NCBI GenBank assembly: GCA_001600355.1
Contig: BCJU01000004.1
Span: 372,001 to 436,000 of the forward strand
Direction of reading: 5' to 3'
Length of the DNA stretch: 64,000 nucleotides
Origin: Meira nashicola
Lineage: Eukaryota; Basidiomycota; Exobasidiomycetes; Exobasidiales; Brachybasidiaceae
Below are positions 1 to 64,000 of the stretch, piece after piece. The notes below the pieces were generated by a model, which saw nothing but the letters and a program-made list of their open reading frames with translations, had not been told where the DNA came from and did not search any database. The position numbers were made by a program, and so were the translations under genes. The first letter of the stretch is position 1; the number at the start of each line of letters is the position of its first letter.

Positions 1-521
1 TTCATATCGATACTCTTTACGTATCTTCTGTGATTTTGGTAATAGTTGGTTAATTTGTAATAGAGTAAAACTGTTGGCTGTAGGGTATTTGTTACTGTGA
101 AAAAGATTTCACATGCTCTACCAGTGGGTGCTGTTGAGTTTGCGACTGTATGCCAAGATGGTGCTGAGAATGGGAATGGATCTGCGGTTCCGACAATGTT
201 GAAATTGTACTTGTTAGAAGGCATCTCTGTGATAGTGTCGGATTGTTTGTAACATTCTGTATAATCCAAAGTGAATTCGGATACCTGTGATGCGTAATAA
301 TATAGTACCGCTCCAATAGGTGCAAAGATTAATCCGATCAAAAAGAATGTTGGCAAAACAGTCTTTGGCGTTAGAATTGGTTGCCATGCTTTAAGACGTT
401 GTTGTTTAAAAGCCGTATTAGCTGGCTTTCTTGCTGTGAATGGTTTCTTTTCTGCTCCTCCACTGCTTGCACCATCATCACTTCTGTTTGCGCTCTTTCC
501 TTTCCTGTTAAAGATTGCCAT
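1..521 (-). CDS. CDC50: CDC50/LEM3 family P4-ATPase subunit (N-terminal part, cut by window edge)
   Basis: This frame is open from the ATG at 521 down to the window edge with no stop, giving about 173 residues. It runs through a Lys/Gly/Ser-rich cytosolic tail, then FKQQRLKAWQPILTP, then a hydrophobic segment of about 20 residues (roughly 57-77), then FTLDYTEC, and ends at YYQNHRRYVKS. These are the signatures of the Cdc50/Lem3/Ros3 family. Family members are two-span membrane glycoproteins that chaperone and activate P4-type lipid flippases in the Golgi, endosome and plasma membrane. The second membrane span and C-terminus lie outside the window. It is divergent with DUS3. An intron further downstream cannot be excluded. 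The family call is firm; which paralogue it is (Cdc50, Lem3 or Crf1 type) is not determinable. Confidence 0.93.
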   Translation of the reverse strand, partial: MAIFNRKGKSANRSDDGASSGGAEKKPFTARKPANTAFKQQRLKAWQPILTPKTVLPTFFLIGLIFAPIGAVLYYYASQVSEFTLDYTECYKQSDTITEMPSNKYNFNIVGTADPFPFSAPSWHTVANSTAPTGRACEIFFTVTNTLQPTVLLYYKLTNYYQNHRRYVKSIDM

Positions 522-1217
522 TTTGTTTATGCTCTTCGTTCGGGCGGTATGTGAGCTGAATGTATGTCAAGCTGACAAATACTGTTATCTGTCGAGATGA
601 AAGGCCTTCTCAGGTACCTTATCTTGATGCCTAAATACCCTTAATTCGATGTTGGGTATCTGATGAGGCGTTGAAAGCGGTTGGCGGGTATGTAAAGTTA
701 TGGTGATCAGATTCAAGATGTTAAACATTTCTGAATTCAACCTTAACGCGCGATATCCAATGTTCTACAGTGGAACGAACGCCAAGGGATGAATAGGCGT
801 GTGTATGTGCGTGCGTGCGTGCCACTTTTGCATTAAAATCAAAGGCACTTTTGGCCCGCGTATAATAAATAATCAAGTGTCAGATAGGCTTATGTATGTA
901 GGTATGCACCGTAGAGAGATTAAGGGGTTAGGAAAAGGCAAAGTAGCTGAGGAAAAAGCGCACGCGTTCTCCCTCTCTGCATGAACGGAGCAAAATCACC
1001 GGCCTTAAATAAAACACAAGCACAGTGTAAATTTTGGCTGATTTTTATCTGACGCCAAAAAATCTAGTCTAAAAATATGTGACGCCTTTGTGCCGGCCTT
1101 ACACGTGAAGCAACATTTTTTGAGAAGTTTTGGGTTATTGAACATTTGTAGCTAGCTCGCACGACAATCTTGCTTGATTTGTATGCAATCTTTCTACTTA
1201 ATTCTATCAAGGCAAAG
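522..1217. promoter_or_regulatory. Divergent intergenic region between CDC50 and DUS3
   Basis: No gene is seen here. The stretch holds a GT/GC-alternating tract near 799-822, an ACGCGT (MluI cell-cycle-box type) at 962-967 and a CACGTG at 1102-1107. Two short direct repeats also occur: CCGGCCTTA at 999-1007 and 1093-1101, and TGACGCC at 1050-1056 and 1080-1086. A short open frame at 799-984 has no recognisable features and is ignored. The region presumably carries both promoters, but no element is proven functional. Confidence 0.4.
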
Positions 1218-3497
1218 ATGACGAACGCAACGAGCAGTAATGGTGGAGGAACAATTGCCCCAATAAAGCCTCAGTATATAATCGAAAAGGATGTCAATCG
1301 GCCAAACAGACAGATCGATGATGATGCAGCAGAGCAAAAGACTAATCCAGCATCAGGAAGCAATGGACGTTCTTTAGACACTAAGCATGACGAGAATGGT
1401 GAACCTATTGCAAAAGCAGTAAAGTTAAGTGGCTCACAAAGGAAGAAATTAAAGAAACAAGAAGCAGCAGAAGAGAGAAAACGTAATCGAGGAATGAATA
1501 CAAGTAGAAAATTTGAAGTGATCAGAGATACAAATGAAGTTTGTCATCCTATCGCTAGAGGACAAATTTGTGATCGTGGAGATTTGTGCAAATATTCTCA
1601 CTCTATCAAAGATTATCTCTCAACCAAACCAAAAGATCTTTCCTTTCCATTTCCACCCTCCACTTCTAAGCAGGGAGCTTTAAGGGAGCTTGACGAACAA
1701 GCAAGGCAAGCATATCTGGACAAGCATTATAGCGAACACGAGCCATTCGCATTATTCAGTCAAGCACAGGATACCACTTTTGGATGTCTTGATACAAGCA
1801 CTTGCTGTCCTGTTTTCTTGTCAGAAAAACAAAAAACGTCTCCCGAACAAGAAGCTTTCTGTAATGCAGGTTGGGGTTGTCGTTTCTTAGGTGCTCATGT
1901 TCGCGAAGCGGAAGAGGGAAAAGGAACAGATGAGACAGGGTGGGTTCTATCAGGTAAAGTTCCATCTGGAGGAAGTGCAAACAAACGTAATGCACCCGAT
2001 GAGATCAATTGGATGGAACCGACATTACCACGTACGCTCAGATCAAAACAATACCCCATCTACTTAGCTAAAGCTGCTCTTGAACAGCTCTCGCAAGAAA
2101 TGGGTTCTGATGGTTCAGCTAGCGTGGGTCGTGGACCAATAGTGCTCGATGCAGAGAAGGAAAAGGCAAAATACCAAGATCAAAAAGCAAATGGTCACAA
2201 GAAACCTGAGCCAAAGCGGGAGCACGATGAAACCGATGACCTTGATGCTCTTATGAACGAAGCACAATCGAAAGAAGAACGTTTGTCAGATGCTGAGAAC
2301 TCTTCCAGCCTAACTGATAATGCACGTATCCGGCAAAGCGAAAAACGAAAACTAGATTGGTTCCACGATGAGCTATACTTGGCACCTTTGACGACAACCG
2401 GAAATTTGCCTTTTCGCCGATTGTGCGTCTCATTCGGAGCAGATATCACTTGTGGAGAGATGGGATTGGCAGACAGTTACTTGCAAGGTAGCAAAAGTGA
2501 ATGGAGTCTGGTAAGACGTTGGGAAGGAGAAAGCTGCTTTGGAACTCAACTCTGTGGCAGTAAGCCAGATTTGCTCGTTCCAGCTGCTGAAGTGTTAGCA
2601 AGAGAATTTCCGACTGGATTGGACTTTATCGATATTAATTGTGGTTGTCCAATCGATTTAGTGTATAACAAAGGCGCTGGATCAGCTTTGCTAGATCATG
2701 CAGGTAGGCTTGGACGAATTGTGCGTGGTATGAATGCTGTTACGGGTGATATTCCAATCACAGTCAAACTTCGCACAGGAACGACAAACACACCAACTAC
2801 ACACAAGATGTTTCCAAGATTAAAAGTGGATTGGGATGTAGCAGCAGCAACATTACATGGCCGATCCCGTCAACAGCGTTATAAGAATACAGCTGATTGG
2901 ACATACATCAAACAATGTGCAGAAGCGTTACGGGAAAGTGTAAGACACAATAATGAAGAGAGACCGGATGAAGAATGGGTACATCCGATCCCAATCTATG
3001 GAAACGGAGATGTATACTGTTGGCAAGATTACGAAGAAAACAAAGCGCTGACAGGTGTTGATGGGCAAATGTTAGCCCGGGGTGCTTTGGTAAAGCCTTG
3101 GGTGTTTACAGAAATCAAGGAGAAGCGTGATTGGGATATCAGCAGTAGAGAACGTTTGGATATCATTCGTCAATTATGCTCTTATGGTTTAACACATTGG
3201 GGAAGTGATTCGATGGGTGTAAATCAAACAAGAAGGTTCGTATGTGAAGCTTTAAGTTTTATGTACAGATATATTCCTATTGGACTTTTGGAACATCTCC
3301 CCGTTCACATGCATGATCGTCCTCCACCTTTTGTTGGAAGAAACGAATTGGAAACCTTGTTGGCATCCAATAATGCAAACGATTGGGTACGCATCTCGGA
3401 GATGTTCTTAGGCAAAGCACCAGATAATTGGAGTTTCACACCCAAGCATAAATCAAATTCTTATGATGCTGGCAATGCAGGAGAAGATCAGGGATGA
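1218..3497 (+). CDS. DUS3: tRNA-dihydrouridine(47) synthase Dus3
   Basis: The protein has 759 residues from the ATG at 1218. The frame is open 16 codons further up but only to a TTG, so the ATG is chosen. The N-terminal third is Lys/Glu-rich with CCCH-type zinc fingers: the first reads CHPIARGQICDRGDLCKYSH, and a second Cys-rich unit follows near CNAGWGCRFLGAH. The FMN-binding TIM barrel starts at YLAPLTTTGNLPFRRLC. The catalytic cysteine is in INCGCP (about Cys477), and LHGRSRQQRY and PIYGNGDVY follow as expected for Dus3. The enzyme reduces U47 in the variable loop of cytoplasmic tRNAs using FMN and NADPH. A possible polyadenylation signal AATAAA lies at 3522-3527. It converges with PDX1. 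Confidence 0.96.
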   Translation: MTNATSSNGGGTIAPIKPQYIIEKDVNRPNRQIDDDAAEQKTNPASGSNGRSLDTKHDENGEPIAKAVKLSGSQRKKLKKQEAAEERKRNRGMNTSRKFEVIRDTNEVCHPIARGQICDRGDLCKYSHSIKDYLSTKPKDLSFPFPPSTSKQGALRELDEQARQAYLDKHYSEHEPFALFSQAQDTTFGCLDTSTCCPVFLSEKQKTSPEQEAFCNAGWGCRFLGAHVREAEEGKGTDETGWVLSGKVPSGGSANKRNAPDEINWMEPTLPRTLRSKQYPIYLAKAALEQLSQEMGSDGSASVGRGPIVLDAEKEKAKYQDQKANGHKKPEPKREHDETDDLDALMNEAQSKEERLSDAENSSSLTDNARIRQSEKRKLDWFHDELYLAPLTTTGNLPFRRLCVSFGADITCGEMGLADSYLQGSKSEWSLVRRWEGESCFGTQLCGSKPDLLVPAAEVLAREFPTGLDFIDINCGCPIDLVYNKGAGSALLDHAGRLGRIVRGMNAVTGDIPITVKLRTGTTNTPTTHKMFPRLKVDWDVAAATLHGRSRQQRYKNTADWTYIKQCAEALRESVRHNNEERPDEEWVHPIPIYGNGDVYCWQDYEENKALTGVDGQMLARGALVKPWVFTEIKEKRDWDISSRERLDIIRQLCSYGLTHWGSDSMGVNQTRRFVCEALSFMYRYIPIGLLEHLPVHMHDRPPPFVGRNELETLLASNNANDWVRISEMFLGKAPDNWSFTPKHKSNSYDAGNAGEDQG

Positions 3498-3675
3498 AGA
3501 AAATTCAGGTGTATTTTGTTGAATAAATCATACTTTTGTGTTGGACAATTTTTATTTATGATTGAATTGAATACAGAATATAGTGCATGATCGATTAAAA
3601 TTAATCTTATGAAAAGCCTGTTGAGAGGGCATTACGATAGGAAAGGAAGTCTATTTATTTACATGGGCGAAGTGA

Positions 3676-4692
3676 TTACCAACCACGACCTGCCAAACGA
3701 CCACCCTTCATATCATCAGTGATTGTTAAACCGACCATTGCTTCACCTAATCCAGAAGAAATTTCAGCTAATTTTTCTGCATCATCATAATGAGCAACAG
3801 CTTGAACGATTGCTTTTGCACGTTCTGCTTGATTTTCACCTTTGAAGATACCACTTCCAACAAAGACACCATCTGAACCTAATTGCATCATCAAAGCAGC
3901 ATCAGCAGGAGTGGCTACACCACCTGCTGCAAAATTAACGACTGGCAAACGTTTAAGACGAGCAGCTTCTTTGAGTAAATGGAAAGGAGCTTGAATTTCT
4001 TTTGCATATGCGTATAATTCTTCATCTGACATACTTGCTGCACGTTTAATTTCCGCTTGAACGGTTCTTTGATGATGAACAGCTTCAACAACGTTACCTG
4101 TTCCTGCTTCTCCTTTTGTACGAATCATTGCTGCACCTTCGGAAATACGACGTAAAGCTTCACCTAAGTTACGGCAACCACAAACGAAAGGAACTTTGAA
4201 GTTGTGTTTGTTAATGTGATGATAATCATCTGCAGGTGTTAAAACTTCACTTTCATCGATGTAGTCAACATTCAATGCTTGTAAGATTTGAGCTTCAACA
4301 AAGTGACCGATACGACATTTAGCCATAACTGGAATTGAAACTGCATCAATAATACCACGAATCATTTCAGGATCACTCATTCTTGCAACACCACCTTGAA
4401 CACGAATATCGGCAGGAACACGTTCTAAAGCCATAACAGCACATGCACCTGCTTCTTCCGCAATTCTTGCTTGTTCTGCATTGACAACGTCCATAATTAC
4501 ACCACCTTTAAGCATTTGTGCTAATCCACTCTTTACGCCAAAAGTTCCCAAATTTGATGGTTCACCTTTGTATGTACTAGGATGCGAAGAGGGAACATGA
4601 CGAACTGGCTTATCGGTTGCAACGCCATTTGTGTGTGGAGCACTTGCCACTCCACCGTTTGTGCCGATAATTGTTGGATTCTCGGAAGACAT
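3676..4692 (-). CDS. PDX1: Pyridoxal 5'-phosphate synthase subunit Pdx1/Snz
   Basis: This 338-residue protein starts at an ATG (4692). After about 50 variable residues it matches the PdxS/SNZ barrel throughout. The motif KGGVIMDV contains the conserved Asp (about 68). [11 protein letters not shown] contains the ribose-5-phosphate-binding Lys (about 125), and [10 protein letters not shown] contains the second catalytic Lys (about 193). It condenses ribose 5-phosphate, glyceraldehyde 3-phosphate and glutamine-derived ammonia into PLP, working with a Pdx2/Sno glutaminase that is not in this window. Length and motifs are complete and there is no intron. A pyridoxal kinase gene lies about 16 kb away. 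Confidence 0.97.
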
Positions 4693-5444
4693 TATTTTGA
4701 ATAGGTTACAAGAAGAAAAGTGATGATGGTAGTCGGCTGAAAAAAAGTTGCTGACTCGAATCGGATCTTATGGAATATATGTAAAAGCTTAGATCAGGAT
4801 TTCTTCTTGCTCTTTTTTAATGCTTCTGCATAAGCTTGCATGTGCATGTATTCTTTTTTGGGCTTGTTCGTGCTCTAGTGCATTATCGAATGAAATAGAA
4901 CCTGCTCATACACACACATGACTACATACATGCATCTTACTCTTATTGTCCCGTCCAATCAATATAATGAATACGTCAAACGATGTATATATATTTGCAC
5001 ACACCTTCGCCGAGTGGACAACTGAATGAATCATATGCTTATTTTTTTTTTCACTCTAAAAACGCCACCGGGTCTCTTCCTAAAAAGTAATTTTTTTCGG
5101 CTTCGAGAAAGCAGAGCGTATTTGCATTATAATAGACTTTTTTTTTTAGTCGGGCTACAGAAGCTGCACAGAAAGCCGGCTTATGTCAGATTGCGTTTAA
5201 AGTCTGTTTCAATCATAGTCAAAGATACTCGCGGCGGCAACCGCGGGAAAAAAAGAGCAGTTTCTCTCTTCCACGTGCATCTTCTCGGATTAAGCTAGCC
5301 CATTCATTAGACGCGCCCTAGAAAGAAGGATTGTTAAGGAGAAAGCGTGCAAATGAACGCGTTTAAAAGTTGATGCAAGTCAAGAACAACACTTTATGAG
5401 GATCGAGACTTTTTTAGAGGTTGATTGACAATCAAAACCAAAAG
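4693..5444. promoter_or_regulatory. Divergent intergenic region between PDX1 and the CENP-H-like gene
   Basis: No gene is supported. The stretch contains a CA-rich tract around 4909-4930, T-runs near 5041-5050 and 5139-5148, GC-rich patches around 5230-5246, a CACGTG at 5272-5277 and an ACGCGT at 5357-5362. An open frame at 5026-5298 is low-complexity with no homology that I recognise and is not called. Confidence 0.4.
5357..5362. promoter_or_regulatory. MluI cell-cycle-box-like site (ACGCGT)
   Basis: The palindrome ACGCGT lies 83 bases before the start of the CENP-H-like gene. This is the core bound by MBF (Mbp1/Swi6, Res/Cdc10) at G1/S genes in ascomycete yeasts. A kinetochore gene is a plausible target, but the site is short and could occur by chance. 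Confidence 0.3.
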
Positions 5445-6632
5445 ATGGAGAGCTTATCGATAGGAGAATCATCAAGGTCGACAGTATCGTTTATTAGAGA
5501 TATAGAAGATGATGATATAGCTTCAGGTCGTTCAAACGATTCAAAAATACAAAAGACTTCTTACCTAACACCTTTACAGCAAAGTTTAGTATTCCAATTG
5601 ACTACAAGACGAAAGCGAATTGCAAAAGCGCAAAGGAGGATAGAATTTTGGGAGAGATATGAAGAAAAGCAAGCTAAAGAAAAACAATCAGGAACAAGTA
5701 CTCTCAACGATCAATTTGACAAAGATGTGATTGATGAAGAATATTTGGATGATTTGATCAAACAACGTAAAGATCGTTTGGCCGAATTACAACAATCACA
5801 AACACTCAAAGAGTCTATAGTTGAATCGTGAGTATACATCTATAGTGGATTTGACCATTTTATGTTGCTAAAGAGTGATCCTTTTCTTCTACCTCTAGTG
5901 CCGATGCAGCTCATTCCATCAATGCTTCAATGGCAGCTGTTCCACCTGGACCTTTCTCTGCATCGCCTGATATGGCTTTATGTCCTCATGATATCGAGCC
6001 AGAAAAGCAGCCAATACGATCACTTGTAGCAAAGAGAGATGAAGCAGCATTGAGATTCTTGAGGATTGATGATCAAATCAAGCGAATACATAAAGAAAGA
6101 TATCAGATTCTTGATGAAATTCAAGGTAAGCATAATATGAAACAAACAAGAAAGCGCATATAGTCATTCAAACTTGACTCCCTTCTTTCTTAATTCTAGC
6201 CGCTCGTGAAATCACGGCAAATCTTTATCGAGAAATACACGAATTGAAAGAATCATTAAATCGAAAAAAGACAGATGAATTGGATATTTCGACTAGCGTA
6301 ACGATCGATCGACAAGAGGATGCACAAGCTCGAATTCAAGCTTTACAAAGAGCAATTAATACAGCTCGCGGTAAACGTGAGATGGTCAAAGGTGTTTTGA
6401 GGGTAAGTTTTAGAAATTGTCATTTGAAGGACAATTTACTGACTTTTAATCAATTCAACATATTCAGGGACTTATACTCGAATCAGGCTTAGATTGGTCA
6501 AAGAATAGGAGTTTAAGAAAATTAGTCTTGCTTCTGGGTGATGAGGAGGTGTACTCTTCGGATGAAGATGTTGATTTGTTCTCTGATGATGAAGAAATGG
6601 ATGAATCATCAGATGAGGAGGAGGAAGAGTGA
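5445..6632 (+). CDS. CENP-H-like inner kinetochore protein (4 exons)
   Basis: Exons are read at 5445-5827, 5899-6125, 6200-6402 and 6468-6632, with introns of 71, 74 and 65 bases. The donors are GTGAGT, GTAAGC and GTAAGT, and all acceptors end in TAG or CAG. The join keeps one frame and gives 325 residues. The start is the ATG at 5445; the frame reaches further up only to a TTG. The protein is strongly helical: a coiled-coil-prone central part (RFLRIDDQIKRIHKERYQIL), then a C-terminal block with LILESGLDWSKNRSLRKLVL, then an acidic tail. That last block resembles the conserved C-terminus of CENP-H, a subunit of the constitutive centromere-associated network. The identification rests mainly on this block and on the coiled coil, so it is probable rather than certain. 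Confidence 0.68.
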
Positions 6633-7196
6633 CACATTGTATTTCTTGGCTGTATAAAATCACACGAGCAATGATCATCTTATTCCCATCTACATACATA
6701 AACTAATCGATCGGGCGATTTCCGACGCTTAAACCTCTATCGCTGAGTTAGGGGCTTTTTCCCTTTTCTGGTTTAGGCAAGCGCTCCTAAAAACAGTAAT
6801 TGTAGGCGTAAACGGGTTCCTATGCTGTGCAACGGTTTTCTATACATACAAACATAGAATATGTATTTCGCCGATTTTTTGAATTAGTGTGGCTGTTAAT
6901 GGGTGCATCAGGGCACCTTTTCAGTGTATGTAAGAGTCATGTGTACGCCCTACTCATTACTACGCGCTGCGCCGTTGATCTCGGGATATAGCCCGACGTA
7001 AACACAAAAAGATGCATACATTCACAAAGAAACAACACTCACATACATATGCCAAAAACATCATCACACAAACTCATCTGGTCACCAACTTACGATACAT
7101 CATGCTCGCTATCATATATAGCTTTTAAAGAAATCTTCACTTACAAGCTTTATTGCTCTGGTCAGCCGTGAATAAAGGGTTGCTTTTGCAGCAACA
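6633..7196. promoter_or_regulatory. Intergenic region upstream of the Ser-rich coiled-coil gene
   Basis: No gene is seen. The stretch contains a small inverted repeat (TCGGG/CCCGA at 6981-6996) and a CA/AT-rich leader before the ATG at 7197. It presumably carries the 3' end of the CENP-H-like transcript and the promoter of the next gene. Confidence 0.35.
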
Positions 7197-9386
7197 ATGA
7201 ATTCAACACGACAGACACCACAAAGAAATGTGCAGCAGAGTACACCAACAAAATCCCTTCAAAGATCAAGACAGGCAAGCTTTGATCGTGATGCAACAAT
7301 ACGTTCAAATCGATCAGGAAATTCAACAAGATCATCTTTACAAAATGTCGTCGTTCAGCCAAGTCCTATAAAAGATTCTGAAGAGAGGAGACGATATGAT
7401 AATTCACATAATGGTCATATAAATCGTAATCAAAATCCCCCTCCACCCCCTTATCAAGCTTCAAATTCTCCTTTTTTGGACGTTAGACGTGATTCTTCAC
7501 CTTCTACAATCATGTCTTACGAATCAAATAGATGGGATGATGGAGTAAATAATCGAAATCCTAGATGGTCAACATGGACGGCAGATTCTACACTTTTACT
7601 AAGCGATGAAGGAAATATGGATGAAAATATTGAAACAGAAGCGCATACATCCTTTTCAAAAAGTCGAAATCATGCCAGAAGACCACCTAGTCCACTAGAC
7701 TTTCAGCATTATGAACAAGATCAAATAGCAGGTCCGTCAAACTCTCCTCCAACATCACTTGCATCAACTCCGCCTTCACCCACTTCTGAAGCAGCTTTGG
7801 ACGCCGCCCTTTCATCTACTATGTTAGCATTGACGACCGCCAATTCACTTTTGCTTAGTACAATGTCGTCTCGAAGAGAACTAGCACGACTAAGGGCATT
7901 GGAGGCTGAATTGGACAGTGACCTTGCAAAGAAGGAAGATGATATCAAGCGACAGATAGAATTCAACAGAAAGACGACTAGATGGATGGAACGTGCATGC
8001 AAGAAGCTTGATGATGTGATTCAAGGACGGGAGCCTCTAAGCGGAATAGAGAGCATTGATGAATTAGATGAGCTGAATGCAAAGCTTCAAGGATCATCCA
8101 ATGTACCTTCATTCACACCCGGAAGTAGATTCATGTCCAGACACGATCGAGCACCTTCAACGGCTGCAACTGATTCAAAACAACTTGCTGCAACATTTGG
8201 TATTGTGGAAGCAAAGGATGACAATGCAACGATTGGCAAATCTGCAGCAAAGCGATTAGAAAGGATGTTACACAAATCAACACCTCTGTCAGGTCCGATT
8301 GCTGAAAGTGGCTCTGCAGTGCCTCCTCGATTGGCTAACGCTGCTTTCGCACAAGCTCACTCACGCAATTCTAGTAGTGCAACCAATGCCTCAGGCACAG
8401 ATTCCGTTCGAAGCGAAGATGCAAATGTAAGCACAAAGAACAACAATGCAAGACCAAGTATTCTGCGTAATCCAGGTAGTTCGGTAAATGCTTTGCAATT
8501 ACGTTTATCTTCAAGTAGATTGGCAACACCTCTTACAGCTACTGCAACCACATCTTCTTCTGCTGCGGGTTCCAGTTCTGACGGAACACCAGTATCAGAG
8601 AGAAACCTTCGACAACTTGACGGAACATCTACCTCTTCAAGCCGCCAAAGCTTTTCTGGTAGATCTTTGAGTGATGTTTCTGCAATTACAAGCAATGCTG
8701 CTGAGAATGCGTCAGGAAGGACTGGAGCAGAAGAAGGCAGTGGAAGCACAAGCGGTGCTGCTAAGCTGTTAAGCTCTTTCGTCAATTCCAGACCTAGTTC
8801 AAGACTTTCGATGGGAACAAATTCTGCAGAGCAAGGAGATGATACTGCATATCTACAAGCTGGCGCTCCTAATGCAGCAACTACATCCCAATTTCTTACA
8901 CCTCCAATGCCAAATCGAGATTTGGCACCTTTAGATGAAGGTATTGCTTCTTCAAGCACGCCAGCTTTACTCAAACGTCAAAGTATCAGCAATATTCGAT
9001 CACCTAGTGCTATGAGAATGGGAAGTGGACATGCACGAGGTACAGGTTCATCTGTTGCTGATGATATACAAGGCATCGCTATCACAGACAAGAATGGAGG
9101 CAGAAAAGGTGCTTTAGAAGCATTAAGGAGATTGAACAGCAATGGCAATACAAGTACTACAAATGTTGAATCTGGTTCTTTATCCAGTGATACTGTGACA
9201 CCTGCAACGAATGATCCTTTACGTGGATGGGGAGGTACTTTCGCTTCATGGATTGGGGTAGGAGGAAGAACGAGTGCTGAGAATACACCTTCGATTGAAG
9301 ATGCATCAACACAAACATCTGAACCAACCATCACTCCATCTGCCCCTCGTGATGCTGCGTTTAATGCGCCGGATTTAGCCGTCTAA
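7197..9386 (+). CDS. Unknown Ser/Asn-rich protein with a central coiled coil
   Basis: A single uninterrupted frame of 729 residues starts at the ATG at 7197. I do not recognise a named family. The first 190 residues are disordered and rich in Ser, Arg, Asn and Pro, including a short poly-Pro run. Residues about 195-275 form a helix-forming, Leu/Ala/Glu/Lys-rich segment (for example RRELARLRALEAELDSDLAK) likely to be a coiled coil. The remaining 450 residues are low-complexity, Ser/Thr/Ala-rich. A short Trp-containing patch, LRGWGGTFASWIGVGG, lies near the C-terminus and may be a membrane-proximal or protein-binding motif. There is no signal peptide. It could be a scaffold, cytoskeletal or trafficking protein. 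It converges with the amidohydrolase gene with about 130 bases between the stops. Confidence 0.8.
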   Translation: MNSTRQTPQRNVQQSTPTKSLQRSRQASFDRDATIRSNRSGNSTRSSLQNVVVQPSPIKDSEERRRYDNSHNGHINRNQNPPPPPYQASNSPFLDVRRDSSPSTIMSYESNRWDDGVNNRNPRWSTWTADSTLLLSDEGNMDENIETEAHTSFSKSRNHARRPPSPLDFQHYEQDQIAGPSNSPPTSLASTPPSPTSEAALDAALSSTMLALTTANSLLLSTMSSRRELARLRALEAELDSDLAKKEDDIKRQIEFNRKTTRWMERACKKLDDVIQGREPLSGIESIDELDELNAKLQGSSNVPSFTPGSRFMSRHDRAPSTAATDSKQLAATFGIVEAKDDNATIGKSAAKRLERMLHKSTPLSGPIAESGSAVPPRLANAAFAQAHSRNSSSATNASGTDSVRSEDANVSTKNNNARPSILRNPGSSVNALQLRLSSSRLATPLTATATTSSSAAGSSSDGTPVSERNLRQLDGTSTSSSRQSFSGRSLSDVSAITSNAAENASGRTGAEEGSGSTSGAAKLLSSFVNSRPSSRLSMGTNSAEQGDDTAYLQAGAPNAATTSQFLTPPMPNRDLAPLDEGIASSSTPALLKRQSISNIRSPSAMRMGSGHARGTGSSVADDIQGIAITDKNGGRKGALEALRRLNSNGNTSTTNVESGSLSSDTVTPATNDPLRGWGGTFASWIGVGGRTSAENTPSIEDASTQTSEPTITPSAPRDAAFNAPDLAV

Positions 9387-9517
9387 AATATAGGCGGGTA
9401 ACACAGGAATATACCTCACAAACATATACTCTCATTACTATACCCTACTGTAACATACACTTATTCAAAATTACACATTGTACATTCATTTTGCAAATAG
9501 ACGATGCGGAGGGAATG

Positions 9518-11206
9518 TTATTGATGTATCAATTTTCCTTCTCTTGCTACTTCTACTCCAGCTTGAAATGTTTTGATAACTTTTGCACGTAAAATTGCTT
9601 TTTTATTTTTGCTATCTTTATCCAATTCATCGAAAAAGTCAATATCCAAAATGTTAAAATTCGCCAATTTTCCTGTAGTGAAATCTCCTAGTATATGATC
9701 AAGATGACATGCTCTTGCCGCACCTTTTGAAGCTGCAATAACTGAGTCTAATAAAGGTAAAGCATAATTGGGTGTTGTGAGTATATTTAAAGAAGGATCC
9801 AAGGCTGAAGAACGAGAGTGTGCATTATATAAATTTGGTAAAGGCCAATGAGGAGCAGTTGGTGCATCGGTTCCAATTGCAATAGGTGCACCTTTTTGTA
9901 AGAAATCATTATAAGCGAATGCACGACAGCAACGACGATCTGGACTTTGATCTTGTTGTTGTTCTGTTTGAGAACCTCCTAATTGTTTAAACCAATTTTC
10001 TAAAATTGCAGGATCAGAATGAACAGGTTGAATAGAAGCAGTAATGTTTAAAATTCCAATTTGTTCAACATCAGATTCATGTGTTAACTCTAAATGTTCA
10101 ATTCGATGTCTATTTTTTGTTATTCTTTCACGACCTAAAGTCGATAATGCTTTTACGGTAATATGAACTGCTTCATCGCCTATTGCATGAATTGCACATT
10201 GTAAATCATGTTTATCAGCTTCTTGAATTGCTATTTGCAATTTTTCGAATGGCCAAAGAGGTTCAGCATTACTTCCATTTTGATAAGGTAAAGAAAGAGT
10301 TGCAGTACACGAATCAATGACTCCATCAACAACGAGTTTAATTCCTTTAATTTGTAACCATTGATTATTTTGCCATTCTTTTTGTAATTCTTTTGCACGA
10401 ATGATGTGTTTTATTGATTTTTCAATATCATCTTCTGGAGAACAATGCCAATAAGCCGAAACATGAATAGGTAGACGACCGTCCCTCTTTATACGTTTTC
10501 TTAACATTTCAAAAACATCTTCTTCCATTAGCAAATCTCCTACAGCTGTATAACCTGCTGCCAGTAACGCATCAAACGCTTTATCCAAATTTGCTTCCTT
10601 TTCTTCTTCTGAAGTCACGTCACGTAAAGTTGGACCGACAAAGTTTATACATGCCATCTCTTTCAACCATCCAGTTAAAACTTGTTTACCATTCTCTTCT
10701 TTACGTACAAGTTTACCTCCGTTTGGATCAAGAGTTGATTCATCAATTCCAATCTCTTTTAAAGCAGCAGAATTGCATAAACAAGAATGTAAATCGAAAG
10801 ACATAATATAAACTGGCTTTGTTATTTTTTCATCAATATATTTCTTATCAAATGTTTCACTTTGATCCATATCTTGAATCCAATTTCTAGCTAAAATACG
10901 TTCTTTCGTTGGATTCTGAATTTCATATTCTTTTAATGAATTTATAACTTCTTCCATACTTTTGCAATGAAATACATCTACTTTGTCTAATGATTGTCCT
11001 AACATCATTAGATGACAATGTGCATCAACGAAGGCAGGCAAGACTAATTTACCGTTTAAATCTTTTGTTATTATATCGTTGTCTGTTGCTTGTATATCTT
11101 TATGTAAAATTGATTCGATTTTACCATCTTTATCAACAAGCATGCTATGTCCAAATCCATCGTGACCATCAAAAAATCGACCGTTGGTATATAATGTCTT
11201 TGTCAT
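9518..11206 (-). CDS. YtcJ-like metal-dependent amidohydrolase (Amidohydro_3)
   Basis: This is a 562-residue intronless frame from an ATG at 11206. The metal-binding HxH is in DAHCHL (His63 and His65). AIHAIGDEAV, HRIEHLEL and AIGTDAPTAP supply the later ligands and acidic residue typical of the family that includes N-substituted formamide deformylase and the AepA/YtcJ proteins. No signal peptide is visible, so a cytosolic enzyme is expected. The substrate cannot be told from sequence; amide or formamide hydrolysis is the usual chemistry. It is divergent with an APC-family permease across 614 bases, and a joint role in uptake and breakdown of a nitrogen compound is a reasonable inference. Confidence 0.9.
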   Translation of the reverse strand: MTKTLYTNGRFFDGHDGFGHSMLVDKDGKIESILHKDIQATDNDIITKDLNGKLVLPAFVDAHCHLMMLGQSLDKVDVFHCKSMEEVINSLKEYEIQNPTKERILARNWIQDMDQSETFDKKYIDEKITKPVYIMSFDLHSCLCNSAALKEIGIDESTLDPNGGKLVRKEENGKQVLTGWLKEMACINFVGPTLRDVTSEEEKEANLDKAFDALLAAGYTAVGDLLMEEDVFEMLRKRIKRDGRLPIHVSAYWHCSPEDDIEKSIKHIIRAKELQKEWQNNQWLQIKGIKLVVDGVIDSCTATLSLPYQNGSNAEPLWPFEKLQIAIQEADKHDLQCAIHAIGDEAVHITVKALSTLGRERITKNRHRIEHLELTHESDVEQIGILNITASIQPVHSDPAILENWFKQLGGSQTEQQQDQSPDRRCCRAFAYNDFLQKGAPIAIGTDAPTAPHWPLPNLYNAHSRSSALDPSLNILTTPNYALPLLDSVIAASKGAARACHLDHILGDFTTGKLANFNILDIDFFDELDKDSKNKKAILRAKVIKTFQAGVEVAREGKLIHQ

Positions 11207-11820
11207 CTTGTTTCTTGATTTTTGAATGTGTGGGACGACATCTCTTGTTTGTTATATTAAATATAAGACTTCTTTATATGTAGCTTCTTCGGCAGCTCAC
11301 AAAAGGGTGAAAGTAACGGAAATAGCGTACCGCCCAAATAAGCGCACCGCGTATCGCTGCGCCAACTTAAAGAGACAACCTTATCTGTCGTACGGTAAGC
11401 CAAGCCGCTAAACGACGTTTTGTGGCTGAATTATACTTCTACGCGGCTCGAGCGGTAAAAAAAAACACATGTTCCTCGTTTACATGACAGGTCGCAACCT
11501 CATCTTACCCCGCATTCAGTTTCGGAGCCTATCTTTTACTCTCTATAAAAGCATAGATAACAATGTATGTACATCTTAATTAATTAAGGATTTTAAACTC
11601 CCTTTTCACTGAAAGACAGAAATTATGTTTAGATCTTTATCTTAAACGGAAAAGACGGCTCGAATATAATTTTACGGCCGGTAATGTCTTTATTGTACTT
11701 TTGTACCTGATAGAGAAGCACTTTCATTTAAGTCTGAATGATTACCAAGGCCGACTATAAATACCATCATATTCTAGAAAATCATTCATCATAATCAAAT
11801 TTACAACATACCTCATAATT
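11207..11820. promoter_or_regulatory. Shared divergent region with GATA-type sites
   Basis: There is no gene here. Four HGATAR cores are visible: AGATAAG (minus) at 11380-11386, AAGATAG (minus) at 11530-11536, AGATAA (plus) at 11555-11560, and AAGATAA (minus) at 11638-11644. In fungi such cores bind GATA factors such as AreA/Nit2 that control nitrogen catabolite repression. Two or three would be expected by chance in AT-rich DNA of this length, so the evidence is suggestive only. An AT-rich TTAATTAATTAA tract lies near 11577-11588. Confidence 0.35.
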
Positions 11821-13419
11821 ATGTCTTCCAAAGATCAAGATACAGAAAAGGATATAATGACATACAATGTCAACGTAACAGAATTAAACGACACAAAGCT
11901 ATCCGTACAAAAAGAAGCAATAGATGATTCAACAGGAGTAAATACAAATCTTGATCATTTTTCGAAGTTAGCTTTAATAGGTTTAAGTTTTGCCGCTTTA
12001 AATACTTGGGCAGCTTCTTCAGGTACAATCTTTATTGGTTTAGGTGCAGGCGGTCCAACTTCTGTTCTTTGGGGTACAGTAGTTGGAACTTTTGCTGCTT
12101 TAACAATTTCAATAAGCTTAGCAGAATTATGTCATTTGATGCCAACAAAAGGAGCACAATATCATTGGACTTTTCTACTTGCTCCAAATAGATCAAGCGA
12201 TAAATATAGATTTTTAAGTTACCTTTCAGGTTGGTTAGGTACGGCTGGTTGGCTATGTTTAACTTCAACTGCTCCTCTACTTTCCGCTCAAAATGTTTTG
12301 ACAAACGTTCAACTTTATCATCCAAATTTCATTCCAGGTGTTTGGTTCTTGTTTGCAATTTATATGGGGTTCACGTTGTATGCCGTTATTATCAACATTT
12401 TTGGAATCAAATTATTGGACAAAATGAATTCTGCTGCTTTATTTTGGTCTTTGTTTGGATGTTTTATCACCTTTATTACCCTTTTAGCAACTGCGGGCGC
12501 AAAAGGTTCCCTCAATGATGGCAAATTCATCTTTACCACCTTTCTCAACTTTACAGGTTGGCCTGATGGAGTGGCTTGGTTGATTGGATTATTGCAAACA
12601 CAATATGCTTTAGTCGGAACAGATGCAGTCACTCACGTAATCGGAGAAATTTCAAATCCACGCAAAAACGTTCCACTTGCAATGATTTTATCTTGTTTGA
12701 TAGGTGGAACATCTGCTTTTATCGTCTTGATTGCATTTTTGGCCGCAGTAAAAGATCCTTTGAGCGTTGTAATAGCGCAAGGGGGTGGTTCGTTACTCAT
12801 CATGATGGACGCATTAGGCAACAAAGCAGGAACCGTTGCCCTCAATTCAATCTTTTTGATCAATCAAATTTTCACTGCACCTGCATTGGTCATCACTTGC
12901 TCAAGAATGTTGCAAGCTTATGCCAAAGATGGCTGTCTTCCTTTCAAGAAATACCTCGGTCATATATCCCTTCGAACGGAAACTCCAATCTATGCTGCTT
13001 TGGCAAATTTGATCTTTCTAACAATCTTTGGCCTTTTGCTTTTCGGAAGCACGATTGCTGTACAAGCATTACAAAGTGCGGCAGTGGTGATGTTGCAATT
13101 GAGTTATTTACCACCAATCGTCTTACATTTGCTTTCAGGAAGGAAAACATTACGCGAAAAAAGTAGCGAAACAGCACAAAGATTAAGGCTTGGATCGAGA
13201 TACGGACCAATCTTGAACATTTTGGCCAATTCTTACATTTGCTTAACGACCGTTTTCTTCTTGTTACCGCCAGTAATTCCAGTGGTATCTGGATCAATGA
13301 TGAATTATGCCGTTGTCGTTCTGGTCTTTTGCGTTTTATTGGCGATTATTAATTGGATCCTTTATGCTCGACACAACTTTGAAGAGCCAATAGATCTTGA
13401 TAGGATATTGTCTATTTAA
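11821..13419 (+). CDS. APC-superfamily amino acid/choline/GABA-type permease
   Basis: The protein has 532 residues, starts with ATG and is intronless. A hydrophilic N-terminus of about 45 residues precedes about 12 hydrophobic segments. The first helix region (FSKLALIGLSFAALNTWAAS) and the following GGPTSVLWG are typical of the fungal amino acid/choline transporter group that includes Uga4 and Hnm1. AELCHLMPTKGAQYHW is the matching loop after the next helix. It is expected to be a plasma- or vacuolar-membrane proton symporter. The exact substrate (GABA, choline or another amine or amino acid) cannot be assigned. It shares a promoter region with the amidohydrolase gene. Confidence 0.93.
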   Translation: MSSKDQDTEKDIMTYNVNVTELNDTKLSVQKEAIDDSTGVNTNLDHFSKLALIGLSFAALNTWAASSGTIFIGLGAGGPTSVLWGTVVGTFAALTISISLAELCHLMPTKGAQYHWTFLLAPNRSSDKYRFLSYLSGWLGTAGWLCLTSTAPLLSAQNVLTNVQLYHPNFIPGVWFLFAIYMGFTLYAVIINIFGIKLLDKMNSAALFWSLFGCFITFITLLATAGAKGSLNDGKFIFTTFLNFTGWPDGVAWLIGLLQTQYALVGTDAVTHVIGEISNPRKNVPLAMILSCLIGGTSAFIVLIAFLAAVKDPLSVVIAQGGGSLLIMMDALGNKAGTVALNSIFLINQIFTAPALVITCSRMLQAYAKDGCLPFKKYLGHISLRTETPIYAALANLIFLTIFGLLLFGSTIAVQALQSAAVVMLQLSYLPPIVLHLLSGRKTLREKSSETAQRLRLGSRYGPILNILANSYICLTTVFFLLPPVIPVVSGSMMNYAVVVLVFCVLLAIINWILYARHNFEEPIDLDRILSI

Positions 13420-13622
13420 TTTCTTGCTGTTTTTGTATTTCTATAGTTGTGAATGAGGAACTTACAATTGTGTTATCCTTGAGAAGACTGCTCATGATTC
13501 TTCTGTATAGATCGCTCCACATGACTCGCGCCACACACTTTCTCGTAGATGAGTCTATTTCAGGGTAGTGAAGACTTTCTCATTGTGAACAAGGGCATCT
13601 TTGGGTGCTCTGCCACCGTTCT

Positions 13623-15158
13623 TCAACCTGAAATTTCTCCCTCTGGCAAAACATCCAATATATTTGTTGATATTTCTCGATATCCTTCCAACCCTGAAAG
13701 AGATGATGCAAGATCACGACCAGGCTCAACGTCATAAGGCACTGTAATGTTACCGTACATGATTTGACGTGCACTTCGAACATCAAATACAGCCATAGGT
13801 TCTTTTGTCTTCTCGTTTACTTCTACACACGTTGACGTTAATCCGGCAGGTTGACCGACAGTGACCATATTATGATTGCCATTGATTGAAAGAATTCGAG
13901 AAATTTGATTTGATAAGCTTTGTGTGTTCTCAGGCACCTTTCGACCTCCTTGATATTCTTTACGTACCAATTCCGCCACAATCGTCTTTTCATGGCACTT
14001 TGCAGCAGCAGTTGCGGAAAGCGTCGTCGCCGGTACTGTTCGATGCAATTGACCTGAAGACAAAACACGAATAAAGATATCCATTTCATCTGCATCCACC
14101 TCTACTCTCCCGGTTGTCGTGTATGATACTGGTTCATGAATCACGCACAATTTAGGAGATGGTTTAGAGTAGGTTGATTGAAGTTGAGGAGTTAATTGGC
14201 AGGCGGCATGACGAACTCGTTCCAACAGCTCAATTAGAGGCTTGTTTGCATCGATACTTGCGGGATGTTGCGTTAAATCCGAAATTGGTATTCCAAGTGA
14301 ATTTGCATGGACAAAGACTACCGGCAGTCCCGTATTTACGATTGAAACTTCAATCTGTTTACCATCTACTTCAATCGTGTCCTTTTCGTTACCCGTGCTC
14401 AGAACCGATCCCCCTTGCAGAGGCGTTTCAACCACAATTCCTGATGCTGTACCTGGAACACCTGCAATACTAACATCTCCGTGTTCAATTGGCTGCACAT
14501 GAATGCCTTTTCCTAATCTTACGAATTCAGCTCGAGTATGTACCTTGATAATCTTGCCAGAATCATGTGCAAGTACGCGAACAGTGACGTCAAATGAATT
14601 CCTCAATCTTTCAAGGATGGAAGGTGACAGTTGATCCTGACTTGTGAAGTACTTCGCTAATTCTGGCACATATAGTGATTGCCTTATTGCATAATGAGCA
14701 GCAGCAGAAACCATATTTCCACACGTACTTCCCCAATCAATTTCATTATCTCCTTTGATTGACACTTGACCGAATCTGTATACAATATCAGCTTTATCTG
14801 CGATAGATTCGGAAGATTCAAGAATCTTTTTTGCTCCAGCGCCAAGAGGAAATGGATGACCAAGCTTGTCAGCAAATCTATCATAAATGCTATCCACCTT
14901 GGACAATATTGCTACTTTTGATGTAGAAGAAGTTCCTCCACCCAGTCCATCTATTTGCCTTCCATCTGGATCCGGACTTCCCAATGCTTTACACAAAATT
15001 CGATCACGAGCATTTTGATCAAAGCGAAACAAAGCTGACGAGCTGATCAATAATCCTTTACTCGTTCCTCCACGATAAAATGCAGCTTCTTTGATCGGTA
15101 TGAGCGTTTTTTTCTTCAGATTTCGAAAGTGTTGAACGAGATGCGTACCAGCTTTCAT
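13623..15158 (-). CDS. PrpF-like protein (aconitate/2-methylaconitate isomerase family)
   Basis: A 511-residue frame starts at an ATG at 15158. It begins with the PrpF signature AAFYRGGTSKGLL and then GLGGGTSSTSKVAI. Later blocks include NTGLPVVFVHA and VGQPAGLTST. PrpF proteins have a duplicated diaminopimelate-epimerase-like fold and isomerise 2-methylaconitate in the 2-methylcitrate route of propionate breakdown. Fungal members are often uncharacterised and some act on other tricarboxylates. It is longer than the bacterial enzymes (around 400 residues), with extra length spread through loops. No targeting signal is certain. It converges with the permease gene at 200 bases and is divergent with the acyl-CoA dehydrogenase gene. 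Confidence 0.88.
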   Translation of the reverse strand: MKAGTHLVQHFRNLKKKTLIPIKEAAFYRGGTSKGLLISSSALFRFDQNARDRILCKALGSPDPDGRQIDGLGGGTSSTSKVAILSKVDSIYDRFADKLGHPFPLGAGAKKILESSESIADKADIVYRFGQVSIKGDNEIDWGSTCGNMVSAAAHYAIRQSLYVPELAKYFTSQDQLSPSILERLRNSFDVTVRVLAHDSGKIIKVHTRAEFVRLGKGIHVQPIEHGDVSIAGVPGTASGIVVETPLQGGSVLSTGNEKDTIEVDGKQIEVSIVNTGLPVVFVHANSLGIPISDLTQHPASIDANKPLIELLERVRHAACQLTPQLQSTYSKPSPKLCVIHEPVSYTTTGRVEVDADEMDIFIRVLSSGQLHRTVPATTLSATAAAKCHEKTIVAELVRKEYQGGRKVPENTQSLSNQISRILSINGNHNMVTVGQPAGLTSTCVEVNEKTKEPMAVFDVRSARQIMYGNITVPYDVEPGRDLASSLSGLEGYREISTNILDVLPEGEISG

Positions 15159-15504
15159 CGTTCTAGTATTTTAATGGATAAGGGATACTTCCCAGATCAT
15201 ATCCAGACAACCTTTTTTAGATAGTGAAACTGAGGAAGAAGGAAAGCAAGAATATGAATGTTTAGGTGTTGCTCTAGAAATTGAGAACGCGCTAAATGTT
15301 TTGTCGGTATTCGGATACGTTCCTTCCTTTTCAATCTCAGAAATATTTGATGCGAGATTCATTGAGCGCGTACAGAAGTAAGAGCGAGCTAAAATCGCGA
15401 TTAACATTAAACACAGGCTATTATTAATGCGGGGAAATCCGAGAAAGGTAAGCAATATTTCTATTTTCAAATCTCTCTTCCTTTCTTTTCATCATCTAAC
15501 AAAG
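15159..15504. promoter_or_regulatory. Divergent region and possible 5' intron/leader of the acyl-CoA dehydrogenase gene
   Basis: The region between the PrpF-like and acyl-CoA dehydrogenase starts. It contains an upstream in-frame ATG at 15427 and a donor-like GTAAGC at 15448. A pyrimidine-rich run follows and ends in AAAG directly before the preferred ATG at 15505. If spliced, 57 bases (19 codons) would be removed without changing the frame. Confidence 0.4.
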
Positions 15505-16845
15505 ATGTCGATCAAACAAGAACAAAGTGGTGTTGACGCTCAAGAACCTTTTGGAAGCGTTTTACCTTTCGCAGAACCAAGTTGGGCAGGTAGTTTAGGT
15601 CATACAAATCCATACTATAATGATTCACATCGAAAGTTAAGAGCATTTACTCGTGAATACGTAGATACTTGGATCGATAAAGCACCTGAATGGGAAGAAA
15701 AAGGTGAAGTTCCATTTGAACAATGGCAAGAACATTCTCGATTAGGATTTTCAGCTTGTTTCATTCAACCTCTCGATCCCGAATATTTACAAAAAGCAGG
15801 CATCACTCTTCCTGCAGGAATTTCTCCCGATGAATGGGATCCTTTTCATAGCATGATCGTCGCAGATGAATTAATGCGTGTTGGGTATCTGGGTACCATT
15901 TGGGGTTTAGGAGGTGGAAACAGTATCGGAGGACCACCTATCGTTCGTTTCGGCTCAAAGAAACTCAAAGATGAAATCTTACCAGACCTCTTACGTGGAA
16001 AGAAGCGTGTATGTTTGGGTGTAACCGAACCTCAAGCAGGATCAGATGTAGCACAACTCAAAACTACCGCCAAATTATCCCAAGATGGCTCTCACTTCAT
16101 CGTCAACGGTCAAAAGAAATGGATCACAAACGGAATCTATGCTGATTACGTTACCGCCGTCGTACGAACTGGCGAAGATGATTCAGGTGCAGGAGGAATA
16201 AGTGTTTTGGTCATTCCACTCAATCTGCCCGGAGTAGAGCGTAAGAAGCTGTATAACAGTGGTGTCAATGCTTCTGGTTCAACCTTGATCCTATTTGATG
16301 ATGTCAAAGTTCCATCTTATTACCTTTTGGGCAAGCAAGATCAAGGCTTCCGAATCGTGATGAGCAATTTCAACGGAGAAAGACTTGCTCTTGCTATTCA
16401 AGCAACAAGAATGAGTAGAATTTGCATTCAAGATTCATATGCATATGCTTGCAAAAGGCAAGTGTTTGGTAAAGCATTGATTGCTCAACCCGTCATTCGT
16501 GCAAAGATTGCTGATATGGGAAGAGCGGTTGAACGTTTACAAGCGTGGACAGAAGAATTAGCCCATCAAGCAAGAAGTGCCAACAAAAAGACTGGAGATA
16601 TGGAATTGGCCGGCAGAGTCGCTTTATTGAAAGTGGAAAGTGGCAGATGTTTAGAATTGTGCAATCGTGAAGCGCAGCAGATTTTAGGCGGTCTATCGTA
16701 TCAAAAGGGTGGAAATCATGCTGGTGCAAGGATCGAACAGATCAGTCGAGATCTTCGTGTTATGGTCGTTGGCGGAGGTAGTGACGAGATCTTGACTGAC
16801 TTAGGAACCCGAATGGAAAAGATGAAATCTGATAGCCGCTTGTAG
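15505..16845 (+). CDS. Peroxisomal acyl-CoA dehydrogenase (PTS1 = SRL)
   Basis: The protein has 446 residues from the ATG at 15505; an in-frame ATG at 15427 would add 26 residues. It matches the FAD-dependent acyl-CoA dehydrogenase fold. CLGVTEPQAGSDVA and KKWITNGIYADYVT mark the middle beta domain. GERLALAIQATR and VFGKALIAQ mark the C-terminal helices, and a GGGSDEIL end block occupies the place of the usual family motif. The last residues DSRL* form a type 1 peroxisomal targeting signal variant. The reaction is alpha,beta-desaturation of acyl-CoA, feeding beta-oxidation. The chain-length preference is unknown. Two other PTS1 enzymes lie within 21 kb. Confidence 0.92.
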   Translation: MSIKQEQSGVDAQEPFGSVLPFAEPSWAGSLGHTNPYYNDSHRKLRAFTREYVDTWIDKAPEWEEKGEVPFEQWQEHSRLGFSACFIQPLDPEYLQKAGITLPAGISPDEWDPFHSMIVADELMRVGYLGTIWGLGGGNSIGGPPIVRFGSKKLKDEILPDLLRGKKRVCLGVTEPQAGSDVAQLKTTAKLSQDGSHFIVNGQKKWITNGIYADYVTAVVRTGEDDSGAGGISVLVIPLNLPGVERKKLYNSGVNASGSTLILFDDVKVPSYYLLGKQDQGFRIVMSNFNGERLALAIQATRMSRICIQDSYAYACKRQVFGKALIAQPVIRAKIADMGRAVERLQAWTEELAHQARSANKKTGDMELAGRVALLKVESGRCLELCNREAQQILGGLSYQKGGNHAGARIEQISRDLRVMVVGGGSDEILTDLGTRMEKMKSDSRL

Positions 16846-16962
16846 ATACGTTCTTAATACACTATTCTTCTTCTAGACACCAAACTCGAATGTCAATCAT
16901 GTAAACCTCTCTTCACGAATGAACTCTATACATTTCATTACAATATTTTGATAAATTGACCG

Positions 16963-17571
16963 CTACCGTAGACTTGCACCTTGTCCTACGTAGTGTGTGT
17001 TTGGTGCGTACAATCTAGGATCAGGTAGAGGTACGACGGGATCCCGCAAGGTAGCAGCTTGAGGAGCATTTGGTGCCAAAGCGCGAAGATTGGATGCAAA
17101 GGTTGATGCTGGTCCTTTTGGATTTATGTCAGTAGTGAGTGCTTGTCCGCTGACCTTTGAATAAACGAATGATCCTGCAGATGAGATGGAAGATACGATT
17201 TTGTCCAAGTCTGTTTCGGCTATTACATTTGTTAATGCGATCAATCTTTCATTCCATCTTGCTTTAATTTGTTCGGTTAAACTTTCTTCTGCTGGTCTTT
17301 GATAAGCGGAAGGTAAAGCATCTTTGACATTTTGTCGAGATTGATCCAATTTAGAAGCCAAAACTTCTGTTTCCGGAGCTACATGCAATGTTTTGAGAAG
17401 ATCTTGCGTATCGTCCACTTCTGCGATCCTTCTCAGATTACGACTTGAATTGTGAAGTGTGTCGGTCACTTGATGGGTTCGTAGGGCTAGACTACTTCCT
17501 GCACCATACAAAACAAGCCCAGCAGCCGCTGTTCCTAAGACAGGACCGGCAAGTACCCTTGTGATAGACAT
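16963..17571 (-). CDS. Small mitochondrial membrane protein, MIC12/AIM5-like
   Basis: A 202-residue protein starts at an ATG at 17571. It has one hydrophobic N-terminal segment (about 5-30, VLAGPVLGTAAAGLVLYGAG) followed by an amphipathic helix region. A central ARWNERLIALTNVI resembles the WN-containing block of fungal Mic12/Aim5. Mic12 is a small subunit of MICOS that links the Mic60 and Mic10 subcomplexes at crista junctions. The C-terminal third is Pro/Ala-rich. The call rests on topology, size and one short block and is tentative; otherwise this is an uncharacterised single-pass protein. It is divergent with the 5-oxoprolinase-like gene (280 bases). Confidence 0.5.
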   Translation of the reverse strand: MSITRVLAGPVLGTAAAGLVLYGAGSSLALRTHQVTDTLHNSSRNLRRIAEVDDTQDLLKTLHVAPETEVLASKLDQSRQNVKDALPSAYQRPAEESLTEQIKARWNERLIALTNVIAETDLDKIVSSISSAGSFVYSKVSGQALTTDINPKGPASTFASNLRALAPNAPQAATLRDPVVPLPDPRLYAPNTHYVGQGASLR

Positions 17572-17851
17572 TTACACCTCTTAGATGACTTAGCGATGTG
17601 GTGGAGGAGAGAGATAAGTTTGTCAAGTTGTTTTGTTTGGCGTAAAGTTTTCGCTGAGAATCGGAAGAAGAAACGCGCTCTCTCACTGGGCGGCATGCAT
17701 ACTCATAGTCTACAAGCTCTGATTTCAGCTCTCTGCCTAGCGTGGGCAGGCATAAGGAAGGACTCCACCGTTCTCCCCGCTTGGGCCACTTCGTAAAAGA
17801 AAAGAATTCGCAACCACCTTCGTTTCCACCACAATTTAACTCACTTTTGAA

Positions 17852-20185
17852 ATGGCAGGCAACAAGCAAGCTAAATTGCAAATCTCTATCGATAGAGGAG
17901 GTACCTTCACAGATGCACTAGGACGAATTCCAGGTAGCGATCGGGAGGATATCGTGATCAAACTTTTATCACATGATCCTCAAAATTACAAAGATGCACC
18001 TAGAGAAGCAGTGAGGAGAATTATTGAAATTTACAGAGGTACAAAAATTCCAAGAGGAGAGAAGATCGAGACAAATGATGTGGAATATATCCGATTATCC
18101 ACAACCGTTGCAACGAATGCTCTACTAGAACGTAAAGGTGAGAAACATGCTTTGGTTACCACTAAAGGATTTAAAGATATCGTCAGAATAGGAAATCAAT
18201 CTAGACCACGAATTTTCGATCTGGCAATCCGAAAGCCAGACGTTTTGTACTCAGATGTGATCGAAATCGATGAACGTGTCACCCTTGTCGGCTACACTTC
18301 CGATCCAAAAGCAGAAGAAAACAAGGTGAAATTCGACAATGAAGGAAAGCTAGAGAGTGCATACAAAGGAGAAGATGGACCACCACCCAGTTTCGAAGAT
18401 GGAAAGGATGCAGAAATCGTTCGAGGTGTGAGCGGAGAAGCAGTAGCTATCCTAAAACGACCTGACAAGAAACTAGTCAGAGCCGATCTGCAAAAGCTAT
18501 ATGAGGGTGGATATAGAGCCTTGGCCATTGTACTTATGCACAGCTACACGTTCCCGGAACATGAACGTATTGTCGAGGCATTGGCAAGGGAGATTGGATT
18601 CAAACACGTTAGTGTCAGCTCATCTTTAATGCCGATGATCAAAATGGTACCTCGAGGAACTTCTTCAACTGCAGATGCATACCTTACCCCCGTTCTGCAA
18701 GCATACATTGACGGCTTCTTTTCCGGTTTCGATGAGAGCTTACGAGATGGATCTTCAGGAACGCGAGTGGAATTCATGATGTCCGATGGTGGTTTGACAA
18801 GTGTTGAACGCTTCTCTGGTCTAAAATCTATCATTTCAGGTCCGGCTGGTGGTGTTGTTGCAATGGCCAGAACAGCATACGATGAGGCGGATGGCAGACC
18901 AGTTGTTTCTATCGATATGGGAGGTACATCAAGTGATGTTGCACGATATGCAGGAAGATTCGAGCAAGTATTTGAAACAACGCTTGCAGGTGTAACGATC
19001 CAAAGCCCACAATTAGACGTCAATACAGTTGCTTCTGGTGGATCATCAAGACTTTTCTTCCGCAATGGACTATTTGTTGTTGGACCTGAATCAGCATCTG
19101 CCCATCCTGGACCAGTTTGTTACCGCAAAGGAGGACCGTTGGCCATCACTGACGCTAATCTTGTCACTGGCCGCTTGGCGATCGAAATGTTCCCAAAAAT
19201 CTTTGGTCCGAATGAAGATCAAGGTTTGGACGAAGAAGCGAGCAGAAATGAACTGGAAAAGGTTCGTTCTCAGATTAATAAAGAGACAGGAAAAGATATG
19301 ACAATCGATGAAGTTGCTCAAGGTTTCATTCGTGTGGCCAATGAAACCATGTGTAGACCAATTCGTGCTTTGACAGAAGCCAGAGGATACTCTACGTCAA
19401 AGCACATTCTCTGCTGTTTCGGAGGTGCAGGAGGACAACATGCATGCTCACTAGCGAGAAGTTTGGGCATAAAGACAGTGATGATCCATCAATACTCCAG
19501 TATCTTATCCGCTTACGGTATGGCTCTGGCTGATCGAGTGTTTGAGCAACAAGAACCTTGCAGTGAGATTTGGTCTACTGATTCGAAGGGAGGATCATTG
19601 AAGCGTATAGAAGCTCGAGCGCAAGCTCTGGAAGAAAAAGTACGCAAAGAATTGACAGGACAAGGTTTCGAAGGAGATCGACTCCAGATTGAAATTCTGC
19701 TCAATTTACGATATGATGGAACGGATACTTCACTGATGACATTGAAGCCCGAGGATAGTTGGGATGTACAAAAGGTATTTGTGGAAACGTACAAACAAGA
19801 ATTTGGATTTGTACTGACGGACAAGGATATCATCGTTGATGATATTCGAGTAAGAGGAATCGGTAAATCCTTTGATACGCTCAAGGAGACTGCACATAGT
19901 GAACATGATCGTTTACGCAAAGAACAAAAAGATACATTCCCTTCGGCAAAAGAAGCAATCGAGAAAGCAACTAAGAGAAAAGTGTACTTCGAAGGACCAG
20001 GAAGGATTGAAGTTCCTATTATTCGTCTGCATGACACAAAGACAGGTCAAGGTATAAAAGGTCCTGCTATCTTGGTCGATGAAACGCAAACGATTGTCGT
20101 CGAACCAGAATGCGAAGCACACTTTTGTTCCAATACGGTGCTTTTGAGTATTTTGTATGAAGGAGACAAGGGACTGGTGCAGTGA
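17852..20185 (+). CDS. 5-oxoprolinase-like HyuA protein lacking the HyuB half
   Basis: The protein has 777 residues from the ATG at 17852. GGTFTD (residues 16-21), LSTTVATNALLERKGE, IISGPAGGV and SIDMGGTSSDVA match the hydantoinase A/5-oxoprolinase N-terminal and ASKHA-type domains. CCFGGAGGQHA and SAYGMALAD continue the HyuA part. The chain stops near the usual boundary with HyuB. Eukaryotic 5-oxoprolinase (about 1290 residues) has both halves in one chain and hydrolyses 5-oxo-L-proline to glutamate with ATP. Here the stop at 20183-20185 is followed after 63 bases by the opposing pyridoxal kinase gene, so there is no room for HyuB. Either a separate HyuB is encoded elsewhere or the protein has another role. 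Confidence 0.88.
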   Translation: MAGNKQAKLQISIDRGGTFTDALGRIPGSDREDIVIKLLSHDPQNYKDAPREAVRRIIEIYRGTKIPRGEKIETNDVEYIRLSTTVATNALLERKGEKHALVTTKGFKDIVRIGNQSRPRIFDLAIRKPDVLYSDVIEIDERVTLVGYTSDPKAEENKVKFDNEGKLESAYKGEDGPPPSFEDGKDAEIVRGVSGEAVAILKRPDKKLVRADLQKLYEGGYRALAIVLMHSYTFPEHERIVEALAREIGFKHVSVSSSLMPMIKMVPRGTSSTADAYLTPVLQAYIDGFFSGFDESLRDGSSGTRVEFMMSDGGLTSVERFSGLKSIISGPAGGVVAMARTAYDEADGRPVVSIDMGGTSSDVARYAGRFEQVFETTLAGVTIQSPQLDVNTVASGGSSRLFFRNGLFVVGPESASAHPGPVCYRKGGPLAITDANLVTGRLAIEMFPKIFGPNEDQGLDEEASRNELEKVRSQINKETGKDMTIDEVAQGFIRVANETMCRPIRALTEARGYSTSKHILCCFGGAGGQHACSLARSLGIKTVMIHQYSSILSAYGMALADRVFEQQEPCSEIWSTDSKGGSLKRIEARAQALEEKVRKELTGQGFEGDRLQIEILLNLRYDGTDTSLMTLKPEDSWDVQKVFVETYKQEFGFVLTDKDIIVDDIRVRGIGKSFDTLKETAHSEHDRLRKEQKDTFPSAKEAIEKATKRKVYFEGPGRIEVPIIRLHDTKTGQGIKGPAILVDETQTIVVEPECEAHFCSNTVLLSILYEGDKGLVQ

Positions 20186-20248
20186 GAATTGCATTCTAGA
20201 TGATGTATTAAATCGAGCAATCTATAGATGAGTAAAAAGTACATGTTT

Positions 20249-21280
20249 TTATGGTAATGGTTTTGCATGAAACTTGATCTGTGGTTGCTCAATCTCGTTA
20301 CGACTTGCTACTAGTCGCAATTCTACTTTACGTGCTTTTGCTACTCTTTTCTCAACTTCGTCTAGTTGATCGTAATTGTCTGGTATCTGCTCTTTTTCGA
20401 TAAAGCCCAAAGTACGATGGAGAACGCCTTGAACGCCTGCAACGGCAAGCTGAGCAGCGATTGCTAGAGGAGCATTGATGGCACTTCCAGAAGTTGCTTT
20501 CACGCTTGATTCAATATGATCGTTTCGGAAAAATCCTAACATTAAAGCGGAAAATAAATCTCCAACACCAACAAAGTAATCCTCTAATTCGGGGAATTGA
20601 ATACACCAAGGTTGATTTTGACCAGAATTAGATGGATCGGATGAGCTTCCTACTAAAATCATACCTCCATCCACTTTTGCTCCAATTTTTTCGATATCGC
20701 TTGGTGGAAGTGAAACGACAGAAGTGATTATTACGTTTGGTGTTCCAAGAGCATGAAGTTTTTTAATTACCTCTTTTAGTGTTTCTAATGAAGTGATTTC
20801 TTGACCTGCAAGTTGTTGTGCTTCGAATTGATTTGGACAAATGATCGTTGCTGATGACATTAATTCTTGATAAAGTGGTAAACATTCTTTGTCAACGTAA
20901 TATCCTCTTCCCATATCTCCCATTACAGGATCCAATAGATATACTAATTCAGGATTGTAGGAATGCATCTTTTTGACAAAATTTGAAACTACTGATAAAG
21001 CTGTTGGCGAAGGTGTATAACCAGATAACATTCTACCATATCTCAATAGACCATTCTTTTCCATTCCTTCAAATACACTTTGCAAATGTGCAGCATCTAA
21101 TCGCATTCCTCCAAATCGACCATAACCTGTATGATTGCTCAATTGAGTAGTATTTACCACATCCACTTCCCATCCCAAAAGTTGCAAAGGAAAAGTGGCA
21201 GATCTGTTACCAACATAGCCTGTTACAACATGACTTTGTACACTTATCAACCTTCTCGGGTCAGGTTTATTGGCTGCCAT
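20249..21280 (-). CDS. Pyridoxal kinase (Bud16/PdxK type)
   Basis: The protein has 343 residues from the ATG at 21280; the open frame extends 17 codons upstream only to a GTG. ISVQSHVVTGYVGNRSA at the start and TGYGRFGGMR are characteristic of pyridoxal kinases. VYLLDPVMGDMGRGYYV and ICPNQFEAQQLAG follow, and GVGDLFSALML is the ribokinase-superfamily catalytic motif with its Asp. The enzyme phosphorylates pyridoxal, pyridoxine and pyridoxamine with ATP in B6 salvage. The gene converges with the HyuA gene. Confidence 0.95.
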   Translation of the reverse strand: MAANKPDPRRLISVQSHVVTGYVGNRSATFPLQLLGWEVDVVNTTQLSNHTGYGRFGGMRLDAAHLQSVFEGMEKNGLLRYGRMLSGYTPSPTALSVVSNFVKKMHSYNPELVYLLDPVMGDMGRGYYVDKECLPLYQELMSSATIICPNQFEAQQLAGQEITSLETLKEVIKKLHALGTPNVIITSVVSLPPSDIEKIGAKVDGGMILVGSSSDPSNSGQNQPWCIQFPELEDYFVGVGDLFSALMLGFFRNDHIESSVKATSGSAINAPLAIAAQLAVAGVQGVLHRTLGFIEKEQIPDNYDQLDEVEKRVAKARKVELRLVASRNEIEQPQIKFHAKPLP

Positions 21281-21633
21281 TGTTTTTTTTTGGTGATATG
21301 ATCGTTGAGAATGAGAAGGAAGTTGAGTCACACGCTAAACTTTTTTGATAAAAGTCCTCCACCGCGTTGATGCTTGCATGATAGATTTAGCAAAATTTAA
21401 AGGCATCTTAGCAGTATATACTCTAATTTTTGATTATTGTTCTGTTCAGATTCGAAGTAACAACTTACACTTCTTTATTAACGCGGTCAGCACAACGTAA
21501 GCAAGGTCCGTTCTTGATCTTCATCATCACCTCAGTACTGCTCTGCTTCCCCTTGTCCATCGCTTCTTAGAACTCGCGTTAAGGATTTTGGAGTTTGTTG
21601 TGAGGGGCAATTTCATTCACACTCAAGCTCACG
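21281..21633. promoter_or_regulatory. Divergent region between pyridoxal kinase and F-box/LRR genes
   Basis: No gene is seen. The stretch is AT-rich in its left half and CT-rich just before the ATG at 21634. No defined element can be supported. Confidence 0.3.
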
Positions 21634-24294
21634 ATGGCCAGGTTCGATGACCTTCCTCCGGAAATTTTACGGATTATTACGCAATTGATTTATTTGGATC
21701 ATTTACCCCGCTCCTTATTTCGTTGTATCGATCCACACGGCTTACCGTCCACTTATCCTGATGGTAGATTAATTTCATCAACTCAAACGCTAACAAAGTC
21801 CACTTTGCATTCTTTGTGCTTAACGAATGCAGCTTTGTATGAAGCAGCGAAACCTTTGCTTTGGCGTAGATTACAAATCACGCTTCCTTATTCGTTCTTA
21901 TTACTGCTTAGAAGTTTAGGAGCAAGTAGATTGGCAGAAGCATACGAACAATTGGGAGGTCCAGAAAAGATTTTAGAAGAATCACAAACAGAAGATGAAG
22001 AAACAGCAAAAGAGGTAGAATTGAATGAACGAATGAGCTTCAATGCTATGTTGGCAGCTATTGGATTAGCACGAGTGACTGGTAGTGCAGTATATACAGA
22101 TCGAAAGCCAGGAAATCTACAAGGCATTACAGAAGATGAAAATCTCGAATTGATTTGGACAGAAGAACCACTCTTACAAGGAAGTGGGCATCCTTCTCGT
22201 TACCAAGTCACCTTACGACAAGATGAAAGTGAGATTAGCGACGTACATCGTTATCCTCGTGTTTTGGACTTTTCTACATTCACAACACAAGGAATGCGTA
22301 GAACTGTAGGGCAAGGAGAACAAGCAAGATTTGTCACTCCTGCAAAATTATTAGCTTTGATTACTTCTGTCAGTCATGGATTAATGGCATTCGGTGCAAG
22401 TCCAACGATGGATAGCGCTCTAACATTAGAAGTATTGGAAACACTTTTATTCCGAGATGGCGAACATCTTGTCGCTGCTACTTCGACTGGGACCGCATCG
22501 CCACATAGAACGTTAAGAGGCGTTTCTATGGAACGATCACGCGAACGATCAGGTGCAGAAAGAAGAAGGCTTGAATCTTTGGATTTGTGTGATTGCGTAA
22601 GCCGACATTTTGAAGTCGCTCTAACACGATTTGTTGACAAATATTTGAAGAAATTCAGTGGAAGAACAACATCAACAGTACCAGAAGAAGGTAGTACGGA
22701 AAATGATGAAGAGGAAGAAGATCGACGTGGACGTGGAAGATCACGAGGACGAAATGATGGTAGCGAAAGTGGCTCAAGACCTGTTACACTTTCAAGATCA
22801 CTTTCAACTAGGAGACATGCACCTTCCATTCATCCTGCTCGTGCGACAAGATTTCCATCTGTTGAACGATTATGTTTGCATGGCGTTCATTTCTCATCAG
22901 AATTATTGTCTCCTTTCATCTTGGCATTTCCACGTCTTACCCATTTGGATTTAACTGGAACACGAATTGATGATACTCTTTTGCAGGGCATGATGGCAAA
23001 TCCCGATTTAGAATTAGAGTCTCTCTCTTTGGCACGTTGCACAAGAATCACTTCAGAGTGTTTAACTGAATTACTCGTCGATTCGACTGTTTGTGCAAAT
23101 TTGATCGAATTATCGCTGGAAGGCACATTGTTATTCCCTACTCCAGTAACACCGGAAGATCTCAAAACGATTTTGACAATGGCACCTTGCATGCGATCAG
23201 GAGCATTACGATATTTGGATTTGAGTGGATGTGGCTTAACGAATAGTCTTTTGACCGAATCATTCCAACGTCAACCTTCATTGATCGATTTCGGAATGAG
23301 TGCTACACCTCAAGTATCGCTTGAAAGCCTTGCGGATTTCTTGATAAAGAAAGCGCCAAATGTACAAGTATTGGAAATGGTTGATAGTTGTATTGATCCT
23401 CGACAAGGTACACATCCTACAATCGTCAAATTGAACGGAGCTTTGCTAGAGCCATGTGCAACTGTACCTCCTTTGTCAATTTCAGAACAATTGGCAGCTT
23501 TGGGTTATTCATCTTCGAAAGAATTATCAGAATCTTCAAATACACCTAGACCATCCGCAAGTACGAATTTACGAGTCTTGGGACTTTCGCCACCCTTACT
23601 TCGACAGGCTGGTGCTTTAGGGTCGTGGAGAGTGATCATGGGTAAAGGCCGACGTGGATGGTTGGTAGATACGAGTTCTGGACCTGATCCTGATGCGGTC
23701 GATGATGATTTGGAAGGTGAGGAGGTAGAAGAAGGAGGGGAAAGCGGGATTAGCTCGTCTATATTCGGTAATCCAAGCGCAAATCGTGGCAAAGACTTAA
23801 CGGAAAGACGTGGAAGGGATTCAAAGAGAAATATATCCGGTTTCGAGCCAGAAACACCACCTAGAAGATTATCACGTAGTCCTTCTGTTCATCGATCGCT
23901 TTCTAGAACTGGAAGGAATTCTTCCTTGTTGAGAAGGGCTACTTCATCTTCACATTCTCGTTCAAGACCAACAGGTCCTTTAAATTCATTAACGGTAGCA
24001 GGATTGCCTGGACATGCAGCAGAAATGAATCATGGGAATGCGGGATCATCTACACTTTCGGTTGGTGAAAGTGCATTAACAGAACCGGAGAAACCAGTAG
24101 AACGTAAAGCACAAGTGATTCGAAATTTACCCAAAGAACATCCACGTAGAAAAGTATTAGAAGATCTTTCACGTGCTAATGGACATGTTGCCGGAACGAC
24201 TGGTTGGCATAGTAAAAAGATGGAAGTTTTGCTTGGATTAGGAATGCTTGGTCGCGAGAATGGAAGTTATGCTTATTCTGCCTATCAAGCTTGA
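21634..24294 (+). CDS. F-box protein with leucine-rich repeats
   Basis: An 886-residue intronless frame starts at an ATG. It opens with an F-box-like helix block, DLPPEILRIITQLIYL, followed by LHSLCLTNAALYEAAKPLLW, the usual pattern for binding Skp1. Between about 410 and 600 lie leucine-rich repeats with blocks such as LTHLDLTGTRIDDTLL, LESLSLARCTRITSECL and LRYLDLSGCGLTNSLL. Two long acidic/Arg-Ser-rich disordered stretches surround them (about 350-395 and 690-830). It is expected to be a substrate adaptor of an SCF ubiquitin ligase, target unknown. The TGA stop is part of a TGA/GAT microsatellite. It is not clearly related to the F-box cluster at the right end. Confidence 0.85.
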   Translation: MARFDDLPPEILRIITQLIYLDHLPRSLFRCIDPHGLPSTYPDGRLISSTQTLTKSTLHSLCLTNAALYEAAKPLLWRRLQITLPYSFLLLLRSLGASRLAEAYEQLGGPEKILEESQTEDEETAKEVELNERMSFNAMLAAIGLARVTGSAVYTDRKPGNLQGITEDENLELIWTEEPLLQGSGHPSRYQVTLRQDESEISDVHRYPRVLDFSTFTTQGMRRTVGQGEQARFVTPAKLLALITSVSHGLMAFGASPTMDSALTLEVLETLLFRDGEHLVAATSTGTASPHRTLRGVSMERSRERSGAERRRLESLDLCDCVSRHFEVALTRFVDKYLKKFSGRTTSTVPEEGSTENDEEEEDRRGRGRSRGRNDGSESGSRPVTLSRSLSTRRHAPSIHPARATRFPSVERLCLHGVHFSSELLSPFILAFPRLTHLDLTGTRIDDTLLQGMMANPDLELESLSLARCTRITSECLTELLVDSTVCANLIELSLEGTLLFPTPVTPEDLKTILTMAPCMRSGALRYLDLSGCGLTNSLLTESFQRQPSLIDFGMSATPQVSLESLADFLIKKAPNVQVLEMVDSCIDPRQGTHPTIVKLNGALLEPCATVPPLSISEQLAALGYSSSKELSESSNTPRPSASTNLRVLGLSPPLLRQAGALGSWRVIMGKGRRGWLVDTSSGPDPDAVDDDLEGEEVEEGGESGISSSIFGNPSANRGKDLTERRGRDSKRNISGFEPETPPRRLSRSPSVHRSLSRTGRNSSLLRRATSSSHSRSRPTGPLNSLTVAGLPGHAAEMNHGNAGSSTLSVGESALTEPEKPVERKAQVIRNLPKEHPRRKVLEDLSRANGHVAGTTGWHSKKMEVLLGLGMLGRENGSYAYSAYQA

Positions 24295-24310
24295 TGATGA
24301 TGATGATGAT
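24292..24310 (+). repeat. TGA trinucleotide microsatellite overlapping a stop codon
   Basis: About six TGA units begin with the stop codon of the F-box/LRR gene itself. A second short run of the same unit lies at about 24381-24393. Confidence 0.9.
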
Positions 24311-24451
24311 TAGAACAACTTGTATATTTTTCACGCATTGCAAACAACTTGTACTATAAACATGCTTTATATTGTATTATTGATGATGATGATGGATTTG
24401 GTAATCACATTGTGTGATTTATGAGAGCAATTGCAAACAAAAAACGAACGA

Positions 24452-24931
24452 TTATTCGAAATGCCAAGTGATAGGTAATAAACCAAGATCGAAATTGCCA
24501 TCAGTAAGCTTTGAGAATGCACCACGTGAAATGTCTACATGTTTTGCTTGGCAACTCATACATGTATCTGAAACTTTTGCTTTGAGTTTTTTTCCTTTAT
24601 AATTTATAATGATATTCTTTCCGCAATGTTTGTTGTAGGGTAATCTAGAATAAGAAGAAGATAAAGAGTTATTTTAATAAATTTGTTCTTTTATTTTAGT
24701 TGATTATACTCACTGATTACTTAAGGCAACCACATAATCTGTATTTTTACTCCACCAACCACAAGATCCCATACTTTGTTGACCGTACCATGTTGCTTGT
24801 CCTTTGAGTGGAATTTTAATCGGTATTCCTTTGAATAATTGTTTTAATTGATTATCAATTCCAGGATGTGAAAATGTGATTGAAGTAGCAAAAATAATGC
24901 TAAAAATGATAATGAACAATGAAGGGCGCAT
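24452..24931 (-). CDS. Secreted RlpA-like double-psi beta-barrel protein A (2 exons)
   Basis: Exon 1 is 24714-24931 and exon 2 is 24452-24644, with a 69-base phase-2 intron (GTGAGT...TAG). The 136-residue product has a signal peptide (MRPSLFIIIFSIIFATSITF) and then one domain with GQATWY, GSCGWW, HCGK, DTCMSCQAKH and HVDISRGAF. These are the features of the small expansin-like, RlpA-like DPBB proteins of basidiomycetes, often annotated as riboflavin aldehyde-forming enzyme or expansin module. Four cysteines are present after the signal. The frame above the ATG at 24931 only reaches a TTG. It has the same strand and intron position as the next gene, so this is a tandem duplicate. A role at the cell wall or host surface is inferred, not shown. 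Confidence 0.85.
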
Positions 24932-25240
24932 GTTGTAATGTATGTTGTAAGAATGAGTGTGCAAAAGATAGAAAAGAATGTAAAGAGAGGTTATTGGGGA
25001 AGGTTGAATGTATGTGGATGGGGAATTATTGAGAGAGAAGGTTTTTTTTAAAAAGATTGGATTGTTGAAATTGTGGTCATTTTATACATCTTCTTTTTTC
25101 CCTCCACTTTTTATTTTAGGAGATTTCTCCATACCAAAAATATTGGGAGTTCGGCATGTTTTTATTATGCAAAATCTTATTTTCGGGGTTTTTTTAGGAG
25201 TTGATTTACCCGTTGGCGCAATATTCTTGTAAAGGAGGTT
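24932..25240. promoter_or_regulatory. Intergenic region between the two DPBB genes
   Basis: No gene is seen. The stretch is T-rich in its right half and should hold the promoter of DPBB gene A and the 3' end of gene B. Confidence 0.3.
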
Positions 25241-25774
25241 TCATCTTTCAACATGCCAATGAATATTCACTTGTCCAAGATCCATTTTGCCATTTGTTAA
25301 AGCAGCAAATGCTCCTTTCGAAAGATCCACATGTCTAGGTTCACATCCTGGACAAGAATCCGCTACGATTGCTCTGATTGTATTGCCTTTGTATGTCAAA
25401 ACAACCGTTTTTCCACAATATTTATTTCCATTACCTCTGAAAATAAGTTCAAAAGATGTGTTAGTGTGCTAACTAAACCACAATTATACAATTACTTATA
25501 CTCACGCTTCTGCAAGTGCAACGATTAAGTCTCCATCATGACTCCAATGACCACAAGAACCTTCACTATCTTGTTCAAACCAAGTTGCTGTGCCAGGTTG
25601 ATCGTTATAAAGGTTCGAAGTTATCTTTTTAAAATGAGGATGTTTTGGATGTTTGTTTGGCCCGGGTTTTGGATGTGGATGCCTTCGACGATGTTTCTTA
25701 GCAGCGGTTGTTTCGATTAAAGAGAGTAATATCAAGAAGGTGATAAGGAGAAAGAGATGCAAATGTAAATGCAT
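25241..25774 (-). CDS. Secreted RlpA-like double-psi beta-barrel protein B (2 exons)
   Basis: Exon 1 is 25506-25774 and exon 2 is 25241-25436, with a 69-base phase-2 intron (GTGAGT...CAG). The product has 154 residues. An ATG 32 codons upstream (25870) is in frame, but the one at 25774 directly starts a typical signal peptide with a long Leu/Ile core. A His/Lys/Arg/Pro-rich linker (about 25 residues) separates the signal from the DPBB domain. That domain has GTATWF, GSCGHW, YCGK, DSCPGCEPRH and HVDLSKGAF. The domain has the same four cysteines and intron position as gene A. The basic linker is absent from gene A and could bind wall polymers or metal. A GA microsatellite lies in the leader. 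Confidence 0.86.
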
Positions 25775-26295
25775 GACTGATAAGGTATCGTTGTTAAATG
25801 AGCGAACGAGAGAGAGAGAGAGAGAGCGACGTAGGAATTCCGTTAAGGTGAGAATGAATCTTGTAAACATTCAAGATACATTTATACATTTTTGTATCGT
25901 TTGCAAAAGATTATGCAAAGCAAAACAGCGGTCCTCCGTTCCATTATGGAAGTTCAACCAATAATAAAACAGGAATTCGTTTGGGCGTTATCAATATGAT
26001 GTGATAATAAAAAGTGCTTCTTCTCCTCCTCCTCTTCCTTTCTCCGCTTGTTTTTGGGGCAATTCGGACAATGAAATTTACATGCCAAGCAAAGTGATTT
26101 TATACTTTTGCAACCAAAACACCATTCATATACCTCTCCGCTCAAATGATTTTCCGGCGATCGACGCCTTCCGCGCAAATAAGGAACAAGAAAGATTTTC
26201 CTTCCAAAAAAGAAAGAAATGAAGGGTATGCATGGTTATTAGCAATAACGTTAATAATAATGTACATTGCATGACAAATTAAAGCATGAATTCGT
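25775..26295. promoter_or_regulatory. Upstream region of DPBB gene B and 3' flank of the PRELI gene
   Basis: No gene is seen. The stretch contains the GA microsatellite at 25808-25826 and a run rich in CTCCTC near 26020-26045. An open frame at 25954-26178 is compositionally odd with no recognisable domain and is not called. Confidence 0.3.
25808..25826. repeat. GA dinucleotide microsatellite
   Basis: A 19-base alternating GA run lies 34 bases upstream of the preferred start of DPBB gene B. It reads as CT on the coding strand, where it would be a pyrimidine-rich leader. On the alternative longer start it would encode a Ser-Leu run. Confidence 0.9.
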
Positions 26296-27100
26296 TCAAG
26301 CATGTCCTTTTCCCCATAAAGATTGACAAACGCTCAAAATTCCATCTTTTCCTTTATCTGCATTTTCGCCAAATCTCCTTTGACTCATCTCTTCTACCTT
26401 TTTTGCCGCTCTATCCAACATTCCTCCCGAAAGACCTGTACATTCAATCAAAGCTTTTTGCGTGAATGTTGTCATGCCGGCAGGTTGATTTATACTTGCA
26501 GCAATTGATTTACTTGGTAAATAAGTAATATATTCTTTTACCAACAAATACCGACTTAGACTCAAACTGTTTCCCATTCATAAAAAAGGGACCATCGGAA
26601 GAAGATCATGTTAATAAACCCGATTCCGAAAGATTGTTTGGGGATTGTATCCGATCAATTACTCACTTTGTACTTGTCATCTCAAATGACTGATTAGACG
26701 GATCGATCATCGTTACTTCCCTGACATATGTATCATTTGTACCCCCTAAAAGCTATTTCGAGAAAAGAAGAAAAGGGGAAATTGCACAGGGACAAAACGG
26801 AAATTCAATACGATCAGCACATATTTTTCCAATTTTAGGCGCCGAAAGTAGTAGACAACATTTTTTTCTTTTTCGGCTCCTCCTCAAACTCACCTTGAGT
26901 GCCCAGGTTGGTGCGCCTTGTTGCACGCCGAGGACTCTCTCTACTCGCAATAGATCTGTATCCGGATCATAACTTTGTTCAATCACATCCATTGATACTA
27001 CATGCGTTGCAAAAGGGTTAGGATATTTGTGCCATACCGCCAAAGCAGAGCGAGCCCAAGGATATGGTAAATCGTACTGATTGTCAAAGGACTTTGGCAT
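26296..27100 (-). CDS. PRELI/MSF1 (Ups-type) mitochondrial lipid-transfer protein (3 exons)
   Basis: Exons 26894-27100, 26667-26752 and 26296-26566 are joined by introns of 141 and 100 bases (both with GTGAGT donors), giving 187 residues. The splice choices are fixed by homology: exon 2 starts LLGGTNDTYVREV and exon 3 continues TSTNLSLSRYLLVKEYITYL. Both are PRELI-domain hallmarks, as are the opening YPWARSALAVWHKYPNPFATHV and the C-terminal helix with RFGENADKGKDG. Ups/PRELI proteins, with Mdm35/TRIAP1, carry phosphatidic acid or phosphatidylserine across the intermembrane space for cardiolipin and PE synthesis. Which member it is (Ups1 or Ups2 type) is not certain. These are the longest introns found in the window. 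Confidence 0.88.
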
Positions 27101-27576
27101 TTTGGTGAGAAGGTAAATAGATGTGTGAGAAATCGTCGACTTTCTTTTGCTGGCGGAGATGGTAAGCCAAAAAGGGCTTCTTGACTTTCCTTGATGAACA
27201 AAGCTGGCGGATATATTGAGTTGCTATTGAATGCCCTAGGAGTGCTATTCCGTCGTCTTGAGAGTATTGATTTATGTGCAAACTATCAAGCCCTGTAAAA
27301 GAGCATATCGTAATGAACTCGATCCACGACTGATGAAGAAATGAGGATGGGGAGGTGGAAGAGCTGCATTTAAAGTGGAGAGAAGAACACAAATGTGAAA
27401 TTAGACTATAGCCGCTGTTTGTTCAATTTGGGTATTCGGTCAGTATGCTTTTTGTGTGCGCGCGTTCTAGTGTTACTTTAACTATTCTCTCGCAATTGAT
27501 TATGAATGCCTAACTTTCAATAATGATACAAATGTTATGAAAACTTCTATGAAAAATTTGGTTGTTTACATCACAA
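27101..27576. promoter_or_regulatory. Intergenic region upstream of the PRELI gene
   Basis: No supported gene. A minus-strand open frame at 27084-27392 overlaps the PRELI start in another frame and lacks any recognisable domain. A GTGTGCGCGCG alternating tract lies near 27454-27465. Confidence 0.3.
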
Positions 27577-28434
27577 CTATAGCTTAGAATCTTTCTTTTG
27601 CTGTAACTGTGTCAATCTATGTTCTTCTTTTCGTGCTTCTTCTTCGGAAATGAGTGACATTTGAACGACTTTTTCTAATTCTCGAATTGCAGGTAAAGAA
27701 GATTTTGGAGTGACTCGAATAGTTTGAATTCCAATCGATTGTGCAGCTTTAAGATTGATACCAATATCATCCAAAAATACAACTTCTTCCGGTTTTGCTT
27801 TAACGATTTCTAATGCATGCTTATAAAATCCTATTTCAGGTTTACGCATTCCTACAACAGCACTCTCGATATAATGATCAAAGAAGGATCTAATCAACTT
27901 GGTATCCTTATCGAGACCTAAATGTTTCAATTCTTCTTCCAAAGAAGGTACTTTTTCATTAGATGAAGAAGATGTCGTTGTTGGAGGTGAAAAGTTATTT
28001 GTGAGAGCAGCGATTGTGAACTTGTTACTTGCTTTTAACCTTTTAATAGCTTCGGCAATGAGAGGGTCTATCCTCGTTGATTCTCTCATCATAATTCCAA
28101 ACAATTCTCTCCCATCTACTTTAAGTGAAGAAGGTAATGAATTTGGCACTTGAATACCACGTATCTTACAAAATCCTTTAAACCATTCATTCATCAATTC
28201 AACTTTACTCAACTCTTCACCAAATTGTCGATAAAATGTAAACATATCAATCTCTGATCTTTCTAAACGTTGAAATGCTCCTTCTTTGCCTGTTTGTGTG
28301 ATTGCAACATTTAAATAATTAAATGGTAGTCCATGTTGCTTTTCATACTTGTTTATTCCAACTAAAGGAGATCCTACAACCACTCCTCCAATATCAAAAA
28401 TGCATGCTTTTGGAATTGGCTTTGAGGTGCTCAT
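27577..28434 (-). CDS. HAD-superfamily hydrolase with peroxisomal SKL end
   Basis: A 285-residue protein starts at an ATG. Motif I is CIFDIGGVVV with the nucleophile Asp14. The second Asp of the classic DxD is Gly here, as is common in the group that includes the N-terminal domain of soluble epoxide hydrolase and ACAD10. TIAALTNN is motif II, the Lys is in GMRKPEIGFYKHAL, and VVFLDDIGINL is motif IV. The chain ends KKDSKL*, a canonical PTS1. It is expected to be a peroxisomal phosphatase-like enzyme of unknown substrate. In animals the same HAD subfamily is fused to an acyl-CoA dehydrogenase, and here a separate peroxisomal acyl-CoA dehydrogenase lies 11 kb away. Confidence 0.9.
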   Translation of the reverse strand: MSTSKPIPKACIFDIGGVVVGSPLVGINKYEKQHGLPFNYLNVAITQTGKEGAFQRLERSEIDMFTFYRQFGEELSKVELMNEWFKGFCKIRGIQVPNSLPSSLKVDGRELFGIMMRESTRIDPLIAEAIKRLKASNKFTIAALTNNFSPPTTTSSSSNEKVPSLEEELKHLGLDKDTKLIRSFFDHYIESAVVGMRKPEIGFYKHALEIVKAKPEEVVFLDDIGINLKAAQSIGIQTIRVTPKSSLPAIRELEKVVQMSLISEEEARKEEHRLTQLQQKKDSKL

Positions 28435-29382
28435 CTTGCGAGCAGAGGCGATTATGATGATGTCTTTTGAACAAGATCTGTCAAGTGAAGTGTTGTTTGA
28501 TCATGTACGGCTTTCGGGCATCCTTTAAGCCCGTCAAGCGGACTGGAGGTTTAAATCAAAAGGATGACTTATATAAGCATGTCTACTTTTTCATTATCCG
28601 GATGGACTGGATGCCGTGCTTTGTAGGCTAGATTGACCCCACAAGAGTGAGTGTGCTTGTTTGCTTGCGTGTATGGTACATAGTCTATGTCTCGCGCAGT
28701 CCAATTTTATGACACAATTCCAGTGCTATAGCAAGGCAAACAAACAAAAAACTTAATCCGCTTCAAGAAGTTTACAGTATTTTTTACCGCTTTGGAGAAG
28801 GGCATCTAACGCGTCAAAAACATGCAGGTTAACCCCACTCTCTCTCTCGCTTGGCGGTTGCACTTTTGGACCCCGCTCTACTTCCCTGAAGCGGTTTCTG
28901 ACGTTCTTTTTTTTAAGGAGATTTATTTTGTAGGCCCTGTGTGTGGGTCAAATGCATATACAATTCTAGAAGCGCAACCAGTAACAAGCGGGACTTTTGT
29001 ATGTATTTTTCATTTTCTTGTGTGTATGCATAGATGATGTATTTTGACTGATTCTGAAACGCTTAGTATGCCCTGCCGAAATATTTCCCCTCAGTCTTAG
29101 TAGTGTCAGATCCCAATATAGACAGACGATTTCATTTCATCGTCATCGCCACCTCTACCTTTTATACCCCATCCTCACCTTCATTCCGACTTTCTGGCCG
29201 CGCTTTGTTCGTTTAAAGCAACAGACTACAACTCGTCCAAACAATCCGCCTTTACCCTACACTTTCATCCGCTCGCGCGCGCCAGTAAGGAGAGGCACCT
29301 ATTCAACCTTGGTCCGATAACACCTTTGATTCAATCTCATCCGATCGTTCCCCTGTCTCGCAAGCAAAAAACTTCACAAAAA
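28435..29382. promoter_or_regulatory. Long divergent region upstream of the HAD and GPI-type genes
   Basis: No gene is seen in about 950 bases. The right part (about 29090-29382) is strongly pyrimidine-rich, like the leader of the glyoxal oxidase gene, and contains a CGCGCGCG tract near 29275-29282. An ACGCGT lies at 28809-28814. The open frame at 28822-29037 has no supporting features. Confidence 0.35.
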
Positions 29383-29841
29383 ATGATCTCTGTAAGGCTA
29401 GCGCTAGCCATCCTTTTGGTTACAGCAACTGCAGTATTTGCACAAGTCGTACCTTCCGTTTCTACTGATCCACTTAACGGATCTTCGTTCAGTACTCCAT
29501 TTTATACACCTCCAGTAACTTATACGATCACAACAACATTTCCAAGTGCAGGACCAACAACGGCAACCGTAATTTCAGGTTCAGCAGGACCTTCTCCCGC
29601 AACTGGAGCATACACATTTTCATATAATAAACCAATTTCTTCTTTAAGTGGTTTAGATAATCCTGCTCTTTCAAGTTCTTTATTAGCAAATGGATTACCT
29701 GTCGTTTATACAAACGCTTTCCAAGCTCCAACAAAAGATTTGCAAATCGTTGACGCTGCTCCTGGATCGCTAGATATTCCTTTCTTGGCAATCGGTTCAA
29801 TGGCTCTTGCAGGCATTCTAGGTGCTCTATGGATCTTGTAA
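29383..29841 (+). CDS. Small Ser/Thr-rich predicted GPI-anchored wall protein
   Basis: The protein has 152 residues from the ATG at 29383; the open frame extends 19 codons up to a TTG in the leader. There is a clear signal peptide (MISVRLALAILLVTATAVFA) and a Ser/Thr/Pro-rich middle without cysteines. The C-terminus is hydrophobic, FLAIGSMALAGILGALWIL, and runs to the stop with no charged tail. That is the architecture of a GPI-anchored cell-surface protein, with a small-residue cleavage site likely in AAPGS. The family is not recognised. The surface location is inferred from the two end signals. Confidence 0.8.
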   Translation: MISVRLALAILLVTATAVFAQVVPSVSTDPLNGSSFSTPFYTPPVTYTITTTFPSAGPTTATVISGSAGPSPATGAYTFSYNKPISSLSGLDNPALSSSLLANGLPVVYTNAFQAPTKDLQIVDAAPGSLDIPFLAIGSMALAGILGALWIL

Positions 29842-30268
29842 GCAATGGTTACTACACAAAAATGAAAAAGGTGGAATCCTCAACATACTTTATTTTTTTT
29901 CTTTCAATTCGCTTTCTTTTTCAATACATCATTATTTTAATTTGCATCTAAAATGCTCTTTATTCACGGATCTCACCAGATCGGCATATCAGCAATTGCT
30001 TCACGAGGTTTCTCAAAACTTACTTCTGACCCGTGCATGCTTTTTGCCTCTCACTTTGCTCGATCTTCAAATGCTTTCCTGGACTTTTGACAATCTTGTA
30101 CTTTCTCACTCTTCTCTTTCCTTTCACATCTATTGTTTCTGTCTAATAGTCATCTTACATTGCTTTTTCCATCCTTTCATCTGTGTGAACAATATCTTTG
30201 TATAAGAATAGATGATGCGATATACATTGATAATGAAAAAGATCTATAATAAAGTATTAATTCAGATT
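29842..30268. other. Convergent 3' region between the GPI-type and kinase-hydrolase genes
   Basis: No gene is seen; a T/C-rich stretch presumably holds the two 3' untranslated regions. The open frame at 29822-30205 overlaps the stop of the upstream gene and is low-complexity. Confidence 0.35.
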
Positions 30269-33200
30269 TCATTCATTAGAACTATAAACCCGTGTATTTA
30301 AACCGCTAGAACCATGTTCGGTTTCCCAACTTTGAATGAGATTATTAATTGTTGCATTTGATGCTGTCCTTCGCATTTTTGGTTGTAAAGGTTTGTTTAA
30401 TGCATGGAATCTTGCCAACTGTGGCGCATCTCTGCTTTCTTGCATACGCATTCCTGCTTGTGCTCTTGATCTTGCTTGTTCTAATGACATGGAAGAGAAC
30501 GAATTGACAGAAGCAGAAGAAGATGCTCTGTTTGGTCGTAAACGTTCACCATGATGACCATGTGGTGTTGTAGGTGCAGATTCTTGACGGTATCGTTGAT
30601 CTGGCTTTGAGCTTTGAGCTTGAGGTTGCTTTCCATGGTCCTTTGAAGGTGCATGTGGTTGACTCTTTGATCTTGCCAAATCTGCAGAAGAAGGTGATTT
30701 GTTCTGTTGTGATGAAGTTTTGGAAGAGGTGGTTTTTCTGACAACATCATCATCGAAATCGTTCCATTCATCATCACTTCTATCATGAACGCTTCGCAAA
30801 TTTTCTGAATCACTTTCAATACCTCCACGATAATCTTGCGAACTTCCAGGTTTCTCTCCCGTTTTTGCATCTACAATTTCTCCATCTTCATTCTCCATTC
30901 CTTTTCGCATTTCGTCATCCATCGTACTTCTACTTTTCTTTTCCAAATCTGCTTTCCTTTGACCGCGTTTCTCTAAAGCAGTTCGAACGAAATGGCGAGC
31001 ACTTTGTAATGCTTTTCTGCTTGCATCTAAAAACAAGAACGCTTGGAAAACATGAACGCAATCTTCATATAATTCATGACGAACGGCAACTCCAGCAATG
31101 GAAGCCTTGTGTGCCAACAGGGTAACTTCATCACGTAATGCTTCTGCATCTCCGCATTGAATTAACAATGGAGGTAAACCACGTAAATCACCAAATAGAG
31201 GACTTGCATATGGATGAGTGATGTATTGTTCTATCTTGTCTCCCAAATAAGCACGAACAGGGTTCATGTGATCCGTTGCAGGCGTTAAAGGCAAATAATC
31301 GTAAGGCGCATTTGTTTCCCAAGAATCACAAGACATCGTCAAATCTACCCAAGGACTGAACAAGATTGCACCGGATGGTAATTCGTATTTGTTGTCTCTT
31401 AAGTAGTATAAAAGTGCTAATGTTAAACCTCCACCGGCACTGTCACCACCTAAAACGATATTTGAAGGTGGTATACCCAAATCATCAACTAATCTGAACC
31501 AACTGCTAACAACATCATGCAAAGGTCCAGGGAATTGACAATCCGGAGCCAAACGATAATTGACCGCAAATAATCGACATTCGGTGTATTTTGAAAGTGC
31601 AATCGTTAAAGGTCGATGAGTGACGGCTGACATGACAAAATATGCACCTCCATGAATGTATAAGATCACACGCTCCTTGTTTGTTGATTTTCCGTTTCTC
31701 CATTCACTTTGTAGCCTTCTCCAAGTTTGTTTTCCTACAACCCATTCTCCCGTCAATTCACGAGTTCCATCTTCAGCCGCATCAGCGTCTTTGAGTAATC
31801 CACGTAAATTGCGTTTCTTGACGCGATACGTTACGGGTGTTATTAAACCATCTTTCGGAACAGGAAGGAAAGAACTCAAATCAAAGAATTGTTGCATACC
31901 CGAAATTGTTGCAAATTCAGAGTATTTTGCCGTATCACGCATTATCCGTGTAAAGATTGACATTTCAATTCCCCATGATTTTTTGGGAGGTCCATAAATT
32001 GCATGAGAAGCAAGTGCACTTCCGATCGAATAAGTCGTATTGACCAAAAATGGAACGTATCTCCACACTTTGGATAATGTCATGCCTTCTGGTTTGACAG
32101 GTTGAGCTGTGGGATCAGATCTTGCCGTAGTGGGAAGTGCAGATGTTTTGTATTGGTCCAACAAAGCATCAAGTGTTTTGCTTGATTTGGTGCTACCGCT
32201 GCGATGCCTTCTCGGCTTTTGTCTGGAAGAACGTTTAGATTCACTCTCTGGACTGCGAACTCGACTAGGCGTAGCAGTGGCATCAGAATACTCTGAACCG
32301 GGTGGCGTTGGGCTATCTGTTGATCCTTTGTTCACACCATCCATGTTGTCTTCCGTTTTGACAGGATTCTCGCCATGTTGTGTTGCATCTGCTGCTGCGG
32401 AAACGGCTGCCGTTCCACCTTTTTGTAGTTTCTTAACTTGTTCACTAGCATCAGGTACAAAAGCAGACATGACGACCAGATCGAGAGACATACCCGAATC
32501 ACCAAATCGCTTCGATCCCTTGTCTTTTGGGTCATCTTCTTTCTTGCCGTTCTCTTCATGTCCGGTGATCGTGGATGTACTTGCATTTTCTGCTTCTTTC
32601 TTTGCTGATTGTTCAGCACTTTCAGACCATGTACTGTGATTGCTGAGATGGGTTGCAAGCCGTAGTAAAGAGTGTAATCGTTCCGGATGAATATCGCGAG
32701 AATGTGTCTTTCGTAATTCGTGCAAATGTTGAAGATAATTAGCTGCTTCGACAGTAGTGACAACACGATTGAATTTGCCTTTGGATGTTTGATGACGTTT
32801 GGCTGATTCTTTAAGAGAAGCACCTTTGGGAGAATCTTTGCCATCGATCGGCGGTAGGTCTGCCAAGTAAGGATGTGCGAGGGCTTCTTTTGCCGTCATT
32901 CTCTTTTCACGAGGACATAGACAGCGTAAAATAAAGTCTCTTGCTATATCGGAAACGTCTCCCCAGTATTCTGGCTCAAATTCTACCTTCATCGCCAAGA
33001 TCTGTTGGAATAAAGTTGGTTGATCTTCTCCATAAAATGGCGTATAACCAGCCAACAAGCAATATGCAATCACACCACCACTCCAAATATCCACAGCGGC
33101 ATCATATCCTCTTCCGAGTAAGACTTCTGGAGCAACATATTGCGGGCTTCCACAAGCAGTCATGAGCATATGACCATCTTCTGGAATAAAACGAGAAAGT

Positions 33201-33994
33201 CCAAAATCGGAAATGACAATCTCGCTGGGTTCGGTTTTCCCTCTTAGAAGGATGTTCTCCGGTTTTAAATCTCTATGGATAATATCATGATCGTGTAGAT
33301 AGTCAATGCCTTCAAACATCTGACGAGTGATATGACGTGCATCTAATTCGTTGTAGTGCACCTTTTCAACCAATCGATCAAACAATTCTCCACCTCTGCA
33401 TAAATCCGTAACGATAAAGACGGCTTCTTTTGTTTCGTATAAATCCCACATTTTAATGATATGTGGATGTTCTACTCTACCAAGAATAGCAATTTCATCT
33501 TTAAGCATCTTTTCGTTACCCTCTTTTAATGGCTTCTTTGCGATAATTTTGAGAGCACGATCTTCACCTGTTGCTTTGACTTGGACCAATTTGACTAAAG
33601 CAAAAGAGCCTTGACCTAAAACTTTTTCTGTGATGACATACTTCTTTGAGAGAGGATAAGGCAAGACTGGAGTTCCATCTGATTCTGTATCTTTGAACCA
33701 TGTTTTAAAGGCTGTATGCAGATGATGTCCTACCATTCTGACCCTATCACGTTTTCGTATCCTACTTTCACTACTATGTTGACGTTTATGTAGTAAATGA
33801 GAAGGTCTATGTAAAAGATATGAATGATTCGTTCCACTATGTTCTGAATCTTCGTCACTGCTATTTAAAGGAACGTTTGGCGGAGAAAGTGTTCGTAATG
33901 CTGTTGTAGGTGATTTAGGTGAACTTGGAACTTGTGGCAGTGCTTCTTTTTCGTCGCGAGAGCGATCAGGAGATGTGACTGATGCAGGCTGCAT
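30269..33994 (-). CDS. CAMK-type protein kinase fused to a hormone-sensitive-lipase-type alpha/beta hydrolase
   Basis: One unbroken frame of 1241 residues from the ATG at 33994; the frame goes 17 codons higher only to a TTG. Residues about 120-380 are a complete Ser/Thr kinase: GQGSFALV glycine loop, ALKIIAKK with the lysine, HRDLKPEN, DFGLSRF and APE. The kinase resembles Ca/calmodulin-dependent kinases. A disordered linker of about 250 residues rich in Ser, Lys and Glu follows. Residues about 640-1010 are an alpha/beta hydrolase of the hormone-sensitive lipase family: oxyanion motif IHGGAY (781-783 HGG), nucleophile in GGDSAGGG (Ser852), Asp in GDAEALRDE and His in DCVHVF (about 981). The tail is disordered. 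All catalytic residues of both enzymes are present. A single-gene join of these activities is not an architecture I know. It suggests phosphorylation-linked control of a lipase or esterase, which is inference. Confidence 0.9.
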   Translation of the reverse strand: MQPASVTSPDRSRDEKEALPQVPSSPKSPTTALRTLSPPNVPLNSSDEDSEHSGTNHSYLLHRPSHLLHKRQHSSESRIRKRDRVRMVGHHLHTAFKTWFKDTESDGTPVLPYPLSKKYVITEKVLGQGSFALVKLVQVKATGEDRALKIIAKKPLKEGNEKMLKDEIAILGRVEHPHIIKMWDLYETKEAVFIVTDLCRGGELFDRLVEKVHYNELDARHITRQMFEGIDYLHDHDIIHRDLKPENILLRGKTEPSEIVISDFGLSRFIPEDGHMLMTACGSPQYVAPEVLLGRGYDAAVDIWSGGVIAYCLLAGYTPFYGEDQPTLFQQILAMKVEFEPEYWGDVSDIARDFILRCLCPREKRMTAKEALAHPYLADLPPIDGKDSPKGASLKESAKRHQTSKGKFNRVVTTVEAANYLQHLHELRKTHSRDIHPERLHSLLRLATHLSNHSTWSESAEQSAKKEAENASTSTITGHEENGKKEDDPKDKGSKRFGDSGMSLDLVVMSAFVPDASEQVKKLQKGGTAAVSAAADATQHGENPVKTEDNMDGVNKGSTDSPTPPGSEYSDATATPSRVRSPESESKRSSRQKPRRHRSGSTKSSKTLDALLDQYKTSALPTTARSDPTAQPVKPEGMTLSKVWRYVPFLVNTTYSIGSALASHAIYGPPKKSWGIEMSIFTRIMRDTAKYSEFATISGMQQFFDLSSFLPVPKDGLITPVTYRVKKRNLRGLLKDADAAEDGTRELTGEWVVGKQTWRRLQSEWRNGKSTNKERVILYIHGGAYFVMSAVTHRPLTIALSKYTECRLFAVNYRLAPDCQFPGPLHDVVSSWFRLVDDLGIPPSNIVLGGDSAGGGLTLALLYYLRDNKYELPSGAILFSPWVDLTMSCDSWETNAPYDYLPLTPATDHMNPVRAYLGDKIEQYITHPYASPLFGDLRGLPPLLIQCGDAEALRDEVTLLAHKASIAGVAVRHELYEDCVHVFQAFLFLDASRKALQSARHFVRTALEKRGQRKADLEKKSRSTMDDEMRKGMENEDGEIVDAKTGEKPGSSQDYRGGIESDSENLRSVHDRSDDEWNDFDDDVVRKTTSSKTSSQQNKSPSSADLARSKSQPHAPSKDHGKQPQAQSSKPDQRYRQESAPTTPHGHHGERLRPNRASSSASVNSFSSMSLEQARSRAQAGMRMQESRDAPQLARFHALNKPLQPKMRRTASNATINNLIQSWETEHGSSGLNTRVYSSNE

Positions 33995-35288
33995 AGCACA
34001 GTACAGCAACGCAAAAAGATGTGTGTTGTAAGGTAAGCTTTCCAAATAGTGTGCGATACCTTTTCTCCTAGCAATTGATCACTTCCTCTTTTACTGATAT
34101 TCTTCTTGCTATTCTTCGGGAAAAGTTGTACTTGCTGCAGCTATTTTTGTAAGATTTGCCTGTGATGAGCGTAAATGTTTAGATTTGCAACTTTTAGACT
34201 TTATTCTCCAGATCGACGACCACTCTTTTTTCGCATTCGTACTTAACCAATCAAAGAAAGTATGGAGTTAAAGGCGGCGGTAAAGGAGCGCCGTCTAATA
34301 ATCGATTGTGTGCAGTGTTCCAACTTTATTCAATCGCGGTAGCTCCACCCCACTCGTAACACACACATATGTAAACCAACACACACGGCACACAAGGGGG
34401 AGAATTTCTTTTTGATCGAAAGGGAGGGATCATACGCCGCCGTTGACGCCTGGGTAGGTTATACGCTGATGCTGAGCATAGCTAGCGAATTACAAGGCAC
34501 GCAAGCATTTTTATAAATTTTGCTCGCGCCTACGCTTTTAACACACACACACACACACGTTCTTCAACTTGTCCTGGCCTAGAATCAATCAATCGATACG
34601 CATATAGCTCTTCCAACATGTGAAAGCGATTAAATCAAGCGGCCAGGCATAGGATGCATACCACAGTATCTTCAACGATCCGCTTTTGCAAGGGGGCTTT
34701 CCGTTCAATCAAAGCATGCTGGTCTTCGCATCTGATCCTCGCTTATCACTGAGAAGAGAAAAAGGGGTCAAAATGTTTTCTCAGTGTAAGATTGATGAGC
34801 TTAATTAGGATGCGTGTTGATAGATTGTTGACATGAGATATAAGAATGATAGGATTAGTAGCTAGTATGGCAATATTCTGCGTCTAACTTTCACCTTAGA
34901 TAAGAGTTTGACTTTCAATGAATAAGTAAAATGGAAATCGGAGACGGAGTGATTTACTTAAAGCTTCCATAAATTAGCTCAAAGATGACTTATGGCGAGA
35001 GAAAATGTTGGTCTTTCTGTTGTCCAGATCAGATCTTGAATTGCCAAAAAATGCTAAACGCGTGTAAGATAGTCTAGATTACTCAGCAAATTTCTGTTAT
35101 TCGGTTCTCCTGGCTTGCATTTTCAACGCGGCTACATGCGTACTTTTTTTTAACGGGTTCCGGTACTAGCTCTTCCCCGGACGCACACTCCACGCATTAA
35201 AAAACAAAAAACAAGACCAAGATCACTTTCTTCTTCCCCTCACACCTCATTCACAAAAGAGTTCAACCTTATATACAATTTAACAAAA
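33995..35288. promoter_or_regulatory. Long divergent region upstream of the kinase-hydrolase and dienoyl-CoA reductase genes
   Basis: About 1.3 kb with no supported gene. It contains CA-rich patches near 34361-34396, an 18-base AC microsatellite at 34541-34558 and an ACGCGT at 35058-35063. A pyrimidine-rich leader lies just before the ATG at 35289. Its length suggests complex regulation or an unseen non-coding transcript. Confidence 0.35.
34541..34558. repeat. AC dinucleotide microsatellite
   Basis: Nine AC units in a row lie in the intergenic region. Further, shorter CA-rich patches lie 150-180 bases to the left. Confidence 0.92.
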
Positions 35289-36259
35289 ATGGCGGACGAA
35301 GATCGTGATCCACGTATTTTTCAAACGAAAACACTTGCTTCACAAAAAGTGTTTCAACCTGACATCTTTAAAGGAAAAGTTTTATTTTGTACAGGAGGAG
35401 GAAGTGGAATTTGTTATGGAATGGTACAACAAATTATGCGTCATGGAGCTAATGCAGCAATTATGGGACGTAAAGCAGATCGTTTAAATGGAGCAGCAAC
35501 TCAATTAGCTAAAGATGCAAATAATGGAACGCGTTGTATTGCAACTCCTGGTGATGTACGTAAATTTGACGATTTAAAAGCTGCAGTTCAAAAGACAATT
35601 GAACAATTTGGAAGAATTGATTTCGTCATTGCTGGAGCTGCAGGCAATTTCCTTGCTCCTTTAGATGGTGTTTCACCTAATGGATTCAAAACTGTTCAAG
35701 AGATCGATATGTTGGGAACTTTTCATACTTTCAAAGCTACAATCGATGAAATCAAGAGAACACACGGAGTATATATTCACATTTCAGCCACTCTTCATTA
35801 CACTGCAATTCCTTGGCAAGCAGCAGCTTCTTCTGCCAAAGCAGGCATTGACGCCTTGAGTCAAAGTATAGCAGTTGAATATGGTCCTTTTGGTGTTCGT
35901 AGTAACGTTATCGCACCTGGTATGATCAGTGGAACGGAAGGAGCAGATCGTTTAACTCCAAAAGGTGCACAATCAATGGTTGAATCACGTATTCCACAAC
36001 AAAGGATTGGTGTGATTGATGATATTGCAAATATGGGAGTATTTTTATTCTCTGATGCAGCTGCTTATTGTTCTGGCGCTAAATTTGTAGTAGATGGTGC
36101 TGCTCAACATTTCCCTGGTCCTTGGTTGCCATATCCTGATTCTCAACTAGATCCTCAAGGATTGAAAGATTTGATTATGGGATCAAAGGTGAGTGATTGT
36201 GATAGGACATTGTTAATTGAGTCTAAACTGACGTCACATCTTCCTTTTAATAGCTTTAA
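35289..36259 (+). CDS. SPS19: Peroxisomal 2,4-dienoyl-CoA reductase, PTS1 completed by splicing
   Basis: Exon 1 is 35289-36188. A 65-base intron (GTGAGT...TAG, 36189-36253) follows, and exon 2 is only CTT TAA (36254-36259). The spliced product has 301 residues ending in GSKL*, a perfect PTS1. The TGGGSGI nucleotide motif (35-41) and the block ISATLHYTAIPWQAAASSAK are those of Sps19/DECR2, where the usual SDR Tyr is replaced and the Lys (184) kept. The enzyme reduces 2,4-dienoyl-CoA with NADPH during breakdown of unsaturated fatty acids in peroxisomes. If the intron is retained, the frame stays open to 36371 and gives 360 residues without a PTS1. Confidence 0.95.
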
Positions 36260-36412
36260 ATGCAAGGGTAAAATTATCTTGTATACTGTAGAATCTATAA
36301 CGAATGAAACAAAGCCTTTACTTAAAGAGAGGATTCTTAGCGCACTCGAGCCTCACACAAAATTTCTTTAGATGCAGAGTATCTCATTTATAGTGTCATG
36401 CATGCTTAGATC

Positions 36413-37504
36413 TCAATGTGACAAATTATCGTTACCTGCACCAAAGTATCTTTGACCTGATACGTTGAAAGAATTAACGATATCATCAATCGCTTTAATT
36501 TCTTCTTGTGTTAATTTTGTTTTTGAAGCAGCAATGTTATCCTTTAAATTTTCCAATTTTGACGTACCAGGAATGGGTAAAATCATTGGAGATTTTGCAA
36601 TTACCCAAGCTAAAGTAACATGACCTGGCTTTACACCTTTATTGGTTGCAATTGATTCAATCTTTTCCACTAATTTTACGTTTTTATCAAAATTTTCACC
36701 TGTTAAACGTGGTAAATTTAATTGTTTGTATAGTGGATCAATATCTTCAGGTTTTTTTATTGATCCTGTGAATACACCTCTACCGAGTGGAGAATATGCA
36801 ACATACGCGGTTCCATCTGATATCAATGAAAATGAAGTCAGTCTTTTTAGTCTTTTTGCATATCATATAACCCTACAACACTCACTTTTTTCACACCATT
36901 CAATAATGCCCAATCGTAAAACTTCAGGAGTAAAAGGACTAAATTCGTTTTGAACCGCATCAACGTGACAGATTTCGTTAAATTCTTTTAATTTTTCAAT
37001 TGGAAATTCTGAAACACCAACGAATCTAATCTTTCCTTCTTCTTTAAGTTGTTTCATTGCTTTTGCCGTTTCTTTTGGATCTGTTTTACCATCATATCTA
37101 TGACAATAATATAAATCGATAAAATCAACTTGTAAACGTTCTAATGAATTCTTGCATGCTTCTAAACACCATTTTGCCGAATTATCTTTAATCGTTGCTC
37201 CATCAACGAATCTCATAGCAAATTTAGTACATAAAAATATTTCATTCCTTCGATCTTTATTCTTGCCTAAAAATTGTCCAATTTGTTTTTCTCCATAACC
37301 TAATTGTTGTGTTGCAGTCTGAGTATAAATATCACTTGTATCGATAACATTGATACCGTTATCCAAACATTCTTGTAAGATTGCATTCACTTTATCTTGT
37401 TCTACTGCAGGTTTTGTCATTCCTGCTAAACTCATTGCACCAAATCCAATCTGTCCTACATTTATACCTGTACTGCCAAACGTCTTTTTCGTAATGTGCG
37501 ACAT
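36413..37504 (-). CDS. Aldo-keto reductase (2 exons)
   Basis: Exon 1 is 36886-37504 and exon 2 is 36413-36816, with a 69-base phase-1 intron (GTGAGT...CAG). The product has 340 residues. It begins KKTFGSTGINVGQIGFGAM, carries the catalytic Asp and Tyr in DTSDIYT, Lys in LCTKFA and His in YYCHRYD, and ends with the NADPH-binding loop IPGTSKLENLKDN. It belongs to the YakC/AKR13-like branch of NADPH-dependent aldehyde/ketone reductases. The exact substrate is unknown; pyridoxal reductase is one activity known in related proteins. It converges with the dienoyl-CoA reductase gene. No peroxisomal signal is visible (ends LSH). Confidence 0.94.
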
Positions 37505-39362
37505 TTTGTTGTATATACTATATGATTGCGTGAATGAAGAAAGTGACTTAAAAATGATTTTAATTTCTTTCTATTTATATTCGCAACAAGGTGGAGTTAA
37601 GTTCAAACGAGCGGAAATACACTCTCTTGTTATCATTTCAAATTTCAAATATATGTGTGGAGTTCGGAAGGATTTAAGCTAACAAAGCGGATTTTAGTAA
37701 AGAAAAAAAGCCTCTCCTTGTGGATTTTTTTTTATATAATCATAAATCCTTTTCTCACTTATATAATCTATGTTGTATGCATGCCATGATCATATGCTAG
37801 AAAACATTTGAAGAAGCAAATTGATGCTGTAATCCTTTTAGCTTCATGCGCCGGTAATACGTTGCGGTACCAAAGAACATTTTTCGCGCTAGTGGTACGG
37901 ACGGATAACGGTTATAGGAACATTGTTGCCGCCGATTGACCTTAGCTTGACTTGGCACACATCCTGATCAAGCTAGTTAAAGCGGATAAATTGTTTGAAT
38001 TGTACCCGTCTTCTAAAAGATGAATTTGTATATTGAGAATGATGAATAAGCTCATAATTCATTGCAAACTTAATAACAAGGATCGATTGATCACTTTCTC
38101 CAGGTTGTCATAAATGACAGATCAGATTCAATCTCCGCTTGAACGAGCAACATACTCCAGGCAGGAACAAAGTGGCTAGCTCGGGCACTCTTGCCAAGAG
38201 CCGGCTTCTTGGGCTATCCCATCTATTGATGTATATAAATGCAACATGCGCATACGCACGCACCTAAATTGCATACGCCAAGCAAATAAGGGACGCCCTG
38301 TAAAAGATGTGGTTTAAATGCATATGTATGTGCTGGCCCGCGTGGGTGTAATTTCTGTAGAGAAAAAAAAACATTAGCCACGTCCACGCGTCCCTGACCA
38401 CATTGGTTTTTTTAAGTGCAGTAATTGATTTTTTCAACTGTTCAAATGCATATTTTTATTATTTGTTTGCCTTCTATTCGTTCATTGTACATAAAATTTA
38501 AGAAACAGCTCTTTGTTTGTTCTATAACAGACACAATACACTCTCTACGTAAAAAAACAGATCTGCAATGCACTAATCTGCACAGTGATTTGAAGGCAGC
38601 CCTTTGTAGTAGATATTTGGAGAAAACTCGGGACTGGTTCTTTCTTTCTTTGTATCGGGATAAAAAAGAGTAGAGCCATTTTTCGCCTAAAGTGAGGGAT
38701 TTTTGTAAAAGGGATAGAAAGGGGGTCCCCCGCGCGATTTAGGTGCATATATTTATTCTATTTTTGAAAAAAAAAGTGTAACACAAATCGGTCCCTGAAC
38801 TATTGCGATTGCGCCCTTTTTCTGTGTCCGTGTGTATGTACATGGATTGAAAAGCGGAAGTCCTACCACCCGCAATAAAGAGGAAATGGACTTGCGGATG
38901 TGTCATTGAACGGGGAAAAGGATCCGTCAATCAAATTACATACATTCAAACAGATTCTTTGACGGTGCGAAAATGTTCGTATGAAAGTAGCCGCTTTGAA
39001 TATACATACGCAAATAGATCGAATTAACAAATGTGAGGCAAATATTTATCTCATCACCATCATCATCATCCCCTCGGTCCCCTCTCTTTTGTGTTTGTTC
39101 ATTATCTGTACTTTTCCCCCTTTTCTACGTTTCAACCCCTACACTCATTTACGCCAACACAAAATTGCGCATTTCGATCCCCTTCCCAGGTCCGTTCAAC
39201 AAACTCGCTCAATTGTCTACGATACGGGCTTGACTTTCAGTTTATCGACATCACCCTCATTCTTTTGATTCAACATTCTCTTTTAAACGACAAACGAAAA
39301 AAGACATAAGAGCATACATTCATTAAAACCCTTCTCCCCAAATCCCTCTTCCATTGCCAACC
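37505..39362. promoter_or_regulatory. Longest gene-free stretch (1.86 kb) upstream of AKR and glyoxal oxidase
   Basis: No gene, RNA gene or repeat element could be supported. Several short open frames (for example 38425-38673, 38981-39268) lack ATG context or any domain. An ACGCGT occurs at 38386-38391. The last 320 bases are pyrimidine-rich and probably form the promoter and leader of the glyoxal oxidase gene. Confidence 0.35.
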
Positions 39363-41411
39363 ATGGTATCTTTTTTTAAATCATCAATGGTGGCTTTGGC
39401 CATCACAATAGCATCTGTTAATGCACAAAAAGCAGGAACGGTTCAAAAAGTGGGAAATTCAGGTGTTTCAGCACAAATGATGTTTTTACAATCTAATGGT
39501 CAAGTTGCCATTTTGGATAAAGTTGAAAATAATCCAATCAAAAAACCAAACGGTCAAGGTCCAGCAGCAGCAGTATTTTATAATTACAGAGATAATACAG
39601 TAGCAGCCGATAATATGAAAACAAATCCATTCTGCGCAGGTGGAATGACTTTAGGAGATGGTCGTTGGTTAGTTGTTGGAGGAAATAAAGCCGTTGGTCC
39701 AGGTGGTGTGACTGCATCACAAAACAAATCCCCATACTATGACCGAAATGGTGGTCAAGCAATGCGTTTTTTGTCACCTTGCAGTGGAAGTGACTGTGTT
39801 TGGGACGATACTGACCGTAAAGGTTTGATGAAAGAGCGTTGGTATGCCACAATGGAACCAATGCGTGATGGACATGTGATGATCGTTGGTGGAATGAGAG
39901 ATGGTGGTTTTGTTCCAAGTCAAAGAAGCAATGAACCATCATATGAATTCTATCCAAGTACCGGAACAACATACAATATGGACTTCCTCAGTCGAACCGT
40001 TCCATTGAGTTTGTACCCTTTCACATACCTCCTTTCTGATAACCGAGTCTTTTTGCAAGCAAACCGTCAGGCTATTTTGTGGAACACAGATACATTGCAA
40101 GAAACCAGATTGCCAAATATTCCCAGCGTACCCCGTGTTTACCCTGCCAGTGGTGGTAATGCGATGTTGCCTCTTACACCTGCAAATAATTACAAAGAAA
40201 CAATTCTCTTCTGTGGTGGTATGTCACTTGGTAGTGGGAAGAATTGGGGTGATGAAGGAGGTCCAAAGGTCATGGTGACTGAACGTCCAGCATCTACGTC
40301 TTGCACACAAATCACACCTCTTGGAGATGCACAATGGCACGATCAAGATCCTTTGCCCGAAGGTCGTTCAATGGGTCAATTCATTAACCTTCCCGATGGG
40401 CGGCTTTGGTTTGGAAATGGTGTGACAACTGGTGTTGCAGGATATACAACCGATCCCAATCAAGTCGGAAAGCCAGTCGGAACAAGTTTCGGTGATAATC
40501 CTTCTTATAAGCCTTTAGTCTATGATCCATCCAAACCAGCTGGTCAAAAGTGGAAGCGAGTAGGAAATGCAAACGTTGGCCGTTTATACCACAGCACAGC
40601 AACACTTTTGCCTGATTCTTCCATCTTGATCGCAGGTAGCAATCCTTCACCCGATGTCAACACAAAGCAAAAGTGGAAGACAGAATATACCGTTGAACGT
40701 TGGTACCCCGAATGGTACGATCAACCACGTCCTTCGAATGCAGGCTTGCCCAATTCAATCGGTTATGGTGGTTCTGGCTTCTCACTCACATTTGGTTCGT
40801 CCAGTGAAGCAGCAAATGCAAAGGTCGTTGTACTTCGTACAGGATTCTCCACTCATGGCTTCTCAATGGGTCAACGTTCTTTGGAATTACGTTCGCAAGT
40901 AAGCGGTAACACATTGAATGTTGCAGCCATGCCTGCTAATCCTTCTTTGTTCGCTCCTGGTCCTGCATTAATGTTTGTTGTTGTGAATGGAGTGGCAAGT
41001 ACGGGTAAATTCATCATGGTCGGTAATGGTAAAATTGGAAATCAACCTGTTGGAGCAGAAACACAACTACGAAAGCGTGACTTGTTTTCTGAAGTTATGG
41101 TGCATCATCAAAAGTTGAAACGAGTTCACCATTCAAGCAAAAGAATTGCAAAACAAGTCACCTCTTCTCACAATGCAACCGTTGCCGCTTCTGCAACTGC
41201 TCAACGTGCATCTTTGCAAGGAGCAGATAAAGAACGTGCTGATCATATTGCAAGATTAATGCAAGGTGAACCGACCGAGGGCCATGTTGTTAAACCTTTG
41301 CACGATGATAGCAACGAACTCAAATCCTTCTTTGACGGTATTCAACAGCACGTTGAAGAAGCTGCAGAAGATTTCAAAAACGGTAAACATACCGAACATC
41401 TTTCCGGATGA
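39363..41411 (+). CDS. Secreted glyoxal oxidase (copper radical oxidase)
   Basis: The protein has 682 residues from the ATG at 39363; a TTG three codons earlier is ignored. It has a signal peptide MVSFFKSSMVALAITIASVNA. The radical-cofactor Cys lies in NPFCAGGMTL (Cys91) and its Tyr partner in RWYATMEPM (Tyr161). LYHSTATLLPD and THGFSMGQR supply further copper ligands, and the fold is a Kelch-type beta propeller plus C-terminal domain. It oxidises glyoxal, methylglyoxal or related aldehydes to acids with release of H2O2. A tail of about 110 residues after the catalytic domain has three basic pairs or triplets (RKR, LKR, SKR) and is mostly helical. Such oxidases feed peroxidases and matter for filamentous growth in smut fungi. 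Confidence 0.95.
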   Translation: MVSFFKSSMVALAITIASVNAQKAGTVQKVGNSGVSAQMMFLQSNGQVAILDKVENNPIKKPNGQGPAAAVFYNYRDNTVAADNMKTNPFCAGGMTLGDGRWLVVGGNKAVGPGGVTASQNKSPYYDRNGGQAMRFLSPCSGSDCVWDDTDRKGLMKERWYATMEPMRDGHVMIVGGMRDGGFVPSQRSNEPSYEFYPSTGTTYNMDFLSRTVPLSLYPFTYLLSDNRVFLQANRQAILWNTDTLQETRLPNIPSVPRVYPASGGNAMLPLTPANNYKETILFCGGMSLGSGKNWGDEGGPKVMVTERPASTSCTQITPLGDAQWHDQDPLPEGRSMGQFINLPDGRLWFGNGVTTGVAGYTTDPNQVGKPVGTSFGDNPSYKPLVYDPSKPAGQKWKRVGNANVGRLYHSTATLLPDSSILIAGSNPSPDVNTKQKWKTEYTVERWYPEWYDQPRPSNAGLPNSIGYGGSGFSLTFGSSSEAANAKVVVLRTGFSTHGFSMGQRSLELRSQVSGNTLNVAAMPANPSLFAPGPALMFVVVNGVASTGKFIMVGNGKIGNQPVGAETQLRKRDLFSEVMVHHQKLKRVHHSSKRIAKQVTSSHNATVAASATAQRASLQGADKERADHIARLMQGEPTEGHVVKPLHDDSNELKSFFDGIQQHVEEAAEDFKNGKHTEHLSG

Positions 41412-41926
41412 TTTGTCTAGACAGGACAATTTTTTGTCTTTTCTCAAAGGCAAAGATCACATAGATGGACAATATTTCTTGCCTCTTTATTTTCTACTCT
41501 TTCGTTTTCGTATTCACAATATTCTTTTGTATCGCCCTTTTTCATGATGGGATACAATTTGTATTTTCGCAACCACCCCTTTTTTCATATCCTTGTCGAT
41601 GAACGATCGCATCGCATTGCATCGCATCCAAGAAAGTCATGTTATTTGAAAGTAGCAATAATCATGGTATGACCTTATCACTTCATCCAATTCTCTGCCT
41701 TGTTGATGAGCGAATGATTCATTGTTGATATGAGTGTTTTGAGGAGAGTTTGCACAAAACAACCTCTTCTTCGCGTGACGCGTACGCTAAGCTCCACTCC
41801 AACACAATTCCAATATTTATCTAGCTCACTTCTTTCTTCGTTCCATCATTCCAATCGACTATTGAACCCAAAGATGTTTGCAATATAGCATATACTCTAC
41901 ACAGCTTTGACGGTCTGTTTCAAAAA
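41412..41926. promoter_or_regulatory. Intergenic region between glyoxal oxidase and the cyclin gene
   Basis: No gene is seen. An ACGCGT lies at 41778-41783, about 145 bases before the cyclin start. A repeated GCATC motif (ATCGCATCGCATTGCATCGC) occurs at about 41608-41627. Confidence 0.35.
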
Positions 41927-42988
41927 ATGCCGCAATTGCTCAATACATTAGTGACGAAAGAGCAAGTAACTTGTACGCCTTCCCGAAAAGATGGCATTCC
42001 ATGTGATTTGGAAGATGAGATTCGAGTTTATGGTTGTCAGCTAATTCAGGATGCAGGTATGCTATTAGGATTACCTCAAGTAACTTTAGCATGTGCACAA
42101 GTATTATTTCAAAGATTTTGGTTCGTTTCTTCTTTAAGACAATTTGGTATGTTGGACATTGCGATGGGATGTTTGTTTTTATCAAGCAAATTGGAAGAAA
42201 CGCCAAAACGAATAAGAGATTTGATCAATGTTTTTGATTATTTGATCAAAAAGAGTAAACATCAAGCGAACTATCATCCGGGACCACGATCACATCAATT
42301 GAATAAAGCGAGAAGGAAGAAGAGTGCTACGAATCGATCGGATGATCAATCTACACAAATCCCGCCTTTCGAGTATACACCAATGACGTATTTTGCAAAT
42401 GAATTTTATGATACAAAAGATGCATTGGTGATTGCAGAAATGCAAATCTTAAAGAGATTAGGATTTCAAGTTCAAGTTAATCTACCCTATGCAACGATGG
42501 TGAATTATTTACAGCTTCTTGGATTGACTGGATCACAGATTGAAAATTTTCCAATTGCTAAAGATGGTCAAACGTTTGCTCAACTTGCATGGGCAATCTT
42601 GAATGATTCTTTACAAACAACGGTTTATTGTTTGTTTCCGCCTCACGTTATTGCTGTTTCAGCAATCTATTTAACTTCAACTTTTTTCAAGTCTTCGCCT
42701 CCTTTACCTTTACAACCTAAACCTTGGTGGACATTATTCGATGTTTCTAGACAGGAAGTGAGGATCGTTTGCAGTCACATCATGCGTTTGTATAATGACG
42801 ATCCAGGTGAAAAGACTAATGCGAAGGAAGGCGCAGACAATCTGCCTCTTGTGGAATCAAGTGGCGGAATGGCCAGCCGAGTGAGAGAGGAGTGGGGTGG
42901 ACTTGCTGAATTTAGTGACAAGAGTGCGATTCGTGATTGGCTGTCGCTCTATGGATCATCTCCAACTCAAAATAAGGAAGAACAGTGA
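41927..42988 (+). CDS. Cyclin L-like transcription/splicing cyclin
   Basis: A 353-residue intronless protein. The first cyclin box is around residues 15-105 with LEDEIRVYGCQLIQDAGMLL and LSSKLEETPKRIRDLINVF, the core pattern of cyclin L/K/T types. A basic insertion (about 110-145) separates it from the second box, which holds ALVIAEMQILKRLGFQVQV and the PHVIAVSAIYLTS helix. Cyclin L partners Cdk11-type kinases in transcription and splicing. There is no Arg/Ser-rich tail as in animal cyclin L. The alternative is another transcriptional cyclin of the same group. Confidence 0.85.
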   Translation: MPQLLNTLVTKEQVTCTPSRKDGIPCDLEDEIRVYGCQLIQDAGMLLGLPQVTLACAQVLFQRFWFVSSLRQFGMLDIAMGCLFLSSKLEETPKRIRDLINVFDYLIKKSKHQANYHPGPRSHQLNKARRKKSATNRSDDQSTQIPPFEYTPMTYFANEFYDTKDALVIAEMQILKRLGFQVQVNLPYATMVNYLQLLGLTGSQIENFPIAKDGQTFAQLAWAILNDSLQTTVYCLFPPHVIAVSAIYLTSTFFKSSPPLPLQPKPWWTLFDVSRQEVRIVCSHIMRLYNDDPGEKTNAKEGADNLPLVESSGGMASRVREEWGGLAEFSDKSAIRDWLSLYGSSPTQNKEEQ

Positions 42989-43078
42989 TGTCAATGTACA
43001 AGTTGCTATTTCGATTTCCTATTCATACACTAATACTGTACAACAACAAAACAACATGAATGCGTCATATTTATACCA

Positions 43079-45136
43079 CTACTTCGCAGCTGATCTTCTT
43101 CCTCCCGATCGTGTAGTTCCCGCTGGCAAAGCCAATGCGGCTGCTATAAGAGCTTGTTCATCACCCGGTGCTAATGCATTGACAGGGATATATTCTGACG
43201 AGCTATTTGCATTCTGAGTCAGCATACCGACCTTCTTTACTCCATTGACAGTAGTCAATCCTTGTTCCGCTCTTAATCGAACATTATTTGCACCTGGTTC
43301 TGTGATTCTGTCCAAGAAACATCCCATTTCCATAGGATCATAACGTGGAAGTTTCTTTGGTTGCTCGACCTTCTTTGACGAACTTTTGGAGGTAAGAGCG
43401 GATTGTCTATTGGCATCATCCGATACATTTTTCGCATTGTTTTCGTTCCCGCTCCATCTAAATTCTTCTTGAATGATAGCCGTTAAATTTGCAAATGCTT
43501 CACGATTGGCAAATGGAATTCCTGAACGTGGGTCACGATATTTTGCTGGAAGACCTGTGATGGGGCACACGCTGATTCGTGGACGTAGAGGACGATTGCG
43601 AGGATTCACATACGGATATCGAGACCAATCCACGTGATCTCCCAAGATGTAAGAGAACATCGTAGTCCAATGTGTGGATGAAGGTAATTCATGCAAAGAA
43701 ATGAAAGCCCTTGCTTCATTTTCTGTCTTGAGTGTAACCACGTCTTCATCCTTTTTCTTTCCTTCAACTTGTTTAGACTCTGCTTCTGTCTCTTGCTGGG
43801 AAATGACATTCTCATCACCCGAAGGCAAAGTGACCGCTTGTGATTCTGCGACGACAATTAAACTTTCATCAGTCACGCCTTTAGCAGGCTCAGACTCTGT
43901 CTCTTTTGATTCTTGTCCTTCACCATCTTGAGGAGACGGCTTGTTTGCATCGCTTTGTTTGACTGCATCAGCATCTACTGAATCTTGCGTATTGGCTGCC
44001 TTTTCGCCAGTTGATACAGGATCTGCCTCCTGTGTTTGAGAAAAGTCCTCCCCATCAACTCTTTTGGTATCATGAGTACGCTCTTCCGCTGCTTCACGAG
44101 CCTCTCTCTCCTTAATGGCAGCCTGTCGAGCTGCAAAGACTGGATCTTGTGTAACGTTTGCTGCCGAAGTTGATTCTATTTCTTCAATCTTTGAACGAGG
44201 TCGATGTTTGGCATTTGCTTCATCACCATATTGAATAGTCACGCTACGCCAACGCATAAAAGGACCTTCCATCTTTTTCTTTCCTCGCTTTCTTTCCCTT
44301 TCACGACGTTCTTCTTCACGTTCCAAAAACACTTTCAAACTTTGTCGATTTTGTTCTTCCATCTCTAATGCTTCTGCAATCAAATCTGCTTGTGATAATC
44401 GTACTTTTTTACGTTTAGGTTGTGCATGTTCCATTTGACGTGCTCTGCGTTCTTCATCTTCTTTCAGTCGAGCTTGAACCGATTCAGAGAATTGAATAGC
44501 TGATTTACGTTTGCTAGATCGTTGGTTTCGCTTATCGCCTGAACCTTCACCATTTTCTGTTGGAGCAAAAGAGATACGCTTCTTTTGTTTTGCTGGTCGT
44601 TTTGAATTTTCTCCTTCGTTCCCATCAGCAGCAAATGCACTCTTTGGCGGAAGGGCAGTACGTTTGGTCTGCATCGGTATGCCCTTTGATTTGGCTTTCG
44701 ATGCCTTCTTTGCTGCCTTTTCTTCAGCTTCAAGTGCTCTTTCGCCTGCTTCTTCATCATCATCACCTTGATCACTACTCAAATCGAAATCAGAATCAAT
44801 TATATCTTCTCCGCCATCAAGTTCTTGAAAATCAATATCATCTTCTTCATTTTGAAAGATTGCATCTTCATCTTCTTCTCCTGCTTTATCAAATTTCTTC
44901 TTTTTCTTATTTGAGCTATCATCTTTTTTACCACTACTCTGTCCTTTTCGAGATGTCGAAAGCGATGGATCTTCATCTTCTGCTGCTATCCGTTCACGTT
45001 CTTGTTCTAACAATTCTCGCATCCGATTTCCAGCAGTGGCACGTCGGGATCTCCCAACACTCAAAGCTTCCACCGCCGGTGCTGAAGATGGACCTGCCAT
45101 CTTGTCAATATTGATACCATCTTCATCACTCAACAT
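43079..45136 (-). CDS. VPS72: VPS72/SWC2 (YL1) subunit of the SWR1 remodelling complex
   Basis: A 685-residue frame starts at an ATG. The YL1 N-terminal part starts at RSRRATAGNRMRELLE (about 29-44) and continues through a long acidic block (DEDAIFQNEEDDIDFQEL). Charged helical and disordered regions follow. Near the C-terminus lies the YL1-C domain with ISVCPITGLPAKYRDPRSG and FANREAFANL. Swc2/YL1 binds the H2A.Z-H2B dimer through the acidic N-terminal region and helps SWR1 exchange it into promoters. No intron is needed. It converges with the cyclin gene at 90 bases. Confidence 0.94.
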   Translation of the reverse strand: MLSDEDGINIDKMAGPSSAPAVEALSVGRSRRATAGNRMRELLEQERERIAAEDEDPSLSTSRKGQSSGKKDDSSNKKKKKFDKAGEEDEDAIFQNEEDDIDFQELDGGEDIIDSDFDLSSDQGDDDEEAGERALEAEEKAAKKASKAKSKGIPMQTKRTALPPKSAFAADGNEGENSKRPAKQKKRISFAPTENGEGSGDKRNQRSSKRKSAIQFSESVQARLKEDEERRARQMEHAQPKRKKVRLSQADLIAEALEMEEQNRQSLKVFLEREEERRERERKRGKKKMEGPFMRWRSVTIQYGDEANAKHRPRSKIEEIESTSAANVTQDPVFAARQAAIKEREAREAAEERTHDTKRVDGEDFSQTQEADPVSTGEKAANTQDSVDADAVKQSDANKPSPQDGEGQESKETESEPAKGVTDESLIVVAESQAVTLPSGDENVISQQETEAESKQVEGKKKDEDVVTLKTENEARAFISLHELPSSTHWTTMFSYILGDHVDWSRYPYVNPRNRPLRPRISVCPITGLPAKYRDPRSGIPFANREAFANLTAIIQEEFRWSGNENNAKNVSDDANRQSALTSKSSSKKVEQPKKLPRYDPMEMGCFLDRITEPGANNVRLRAEQGLTTVNGVKKVGMLTQNANSSSEYIPVNALAPGDEQALIAAALALPAGTTRSGGRRSAAK

Positions 45137-45347
45137 GATGAGATGAATATTGGGATAATTTCCCTAGTACTGTCGTGTATAGATGGTCGCAAGAACGAAA
45201 TTTAGGATTGGCCTTGTGCATTTAACAACACTTTTAGTGCGTGCGTGTTTTTTGTACGCGTGGGGGTTCACCTAATCAATAATGTTTATCTAATGTCATT
45301 CTATGATGATTAAATGATTCAGTAAAAGTACATAAAGTATTTCCAGT

Positions 45348-48300
45348 TTATTGTTCTCTTTTTGCGATTCCTAACTCTTCTGAGACCACCTTCCCACCTC
45401 TTCCGACAACTACATCTGCCAAAGCACTTAAAGCAAGAATGAAAACTTGCAATAAATTACTCATAGCAAAATGTGTAATCGATTGACCAATTTCCAACCA
45501 ACTCCCTTTCGTTTGAACAGTAAGCAAAAAGTTCAATGCCAATACATCTGTGAAAATGCATGCCAAAAGTACCAATGAATACGCATCACGTAATCCTAAT
45601 CCTCCTACACTTTCCGCTCCAAACAATGGTGGTCCTGCTAAATCATAACCTGTCTTTCTGATATGCTTGCCAGATGTCCGTTTGGTATGTGGGGGTGTTA
45701 AACATAGCATCTGGAACACAGATGCCAGAACAATGAAAGGCACCATGATTTTGAGGATTAGCAAAGCAGCCATCAAGAAGGGACTGAAGATTGGAATTAA
45801 TCGATAGACTGGCGAAAGGTAGAAAGACGAAATTGAAGCAATGTTTCCAGTTCCAAAGAAACCAACATGTAAGAAAAATAGGAAACAGATTGCAATGCGT
45901 ACATCTTCTTTCTCTAGAGCACGTCCAAAACCGTTCCCAATTCTATTGCTAGATGCTTTTGTGTTGCCGTTCGTGAGCTCTGCTGCGTGCTGTGCAACAT
46001 TGCGCTGATAAAGCCTTTCTTCAAACAGACCTGCTTCCAATTTTGCCCAGATTATCAATGTCATCGTGTAACAACCGAAAAATAGCGTCTCATCGCGGAT
46101 AGATAGCAAGACAAAGACTGGAGCAAAAGCAAAGATGACGACCATCAATCGTTGAGAAGGTGGTTGCGAAACACCTTTTCTTTTTAATCCCGTCACGAAT
46201 GGGAATGTCAGACAAATTAATAGTACAGCCCATGCAACAATTTGATTCAAGCGCGGTAAGCCTCTCTTTGCTTGAAGGCTTGCTGACGAGCTTGCAGTAA
46301 CCAATGCCGAGATGAGCAAGACAATGAGCTGGACAGTCAGCACTTTCTTTGTTCTTGTAACATTTGATCGAGCTTGTGTTTCAGCTTGTTGATCATTGCC
46401 ATCCTTCGAAACCTCCATAAAAGTTCCGCTCCACCGAATGATCGCGGCGCCCGCCAAAAGAAACAATAGCCCTGAAGCAATGAGGTACGGAATACTCTCT
46501 TCCTTTTCCACATTTCCAACAGTGAACAGACTGCAGAATCCACAGCAGAAGAACCACAAAATAAGCAAGAGCTCGTGCCTCGCTTTGACATCTGCAATCA
46601 TTCCTGCTGCTGGCCAGATCAATCCCAGAAAGATGAAACCAGCGGTCCATGCTAGACGATTTAGATATCCAAAAACCATCAATTCAAGAGCGGCAAAACC
46701 CAACACCACGCGAATAGAGATTGAGAGTAATACGGCAGTTTTTGAATTATTTTGACTTCGTTCAGAGTGATACGAAAGAGCTTTGTTCCACACAAGCACA
46801 AATACCTTTCTTTCATTTATCAATCGAATCCAAAAGAATGCTGCGAATCCAGCATATAGGTAGTACGTAACAGGAGACTGCTCATATGCAAATTTGGCCC
46901 AAAGTGATGAAAGTGACGTGCCCACGACAATTCGGCCAAACGGTAGTCCCGGTGATCGCTCTTTCAGTACTTGAGATTCGGACACGTCTAAGACATAATG
47001 TCGTAGGAGGAACAGTAACCCATAGAGCATCGATCCCACATAACCAATTGTTACAATACTAACGAGCATTAGCCAATCGTATGTCTGCAGATATGCTGCA
47101 CCTTCCAATGCATCCTTGATCAGCTTCTCACTATCGCCGATCACCTTTTCGTATTCTGCCCTAGACAAGGCGGTCTTGATGATTTCCACTCTGCTCGAAC
47201 CAGGTAGTGTTCCCTCTTCACTCGGAAGCTGGGAAAATGGGACGTATCTCAACATTCGCTCACTTCTTTGCTCATGTTTGACTCGGTAAACCTCAAGCAC
47301 CTCTAACGCATTCGCAAGCATCGCTCTCGCTGCTTGCTCTTGAGTGATATCTAGATAATCAAGTGGAAGCCTGCCTTCTGAATTTGCTGGCATATTTGCA
47401 CCAATAAGAGCAGACATGAGCGGTGTAATATCTGCTTGTTCTACGTCCTCTCTCCAAAAGCGATCCAAGGAGCCCCACGCTTGATAATAATCATCATTTT
47501 CTCTTTCCAACACACGCCAATTCTGCTTCTTTTCCTCTCCACGTGGCTTCCGTATCCCTGCACCCCATGCTACCAAAGGCGTGCGTGTATTGTCTGGCTC
47601 TCCATCGCCATGGTTACCTTTGTGACTCATTCCATGATCGGCACTGAAGATGTATGCTGTCTTTTTGGCTTCTTCTGGTCCATAGAATGCTGACAACAAT
47701 CTTTCCGTTTCTGCCACAATTGCATCTACAACCATCAAATTGCCGACGTATTCAGCCGATTTGGGTCTATACGTGTGCCCAGTGGTATCCAAGCCAAGAA
47801 GGTGTAAGAAGAATACAGTCTTAGGGGCACGTATCTGATCTGCCAGTGTGTTATTCGTTTTTGCAGAAGTCAAAAGTTCGCGCAATCTGTCCAAGACCCA
47901 AATATCGAGATTTGATGCATCAGATGTAAAATCTTCTTCTTCTTCGGCATAAGATTGCATATCAACTTTTCCTGGCGTAGCTCCTGTCGCAAACATGGGT
48001 AGAATGTCCGGCGATCCGAATGAAAATGCATGCGAAGATTGATTGAGCAGCGAATCGAATGAGACTGGATTTAATTTCCACCCTTTGGTTACTGCACTGA
48101 CATCTTCATACATTCCAGCAATCAATGCAACATGTCCTGGTCGGCTTTCTGTTGGTACACGGGTATGACTGATGCCCCATGCACCTCTTTTTTCGATCAC
48201 ATTGCGTAGATATGGTGCTGCATCGAAGGTCTCTGCTTTGACTTGGGTGTTAGTTTTGCCGGTCCAAGATTTCACTGGTGTCAATGCAGTATTGATTGAA

Positions 48301-48590
48301 ATTTTTCCATTTGTTGCTATTTCATCTGCAGCCCAAGATGGAAGATAGGATATATCATGATGCTTGAATAAAGTATCTGCACGTAAGCCGTCCCCAACAA
48401 TGAGCACTAATCGTTCTGCTGGTGCTTGAACCGTGCTTCCAAATTTGTCTGCTTCAATAAAAGAGTCTTCCGGTGAAAATCTTCGAGAAGGATGAACTAC
48501 TGGTGAAGTAAAGTAGATATCAAAAATTGAGGCAGTGTACAAAAGATGGAATACCAAAGACACCAAGATAAATCGTGTAATTGGTGACAT
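45348..48590 (-). CDS. MCD4: GPI ethanolamine phosphate transferase 1 (Mcd4/PIG-N)
   Basis: A 1080-residue intronless protein starts at an ATG. It has an N-terminal membrane segment and then the lumenal alkaline-phosphatase-like domain. LIVGDGLRADTLF holds a metal-binding Asp (about 67); SRPGHVALIAGMYEDVSAV, HLLGLDTTGHTY and FSADHGMSHKGNHGDG follow. The second half (about 500-1080) is the multi-span PigN region with a dozen or more hydrophobic segments. It adds ethanolamine phosphate to the first mannose of GPI precursors in the ER. This is relevant to the GPI-type protein at 29.4 kb. Confidence 0.96.
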   Translation of the reverse strand: MSPITRFILVSLVFHLLYTASIFDIYFTSPVVHPSRRFSPEDSFIEADKFGSTVQAPAERLVLIVGDGLRADTLFKHHDISYLPSWAADEIATNGKISINTALTPVKSWTGKTNTQVKAETFDAAPYLRNVIEKRGAWGISHTRVPTESRPGHVALIAGMYEDVSAVTKGWKLNPVSFDSLLNQSSHAFSFGSPDILPMFATGATPGKVDMQSYAEEEEDFTSDASNLDIWVLDRLRELLTSAKTNNTLADQIRAPKTVFFLHLLGLDTTGHTYRPKSAEYVGNLMVVDAIVAETERLLSAFYGPEEAKKTAYIFSADHGMSHKGNHGDGEPDNTRTPLVAWGAGIRKPRGEEKKQNWRVLERENDDYYQAWGSLDRFWREDVEQADITPLMSALIGANMPANSEGRLPLDYLDITQEQAARAMLANALEVLEVYRVKHEQRSERMLRYVPFSQLPSEEGTLPGSSRVEIIKTALSRAEYEKVIGDSEKLIKDALEGAAYLQTYDWLMLVSIVTIGYVGSMLYGLLFLLRHYVLDVSESQVLKERSPGLPFGRIVVGTSLSSLWAKFAYEQSPVTYYLYAGFAAFFWIRLINERKVFVLVWNKALSYHSERSQNNSKTAVLLSISIRVVLGFAALELMVFGYLNRLAWTAGFIFLGLIWPAAGMIADVKARHELLLILWFFCCGFCSLFTVGNVEKEESIPYLIASGLLFLLAGAAIIRWSGTFMEVSKDGNDQQAETQARSNVTRTKKVLTVQLIVLLISALVTASSSASLQAKRGLPRLNQIVAWAVLLICLTFPFVTGLKRKGVSQPPSQRLMVVIFAFAPVFVLLSIRDETLFFGCYTMTLIIWAKLEAGLFEERLYQRNVAQHAAELTNGNTKASSNRIGNGFGRALEKEDVRIAICFLFFLHVGFFGTGNIASISSFYLSPVYRLIPIFSPFLMAALLILKIMVPFIVLASVFQMLCLTPPHTKRTSGKHIRKTGYDLAGPPLFGAESVGGLGLRDAYSLVLLACIFTDVLALNFLLTVQTKGSWLEIGQSITHFAMSNLLQVFILALSALADVVVGRGGKVVSEELGIAKREQ

Positions 48591-49443
48591 GCTGCCACGA
48601 CTTCACCTATGTGATGGACGTTATTTCAAGCGATATTTGCCGATGAGTTGTGTTCAATAAAAAGCCAGATTAGCGGTCATTTCGATCAACTTTCCACATG
48701 ATCGTATTACCAAGACATGTGTCAATGAAACATATTGAATAGGAAGATTTGCATACATGCAAACACGTTCGAAAAGTAACCTCTAAGGTCCGTTCGCTTG
48801 TCTGTGCATGCATTGCGCCGGCTTGTTCGTGTTGTTGTGTTGGTTTTTCGGCGCTAGTGCTTCAAAGCAAATTTGGCGCGCCAATAGTTGAACGATCTTA
48901 AGCGTGCATTTGGTCCATATCATCTCGTTCTATTTTCATACAAATAGCAAGTTCGACCTCTTCCAATGGACGGACAAGTTTCAAGTGATGCTATCATATC
49001 TAAGGGTTGCTAGAAAAATATCATAATTCTCAAAATATAGAAACATCTAGTCAAGTATTCGGCAATTTCCAGGAAAGTTAGGTCAGATGCCGCATATATG
49101 CAATCCATTGTGCATGCTGACTCTCCCTTTTCCTTCAATCGAAGCGAAAAAACTCTGCAAAGATCTACAAAGCAGCACTTTTTCGAAAAAAAATCTGTTA
49201 GATATGAAGTACTTAAAGGCGTATTTGAGATGCGCAACCTTTTCCCTTCCACCCACCACCACCTCTTCTTCATTTTTCGCTCACGGGTCCTGGAGACCAA
49301 TTCTCTAATTCCGTTTCCATTGCTTATTTGCCATATTATCATTTCTCATATTCCAACTGTTTGATACAGTAGTATTCAAGGTCATCTTTTCTTCAATCAT
49401 TACCTCATTTGTTTGTCGCCACTTCATTCAAATTTTCTCCAAA
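48591..49443. promoter_or_regulatory. Divergent region between MCD4 and the unknown secreted protein gene
   Basis: No gene is seen. A perfect palindrome lies at 48873-48884. Open frames at 49010-49342 (minus) and 49098-49364 (plus) overlap each other, are not ATG-supported genes and show no domain. The region before 49444 is CT-rich. Confidence 0.35.
48873..48884. promoter_or_regulatory. Perfect 12-base palindrome TTGGCGCGCCAA
   Basis: This resembles a palindromic E2F/DP or MBF-type site (GGCGC core on both strands). It lies 283 bases upstream of the MCD4 start. Function is inferred only from the pattern. Confidence 0.3.
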
Positions 49444-50766
49444 ATGTTGTCTCAATCTTCTTTGCGCCGTTTGGCCCTGGCCATCGCAGTGTCAAGTCTT
49501 GTTGTAGGACAAGTTGTCGTGGATGCTAGACCTGTCGAGCAAATTGGTGATGCTCCTCCATTTACTCGTTCGATTGGCATGTCTCTTCGTGGTGATCCAT
49601 CTGATTCCGATCAAGACACACCAAGAAACACAAGCCTTTTGTCACTGGATATTGGTGCTAATCTTCACCTTCGCTCAGTCAAGACATTGAAGCAAGAATC
49701 CGTGGTCGTAGAAACATTTGAAGAACGTGGATTGGTTGGAGATACACTCAAAGGTCTAATGGGCCCGCTCAGTATCATTCCTGGATTCGTTCAAGTGTCT
49801 GATATTTTGTTTGGTGATGGCAAACAAGATACAGGTTTGTTTGGCAAATTGGGTGGATTATTGTTGACTGTTGAACCTCAACACAATAACTCCACAGATG
49901 CAAGTCAACCTTCTGACGGGAACAAGAATGCTACTGCATTCGATGCAGCAGCACAAGCATCATCCATGCGGTATGCATTATCTACCAGCAAGAAGCAAAA
50001 AACGCAGGTATTTCTGGTGCCTGTTCATCAAGCCAATGCTGAGCCGGACTCTTCCAGTGATGGCAGCAATACAACAGACACAGGCAAGAATGATACCATG
50101 ACAGTCAAGATGATGATGCATATGCTGAATAAAGAAGGCGCTCCCATTGTCATGTGTGCTTCTTATGGTTCTTCTCCACCAACAGATTTGGGCGTTGATG
50201 AATGCAGTGGTGAGACTCCTTCTGATGCCAATACCACTACTCAAAGCTCGCAATTGTTCACTTACAAGCCTTCCACTGGTGCATTAAGTCCGATGTTCGC
50301 CAACGCAAAAGACGGTGGTATGGAATCTGGTCAAGGTGTCACGGCCGAAACAGATGCTGGAAATTCAACCGTCAATGGCACCTCTCCTACATCAAAACAA
50401 CAACAGATGAGAATGCATTTCGTCATGGCTGCTACACCAGATGCACCATCCACTGAAGGTCACGAAGGAAGTGATCAAGCAGCAACACCTTCAACAGAAG
50501 CTCCAACAGCCAGCTCCACTGCAAGTATTCCTCCTCCAAGTACTCCTAATAATGCTGATGGTCATCAAATGCAAAGGATTGTACTTGGTCGTGAATTTGT
50601 GCAAAAAGCAAAGATGCCCAGGCTAAATGTCAATGGAGAGGGTGATGCATCCAGTGGAAGTTGCGATGATGCAAGTGGCACAGACAGTAATAGTTCTTCA
50701 AATGATGGTAGCTTTAGCGATTTTAACAATTCATCTGCAGGCGCTGCTAGTCAAGAATCTCGATGA
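49444..50766 (+). CDS. Unknown secreted Ser/Asn/Thr-rich protein
   Basis: A 440-residue intronless frame starts at an ATG. The N-terminus RRLALAIAVSSLVVGQVVV is a signal peptide. Residues about 90-145 form a hydrophobic, Gly-rich segment (LVGDTLKGLMGPLSIIPGF). The rest is polar, Ser/Thr/Asn/Asp-rich, with many potential N-glycosylation sites (for example NNST, NTT, NDT, NSS) and only three cysteines. The C-terminus is hydrophilic, so no GPI signal. I do not recognise a family. It may be a wall-associated or secreted protein. Confidence 0.78.
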   Translation: MLSQSSLRRLALAIAVSSLVVGQVVVDARPVEQIGDAPPFTRSIGMSLRGDPSDSDQDTPRNTSLLSLDIGANLHLRSVKTLKQESVVVETFEERGLVGDTLKGLMGPLSIIPGFVQVSDILFGDGKQDTGLFGKLGGLLLTVEPQHNNSTDASQPSDGNKNATAFDAAAQASSMRYALSTSKKQKTQVFLVPVHQANAEPDSSSDGSNTTDTGKNDTMTVKMMMHMLNKEGAPIVMCASYGSSPPTDLGVDECSGETPSDANTTTQSSQLFTYKPSTGALSPMFANAKDGGMESGQGVTAETDAGNSTVNGTSPTSKQQQMRMHFVMAATPDAPSTEGHEGSDQAATPSTEAPTASSTASIPPPSTPNNADGHQMQRIVLGREFVQKAKMPRLNVNGEGDASSGSCDDASGTDSNSSSNDGSFSDFNNSSAGAASQESR

Positions 50767-50878
50767 GGTAAATAGTAATGATGATGTACCAATATAATCA
50801 TAATAATCTATCAATGTATTGCAAATAAATTGTGAATCAAAATTAAATTAGCGATGCAAAGGAGAAGCAGAGTATAAT

Positions 50879-52669
50879 TTACATGCAGCAAACAGGCAAC
50901 GATTTGTTTCCTGAGCGGGTAAAGCTGAGAATGTGATCACCGATTACTCTTTCAGTGAAACCGATTTCACAATAAATGAAATAGTATAGCCATTTACGTC
51001 TAAAGATTTGAACTTGTTTTTGTTTTTCGGATGGAGAGAGATGACGAATTTCTGCATGATCATCTAATAAAGCAGGACGAATTTTTTCATCAAAATGTTG
51101 CTCGAATCTTTGACGCCATTCACGTAAAGTACGAGCATAATGAGGACCGATAGAATGAACAGTATCCAAAATTAAACTTCCTTTTGCACCTTTTGTTGCA
51201 GCATCGATTAAAGAAGTGACGCTTGGAAGGACACCGCCTGGGAAAATCCATTTGCGTATAAAGTCAACTTCATTTATATACGAATCAAAACGTTCTTCCG
51301 GCATTGTGATTACTTGAACGACGCAAACGCCTGTATCCCTTTTTAAAACTCTATTAACGTTTTCGAAATATGTTGGAAGGTATTCAATTCCAACTGCTTC
51401 TAACATTTCGATTGAAATTATACGATCAAAGCGTTCGTTCCATTCAATTGGCATATCACGATAATCCATTAAATGAACTTTAATTTTATCCGAAAGACCT
51501 GCTTGTGAAATCCTTTGTTCGGCAAGTGCTTTTTGTTCAACACTTAATGTTAAACTGTCAACTTTACAACCAGAAGAACGAACTGCTTCTATAGCTAATG
51601 TTCCCCATCCAGTTCCAATTTCTAATAAATGATGATTTGATCGTAAACATGCACGATCTAAATGAAGTCGAACTTTGCGTAATTGACCATCTTCTAATTC
51701 GTCGGTTGCTAGTAATAAAGGTGATCGAGGTGTTGCTCCTGTAATACTATCTGGAGGTGTTAATTGTCCATTTGGTGCATTTGTTTCATTTGTTGATCCG
51801 ATATCATATCTAACAGGAGCAGCAATTCCACTTTCTGTTGAATTGTTTCCATTAATATGTGAATGTCCATTTGTATTTGCTTGTTCTTCTGCTGCTTTTA
51901 AATTACGAACAGATTCCAATAAAGGTCCACTAACATCTGCGTCCAAAGTAGGAAAAACTGCACAACTGTACATCATATCCCTACTAAGGAAAGCTTCGTA
52001 CATTCGATTAGAGATATCATAATGTGCTCCAATATTGCGTAAAGAACCACTCTTTGTGTTTGCATATCTTCGATTTAGAACGCTTTGTAGATAAGAAGAT
52101 GCTTTTGAAATTAATCCGATTGATAAATTTGATAGAACATCGCGATTTTCGATAAAGAGCTAACAATAGTATTAAAGAATAATGTCAGTGTTTGGATAAA
52201 ATTAAAAATTCAACATTATTATGCTCACCTTGAAACAATCTCCTAAATCATTTGTCTCCACTTCGGCCAACATATAAGATTCAGCGAAACCCAAATCACT
52301 TCCAAGTGCTAAACGAATCCAAAAGATTTCATTTTTAACGTTAAGGATTGCATGTGTGAATTCATGTTTAGAAGAAAGTTTATCCTTTTTTAAAATTGCA
52401 CGTTTGCTAACTGGATCTCCAAACAATGTTGTTTGTTTACCATCTTGTTCTATAATTTCCATTACACCCGATGCTCCCGGAAGATCTAATCTTGAAAGTA
52501 AGGAAATACATGCTTGTCTAGCAAGATACACTGCTGGTTGATAAGCTGGTGATAATATTTTTGCTATTGCTCCAGATGCGAAAGAGGTATAAGAAGAAGG
52601 AGAAGATGAAGATTCATTCTTTAATCCATTCGAAGAGATATTATCCACTTGTGTGGTAGCGGAAACCAT
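50879..52669 (-). CDS. Cyclopropane-fatty-acyl-phospholipid synthase-like methyltransferase (2 exons)
   Basis: Exon 1 is 52229-52669 and exon 2 is 50879-52159, with a 69-base phase-0 intron (GTGAGC...TAG). The product has 573 residues. The join restores LGDCFKLFIENRD and then GSLRNIGAHYDISNRMYEAF and DMMYSCAVF, the classic CFA synthase entry. LLEIGTGWGTLAIEAV is the SAM-binding motif; a post-motif VDSLTLSVEQKALAE, DRIISIEMLEAVG and FIRKWIFPGGVLPS follow. The enzyme adds a methylene from SAM across double bonds of membrane phospholipid acyl chains. A poorly conserved insertion of about 75 residues lies before the SAM motif. Related fungal enzymes can also methylate sphingolipids, but the HYD/TYSC-type entry favours CFA synthase. 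Confidence 0.93.
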
Positions 52670-53634
52670 TGTGATAAAAGGTGAATTAGGAAATGGGTAT
52701 CCTGGAAAGTATTTAAAATACTATGATGATGGTTGCTTATGTAGTTTAGGAACAATAGATATATACATCAGATATATGTCTGTAATTAAGGTTCCATTTC
52801 GAAACATTGTTCCTCAACTAGAAAGATGCAGTTCAACTGCCCATATTCGGCGTTAAGCAATTCCATTATTTGCTGATCAATCTTTTTGGGGTTTCTTTTT
52901 CATTAGTATGTAGGTCGGATGTTTTATCTTTTCAAAAGACAGTGTTCACAAATCTTCTGCGTACCGATACAATCTTCCTGTATGTATGTACGTCTTGTCT
53001 GTGCAACTGTGCATAAATTTACATCAAATGTTGATCGGGTTTTGAGAAGCATGCATGTTGTACGTAGTGGAGAACAGACGCGAACAAAAAAAAAACAATC
53101 ATTATTAATGAAAACATCATCTGATCTGCCCGAAATACGCTAGCTAGCGTTTTGGCTTTATCCAGCTGAGGCTTACGTATGCATAATTCATGCATTAAAT
53201 CTGCAATGCTTACCTGATCTTGATTTTCATTAGAAAGGCATTAATCGACTAAAAAATGAAAAATAGTCAAAATCGGACCCTAGATCGGTGGCTCAAAAAA
53301 ATTGATGGAACCGGCGTGCGTGCGCAGCGCAGCTTGTGCAGCCGACAAGTTGATTTCGGGCGATTCAACTTGTACAGTGTAATCTCAACAAAAGCCGAGC
53401 GATTCTCGTTGAACAAATACAACCGCGGAAACAGTAACCCGCGGCTTTAGGCAAACAGGCAGGCTGATCAAATCTTACCAAAACACCATTCATGCTTGGG
53501 ATCGAAGATGATCGTATACATACGTTTTAATGGTGATGCGGTGAGACAATGAATCTGTATGACAAATTTAATGTTTGATTTCATTCATTCTTAGCAAATA
53601 TACACTTTTATGTTACATGATTTCAATGACGTTT
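52670..53634. other. Gene-free region between CFA synthase and the F-box cluster
   Basis: About 965 bases with no supported gene. It contains a GCTAGCTAGC palindrome near 53142-53151 and two CCGCGG copies at 53423-53428 and 53439-53444. A GC-rich patch GCGTGCGTGCGCAGCGC lies near 53315-53331. Short open frames (52919-53143, 53256-53450) have no recognisable features. Confidence 0.35.
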
Positions 53635-55166
53635 TCACCATTTAGTGAAATTATTTTTGAAAAATTCATCATCTTCCATATCTTCGATTAATGGAACATC
53701 AACAGAGAAATGTTTTTTTGGTTCCCCATTTTCGTTAAAGAACAATTTTCGTTTCTCCATCACATTTCTGTACAATGTGAAATTTCCCATGATGTGTGGC
53801 GAGTATCGATATGAGTGCAAAATATCTTTATTCTTCACTGTGATAAAATTTTCCGTCAAACTTTCCTTGATGAAACCAATAAGTTGTGTTTTCAAATCTT
53901 CTTTCTCATTTAACGACTCGAACTTACACCATATTAAAGTCTGTAATTTGATCGTCTTTTCAATTGACAAACGTTTAACGTAAGTGTATTTGAGAGATGA
54001 TAGAAAGTTTTCAGATAAACGCTCTTCTTCTGGAAGTACAACTAATTTTCGCAAATTAGGGAAAGTCTTTCCATGGAAAATTGAATCAAATTCCTCGCTC
54101 ATAACGATGGATGAGTGTAGATACAATGTTTCCAAGCTTTTCTTTGCCATAGGGTCCAAGTAACGCCAAATATTGTTTTGGGATAAAAAGGGTGTATTCA
54201 CATAGATCGATTGAAGTTGCGAGAGATTCTGAAACATTAACATTCCTACACTCATATTTGACTGCAGATGAGCAAGTTTAGGAGTCTTGAATGTAATCCA
54301 AGGTGTTCTGTAATTCCATCAATAGCGACGAAACGAAGGTTGGGAAAATGAAAAGTTAAGTTCGCCAGAGTCTCATGTCTGCCATTGTTGAAATACGCCG
54401 TGAGCGAAATTGTCAAATATTCTAGTGTATTTGATACTTGCTCCATTAGATTGACTAATGATGGACTCAATGGAAAACTTTTAAAATTCAAAAGGTCAAT
54501 CGCCCGAGCTTCTCGAATGATATTGTCAAATGGGAAATTATCTGCTTCTTCAGTAAAAAAGGTATAACCTGGTACTGAGTTTATGTTGCTATTTTCATAT
54601 ATTTCTTCTTTCCCCGAAATGCTCAAGATTTCCAAAGATGCTTGTAGTATCCTGGCATCGCCTTGGGAGGGGAAAGGCGTATCTCCGTGGACTCTAACTA
54701 CCAAAGACCGTAAGTTGGCGCAGTTGAAGATACTTTCTCTACTTGAATTATGAATAATTCTTCCAGACAGGTTTTTCCGAGGAAGACTTAACCAAAATTC
54801 GAATTGAAGCTCTTCATCTTTATCAAAACCAAGAACAACATCTTTAAGACTTGCATCCAAAATGAAATCTAATAGGTCAACACTTGCGTCGTATTGTTTC
54901 GGAAATTCTTTTGTCAAAATTATAGCCATTTGCTCGAACTTGACATTGTTCCAGGAACGTATTTGTTTCAGAATTGTCAAATCTTTCTCTGGATCAGGAT
55001 TTACCGCGTCATCTTTGCGAATATACATCATATTGGTCCAAAGAGTTTTCGATGCACGACTGTAGTCTTTCCAGGCTTTGCACACCCTTTGCACCTTGAC
55101 ACGATCTTATACATCAAGGTAAAACCAGATCTTTTCTACAAGCTCTAATGGTAGATTTGGAACCAT
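53635..55166 (-). pseudogene. F-box family pseudogene (nonsense codon plus frameshift)
   Basis: The region aligns along its length with the intact neighbour at 55742-57205. Translation from the ATG at 55166 gives an F-box start (LPLELVEKIWFYLDV) and hits TAA at 55107-55109, where the paralogue has an ordinary codon. After that the frame is open (RVKVQRVCKAW, SRASKTLW, LEILSIS, NTLEYLTIS) to a TGA near 54252. Around 54300-54320 the similarity jumps to another frame, which continues to 53635 (TFKTPKLAHLQS, LQSIYVNTP, IKLQTLIW, NVMEKRKLFF). No GT-AG intron fits either site. Two lesions in 1.5 kb suggest recent inactivation; sequencing error at both sites is the alternative. Confidence 0.83.
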
Positions 55167-55741
55167 TTTGTGTGAGTGATTAAGCTGGTAGATGAGAGTC
55201 AAGAAGAAAGCACTTTTTGCATTTTGGAGTGCACATATTGTAGTCGTGTATCTTGTGGGCTGAATAACTATTTTAGTCCGGCTCCGTTCGCAAGATTTTT
55301 TCTGGTGTTTTGCAGCAGTGGGTTCGGAGGCTCACAGGCGGCATTTATTCGGTAAAAAAGCAATCACAATATATCACCACTGATATGGCAATCTGGATTC
55401 AATACAAACAACTGTTTGAAATATGCAAAATGGTCTTCTAGCAATTGTATATGATGAAAAGGCCAAATGGAATGCTTAGAAAGTCTTATCATCTCGTTTG
55501 CTGAGTCAATCGTGCCTACATATTCGACTCAAGAGGATGTGTATGCATTCATTGTGCCTGGGCGCGCGCGCGCAGCGCTCAAGAGTGTTAACACTTTGGT
55601 AACGTCATTCCTCACCACACGCATACCAAATACGGTCAGTCTTCAATCTGTGGTCATTAAAATTAATCAGTCTATATTCATTTTGGAATCTATGGAACTT
55701 GTGCTCTTTGAATTATCGACGTTTCTTGTCTTGCAGAGCAA
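55167..55741. other. Spacer between F-box pseudogene and the intact F-box gene
   Basis: No supported gene. A GGCGCGCGCGCGCAGCGC alternating purine-pyrimidine tract lies at about 55561-55578. A plus-strand open frame at 55467-55745 spans that tract and has no domain. Confidence 0.35.
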
Positions 55742-57205
55742 CTAGCATCGAGTGCCAGCATTAGAGCGATTGAAAAGGAAATTTTTTCGGATCACATCTC
55801 CGTCAAAAAAGAGCTTTCTCTTTTCCATTACATTACGACATTCAGCAAATTCATCCAAAATGGTAGGTGAGAAACGATAGGTTGTCAAATTGGGAAACTC
55901 GGGATTGGTATCATATCGAGTGAAATTGTCGGCGACGTGCTTTAAGATAAATTCCAATCCGTTCTTTTCCTTGCTTTCATTCTGTTTTGGCAAATTCACA
56001 TACTGCCATATCAATGTATGAAGCTTACGATTGATGGAAGAAGGCGGTCCATACAAATCCAAAAGGCATTGTTCAGTCAATGAAGGAATCGGTTTGATCA
56101 CGACCAGCTTTTGAAGTTTTGGTAGAGCAAAATTGTTGTGCAATTGATGAATAATGATGCGGAACAATTGGGGGCTTGTTTTGACGAATAACTTTTGCAA
56201 ATTTTTGTTTGGAATGAGCTCTAAGAAGTGCCAATATTTACTTTTGTCATCGAAATTGCCGTTGATATACAATGATTGCAATGGCGGACACGGTTTGAAA
56301 ATTTCCAAATTGGGCACATGGCTCACCTGCAAGGACTGCAAATTGGGGCAATTGAATCTTACAGCATCTTGACGCAAGTCATCTGCTTCCAAGGCAAAAA
56401 AACGCAGGTTGGAAAAGTGGATGATTTTCGTCTCAGCGGGGAGACAGCTAGGCGAAAAGACAGCTGCTGACACGATATTGATCGTCAAATACTCTAAAGT
56501 ATTAGCAGCAATTTCGAGGAAACTGATTGTAAGACAATCGCAAATTTGTTCTTTTGTATCCAACAAATCGATTACTCGAGCCTTTTTTACAATATGACGA
56601 ATGGGATCGCCTTCTTGAAAACTGGAAGCCATTCTGATGTTTTGCTTTTCCTCTTGGAATTGGCCGTGATAATTCTCTTTATTCATAGAAATACTCAAAA
56701 TTTCCAATTGCGTTGGCGTTGCATTGCCTTTTCTTGCTAAGGGCGGCATGCTTCCTCGTGGAGAGTTCATAATCAAAGCACGCAAGTTCATGCAAATTTG
56801 GACTTTTCTTATTCGCGTGACATACAGCGTGGACCAGTCATCTGATCGACTTCCATCCCCAGAACCAAGAACAAGATCCCGTACATTCGTAAAGGGTAAC
56901 ATTTCAAGGAAGTTAACACTTGCTTTGAACTGTTCAGTGGTATCACAACGAAGTGTGATGGACAATTGATCAAAACGCACATCATCTTTCCAAGATTTGA
57001 TTTGGCTCAATATAGAATAATCTAGTTTGGTATCTGCGTTTATCTCTTGATCATCGCGAAGATACAAAGTGCCTTTCCAGAGATTCTTTGATGCGATACT
57101 GCAGTCATGCCAAGTCTTACAAACACGCTGAATCTTGACTCGTTCTTGAATGTCCAAGAACAACCAGATGTTTTGCCAAAGCTCTATTGGCAAATTTTGT
57201 GTCAT
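55742..57205 (-). CDS. F-box protein of the local family (copy 2)
   Basis: The protein has 487 residues from the ATG at 57205; an extra 11 codons above reach only a TTG. The F-box is at the very start: LPIELWQNIWLFLDIQERVK then IQRVCKTWHDCSIASKNLW. The remaining length is irregular leucine-rich, LRR-like, with family blocks LEILSISM, ARVIDLL, NTLEYLTINI, FNCPNLQSLQV, LHTLIWQ and NVMEKRKLFF. The F-box should bind Skp1 in an SCF ligase and the LRR-like part would select substrates. No target is known. It is intronless. Confidence 0.86.
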   Translation of the reverse strand: MTQNLPIELWQNIWLFLDIQERVKIQRVCKTWHDCSIASKNLWKGTLYLRDDQEINADTKLDYSILSQIKSWKDDVRFDQLSITLRCDTTEQFKASVNFLEMLPFTNVRDLVLGSGDGSRSDDWSTLYVTRIRKVQICMNLRALIMNSPRGSMPPLARKGNATPTQLEILSISMNKENYHGQFQEEKQNIRMASSFQEGDPIRHIVKKARVIDLLDTKEQICDCLTISFLEIAANTLEYLTINIVSAAVFSPSCLPAETKIIHFSNLRFFALEADDLRQDAVRFNCPNLQSLQVSHVPNLEIFKPCPPLQSLYINGNFDDKSKYWHFLELIPNKNLQKLFVKTSPQLFRIIIHQLHNNFALPKLQKLVVIKPIPSLTEQCLLDLYGPPSSINRKLHTLIWQYVNLPKQNESKEKNGLEFILKHVADNFTRYDTNPEFPNLTTYRFSPTILDEFAECRNVMEKRKLFFDGDVIRKNFLFNRSNAGTRC

Positions 57206-57854
57206 TTCGATTAATCTTTGGGCAATTTTTGCAGTCAAGATGAATTTGAGAAGGTTGTTTTCAGAAGGTTTTGGTGGTTATTGGAAAAAGTATGGAAGAA
57301 ATAAGGAGGGCGTCTATAAGACTACTGCAAAGCAGTAATCTGTTCTTCCTTTTCCCTCATCCCAACAAAAAAGCACAAATCCATGAAAACTATGCCTTAC
57401 GGATAAAAGATTAAATCAAGATAAAATCACCGAGGGCTGAGGTTCGACGGAACATCGATCATAATGCACGACCTTGAAGCAATATTATTATAATACATAA
57501 AGCGGCAAAGGCGGTCTCTAAAATGTGCTGAGCAAGCACTAAGCTCACAAAGTTCGCTTTGATATGTCCAAAGGAATAAATGGCGCCGCAAAACTGAGTA
57601 TGTGTCCGTCAACAAAGCTCACGCCTTTTATGCCGATCCAAATTCTTTGTATATCATCCTTTTGCGGACCGTCAAAGCGTTGCGGTGCCTTATTTGATAT
57701 TGTTGGAAAGAAAATACCAGCCTGCATTTAAATTGTTACCCACATCGGCGGGTTGCAAAATACTGCAAGTTTGCTTCTTGGTCAATTTCATTTCACGCAA
57801 GTCAATTCGGAGCAGTCATCCATTGTTTTGATAAGATTGTTTGTATGGTACGTA
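57206..57854. other. Spacer between F-box copy 2 and the DUF3405 gene
   Basis: About 650 bases without a supported gene. Two short minus-strand open frames (57427-57615, 57545-57727) show no domain or codon pattern that I can recognise. Confidence 0.35.
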
Positions 57855-59615
57855 TTACAGTTGACGTTTGATTGGATGCAAAAGACTTGGCGCTCTGCAA
57901 ACATTGCTATTGTTTCTCCAAGCATCATAAATGTCTTTTGCATGTGCACCATCGTAATAAAAACTGAATTCTCTCAACACTCTCTCGTTCACTTTCCGAT
58001 AAATGTCTTCTCGATTGACAGCTTTGGAAAGCGTTCCTTCTGGCCAAATATGACGTGTATAGATCGGATGAGGAACGTATACGCCTTTCCAATTTTCATT
58101 CGTTTTTGATTGTGCATTACGTACCAAAATTGTTGCAGCATAATTCTCACAATGAGCTGAAATCTTTTCTTCGGAATTTGCATCACTCATTGCTTTCAAT
58201 AATCGTTTGGAGAACCGAACATTTTTCCCGATTGAAGCTTTTTGCAAAGTATCTTTTGGAAAATCTATTGGGAAGAGCAAAAAGAAGAAATAATGAGCGA
58301 CTGCTATTCAAGTGTTATCAGTATCGATCACATTTCACTCACTCTGATAATCGTAAGCCCAATAATAACCACCATTATTTGCATTGAAGAATGGATTTAA
58401 AGTGACCAGATCAGCTTCTCCTTCATTTGCTTCGAAGCGATCGCCAAACTTGGATGATGCTGGAATATGCCAACGGGTTTGTTTCTCAAGCAAATGATCG
58501 ATTGGAGCTTGATTGGCGTATTGCGCGATTTTGTCGAGTGTTTCTCCATATTCTTGCGTACTTCGGGTATCCATCTCCCAATTCCAAATGAAGTCGTACT
58601 GGGGATGATTCTTGGAAAACACTTGTACGGGCATGAAGCAAGACCGATACGAGCTTGTAGGAATCATATGATTCAAGAATTTACCTGGAAGATTTGGGTA
58701 CAACCAAGTCATTTCTTCTTCACTCCAAAGCGTAGTTAATGACCAAAATTCTCTTGGAATACTTCTTTGCAAGATTGCTAATCTTTCTTTTTCCGACATG
58801 GCATATGAGGAATTACGTGTATGAACTTCAAGCAGCAAATGGACATCATATCGTTTCTTCGGTTCAGGATTCAACGCTAGCTCAACAATTAATGCACGAA
58901 CGTTGCGAATGTCATCCAAACCCCAAGTGTAATTCTCATATGCGCGAAGAACAAGAGCTTGTTTAGCTATTGCACTTTGACCTCGGCATTGCTCAACGAC
59001 CTTTGCCCAATCGTGGTAACCACCTTTGGCTTCAGCTTTAATGTTAATGTCAATCAGCTCTGTATTCATTTCACCTGCTTCTTCCCAGAAAGGACGACTT
59101 GGTAGCTCTATTGAAGAAGGATATCCTTGCAGGTAGTTCATTTCAAGGGCTTGATTTTCGTAAGGTCGATATCGCTCAGCATATGTAGTACATTTGCCAA
59201 GATCGAAAAGATCTATTGAACCCACTGCTGGAATAGGATGGTTTTTGGGCGTGTTGAATATCTTGATTGGTTTTGTGTTCCCTTTACCAATTTGACATGT
59301 TGATGCCAATCGGCTAGGTAAGGCTTTTGATTCTATTGCTTTTAGAGGAGCAGGATCGTTCAACTTGAGCTTATTCAATGCCTTCTCATAAGAGTTGTAC
59401 GATCTGTATAAGCTTAAAGAGTCTCGAATCTCCAAAACTTCTTGCAAGAATGAATATGTGACAATCACTCCAATAATGACCACGATCAGTCGAACGATGA
59501 ATGAAGGAGTATGGACTACTTTTGCGGACAATATTCGGTGTATGTCATCATGTATTGAAGCGCGTTCTTTCGTGAGCTTATATCGATCTTCTTTTTCTGA
59601 TAGATGTTGTTTCAT
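57855..59615 (-). CDS. DUF3405 type II membrane protein (2 exons)
   Basis: Exon 1 is 58343-59615 and exon 2 is 57855-58264, with a 78-base phase-1 intron (GTGAGT...TAG). The product has 560 residues. A cytosolic N-terminus of about 37 residues precedes a membrane segment (about 38-56, FIVRLIVVIIGVIVTYSFL), giving type II topology. The lumenal part has RYDVHLLLEVHTRNSS, YDFIWNWEMDTRST and, in exon 2, VYVPHPIYTRHIWP and LLHPIK, which fit the fungal DUF3405 family. That family is uncharacterised; a glycosyltransferase-like Golgi function is a guess from topology and Asp-rich blocks. It sits among four F-box paralogues on the same strand. Confidence 0.8.
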
Positions 59616-59932
59616 TGCTATGCTTGGCGATGATGACGGTTTGATAGAACATGTGAATATCTGTGAGGTCTAAATTTAGGCTAAAAATGCATGCTTTCAA
59701 AATGACCCAAAACAACGGTTGATATTAGCGTTGTGCTAGCGCCTCCAATTTTAGCTCAATCTATTTTTGTTCTCGAGCACAGCCTTGACTTCTCAATTCC
59801 GGGGTGCATGAGAAAGTCATTATATTGCTACAATCAAAGAATGTACAAGTAGAAGTTTGGTATACAGTTTCGTAATTTCGTGAACGGGTATATGTGCATG
59901 TGATGTACAAGATAGATGTCTTTTTCGGATAT
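59616..59932. other. Spacer between DUF3405 and F-box copy 3
   Basis: No gene is seen in this short spacer. It should hold the DUF3405 promoter and the 3' end of the F-box gene. Confidence 0.3.
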
Positions 59933-61738
59933 CTAGAGATCTGATGAAGCTCCATCGCTATTTTGGTCGTAATCTTCGTAAAGGTATAAGCTCTCACATG
60001 GAGAATCGGCTCGAATGCAAGCTTTTTCAGCGAAAAGTGCAATGAGATCGTCTTCATTGTCCCCATTCATACCACTGTCTGATTTGATGGAAGGCCAAGC
60101 TCGATGCTCCCTCTGGAGAAATTGTTGAAAGTGGTTCAATTTGTCGGTTTCCGATTTGCAACGAACAAATTCACCCATCAATTCAGCTGAATATTCCATA
60201 TCGTTGACTGGATCATCAAACGTTTGCCTTATGCACCTGAAGTTTGGTGTAAAATGCTCTCGCATAAAATCAAAAGTGGCAGTGCCGGGATATTCATCAT
60301 CTTTTGCGCATTGCCAAACCAACATATCAATCTTGCGGAAGTTGTAGAGCTTTGTTGGTGACAGGTTGTAGAAAATGTCGAGTTTCAATCTGAACAAAGG
60401 ATTTTGTGAAGCCAAAACGACAATTTTGCGTAAGTACGGAAATTTTTCTTTTTGAAAGAGAAGGTCGAAAAAACGTGATTCAGACATACAATCGCTGTAA
60501 ATATACAGTGTACGTAATGTATTTGCTGCGATTTGCGTAAGATGGCTCCAAGCAGAATCCTCATTCAGATCTTGTGTACCAGTAAGAAAGAGTGCCTCGA
60601 TTGAGGGAATTTTCAAGAAGATTTTCAGATTTTGCAAGCTGTTCACTTTTAGAAACTTGAGATTCGGACAATTGAATTTAACAATAGGGCTTGGTTCGTT
60701 TTGGATGTTGAGCCAGAGAATGTGTAGTCTTGGTAGCCTAACAAACTTTATTTCAGGCTCTTTGTTGCACTGACAGCTGGCTTGCTCGCAAATCTTCTCC
60801 AAAGCGGGAGTGCATAAGTTGAGGGTGAGATATTCAAGCGTTTGACATGCTGCAGACAACATATTCGATAACATCTTCTTGCAACTGATTGCGTCGAAAT
60901 CAATCAAGTCAATGACACGAGCTTTTTTGACCATATCGTACTCTGAACGATGTTGTTGAACGTTCAGAAAAGTAGAGTTCTCACCAGTCGTATTCTGAAC
61001 ACTCAGAATATCCAATTCGCATTGATCGATAGGCATTTTTTGCGAAAAATGAGACAGAAGATTATAGTCTATGTTCAAAATCAAAGAACGTAGATTCGAG
61101 CAATTAGAAATGCCTTTGAGAAGGGCGAGATCTTGGGCATTTTTCGCTTTTCTCAGTATTCCATCCAATAGCTGCCATTTAGGACTTTCAGATGGTATTG
61201 GAGAACGAGGCTCTTTTAAGCTAGAGCGCATACATTCTATTTGATGTTGTCTTTCATCTTCTTTTGAAAAGCAGCAAAGGCCTGGTATCTTTTCGAAATT
61301 TTCAAGAGATTCTTTGATTCGCATTTCCGTCATAGGCTTAAAGATGTCGCTAGTTTTTGAACTGATAATCAAATGTTGAACATTCATTCCAGGCAACAAG
61401 AGAAGAAAATTCTTGGAAGCGTGTATTTGATATTCGTTGAATACTTGAAGGGAAACAGCAAGGTGAGAGAATTCCATTTTCGTCCACTTTCCTACAAGAG
61501 ACAATATACGCATTTGATCGCGGATGTCTGCTTCACAATCTCTCAGATAAAGCATATTTTTCCAAATGTATGCGCTTTTCCGACTATGATGATTCCATAA
61601 TTCTGAGACACGCTGAACTTTTACACGATCTTTGATGTCCAAATATTCCCAAATCCGCTCAATCACCTTCATTGGAAGACGTACTGCGTTTGAAGTGGAC
61701 GAATTAATCGCTTCAGTCGGTTTGCTTGTAGAAGCCAT
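59933..61738 (-). CDS. F-box protein of the local family (copy 3)
   Basis: The protein has 601 residues from the ATG at 61738; the frame extends 21 codons up to a TTG only. The F-box reads LPMKVIERIWEYLDIKDRVK then VQRVSELWNHHSRKSAYIW. Family blocks follow: NLRSLILNI, CELDILSV, ARVIDLIDF, QTLEYLTLNL, FNCPNLKFLKV, IDMLVWQC and YSAELMGEFV. It is longer than copy 2 because of an insertion before the first repeats (about 155-235) and an acidic C-terminal tail. No intron is seen. The substrate is unknown. Confidence 0.86.
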   Translation of the reverse strand: MASTSKPTEAINSSTSNAVRLPMKVIERIWEYLDIKDRVKVQRVSELWNHHSRKSAYIWKNMLYLRDCEADIRDQMRILSLVGKWTKMEFSHLAVSLQVFNEYQIHASKNFLLLLPGMNVQHLIISSKTSDIFKPMTEMRIKESLENFEKIPGLCCFSKEDERQHQIECMRSSLKEPRSPIPSESPKWQLLDGILRKAKNAQDLALLKGISNCSNLRSLILNIDYNLLSHFSQKMPIDQCELDILSVQNTTGENSTFLNVQQHRSEYDMVKKARVIDLIDFDAISCKKMLSNMLSAACQTLEYLTLNLCTPALEKICEQASCQCNKEPEIKFVRLPRLHILWLNIQNEPSPIVKFNCPNLKFLKVNSLQNLKIFLKIPSIEALFLTGTQDLNEDSAWSHLTQIAANTLRTLYIYSDCMSESRFFDLLFQKEKFPYLRKIVVLASQNPLFRLKLDIFYNLSPTKLYNFRKIDMLVWQCAKDDEYPGTATFDFMREHFTPNFRCIRQTFDDPVNDMEYSAELMGEFVRCKSETDKLNHFQQFLQREHRAWPSIKSDSGMNGDNEDDLIALFAEKACIRADSPCESLYLYEDYDQNSDGASSDL

Positions 61739-62418
61739 TATGGAAAAGGCTTGACAAATCCAATTCGGAAGCAACAACCGTATTTTTGCTATTAATGTCA
61801 ATTATTATGAATGCAAATCAATCACGATGACTTTATTTTGAGAGAAGTCTGTAGTTTTCAATCATCAAATAGATAATTTTGTGATACTAATTGTTGACGG
61901 TGAAGTGTAAAGGCAAGATTGGTGTGCTGAGTCCGAAAAATAAATGTCCATAAGCGTGTCCGAGTCACGACCGCGTTTTTCTTGGTGTAAAGAGTGGCTG
62001 CTCAGCACTCGCTTAACTGTTGAATCTCTTTGGAATAAACTTGCGTATTATGAAAAGTTATAGAGCTAAGCATTTGAACACAGATAGATAAACTTACAAG
62101 CATCTGTCATTGATTTGATCAGTACTCGCTGTAGGCAAAATTGTTCGCGTCATATTTGCTTTGTGAATAGGTTTGCCCAAGCCCAAAAAAAAGAAACGCG
62201 GGGCTTTAGCTTCGCGAAATTCTCCTGTTCACAACATCATCTTGCGCCGGCGCCCGCGCGTATACAAAATCCTGATGTCAGGTTTATAAGCCTGAAAATC
62301 ATTTGGTAGATTATGTTACATTGTTTATCATTATATCGAGAAATAGGAATCTATATATACAATCACGAATCAATCAAACACATTCGGGAGGCTATTTTGG
62401 TATTGAAAGTATGTTGCT
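61739..62418. other. Spacer between F-box copies 3 and 4
   Basis: About 680 bases with no supported gene. A GC-rich patch GCGCCGGCGCCCGCGCG lies near 62244-62260, comparable with GC-rich patches in the other spacers of this cluster. The open frame at 62115-62309 spans this patch and is not supported. Confidence 0.35.
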
Positions 62419-64000
62419 TTACACGCTTTGAGCGCTACCAGAAGCTTTAGCTTTTGAGCTTCTTCGGAGGAATTCTTGAAAGTATTCCGCCTTGTCGCTT
62501 ACAGATTTAAACTTGACAAAATTTCCCATAAATTCAGTCGAATATTGAAGATCGTTAAATGATCTATTGTGATTTCGCCCGATGAATTCACAGTTAGTTG
62601 CAAAGTGCTTACCAATAAGCTCTTTTATATACAATGTAGGAACATCATTCAAGTATACGCATTGCCAAATCAATGTATCAATTTTACGAACATTGAGAAG
62701 CTGTTCCCGTGAAAGCTTGTTGAAACTATTAAGACTCACTCTTCTGAGACTAGCTGAACTTTGCCCAGAAGCGAGAACAATAATTTTTCGTAAATGAGGG
62801 AAGATATTGGCTTGAAGGAAAATTTTGAGAAAGTTTTCTTCGGATATACAATGAACATAGAGGTATAGCGTATGTAATCGATTTGCTCCAATTTTAATTA
62901 AACGATCCCAAGCACTTTTCCTGGCTTCCATGGTCATTATAAGTTCTCCTTCGCCGATTAAGAGGGAACCAATTGAAGGGTTGTTCTCGAGCCTTTCTAT
63001 ATCATTAATGTTGGTTATCATCAAAGAATCGAGATTAGGACAATAAATTTTAAACGGAGAGTTAAAGAAGCCGTAAAACTGAAAATGAGTTAAGTTTGGT
63101 AGATTGATGATAGCCCCTTCATATGTTCTCTTTGCTCCCTGATCTACTGATCTGATAGCGAGATATTCAAGCGAACTTGATGCTTTAGATAGGAGATCTC
63201 CAAGCTCATCATAGCTTTCCATGCTGAACCTTTTGACCAATTCGATCACTCGAGCTTCTTTCACCATATTGTATATTGTTTTTCTGTGTTGGTCCTTTAA
63301 AGAGGTTTCGAAAGAAGTGGGAAAGCACCTGATACTCAGAATGTCTAACTTGCACCGAGCAACAGGCATGTCTTGCGAGAAATGAGTCAGTACATCGGAT
63401 TGCACATCCAAGATTAGAGAACGTAAATTTGAACAAGTAGAGATAGCGTTGAAAAGTGCTTTATCTTGATCAATTCCGGCTTTCGTAATTGCTTCGTACA
63501 ATGCAGAAAAGTGATTTGTAGAACCTTGTTGTCCAGTGCTTAGGCTAATATTACTTTTGAATACCTGTATTGCCTCTTCAGGCAAGCAATAAAGACCCGG
63601 AATGGATTCAAAATTATGAATCCCGTATTCCTCCCTAGGCTGCCAAGATGGAAGATACGAGAATTCTCTAGAAACAAATTTGATCACCAAATGTTGAACT
63701 TTGATACTAGGCAATAAACCAATAATTTTCTTGGAAGCAGCAATGTGTTCTTTTGTTGTTAATTGTAGAAAAACAGCAAGAGTAGGAATTTCAGTCCATT
63801 TGCTTATTTGGGATAAGATTTCAACATCTTTACAGATATCCGCTTGGTTAAAATCTACATCTCTGAAAAGATGTAAATCTTTCCAGAGACTTTTAGTTGT
63901 ACGGCTATGATCGCGCCATGATGTTGAAACACGTTGCACCTTAACGCGTTCTTTTAAGCTCAAATATCGCCAAATGTTGTGTAGAACTTCGATGGGAAGT
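62419..64000 (-). CDS. F-box protein of the local family (copy 4, N-terminus cut by window edge)
   Basis: The frame is open from the stop at 62419 to the window edge, about 527 residues. The visible start is LPIEVLHNIWRYLSLKERVK then VQRVSTSWRDHSRTTKSLW, the F-box, so only a few residues are missing. Family blocks: NLRSLILDV, CKLDILSI, ARVIELV, SSLEYLAIRS, IYCPNLDSLMI, IDTLIWQC and YSTEFMGNFVKF. It is closest in layout to copy 3 (shared GLYCL/GLCCF region and end block). The start codon lies outside the window. Confidence 0.86.
   Translation of the reverse strand, partial: LPIEVLHNIWRYLSLKERVKVQRVSTSWRDHSRTTKSLWKDLHLFRDVDFNQADICKDVEILSQISKWTEIPTLAVFLQLTTKEHIAASKKIIGLLPSIKVQHLVIKFVSREFSYLPSWQPREEYGIHNFESIPGLYCLPEEAIQVFKSNISLSTGQQGSTNHFSALYEAITKAGIDQDKALFNAISTCSNLRSLILDVQSDVLTHFSQDMPVARCKLDILSIRCFPTSFETSLKDQHRKTIYNMVKEARVIELVKRFSMESYDELGDLLSKASSSLEYLAIRSVDQGAKRTYEGAIINLPNLTHFQFYGFFNSPFKIYCPNLDSLMITNINDIERLENNPSIGSLLIGEGELIMTMEARKSAWDRLIKIGANRLHTLYLYVHCISEENFLKIFLQANIFPHLRKIIVLASGQSSASLRRVSLNSFNKLSREQLLNVRKIDTLIWQCVYLNDVPTLYIKELIGKHFATNCEFIGRNHNRSFNDLQYSTEFMGNFVKFKSVSDKAEYFQEFLRRSSKAKASGSAQSV

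What the first reader, a model, noticed from the sequence alone, without database searches (positions are those of the whole stretch)
30269..33994. Kinase-lipase fusion: CAMK-type kinase and hormone-sensitive-lipase-type hydrolase in one gene
One 3.7-kb stop-free frame encodes a kinase with all catalytic motifs (GQGSFALV, HRDLKPEN, DFG, APE) and, after a disordered linker of about 250 residues, an alpha/beta hydrolase with HGGAY, GDSAGG, Asp and His. I know both as separate proteins but not as one chain. A built-in kinase could phosphorylate its own lipase domain or bring it to lipid droplets, echoing cAMP control of hormone-sensitive lipase in animals.
Basis: partly seen in the sequence, partly recalled or inferred. 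Interest (0 to 1): 0.85.

Follow-up and report, generated by a model that had tools for sequence, protein, structure and literature searches.

The report
CaM-type kinase fused to lipase-like hydrolase
Smut fungi and their relatives carry one long protein that joins a calcium-type protein kinase to a lipase-like enzyme, and the enzyme's tail carries the kinase's own target motif, so the pair may be a self-regulating lipase.

Summary
The fusion is real: minus strand, 33994 to 30269, 1,241 codons, no intron needed. It joins an intact CaMKI-type kinase to a GDSAGG-type HSL-like hydrolase; the catalytic acid is Glu951, not Asp. It is no assembly error: 64 of the 120 listed homologues carry both domains, 25 of them named Ustilaginomycotina, Malassezia included. 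The listed Pucciniomycotina and Agaricomycotina have the hydrolase without the kinase. Tilletia has both halves as separate genes; trees favour a later split but do not prove it.

New here: the hydrolase's tail has a serine-helix element seen across Basidiomycota. In fused proteins that serine (Ser1212) lies in an exact CaMK consensus, the only such site conserved in the protein (32 of 38 rows; next best 4 of 38); the full consensus is absent at that position in the Pucciniomycotina and Agaricomycotina rows scored. Malassezia lacks this tail element (24 of 24 rows), its kinase half diverges 2.7 times faster than its hydrolase half, and in one nested clade the kinase has lost catalytic residues.

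Best reading: the kinase phosphorylates its own lipase tail in cis. Phosphorylation, substrate and calcium control are untested. Eight paper searches showed no description of the fusion.

The parts
30269..33994 (-). Coding sequence of the kinase-hydrolase fusion, 1,241 aa (P0001), stop included
   Evidence: Single open frame, codon usage, Pfam, conserved fusion in 64 of 120 listed homologues
33734..33736 (-). Met87, possible alternative start (MVGHHLH...)
   Evidence: Annotated start of Meira P0003 and of the Tilletia kinases P0123-P0126
32864..33628 (-). CaMKI-type protein kinase domain, residues 123-377; Lys149, Glu167, Asp242, Asp263, Thr279
   Evidence: Pfam E 9.2e-69; best solved relative 1a06 E 1.2e-74; residues kept in 38 of 38 fused rows outside Malassezia, the basal pair and the fern-labelled row
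32639..32815 (-). Post-kinase helices, residues 394-452, in the place of a CaMK autoinhibitory/calmodulin-binding segment
   Evidence: Shared with the Tilletia kinases; helices with block pLDDT 52-84 in the full model; only weak alignment to CaMKI there
32186..32635 (-). Linker judged disordered, residues 454-603
   Evidence: pLDDT under 50 at the matching residues 368-502 of P0003; low conservation apart from islands
32459..32503 (-). Conserved island in the linker, residues 498-512 (DSGMSLDLVVMSAFV region)
   Evidence: Kept in most non-Malassezia representatives shown and, as DLTVMMV, in P0104/P0105; function unknown
31670..32185 (-). N-terminal extension of the hydrolase, residues 604-775, with a hydrophobic helix
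   Evidence: Shared with unfused hydrolases of other basidiomycetes
31043..31666 (-). HSL-like alpha/beta hydrolase domain, residues 777-984
31439..31441 (-). Catalytic Ser852 (GDSAGG)
   Evidence: 65 of 65 rows
31142..31144 (-). Catalytic acid Glu951 (EXL motif)
   Evidence: 64 of 65 rows, the exception is the truncated row P0070; motif from passages of PMC10385968
31052..31054 (-). Catalytic His981
   Evidence: 64 of 65 rows, same exception
30272..30484 (-). C-terminal tail element, residues 1171-1241
   Evidence: Pattern found in 35 of 38 fused rows, 7 of 7 Tilletia, 26 of 26 Agaricomycotina, 11 of 23 Pucciniomycotina, 0 of 24 Malassezia-like, 0 of 2 basal rows; block pLDDT 56-75 in the model of residues 590-1241
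30347..30376 (-). CaMK consensus site MRRTASNATI, residues 1207-1216, acceptor Ser1212 (30359-30361)
   Evidence: Consensus at this place in 32 of 38 fused rows, next best place 4 of 38

Best explanation
This is a subphylum-wide fusion, most likely formed once near the base of Ustilaginomycotina, of a CaMKI-type protein kinase with an HSL-like (family IV type) ester hydrolase that other basidiomycetes carry without a kinase. Proposed action: a calcium signal (calmodulin on the helices behind the kinase, perhaps an upstream kinase on Thr279) turns the kinase on; across the flexible linker of about 150 residues it phosphorylates Ser1212, just before the last helix of its own hydrolase's tail; this changes how the tail packs on the hydrolase or on a lipid surface, and so the hydrolysis of lipid esters. 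Shown here: the fusion, its spread, intact motifs, the CaMK consensus at the tail serine, and the joint loss of tail and drift of the kinase in Malassezia. Inferred: the phosphorylation, that it is in cis, its effect, the calcium input and the substrate.
For: Both domains in 64 of 120 listed homologues, 25 of them named fungi from separate assemblies. Catalytic residues of both enzymes kept in 38 of 38 fused rows outside Malassezia, P0070 and the basal pair. Closest solved kinases are CaMKI and CaMK1D. CaMK substrate consensus Phi-x-R-x-x-S/T-x-x-x-Phi (passages of PMC12043318) at Ser1212 in 32 of 38 fused rows; acceptor 38 of 38, hydrophobic -5 38 of 38, Arg -3 34 of 38, hydrophobic +4 37 of 38, while -2, -1 and +1 to +3 vary; no other place in the protein has the motif in more than 4 of 38. 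At the homologous serine the full consensus is in 31 of 35 fused rows found by pattern, 1 of 7 Tilletia, 0 of 11 Pucciniomycotina, 0 of 26 Agaricomycotina. Malassezia-like rows lack the tail element (24 of 24) and their kinase-to-hydrolase distance slope is 2.73 against 1.04 elsewhere; four of them have lost the HRD Asp and form one nested clade. The model of the hydrolase half gives the tail helices at moderate confidence.
Against: No phosphorylation, calcium or lipase data. The same consensus also suits Snf1/AMPK (recalled), so a kinase acting in trans is not excluded. The RxxSxxxPhi core is already present in 10 of the 11 Pucciniomycotina rows found, so only the hydrophobic -5 is new with the fusion there. 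Related rows are not independent; 38 rows include near copies. The two basal fused rows lack the site by pattern (0 of 2). Several Malassezia rows keep an intact kinase without the tail, so the kinase may have other targets. The Malassezia case is one lineage. In the full-length model the tail is poor (best block pLDDT 63) and domain placement unsure (pTM 0.47). Calmodulin binding of the helices rests on position and weak alignment.
Confidence: 0.5

Rival explanations
1. The hydrolase half is chiefly an anchor or scaffold: its hydrophobic N-terminal extension and tail hold the kinase at a membrane or lipid surface, where the kinase acts on other proteins; Ser1212 is a target of a kinase in trans such as Snf1/AMPK or another CaMK.
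For: Hydrophobic N-terminal extension is conserved; the tail element exists in unfused relatives that have no kinase in the chain; some Malassezia keep an intact kinase without the tail site.
Against: The hydrolase triad is kept in every complete row and in Malassezia the hydrolase is the slowly evolving half while the kinase decays, so hydrolysis looks like the primary duty.
Confidence: 0.25
2. The fusion only secures equal amounts and common location of two enzymes of one pathway; there is no direct control of one half by the other, and the tail consensus is inherited chance or serves another purpose.
For: Tilletia does with both halves as separate proteins; another basidiomycete metabolic fusion is known, spermidine synthase-saccharopine reductase (abstract of PMC10051792).
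Against: The consensus positions are kept while their neighbours vary, and no other such site is conserved.
Confidence: 0.2
3. Artefact: two genes merged by assembly or annotation, or made as two transcripts.
For: No RNA data here; the script found nine GT-AG stretches with a branch-like motif in the linker, five of which keep the frame, so splice forms cannot be excluded.
Against: Same fusion in many separate assemblies and metagenome contigs; frame open and codon-biased through the linker; linker islands conserved.
Confidence: 0.03

Closest known systems
Calcium/calmodulin-dependent protein kinase I (CaMKI, CaMK1D)
   Same: Kinase domain with all motifs; activation-loop Thr in TACG(S/T)P setting; helices behind the domain; the Glu of GGELFD kept in 38 of 38 fused rows (its role in reading Arg -3 is recalled)
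   Different: CaMKI is a short protein that acts in trans; here about 860 further residues with a hydrolase follow
GDSAGG-type HSL-like esterases EstE5, E40, EstD11, Est8
   Different: Those are bacterial or metagenomic single-domain esterases of about 300 residues; here a long N-terminal extension, a tail and a kinase are added
Unfused hydrolases of Pucciniomycotina and Agaricomycotina (P0071-P0103, P0106-P0121)
   Same: Same hydrolase with the N-terminal extension and the tail element, 54-62% identity in the listed alignments
   Different: No kinase in the chain; tail serine without the full CaMK consensus (0 of 11 and 0 of 26 found)
Split pair in Tilletia (kinases P0123-P0126, hydrolases P0039-P0045)
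   Same: Same kinase (59-60% identity) and same hydrolase
   Different: Two genes; full consensus at the tail serine in 1 of 7
Mammalian hormone-sensitive lipase (LIPE)
   Same: HSL-like catalytic domain; lipase under kinase control (passages of PMC9754850)
   Different: Ser-Asp-His triad, PKA and AMPK act in trans; its N-terminal domain was not found here

Membership tests
CaMKI-type protein kinase | Complete catalytic motifs (VAIK-type Lys, alphaC Glu, HRD, DFG, APE) | tested here: met
   all present in the window's protein and in 38 of 38 fused rows outside Malassezia, P0070 and the basal pair (first loop glycine 37 of 38)
CaMKI-type protein kinase | Closest by sequence to CaMKI among solved kinases | tested here: met
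   1a06 and other CaMKI/CaMK1D chains rank first
CaMKI-type protein kinase | Activation-loop Thr of the kind CaMKK phosphorylates (recalled) | tested here: met
   Thr279 aligns with the CaMKI Thr in TACG(T/S)P; phosphorylation itself not tested
CaMKI-type protein kinase | Autoinhibitory and calmodulin-binding segment behind the domain | tested here: inconclusive
   Helices at the right place, weak alignment to CaMK1D
CaMKI-type protein kinase | Activation by Ca2+/calmodulin | not testable with these tools
   Needs protein
HSL-like (family IV type) hydrolase | HGG oxyanion motif and GDSAGG nucleophile | tested here: met
   65 of 65 rows
HSL-like (family IV type) hydrolase | Acid and His of the triad | tested here: met
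   Glu951 and His981 in 64 of 65 rows
HSL-like (family IV type) hydrolase | Fold | tested here: met
HSL-like (family IV type) hydrolase | Esterase or lipase activity | not testable with these tools
   Needs protein
Mammalian hormone-sensitive lipase (LIPE) | N-terminal HSL domain | tested here: not met
   Not among the six Pfam families found
Say1/Mug180 steryl acetyl hydrolase | Pfam PF10340 over its length | tested here: inconclusive
   Over the curated cut-off (50.6 against 21 bits) but only profile positions 41-239 of 374
Self-phosphorylating lipase (proposed) | The kinase phosphorylates its own hydrolase half and changes its activity | not testable with these tools
   Only the consensus site and its lineage pattern were tested

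The most novel reading that the evidence does not exclude
A calcium-switched lipase with its kinase built in: after the fusion an older basidiomycete tail site was tuned to the fused CaMKI-type kinase and is phosphorylated in cis to gate lipid-ester hydrolysis; when the Malassezia lineage lost the tail, the kinase lost its main purpose and became a pseudokinase in one clade while the hydrolase stayed under strong constraint.
Probability: 0.35. Interest if true: 0.85.

Novelty: new variant of a known kind. Interest (0 to 1): 0.66.

Why it matters
Kinases that control lipid breakdown from outside are textbook; a lipase-type enzyme that carries its own calcium-type kinase on one chain would be a compact form of that switch, kept across a fungal subphylum that holds smuts and skin yeasts. 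Evolution has supplied controls: a split form (Tilletia), forms without the tail site (Malassezia) and a form with a dead kinase. One mutant protein, Ser1212Ala, makes the question directly testable.

Tried and rejected
Assembly or annotation merge: rejected. Fusion private to this genome: rejected. Asp as the catalytic acid: rejected for Glu951. PKA-type control of the tail: not favoured, because Arg stands at -3 and -4 of Ser1212 and the place where an RRxS acceptor would fall (-1) varies (S 13, A 11, G 5 and others of 38). Standalone orthologue of the kinase in other basidiomycetes: apart from Tilletia none among the 120 listed rows (of 5,812) or (of 7,870); the next are early-diverging fungi and animals. 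Only listed rows were seen, so absence is not shown. Fusion after the branching of Tilletia instead of a split in Tilletia: less favoured but not rejected (AU p 0.228 for the kinase; 0.091 for both parts).

First form of the tail test (last 80 residues only: fused 31 of 38, Tilletia 1 of 7, Pucciniomycotina 1 of 23, Agaricomycotina 1 of 26) was unfair to relatives with longer ends. Counted anywhere in the tail the strict motif is also in 14 of 26 Agaricomycotina (shuffled 3.2) and 6 of 23 Pucciniomycotina (shuffled 3.7), against 32 of 38 fused (shuffled 2.4); at the homologous serine it is in 0 of 26 and 0 of 11 of those found by pattern. No internal promoter- or terminator-like site above chance in 31900-32900, but those are bacterial-type patterns and of little weight in a fungus. 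Paper searches showed nothing on this fusion in what was listed (12 of 19 papers listed, 10 of 157, all in the other five that had hits; one search had none); the library holds openly licensed papers only. Gene order in other fungi could not be compared: no fungal genome beside this one was at hand in the tools I used.
Full report
What is there. The chance that a given frame stays open so long at this composition is about 10^-36, and the codon usage of kinase and hydrolase goes on through the linker. Pfam finds a protein kinase at 123-377, an Abhydrolase_3 domain at 777-984 and a partial Say1_Mug180 match. In the window's genome (17.9 Mb, 20 contigs) only this place covers both halves among the 40 matches listed. 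The nearest named protein, 99% identical over residues 640-1030, is from Meira miltonrushii, so the organism is probably a Meira or close kin.

The kinase. The best solved relative is CaMKI (1a06, E 1.2e-74; 8.7e-76 with the kinase part alone). Lys149, Glu167, Asp242, Asn247, Asp263, Thr279 and Glu290 are kept in 38 of 38 fused rows outside Malassezia, the basal pair P0104/P0105 and the fern-labelled P0070; the first glycine of the loop in 37 of 38. Thr279 aligns with the activation-loop Thr of CaMKI. Behind the domain come helices (394-452) that the Tilletia kinases share, modelled with block pLDDT 52-84. They stand where CaMKI has its autoinhibitory and calmodulin-binding segment, but the alignment there is weak.

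Distribution. A search with the hydrolase part among proteins of 0.55 to 1.75 times the length gave 1,251 hits, of which the best 120 were listed. Of these 120, 64 carry both Pfam domains: 25 from named fungi (Meira, Exobasidium, Ceraceosorus, two Jaminaea, Pseudozyma, Testicularia, three Sporisorium, four Ustilago, Moesziomyces, Melanopsichium, Kalmanozyma, Thecaphora, Tilletiaria, six Malassezia), one labelled as the fern Adiantum and probably a contaminant, the other 38 without an organism name. The other 56 have the hydrolase without a kinase: 7 Tilletia and 49 that I assign, by genus name from memory, to Pucciniomycotina (23, one of them unnamed and placed by the tree) and Agaricomycotina (26). 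Several fused records lie on contigs of hundreds of kilobases to megabases, which excludes an assembly error here.

History. In the hydrolase tree (74 rows) fused rows and Tilletia form one group (SH-aLRT 99) beside the unfused basidiomycetes. Tilletia has the same kinase, 59-60% identical, as a separate protein of 433-445 residues; in T. maclaganii the two halves have distant locus tags and longest contigs of different length. Tilletia falls inside the fused group in the hydrolase tree (89), the kinase tree (82/78) and the tree of both parts (86/89). One fusion and a later split in Tilletia is therefore favoured, but a tree with the fused rows held together is not rejected (AU p 0.228 and 0.091). 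The genome's own CMK-like paralogue L002 groups instead with kinases of early-diverging fungi (90/80).

The tail. The last 70 residues hold an element seen across Basidiomycota: basic residues, a serine, a helix, then a short T-rich end. A fixed pattern finds it in 35 of 38 fused rows, 7 of 7 Tilletia, 26 of 26 Agaricomycotina, 11 of 23 Pucciniomycotina, 0 of 2 basal rows and 0 of 24 Malassezia-like rows; the pattern misses divergent forms. The CaMK substrate consensus is Phi-x-R-x-x-S/T-x-x-x-Phi (passages of PMC12043318). At the homologous serine all its parts are met in 31 of the 35 fused rows found, 1 of 7 Tilletia, 0 of 11 Pucciniomycotina and 0 of 26 Agaricomycotina. The RxxSxxxPhi core alone is older: 10 of the 11 Pucciniomycotina have it, while 25 of 26 Agaricomycotina have Arg at -4 instead. 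By alignment, 38 of 38 fused rows have Ser or Thr there, 38 of 38 a hydrophobic residue at -5, 34 of 38 Arg at -3 and 37 of 38 a hydrophobic residue at +4, while -2, -1 and +1 to +3 vary. No other place in the protein comes near: 32 of 38 rows match at Ser1212, at most 4 of 38 anywhere else. Shuffled tails would give about 2.4 of 38. The rows are related, so these counts are not independent trials. The model of residues 590-1241 gives two tail helices and strands with block pLDDT 56-75 after about 120 residues under 50; the full-length model is less sure of the tail (best block 63) and of domain placement (pTM 0.47). That the tail folds back is a hint only.

Malassezia. All 24 Malassezia-like rows, six of them named, form one clade (99). 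Kinase and hydrolase distances grow at the same pace in the other fused rows (slope 1.04, 682 pairs) but at 2.73 to 1 in Malassezia (228 pairs; 2.49 without the four rows named next, 152 pairs). Four rows, P0062, P0064, P0065 and P0069, have Asn for the HRD Asp and lack the second glycine of the loop; three of them also have DFC, DFF or DFY for DFG, P0064 keeps DFG. They form one nested clade (95) beside P0059, whose kinase motifs are intact. Their hydrolase triad is intact. This is what one expects if the tail was the kinase's chief partner: lose the site, then the kinase drifts. It is one lineage and so suggestive only, and many Malassezia rows keep HRD and DFG without the tail.

Reading. 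The simplest account that uses all of this is a lipase-type hydrolase with its own CaMK-type switch, acting in cis on a tail that other basidiomycetes presumably regulate in trans. I hold about 0.5 for that mechanism; the fusion itself is near certain. The next gene, divergently transcribed about 1.3 kb away, is a short-chain dehydrogenase that from memory resembles a peroxisomal 2,4-dienoyl-CoA reductase; a link to fatty-acid use is attractive but untested.

Novelty. Databases hold these proteins under the name of one half or of both ('related to calmodulin-dependent protein kinase', 'putative lipase/esterase from carbohydrate esterase family CE10', 'serine/threonine protein kinase/acetyl esterase/lipase'). 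No paper that describes the fusion, its spread or the tail site appeared in the listings of eight searches of an openly licensed library; subscription work may exist. Both parts are known kinds; their union in one chain with a matching site is a new variant.

Noticed in passing
window about 35289-36371 (+): Divergently transcribed neighbour, about 1.3 kb from the fusion's start: short-chain dehydrogenase by Pfam; from memory like a peroxisomal 2,4-dienoyl-CoA reductase. Conservation of this neighbourhood could not be tested.
   Followed up: partly
P0104, P0105: Two metagenomic fused proteins of a divergent lineage without a name (58-62% identity) that branch outside Malassezia and the rest in the hydrolase tree; their tails end in RSGSD-like motifs without the full consensus.
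   Followed up: partly
P0070: Protein filed under the fern Adiantum nelumboides falls among Exobasidiomycete fusions in the hydrolase tree: probably a fungal contaminant in the fern assembly.
   Followed up: partly
window 32459-32503 (-), residues 498-512: Short conserved hydrophobic island in the otherwise variable linker (DSxMxxDLxVM type), also seen in P0104/P0105; function unknown.
   Followed up: no
window 53635-61801 (-): Four open frames (53635-54318, 54252-55106, 55742-57277, 59933-61801) look alike, three with an F-box-like RVKxQRVxxxW start: perhaps a tandem F-box family (not searched).
   Followed up: no
window 29383-29841 (+): Small protein of 152 aa with a signal-peptide-like start and a hydrophobic end, no Pfam match.
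   Followed up: no
P0121 and P0076: The unfused hydrolase appears joined to other domains in single records: PF00557 (named methionine aminopeptidase 2) in Tricholomella and PF02487 in Pseudohyphozyma; these may be merged gene models.
   Followed up: no
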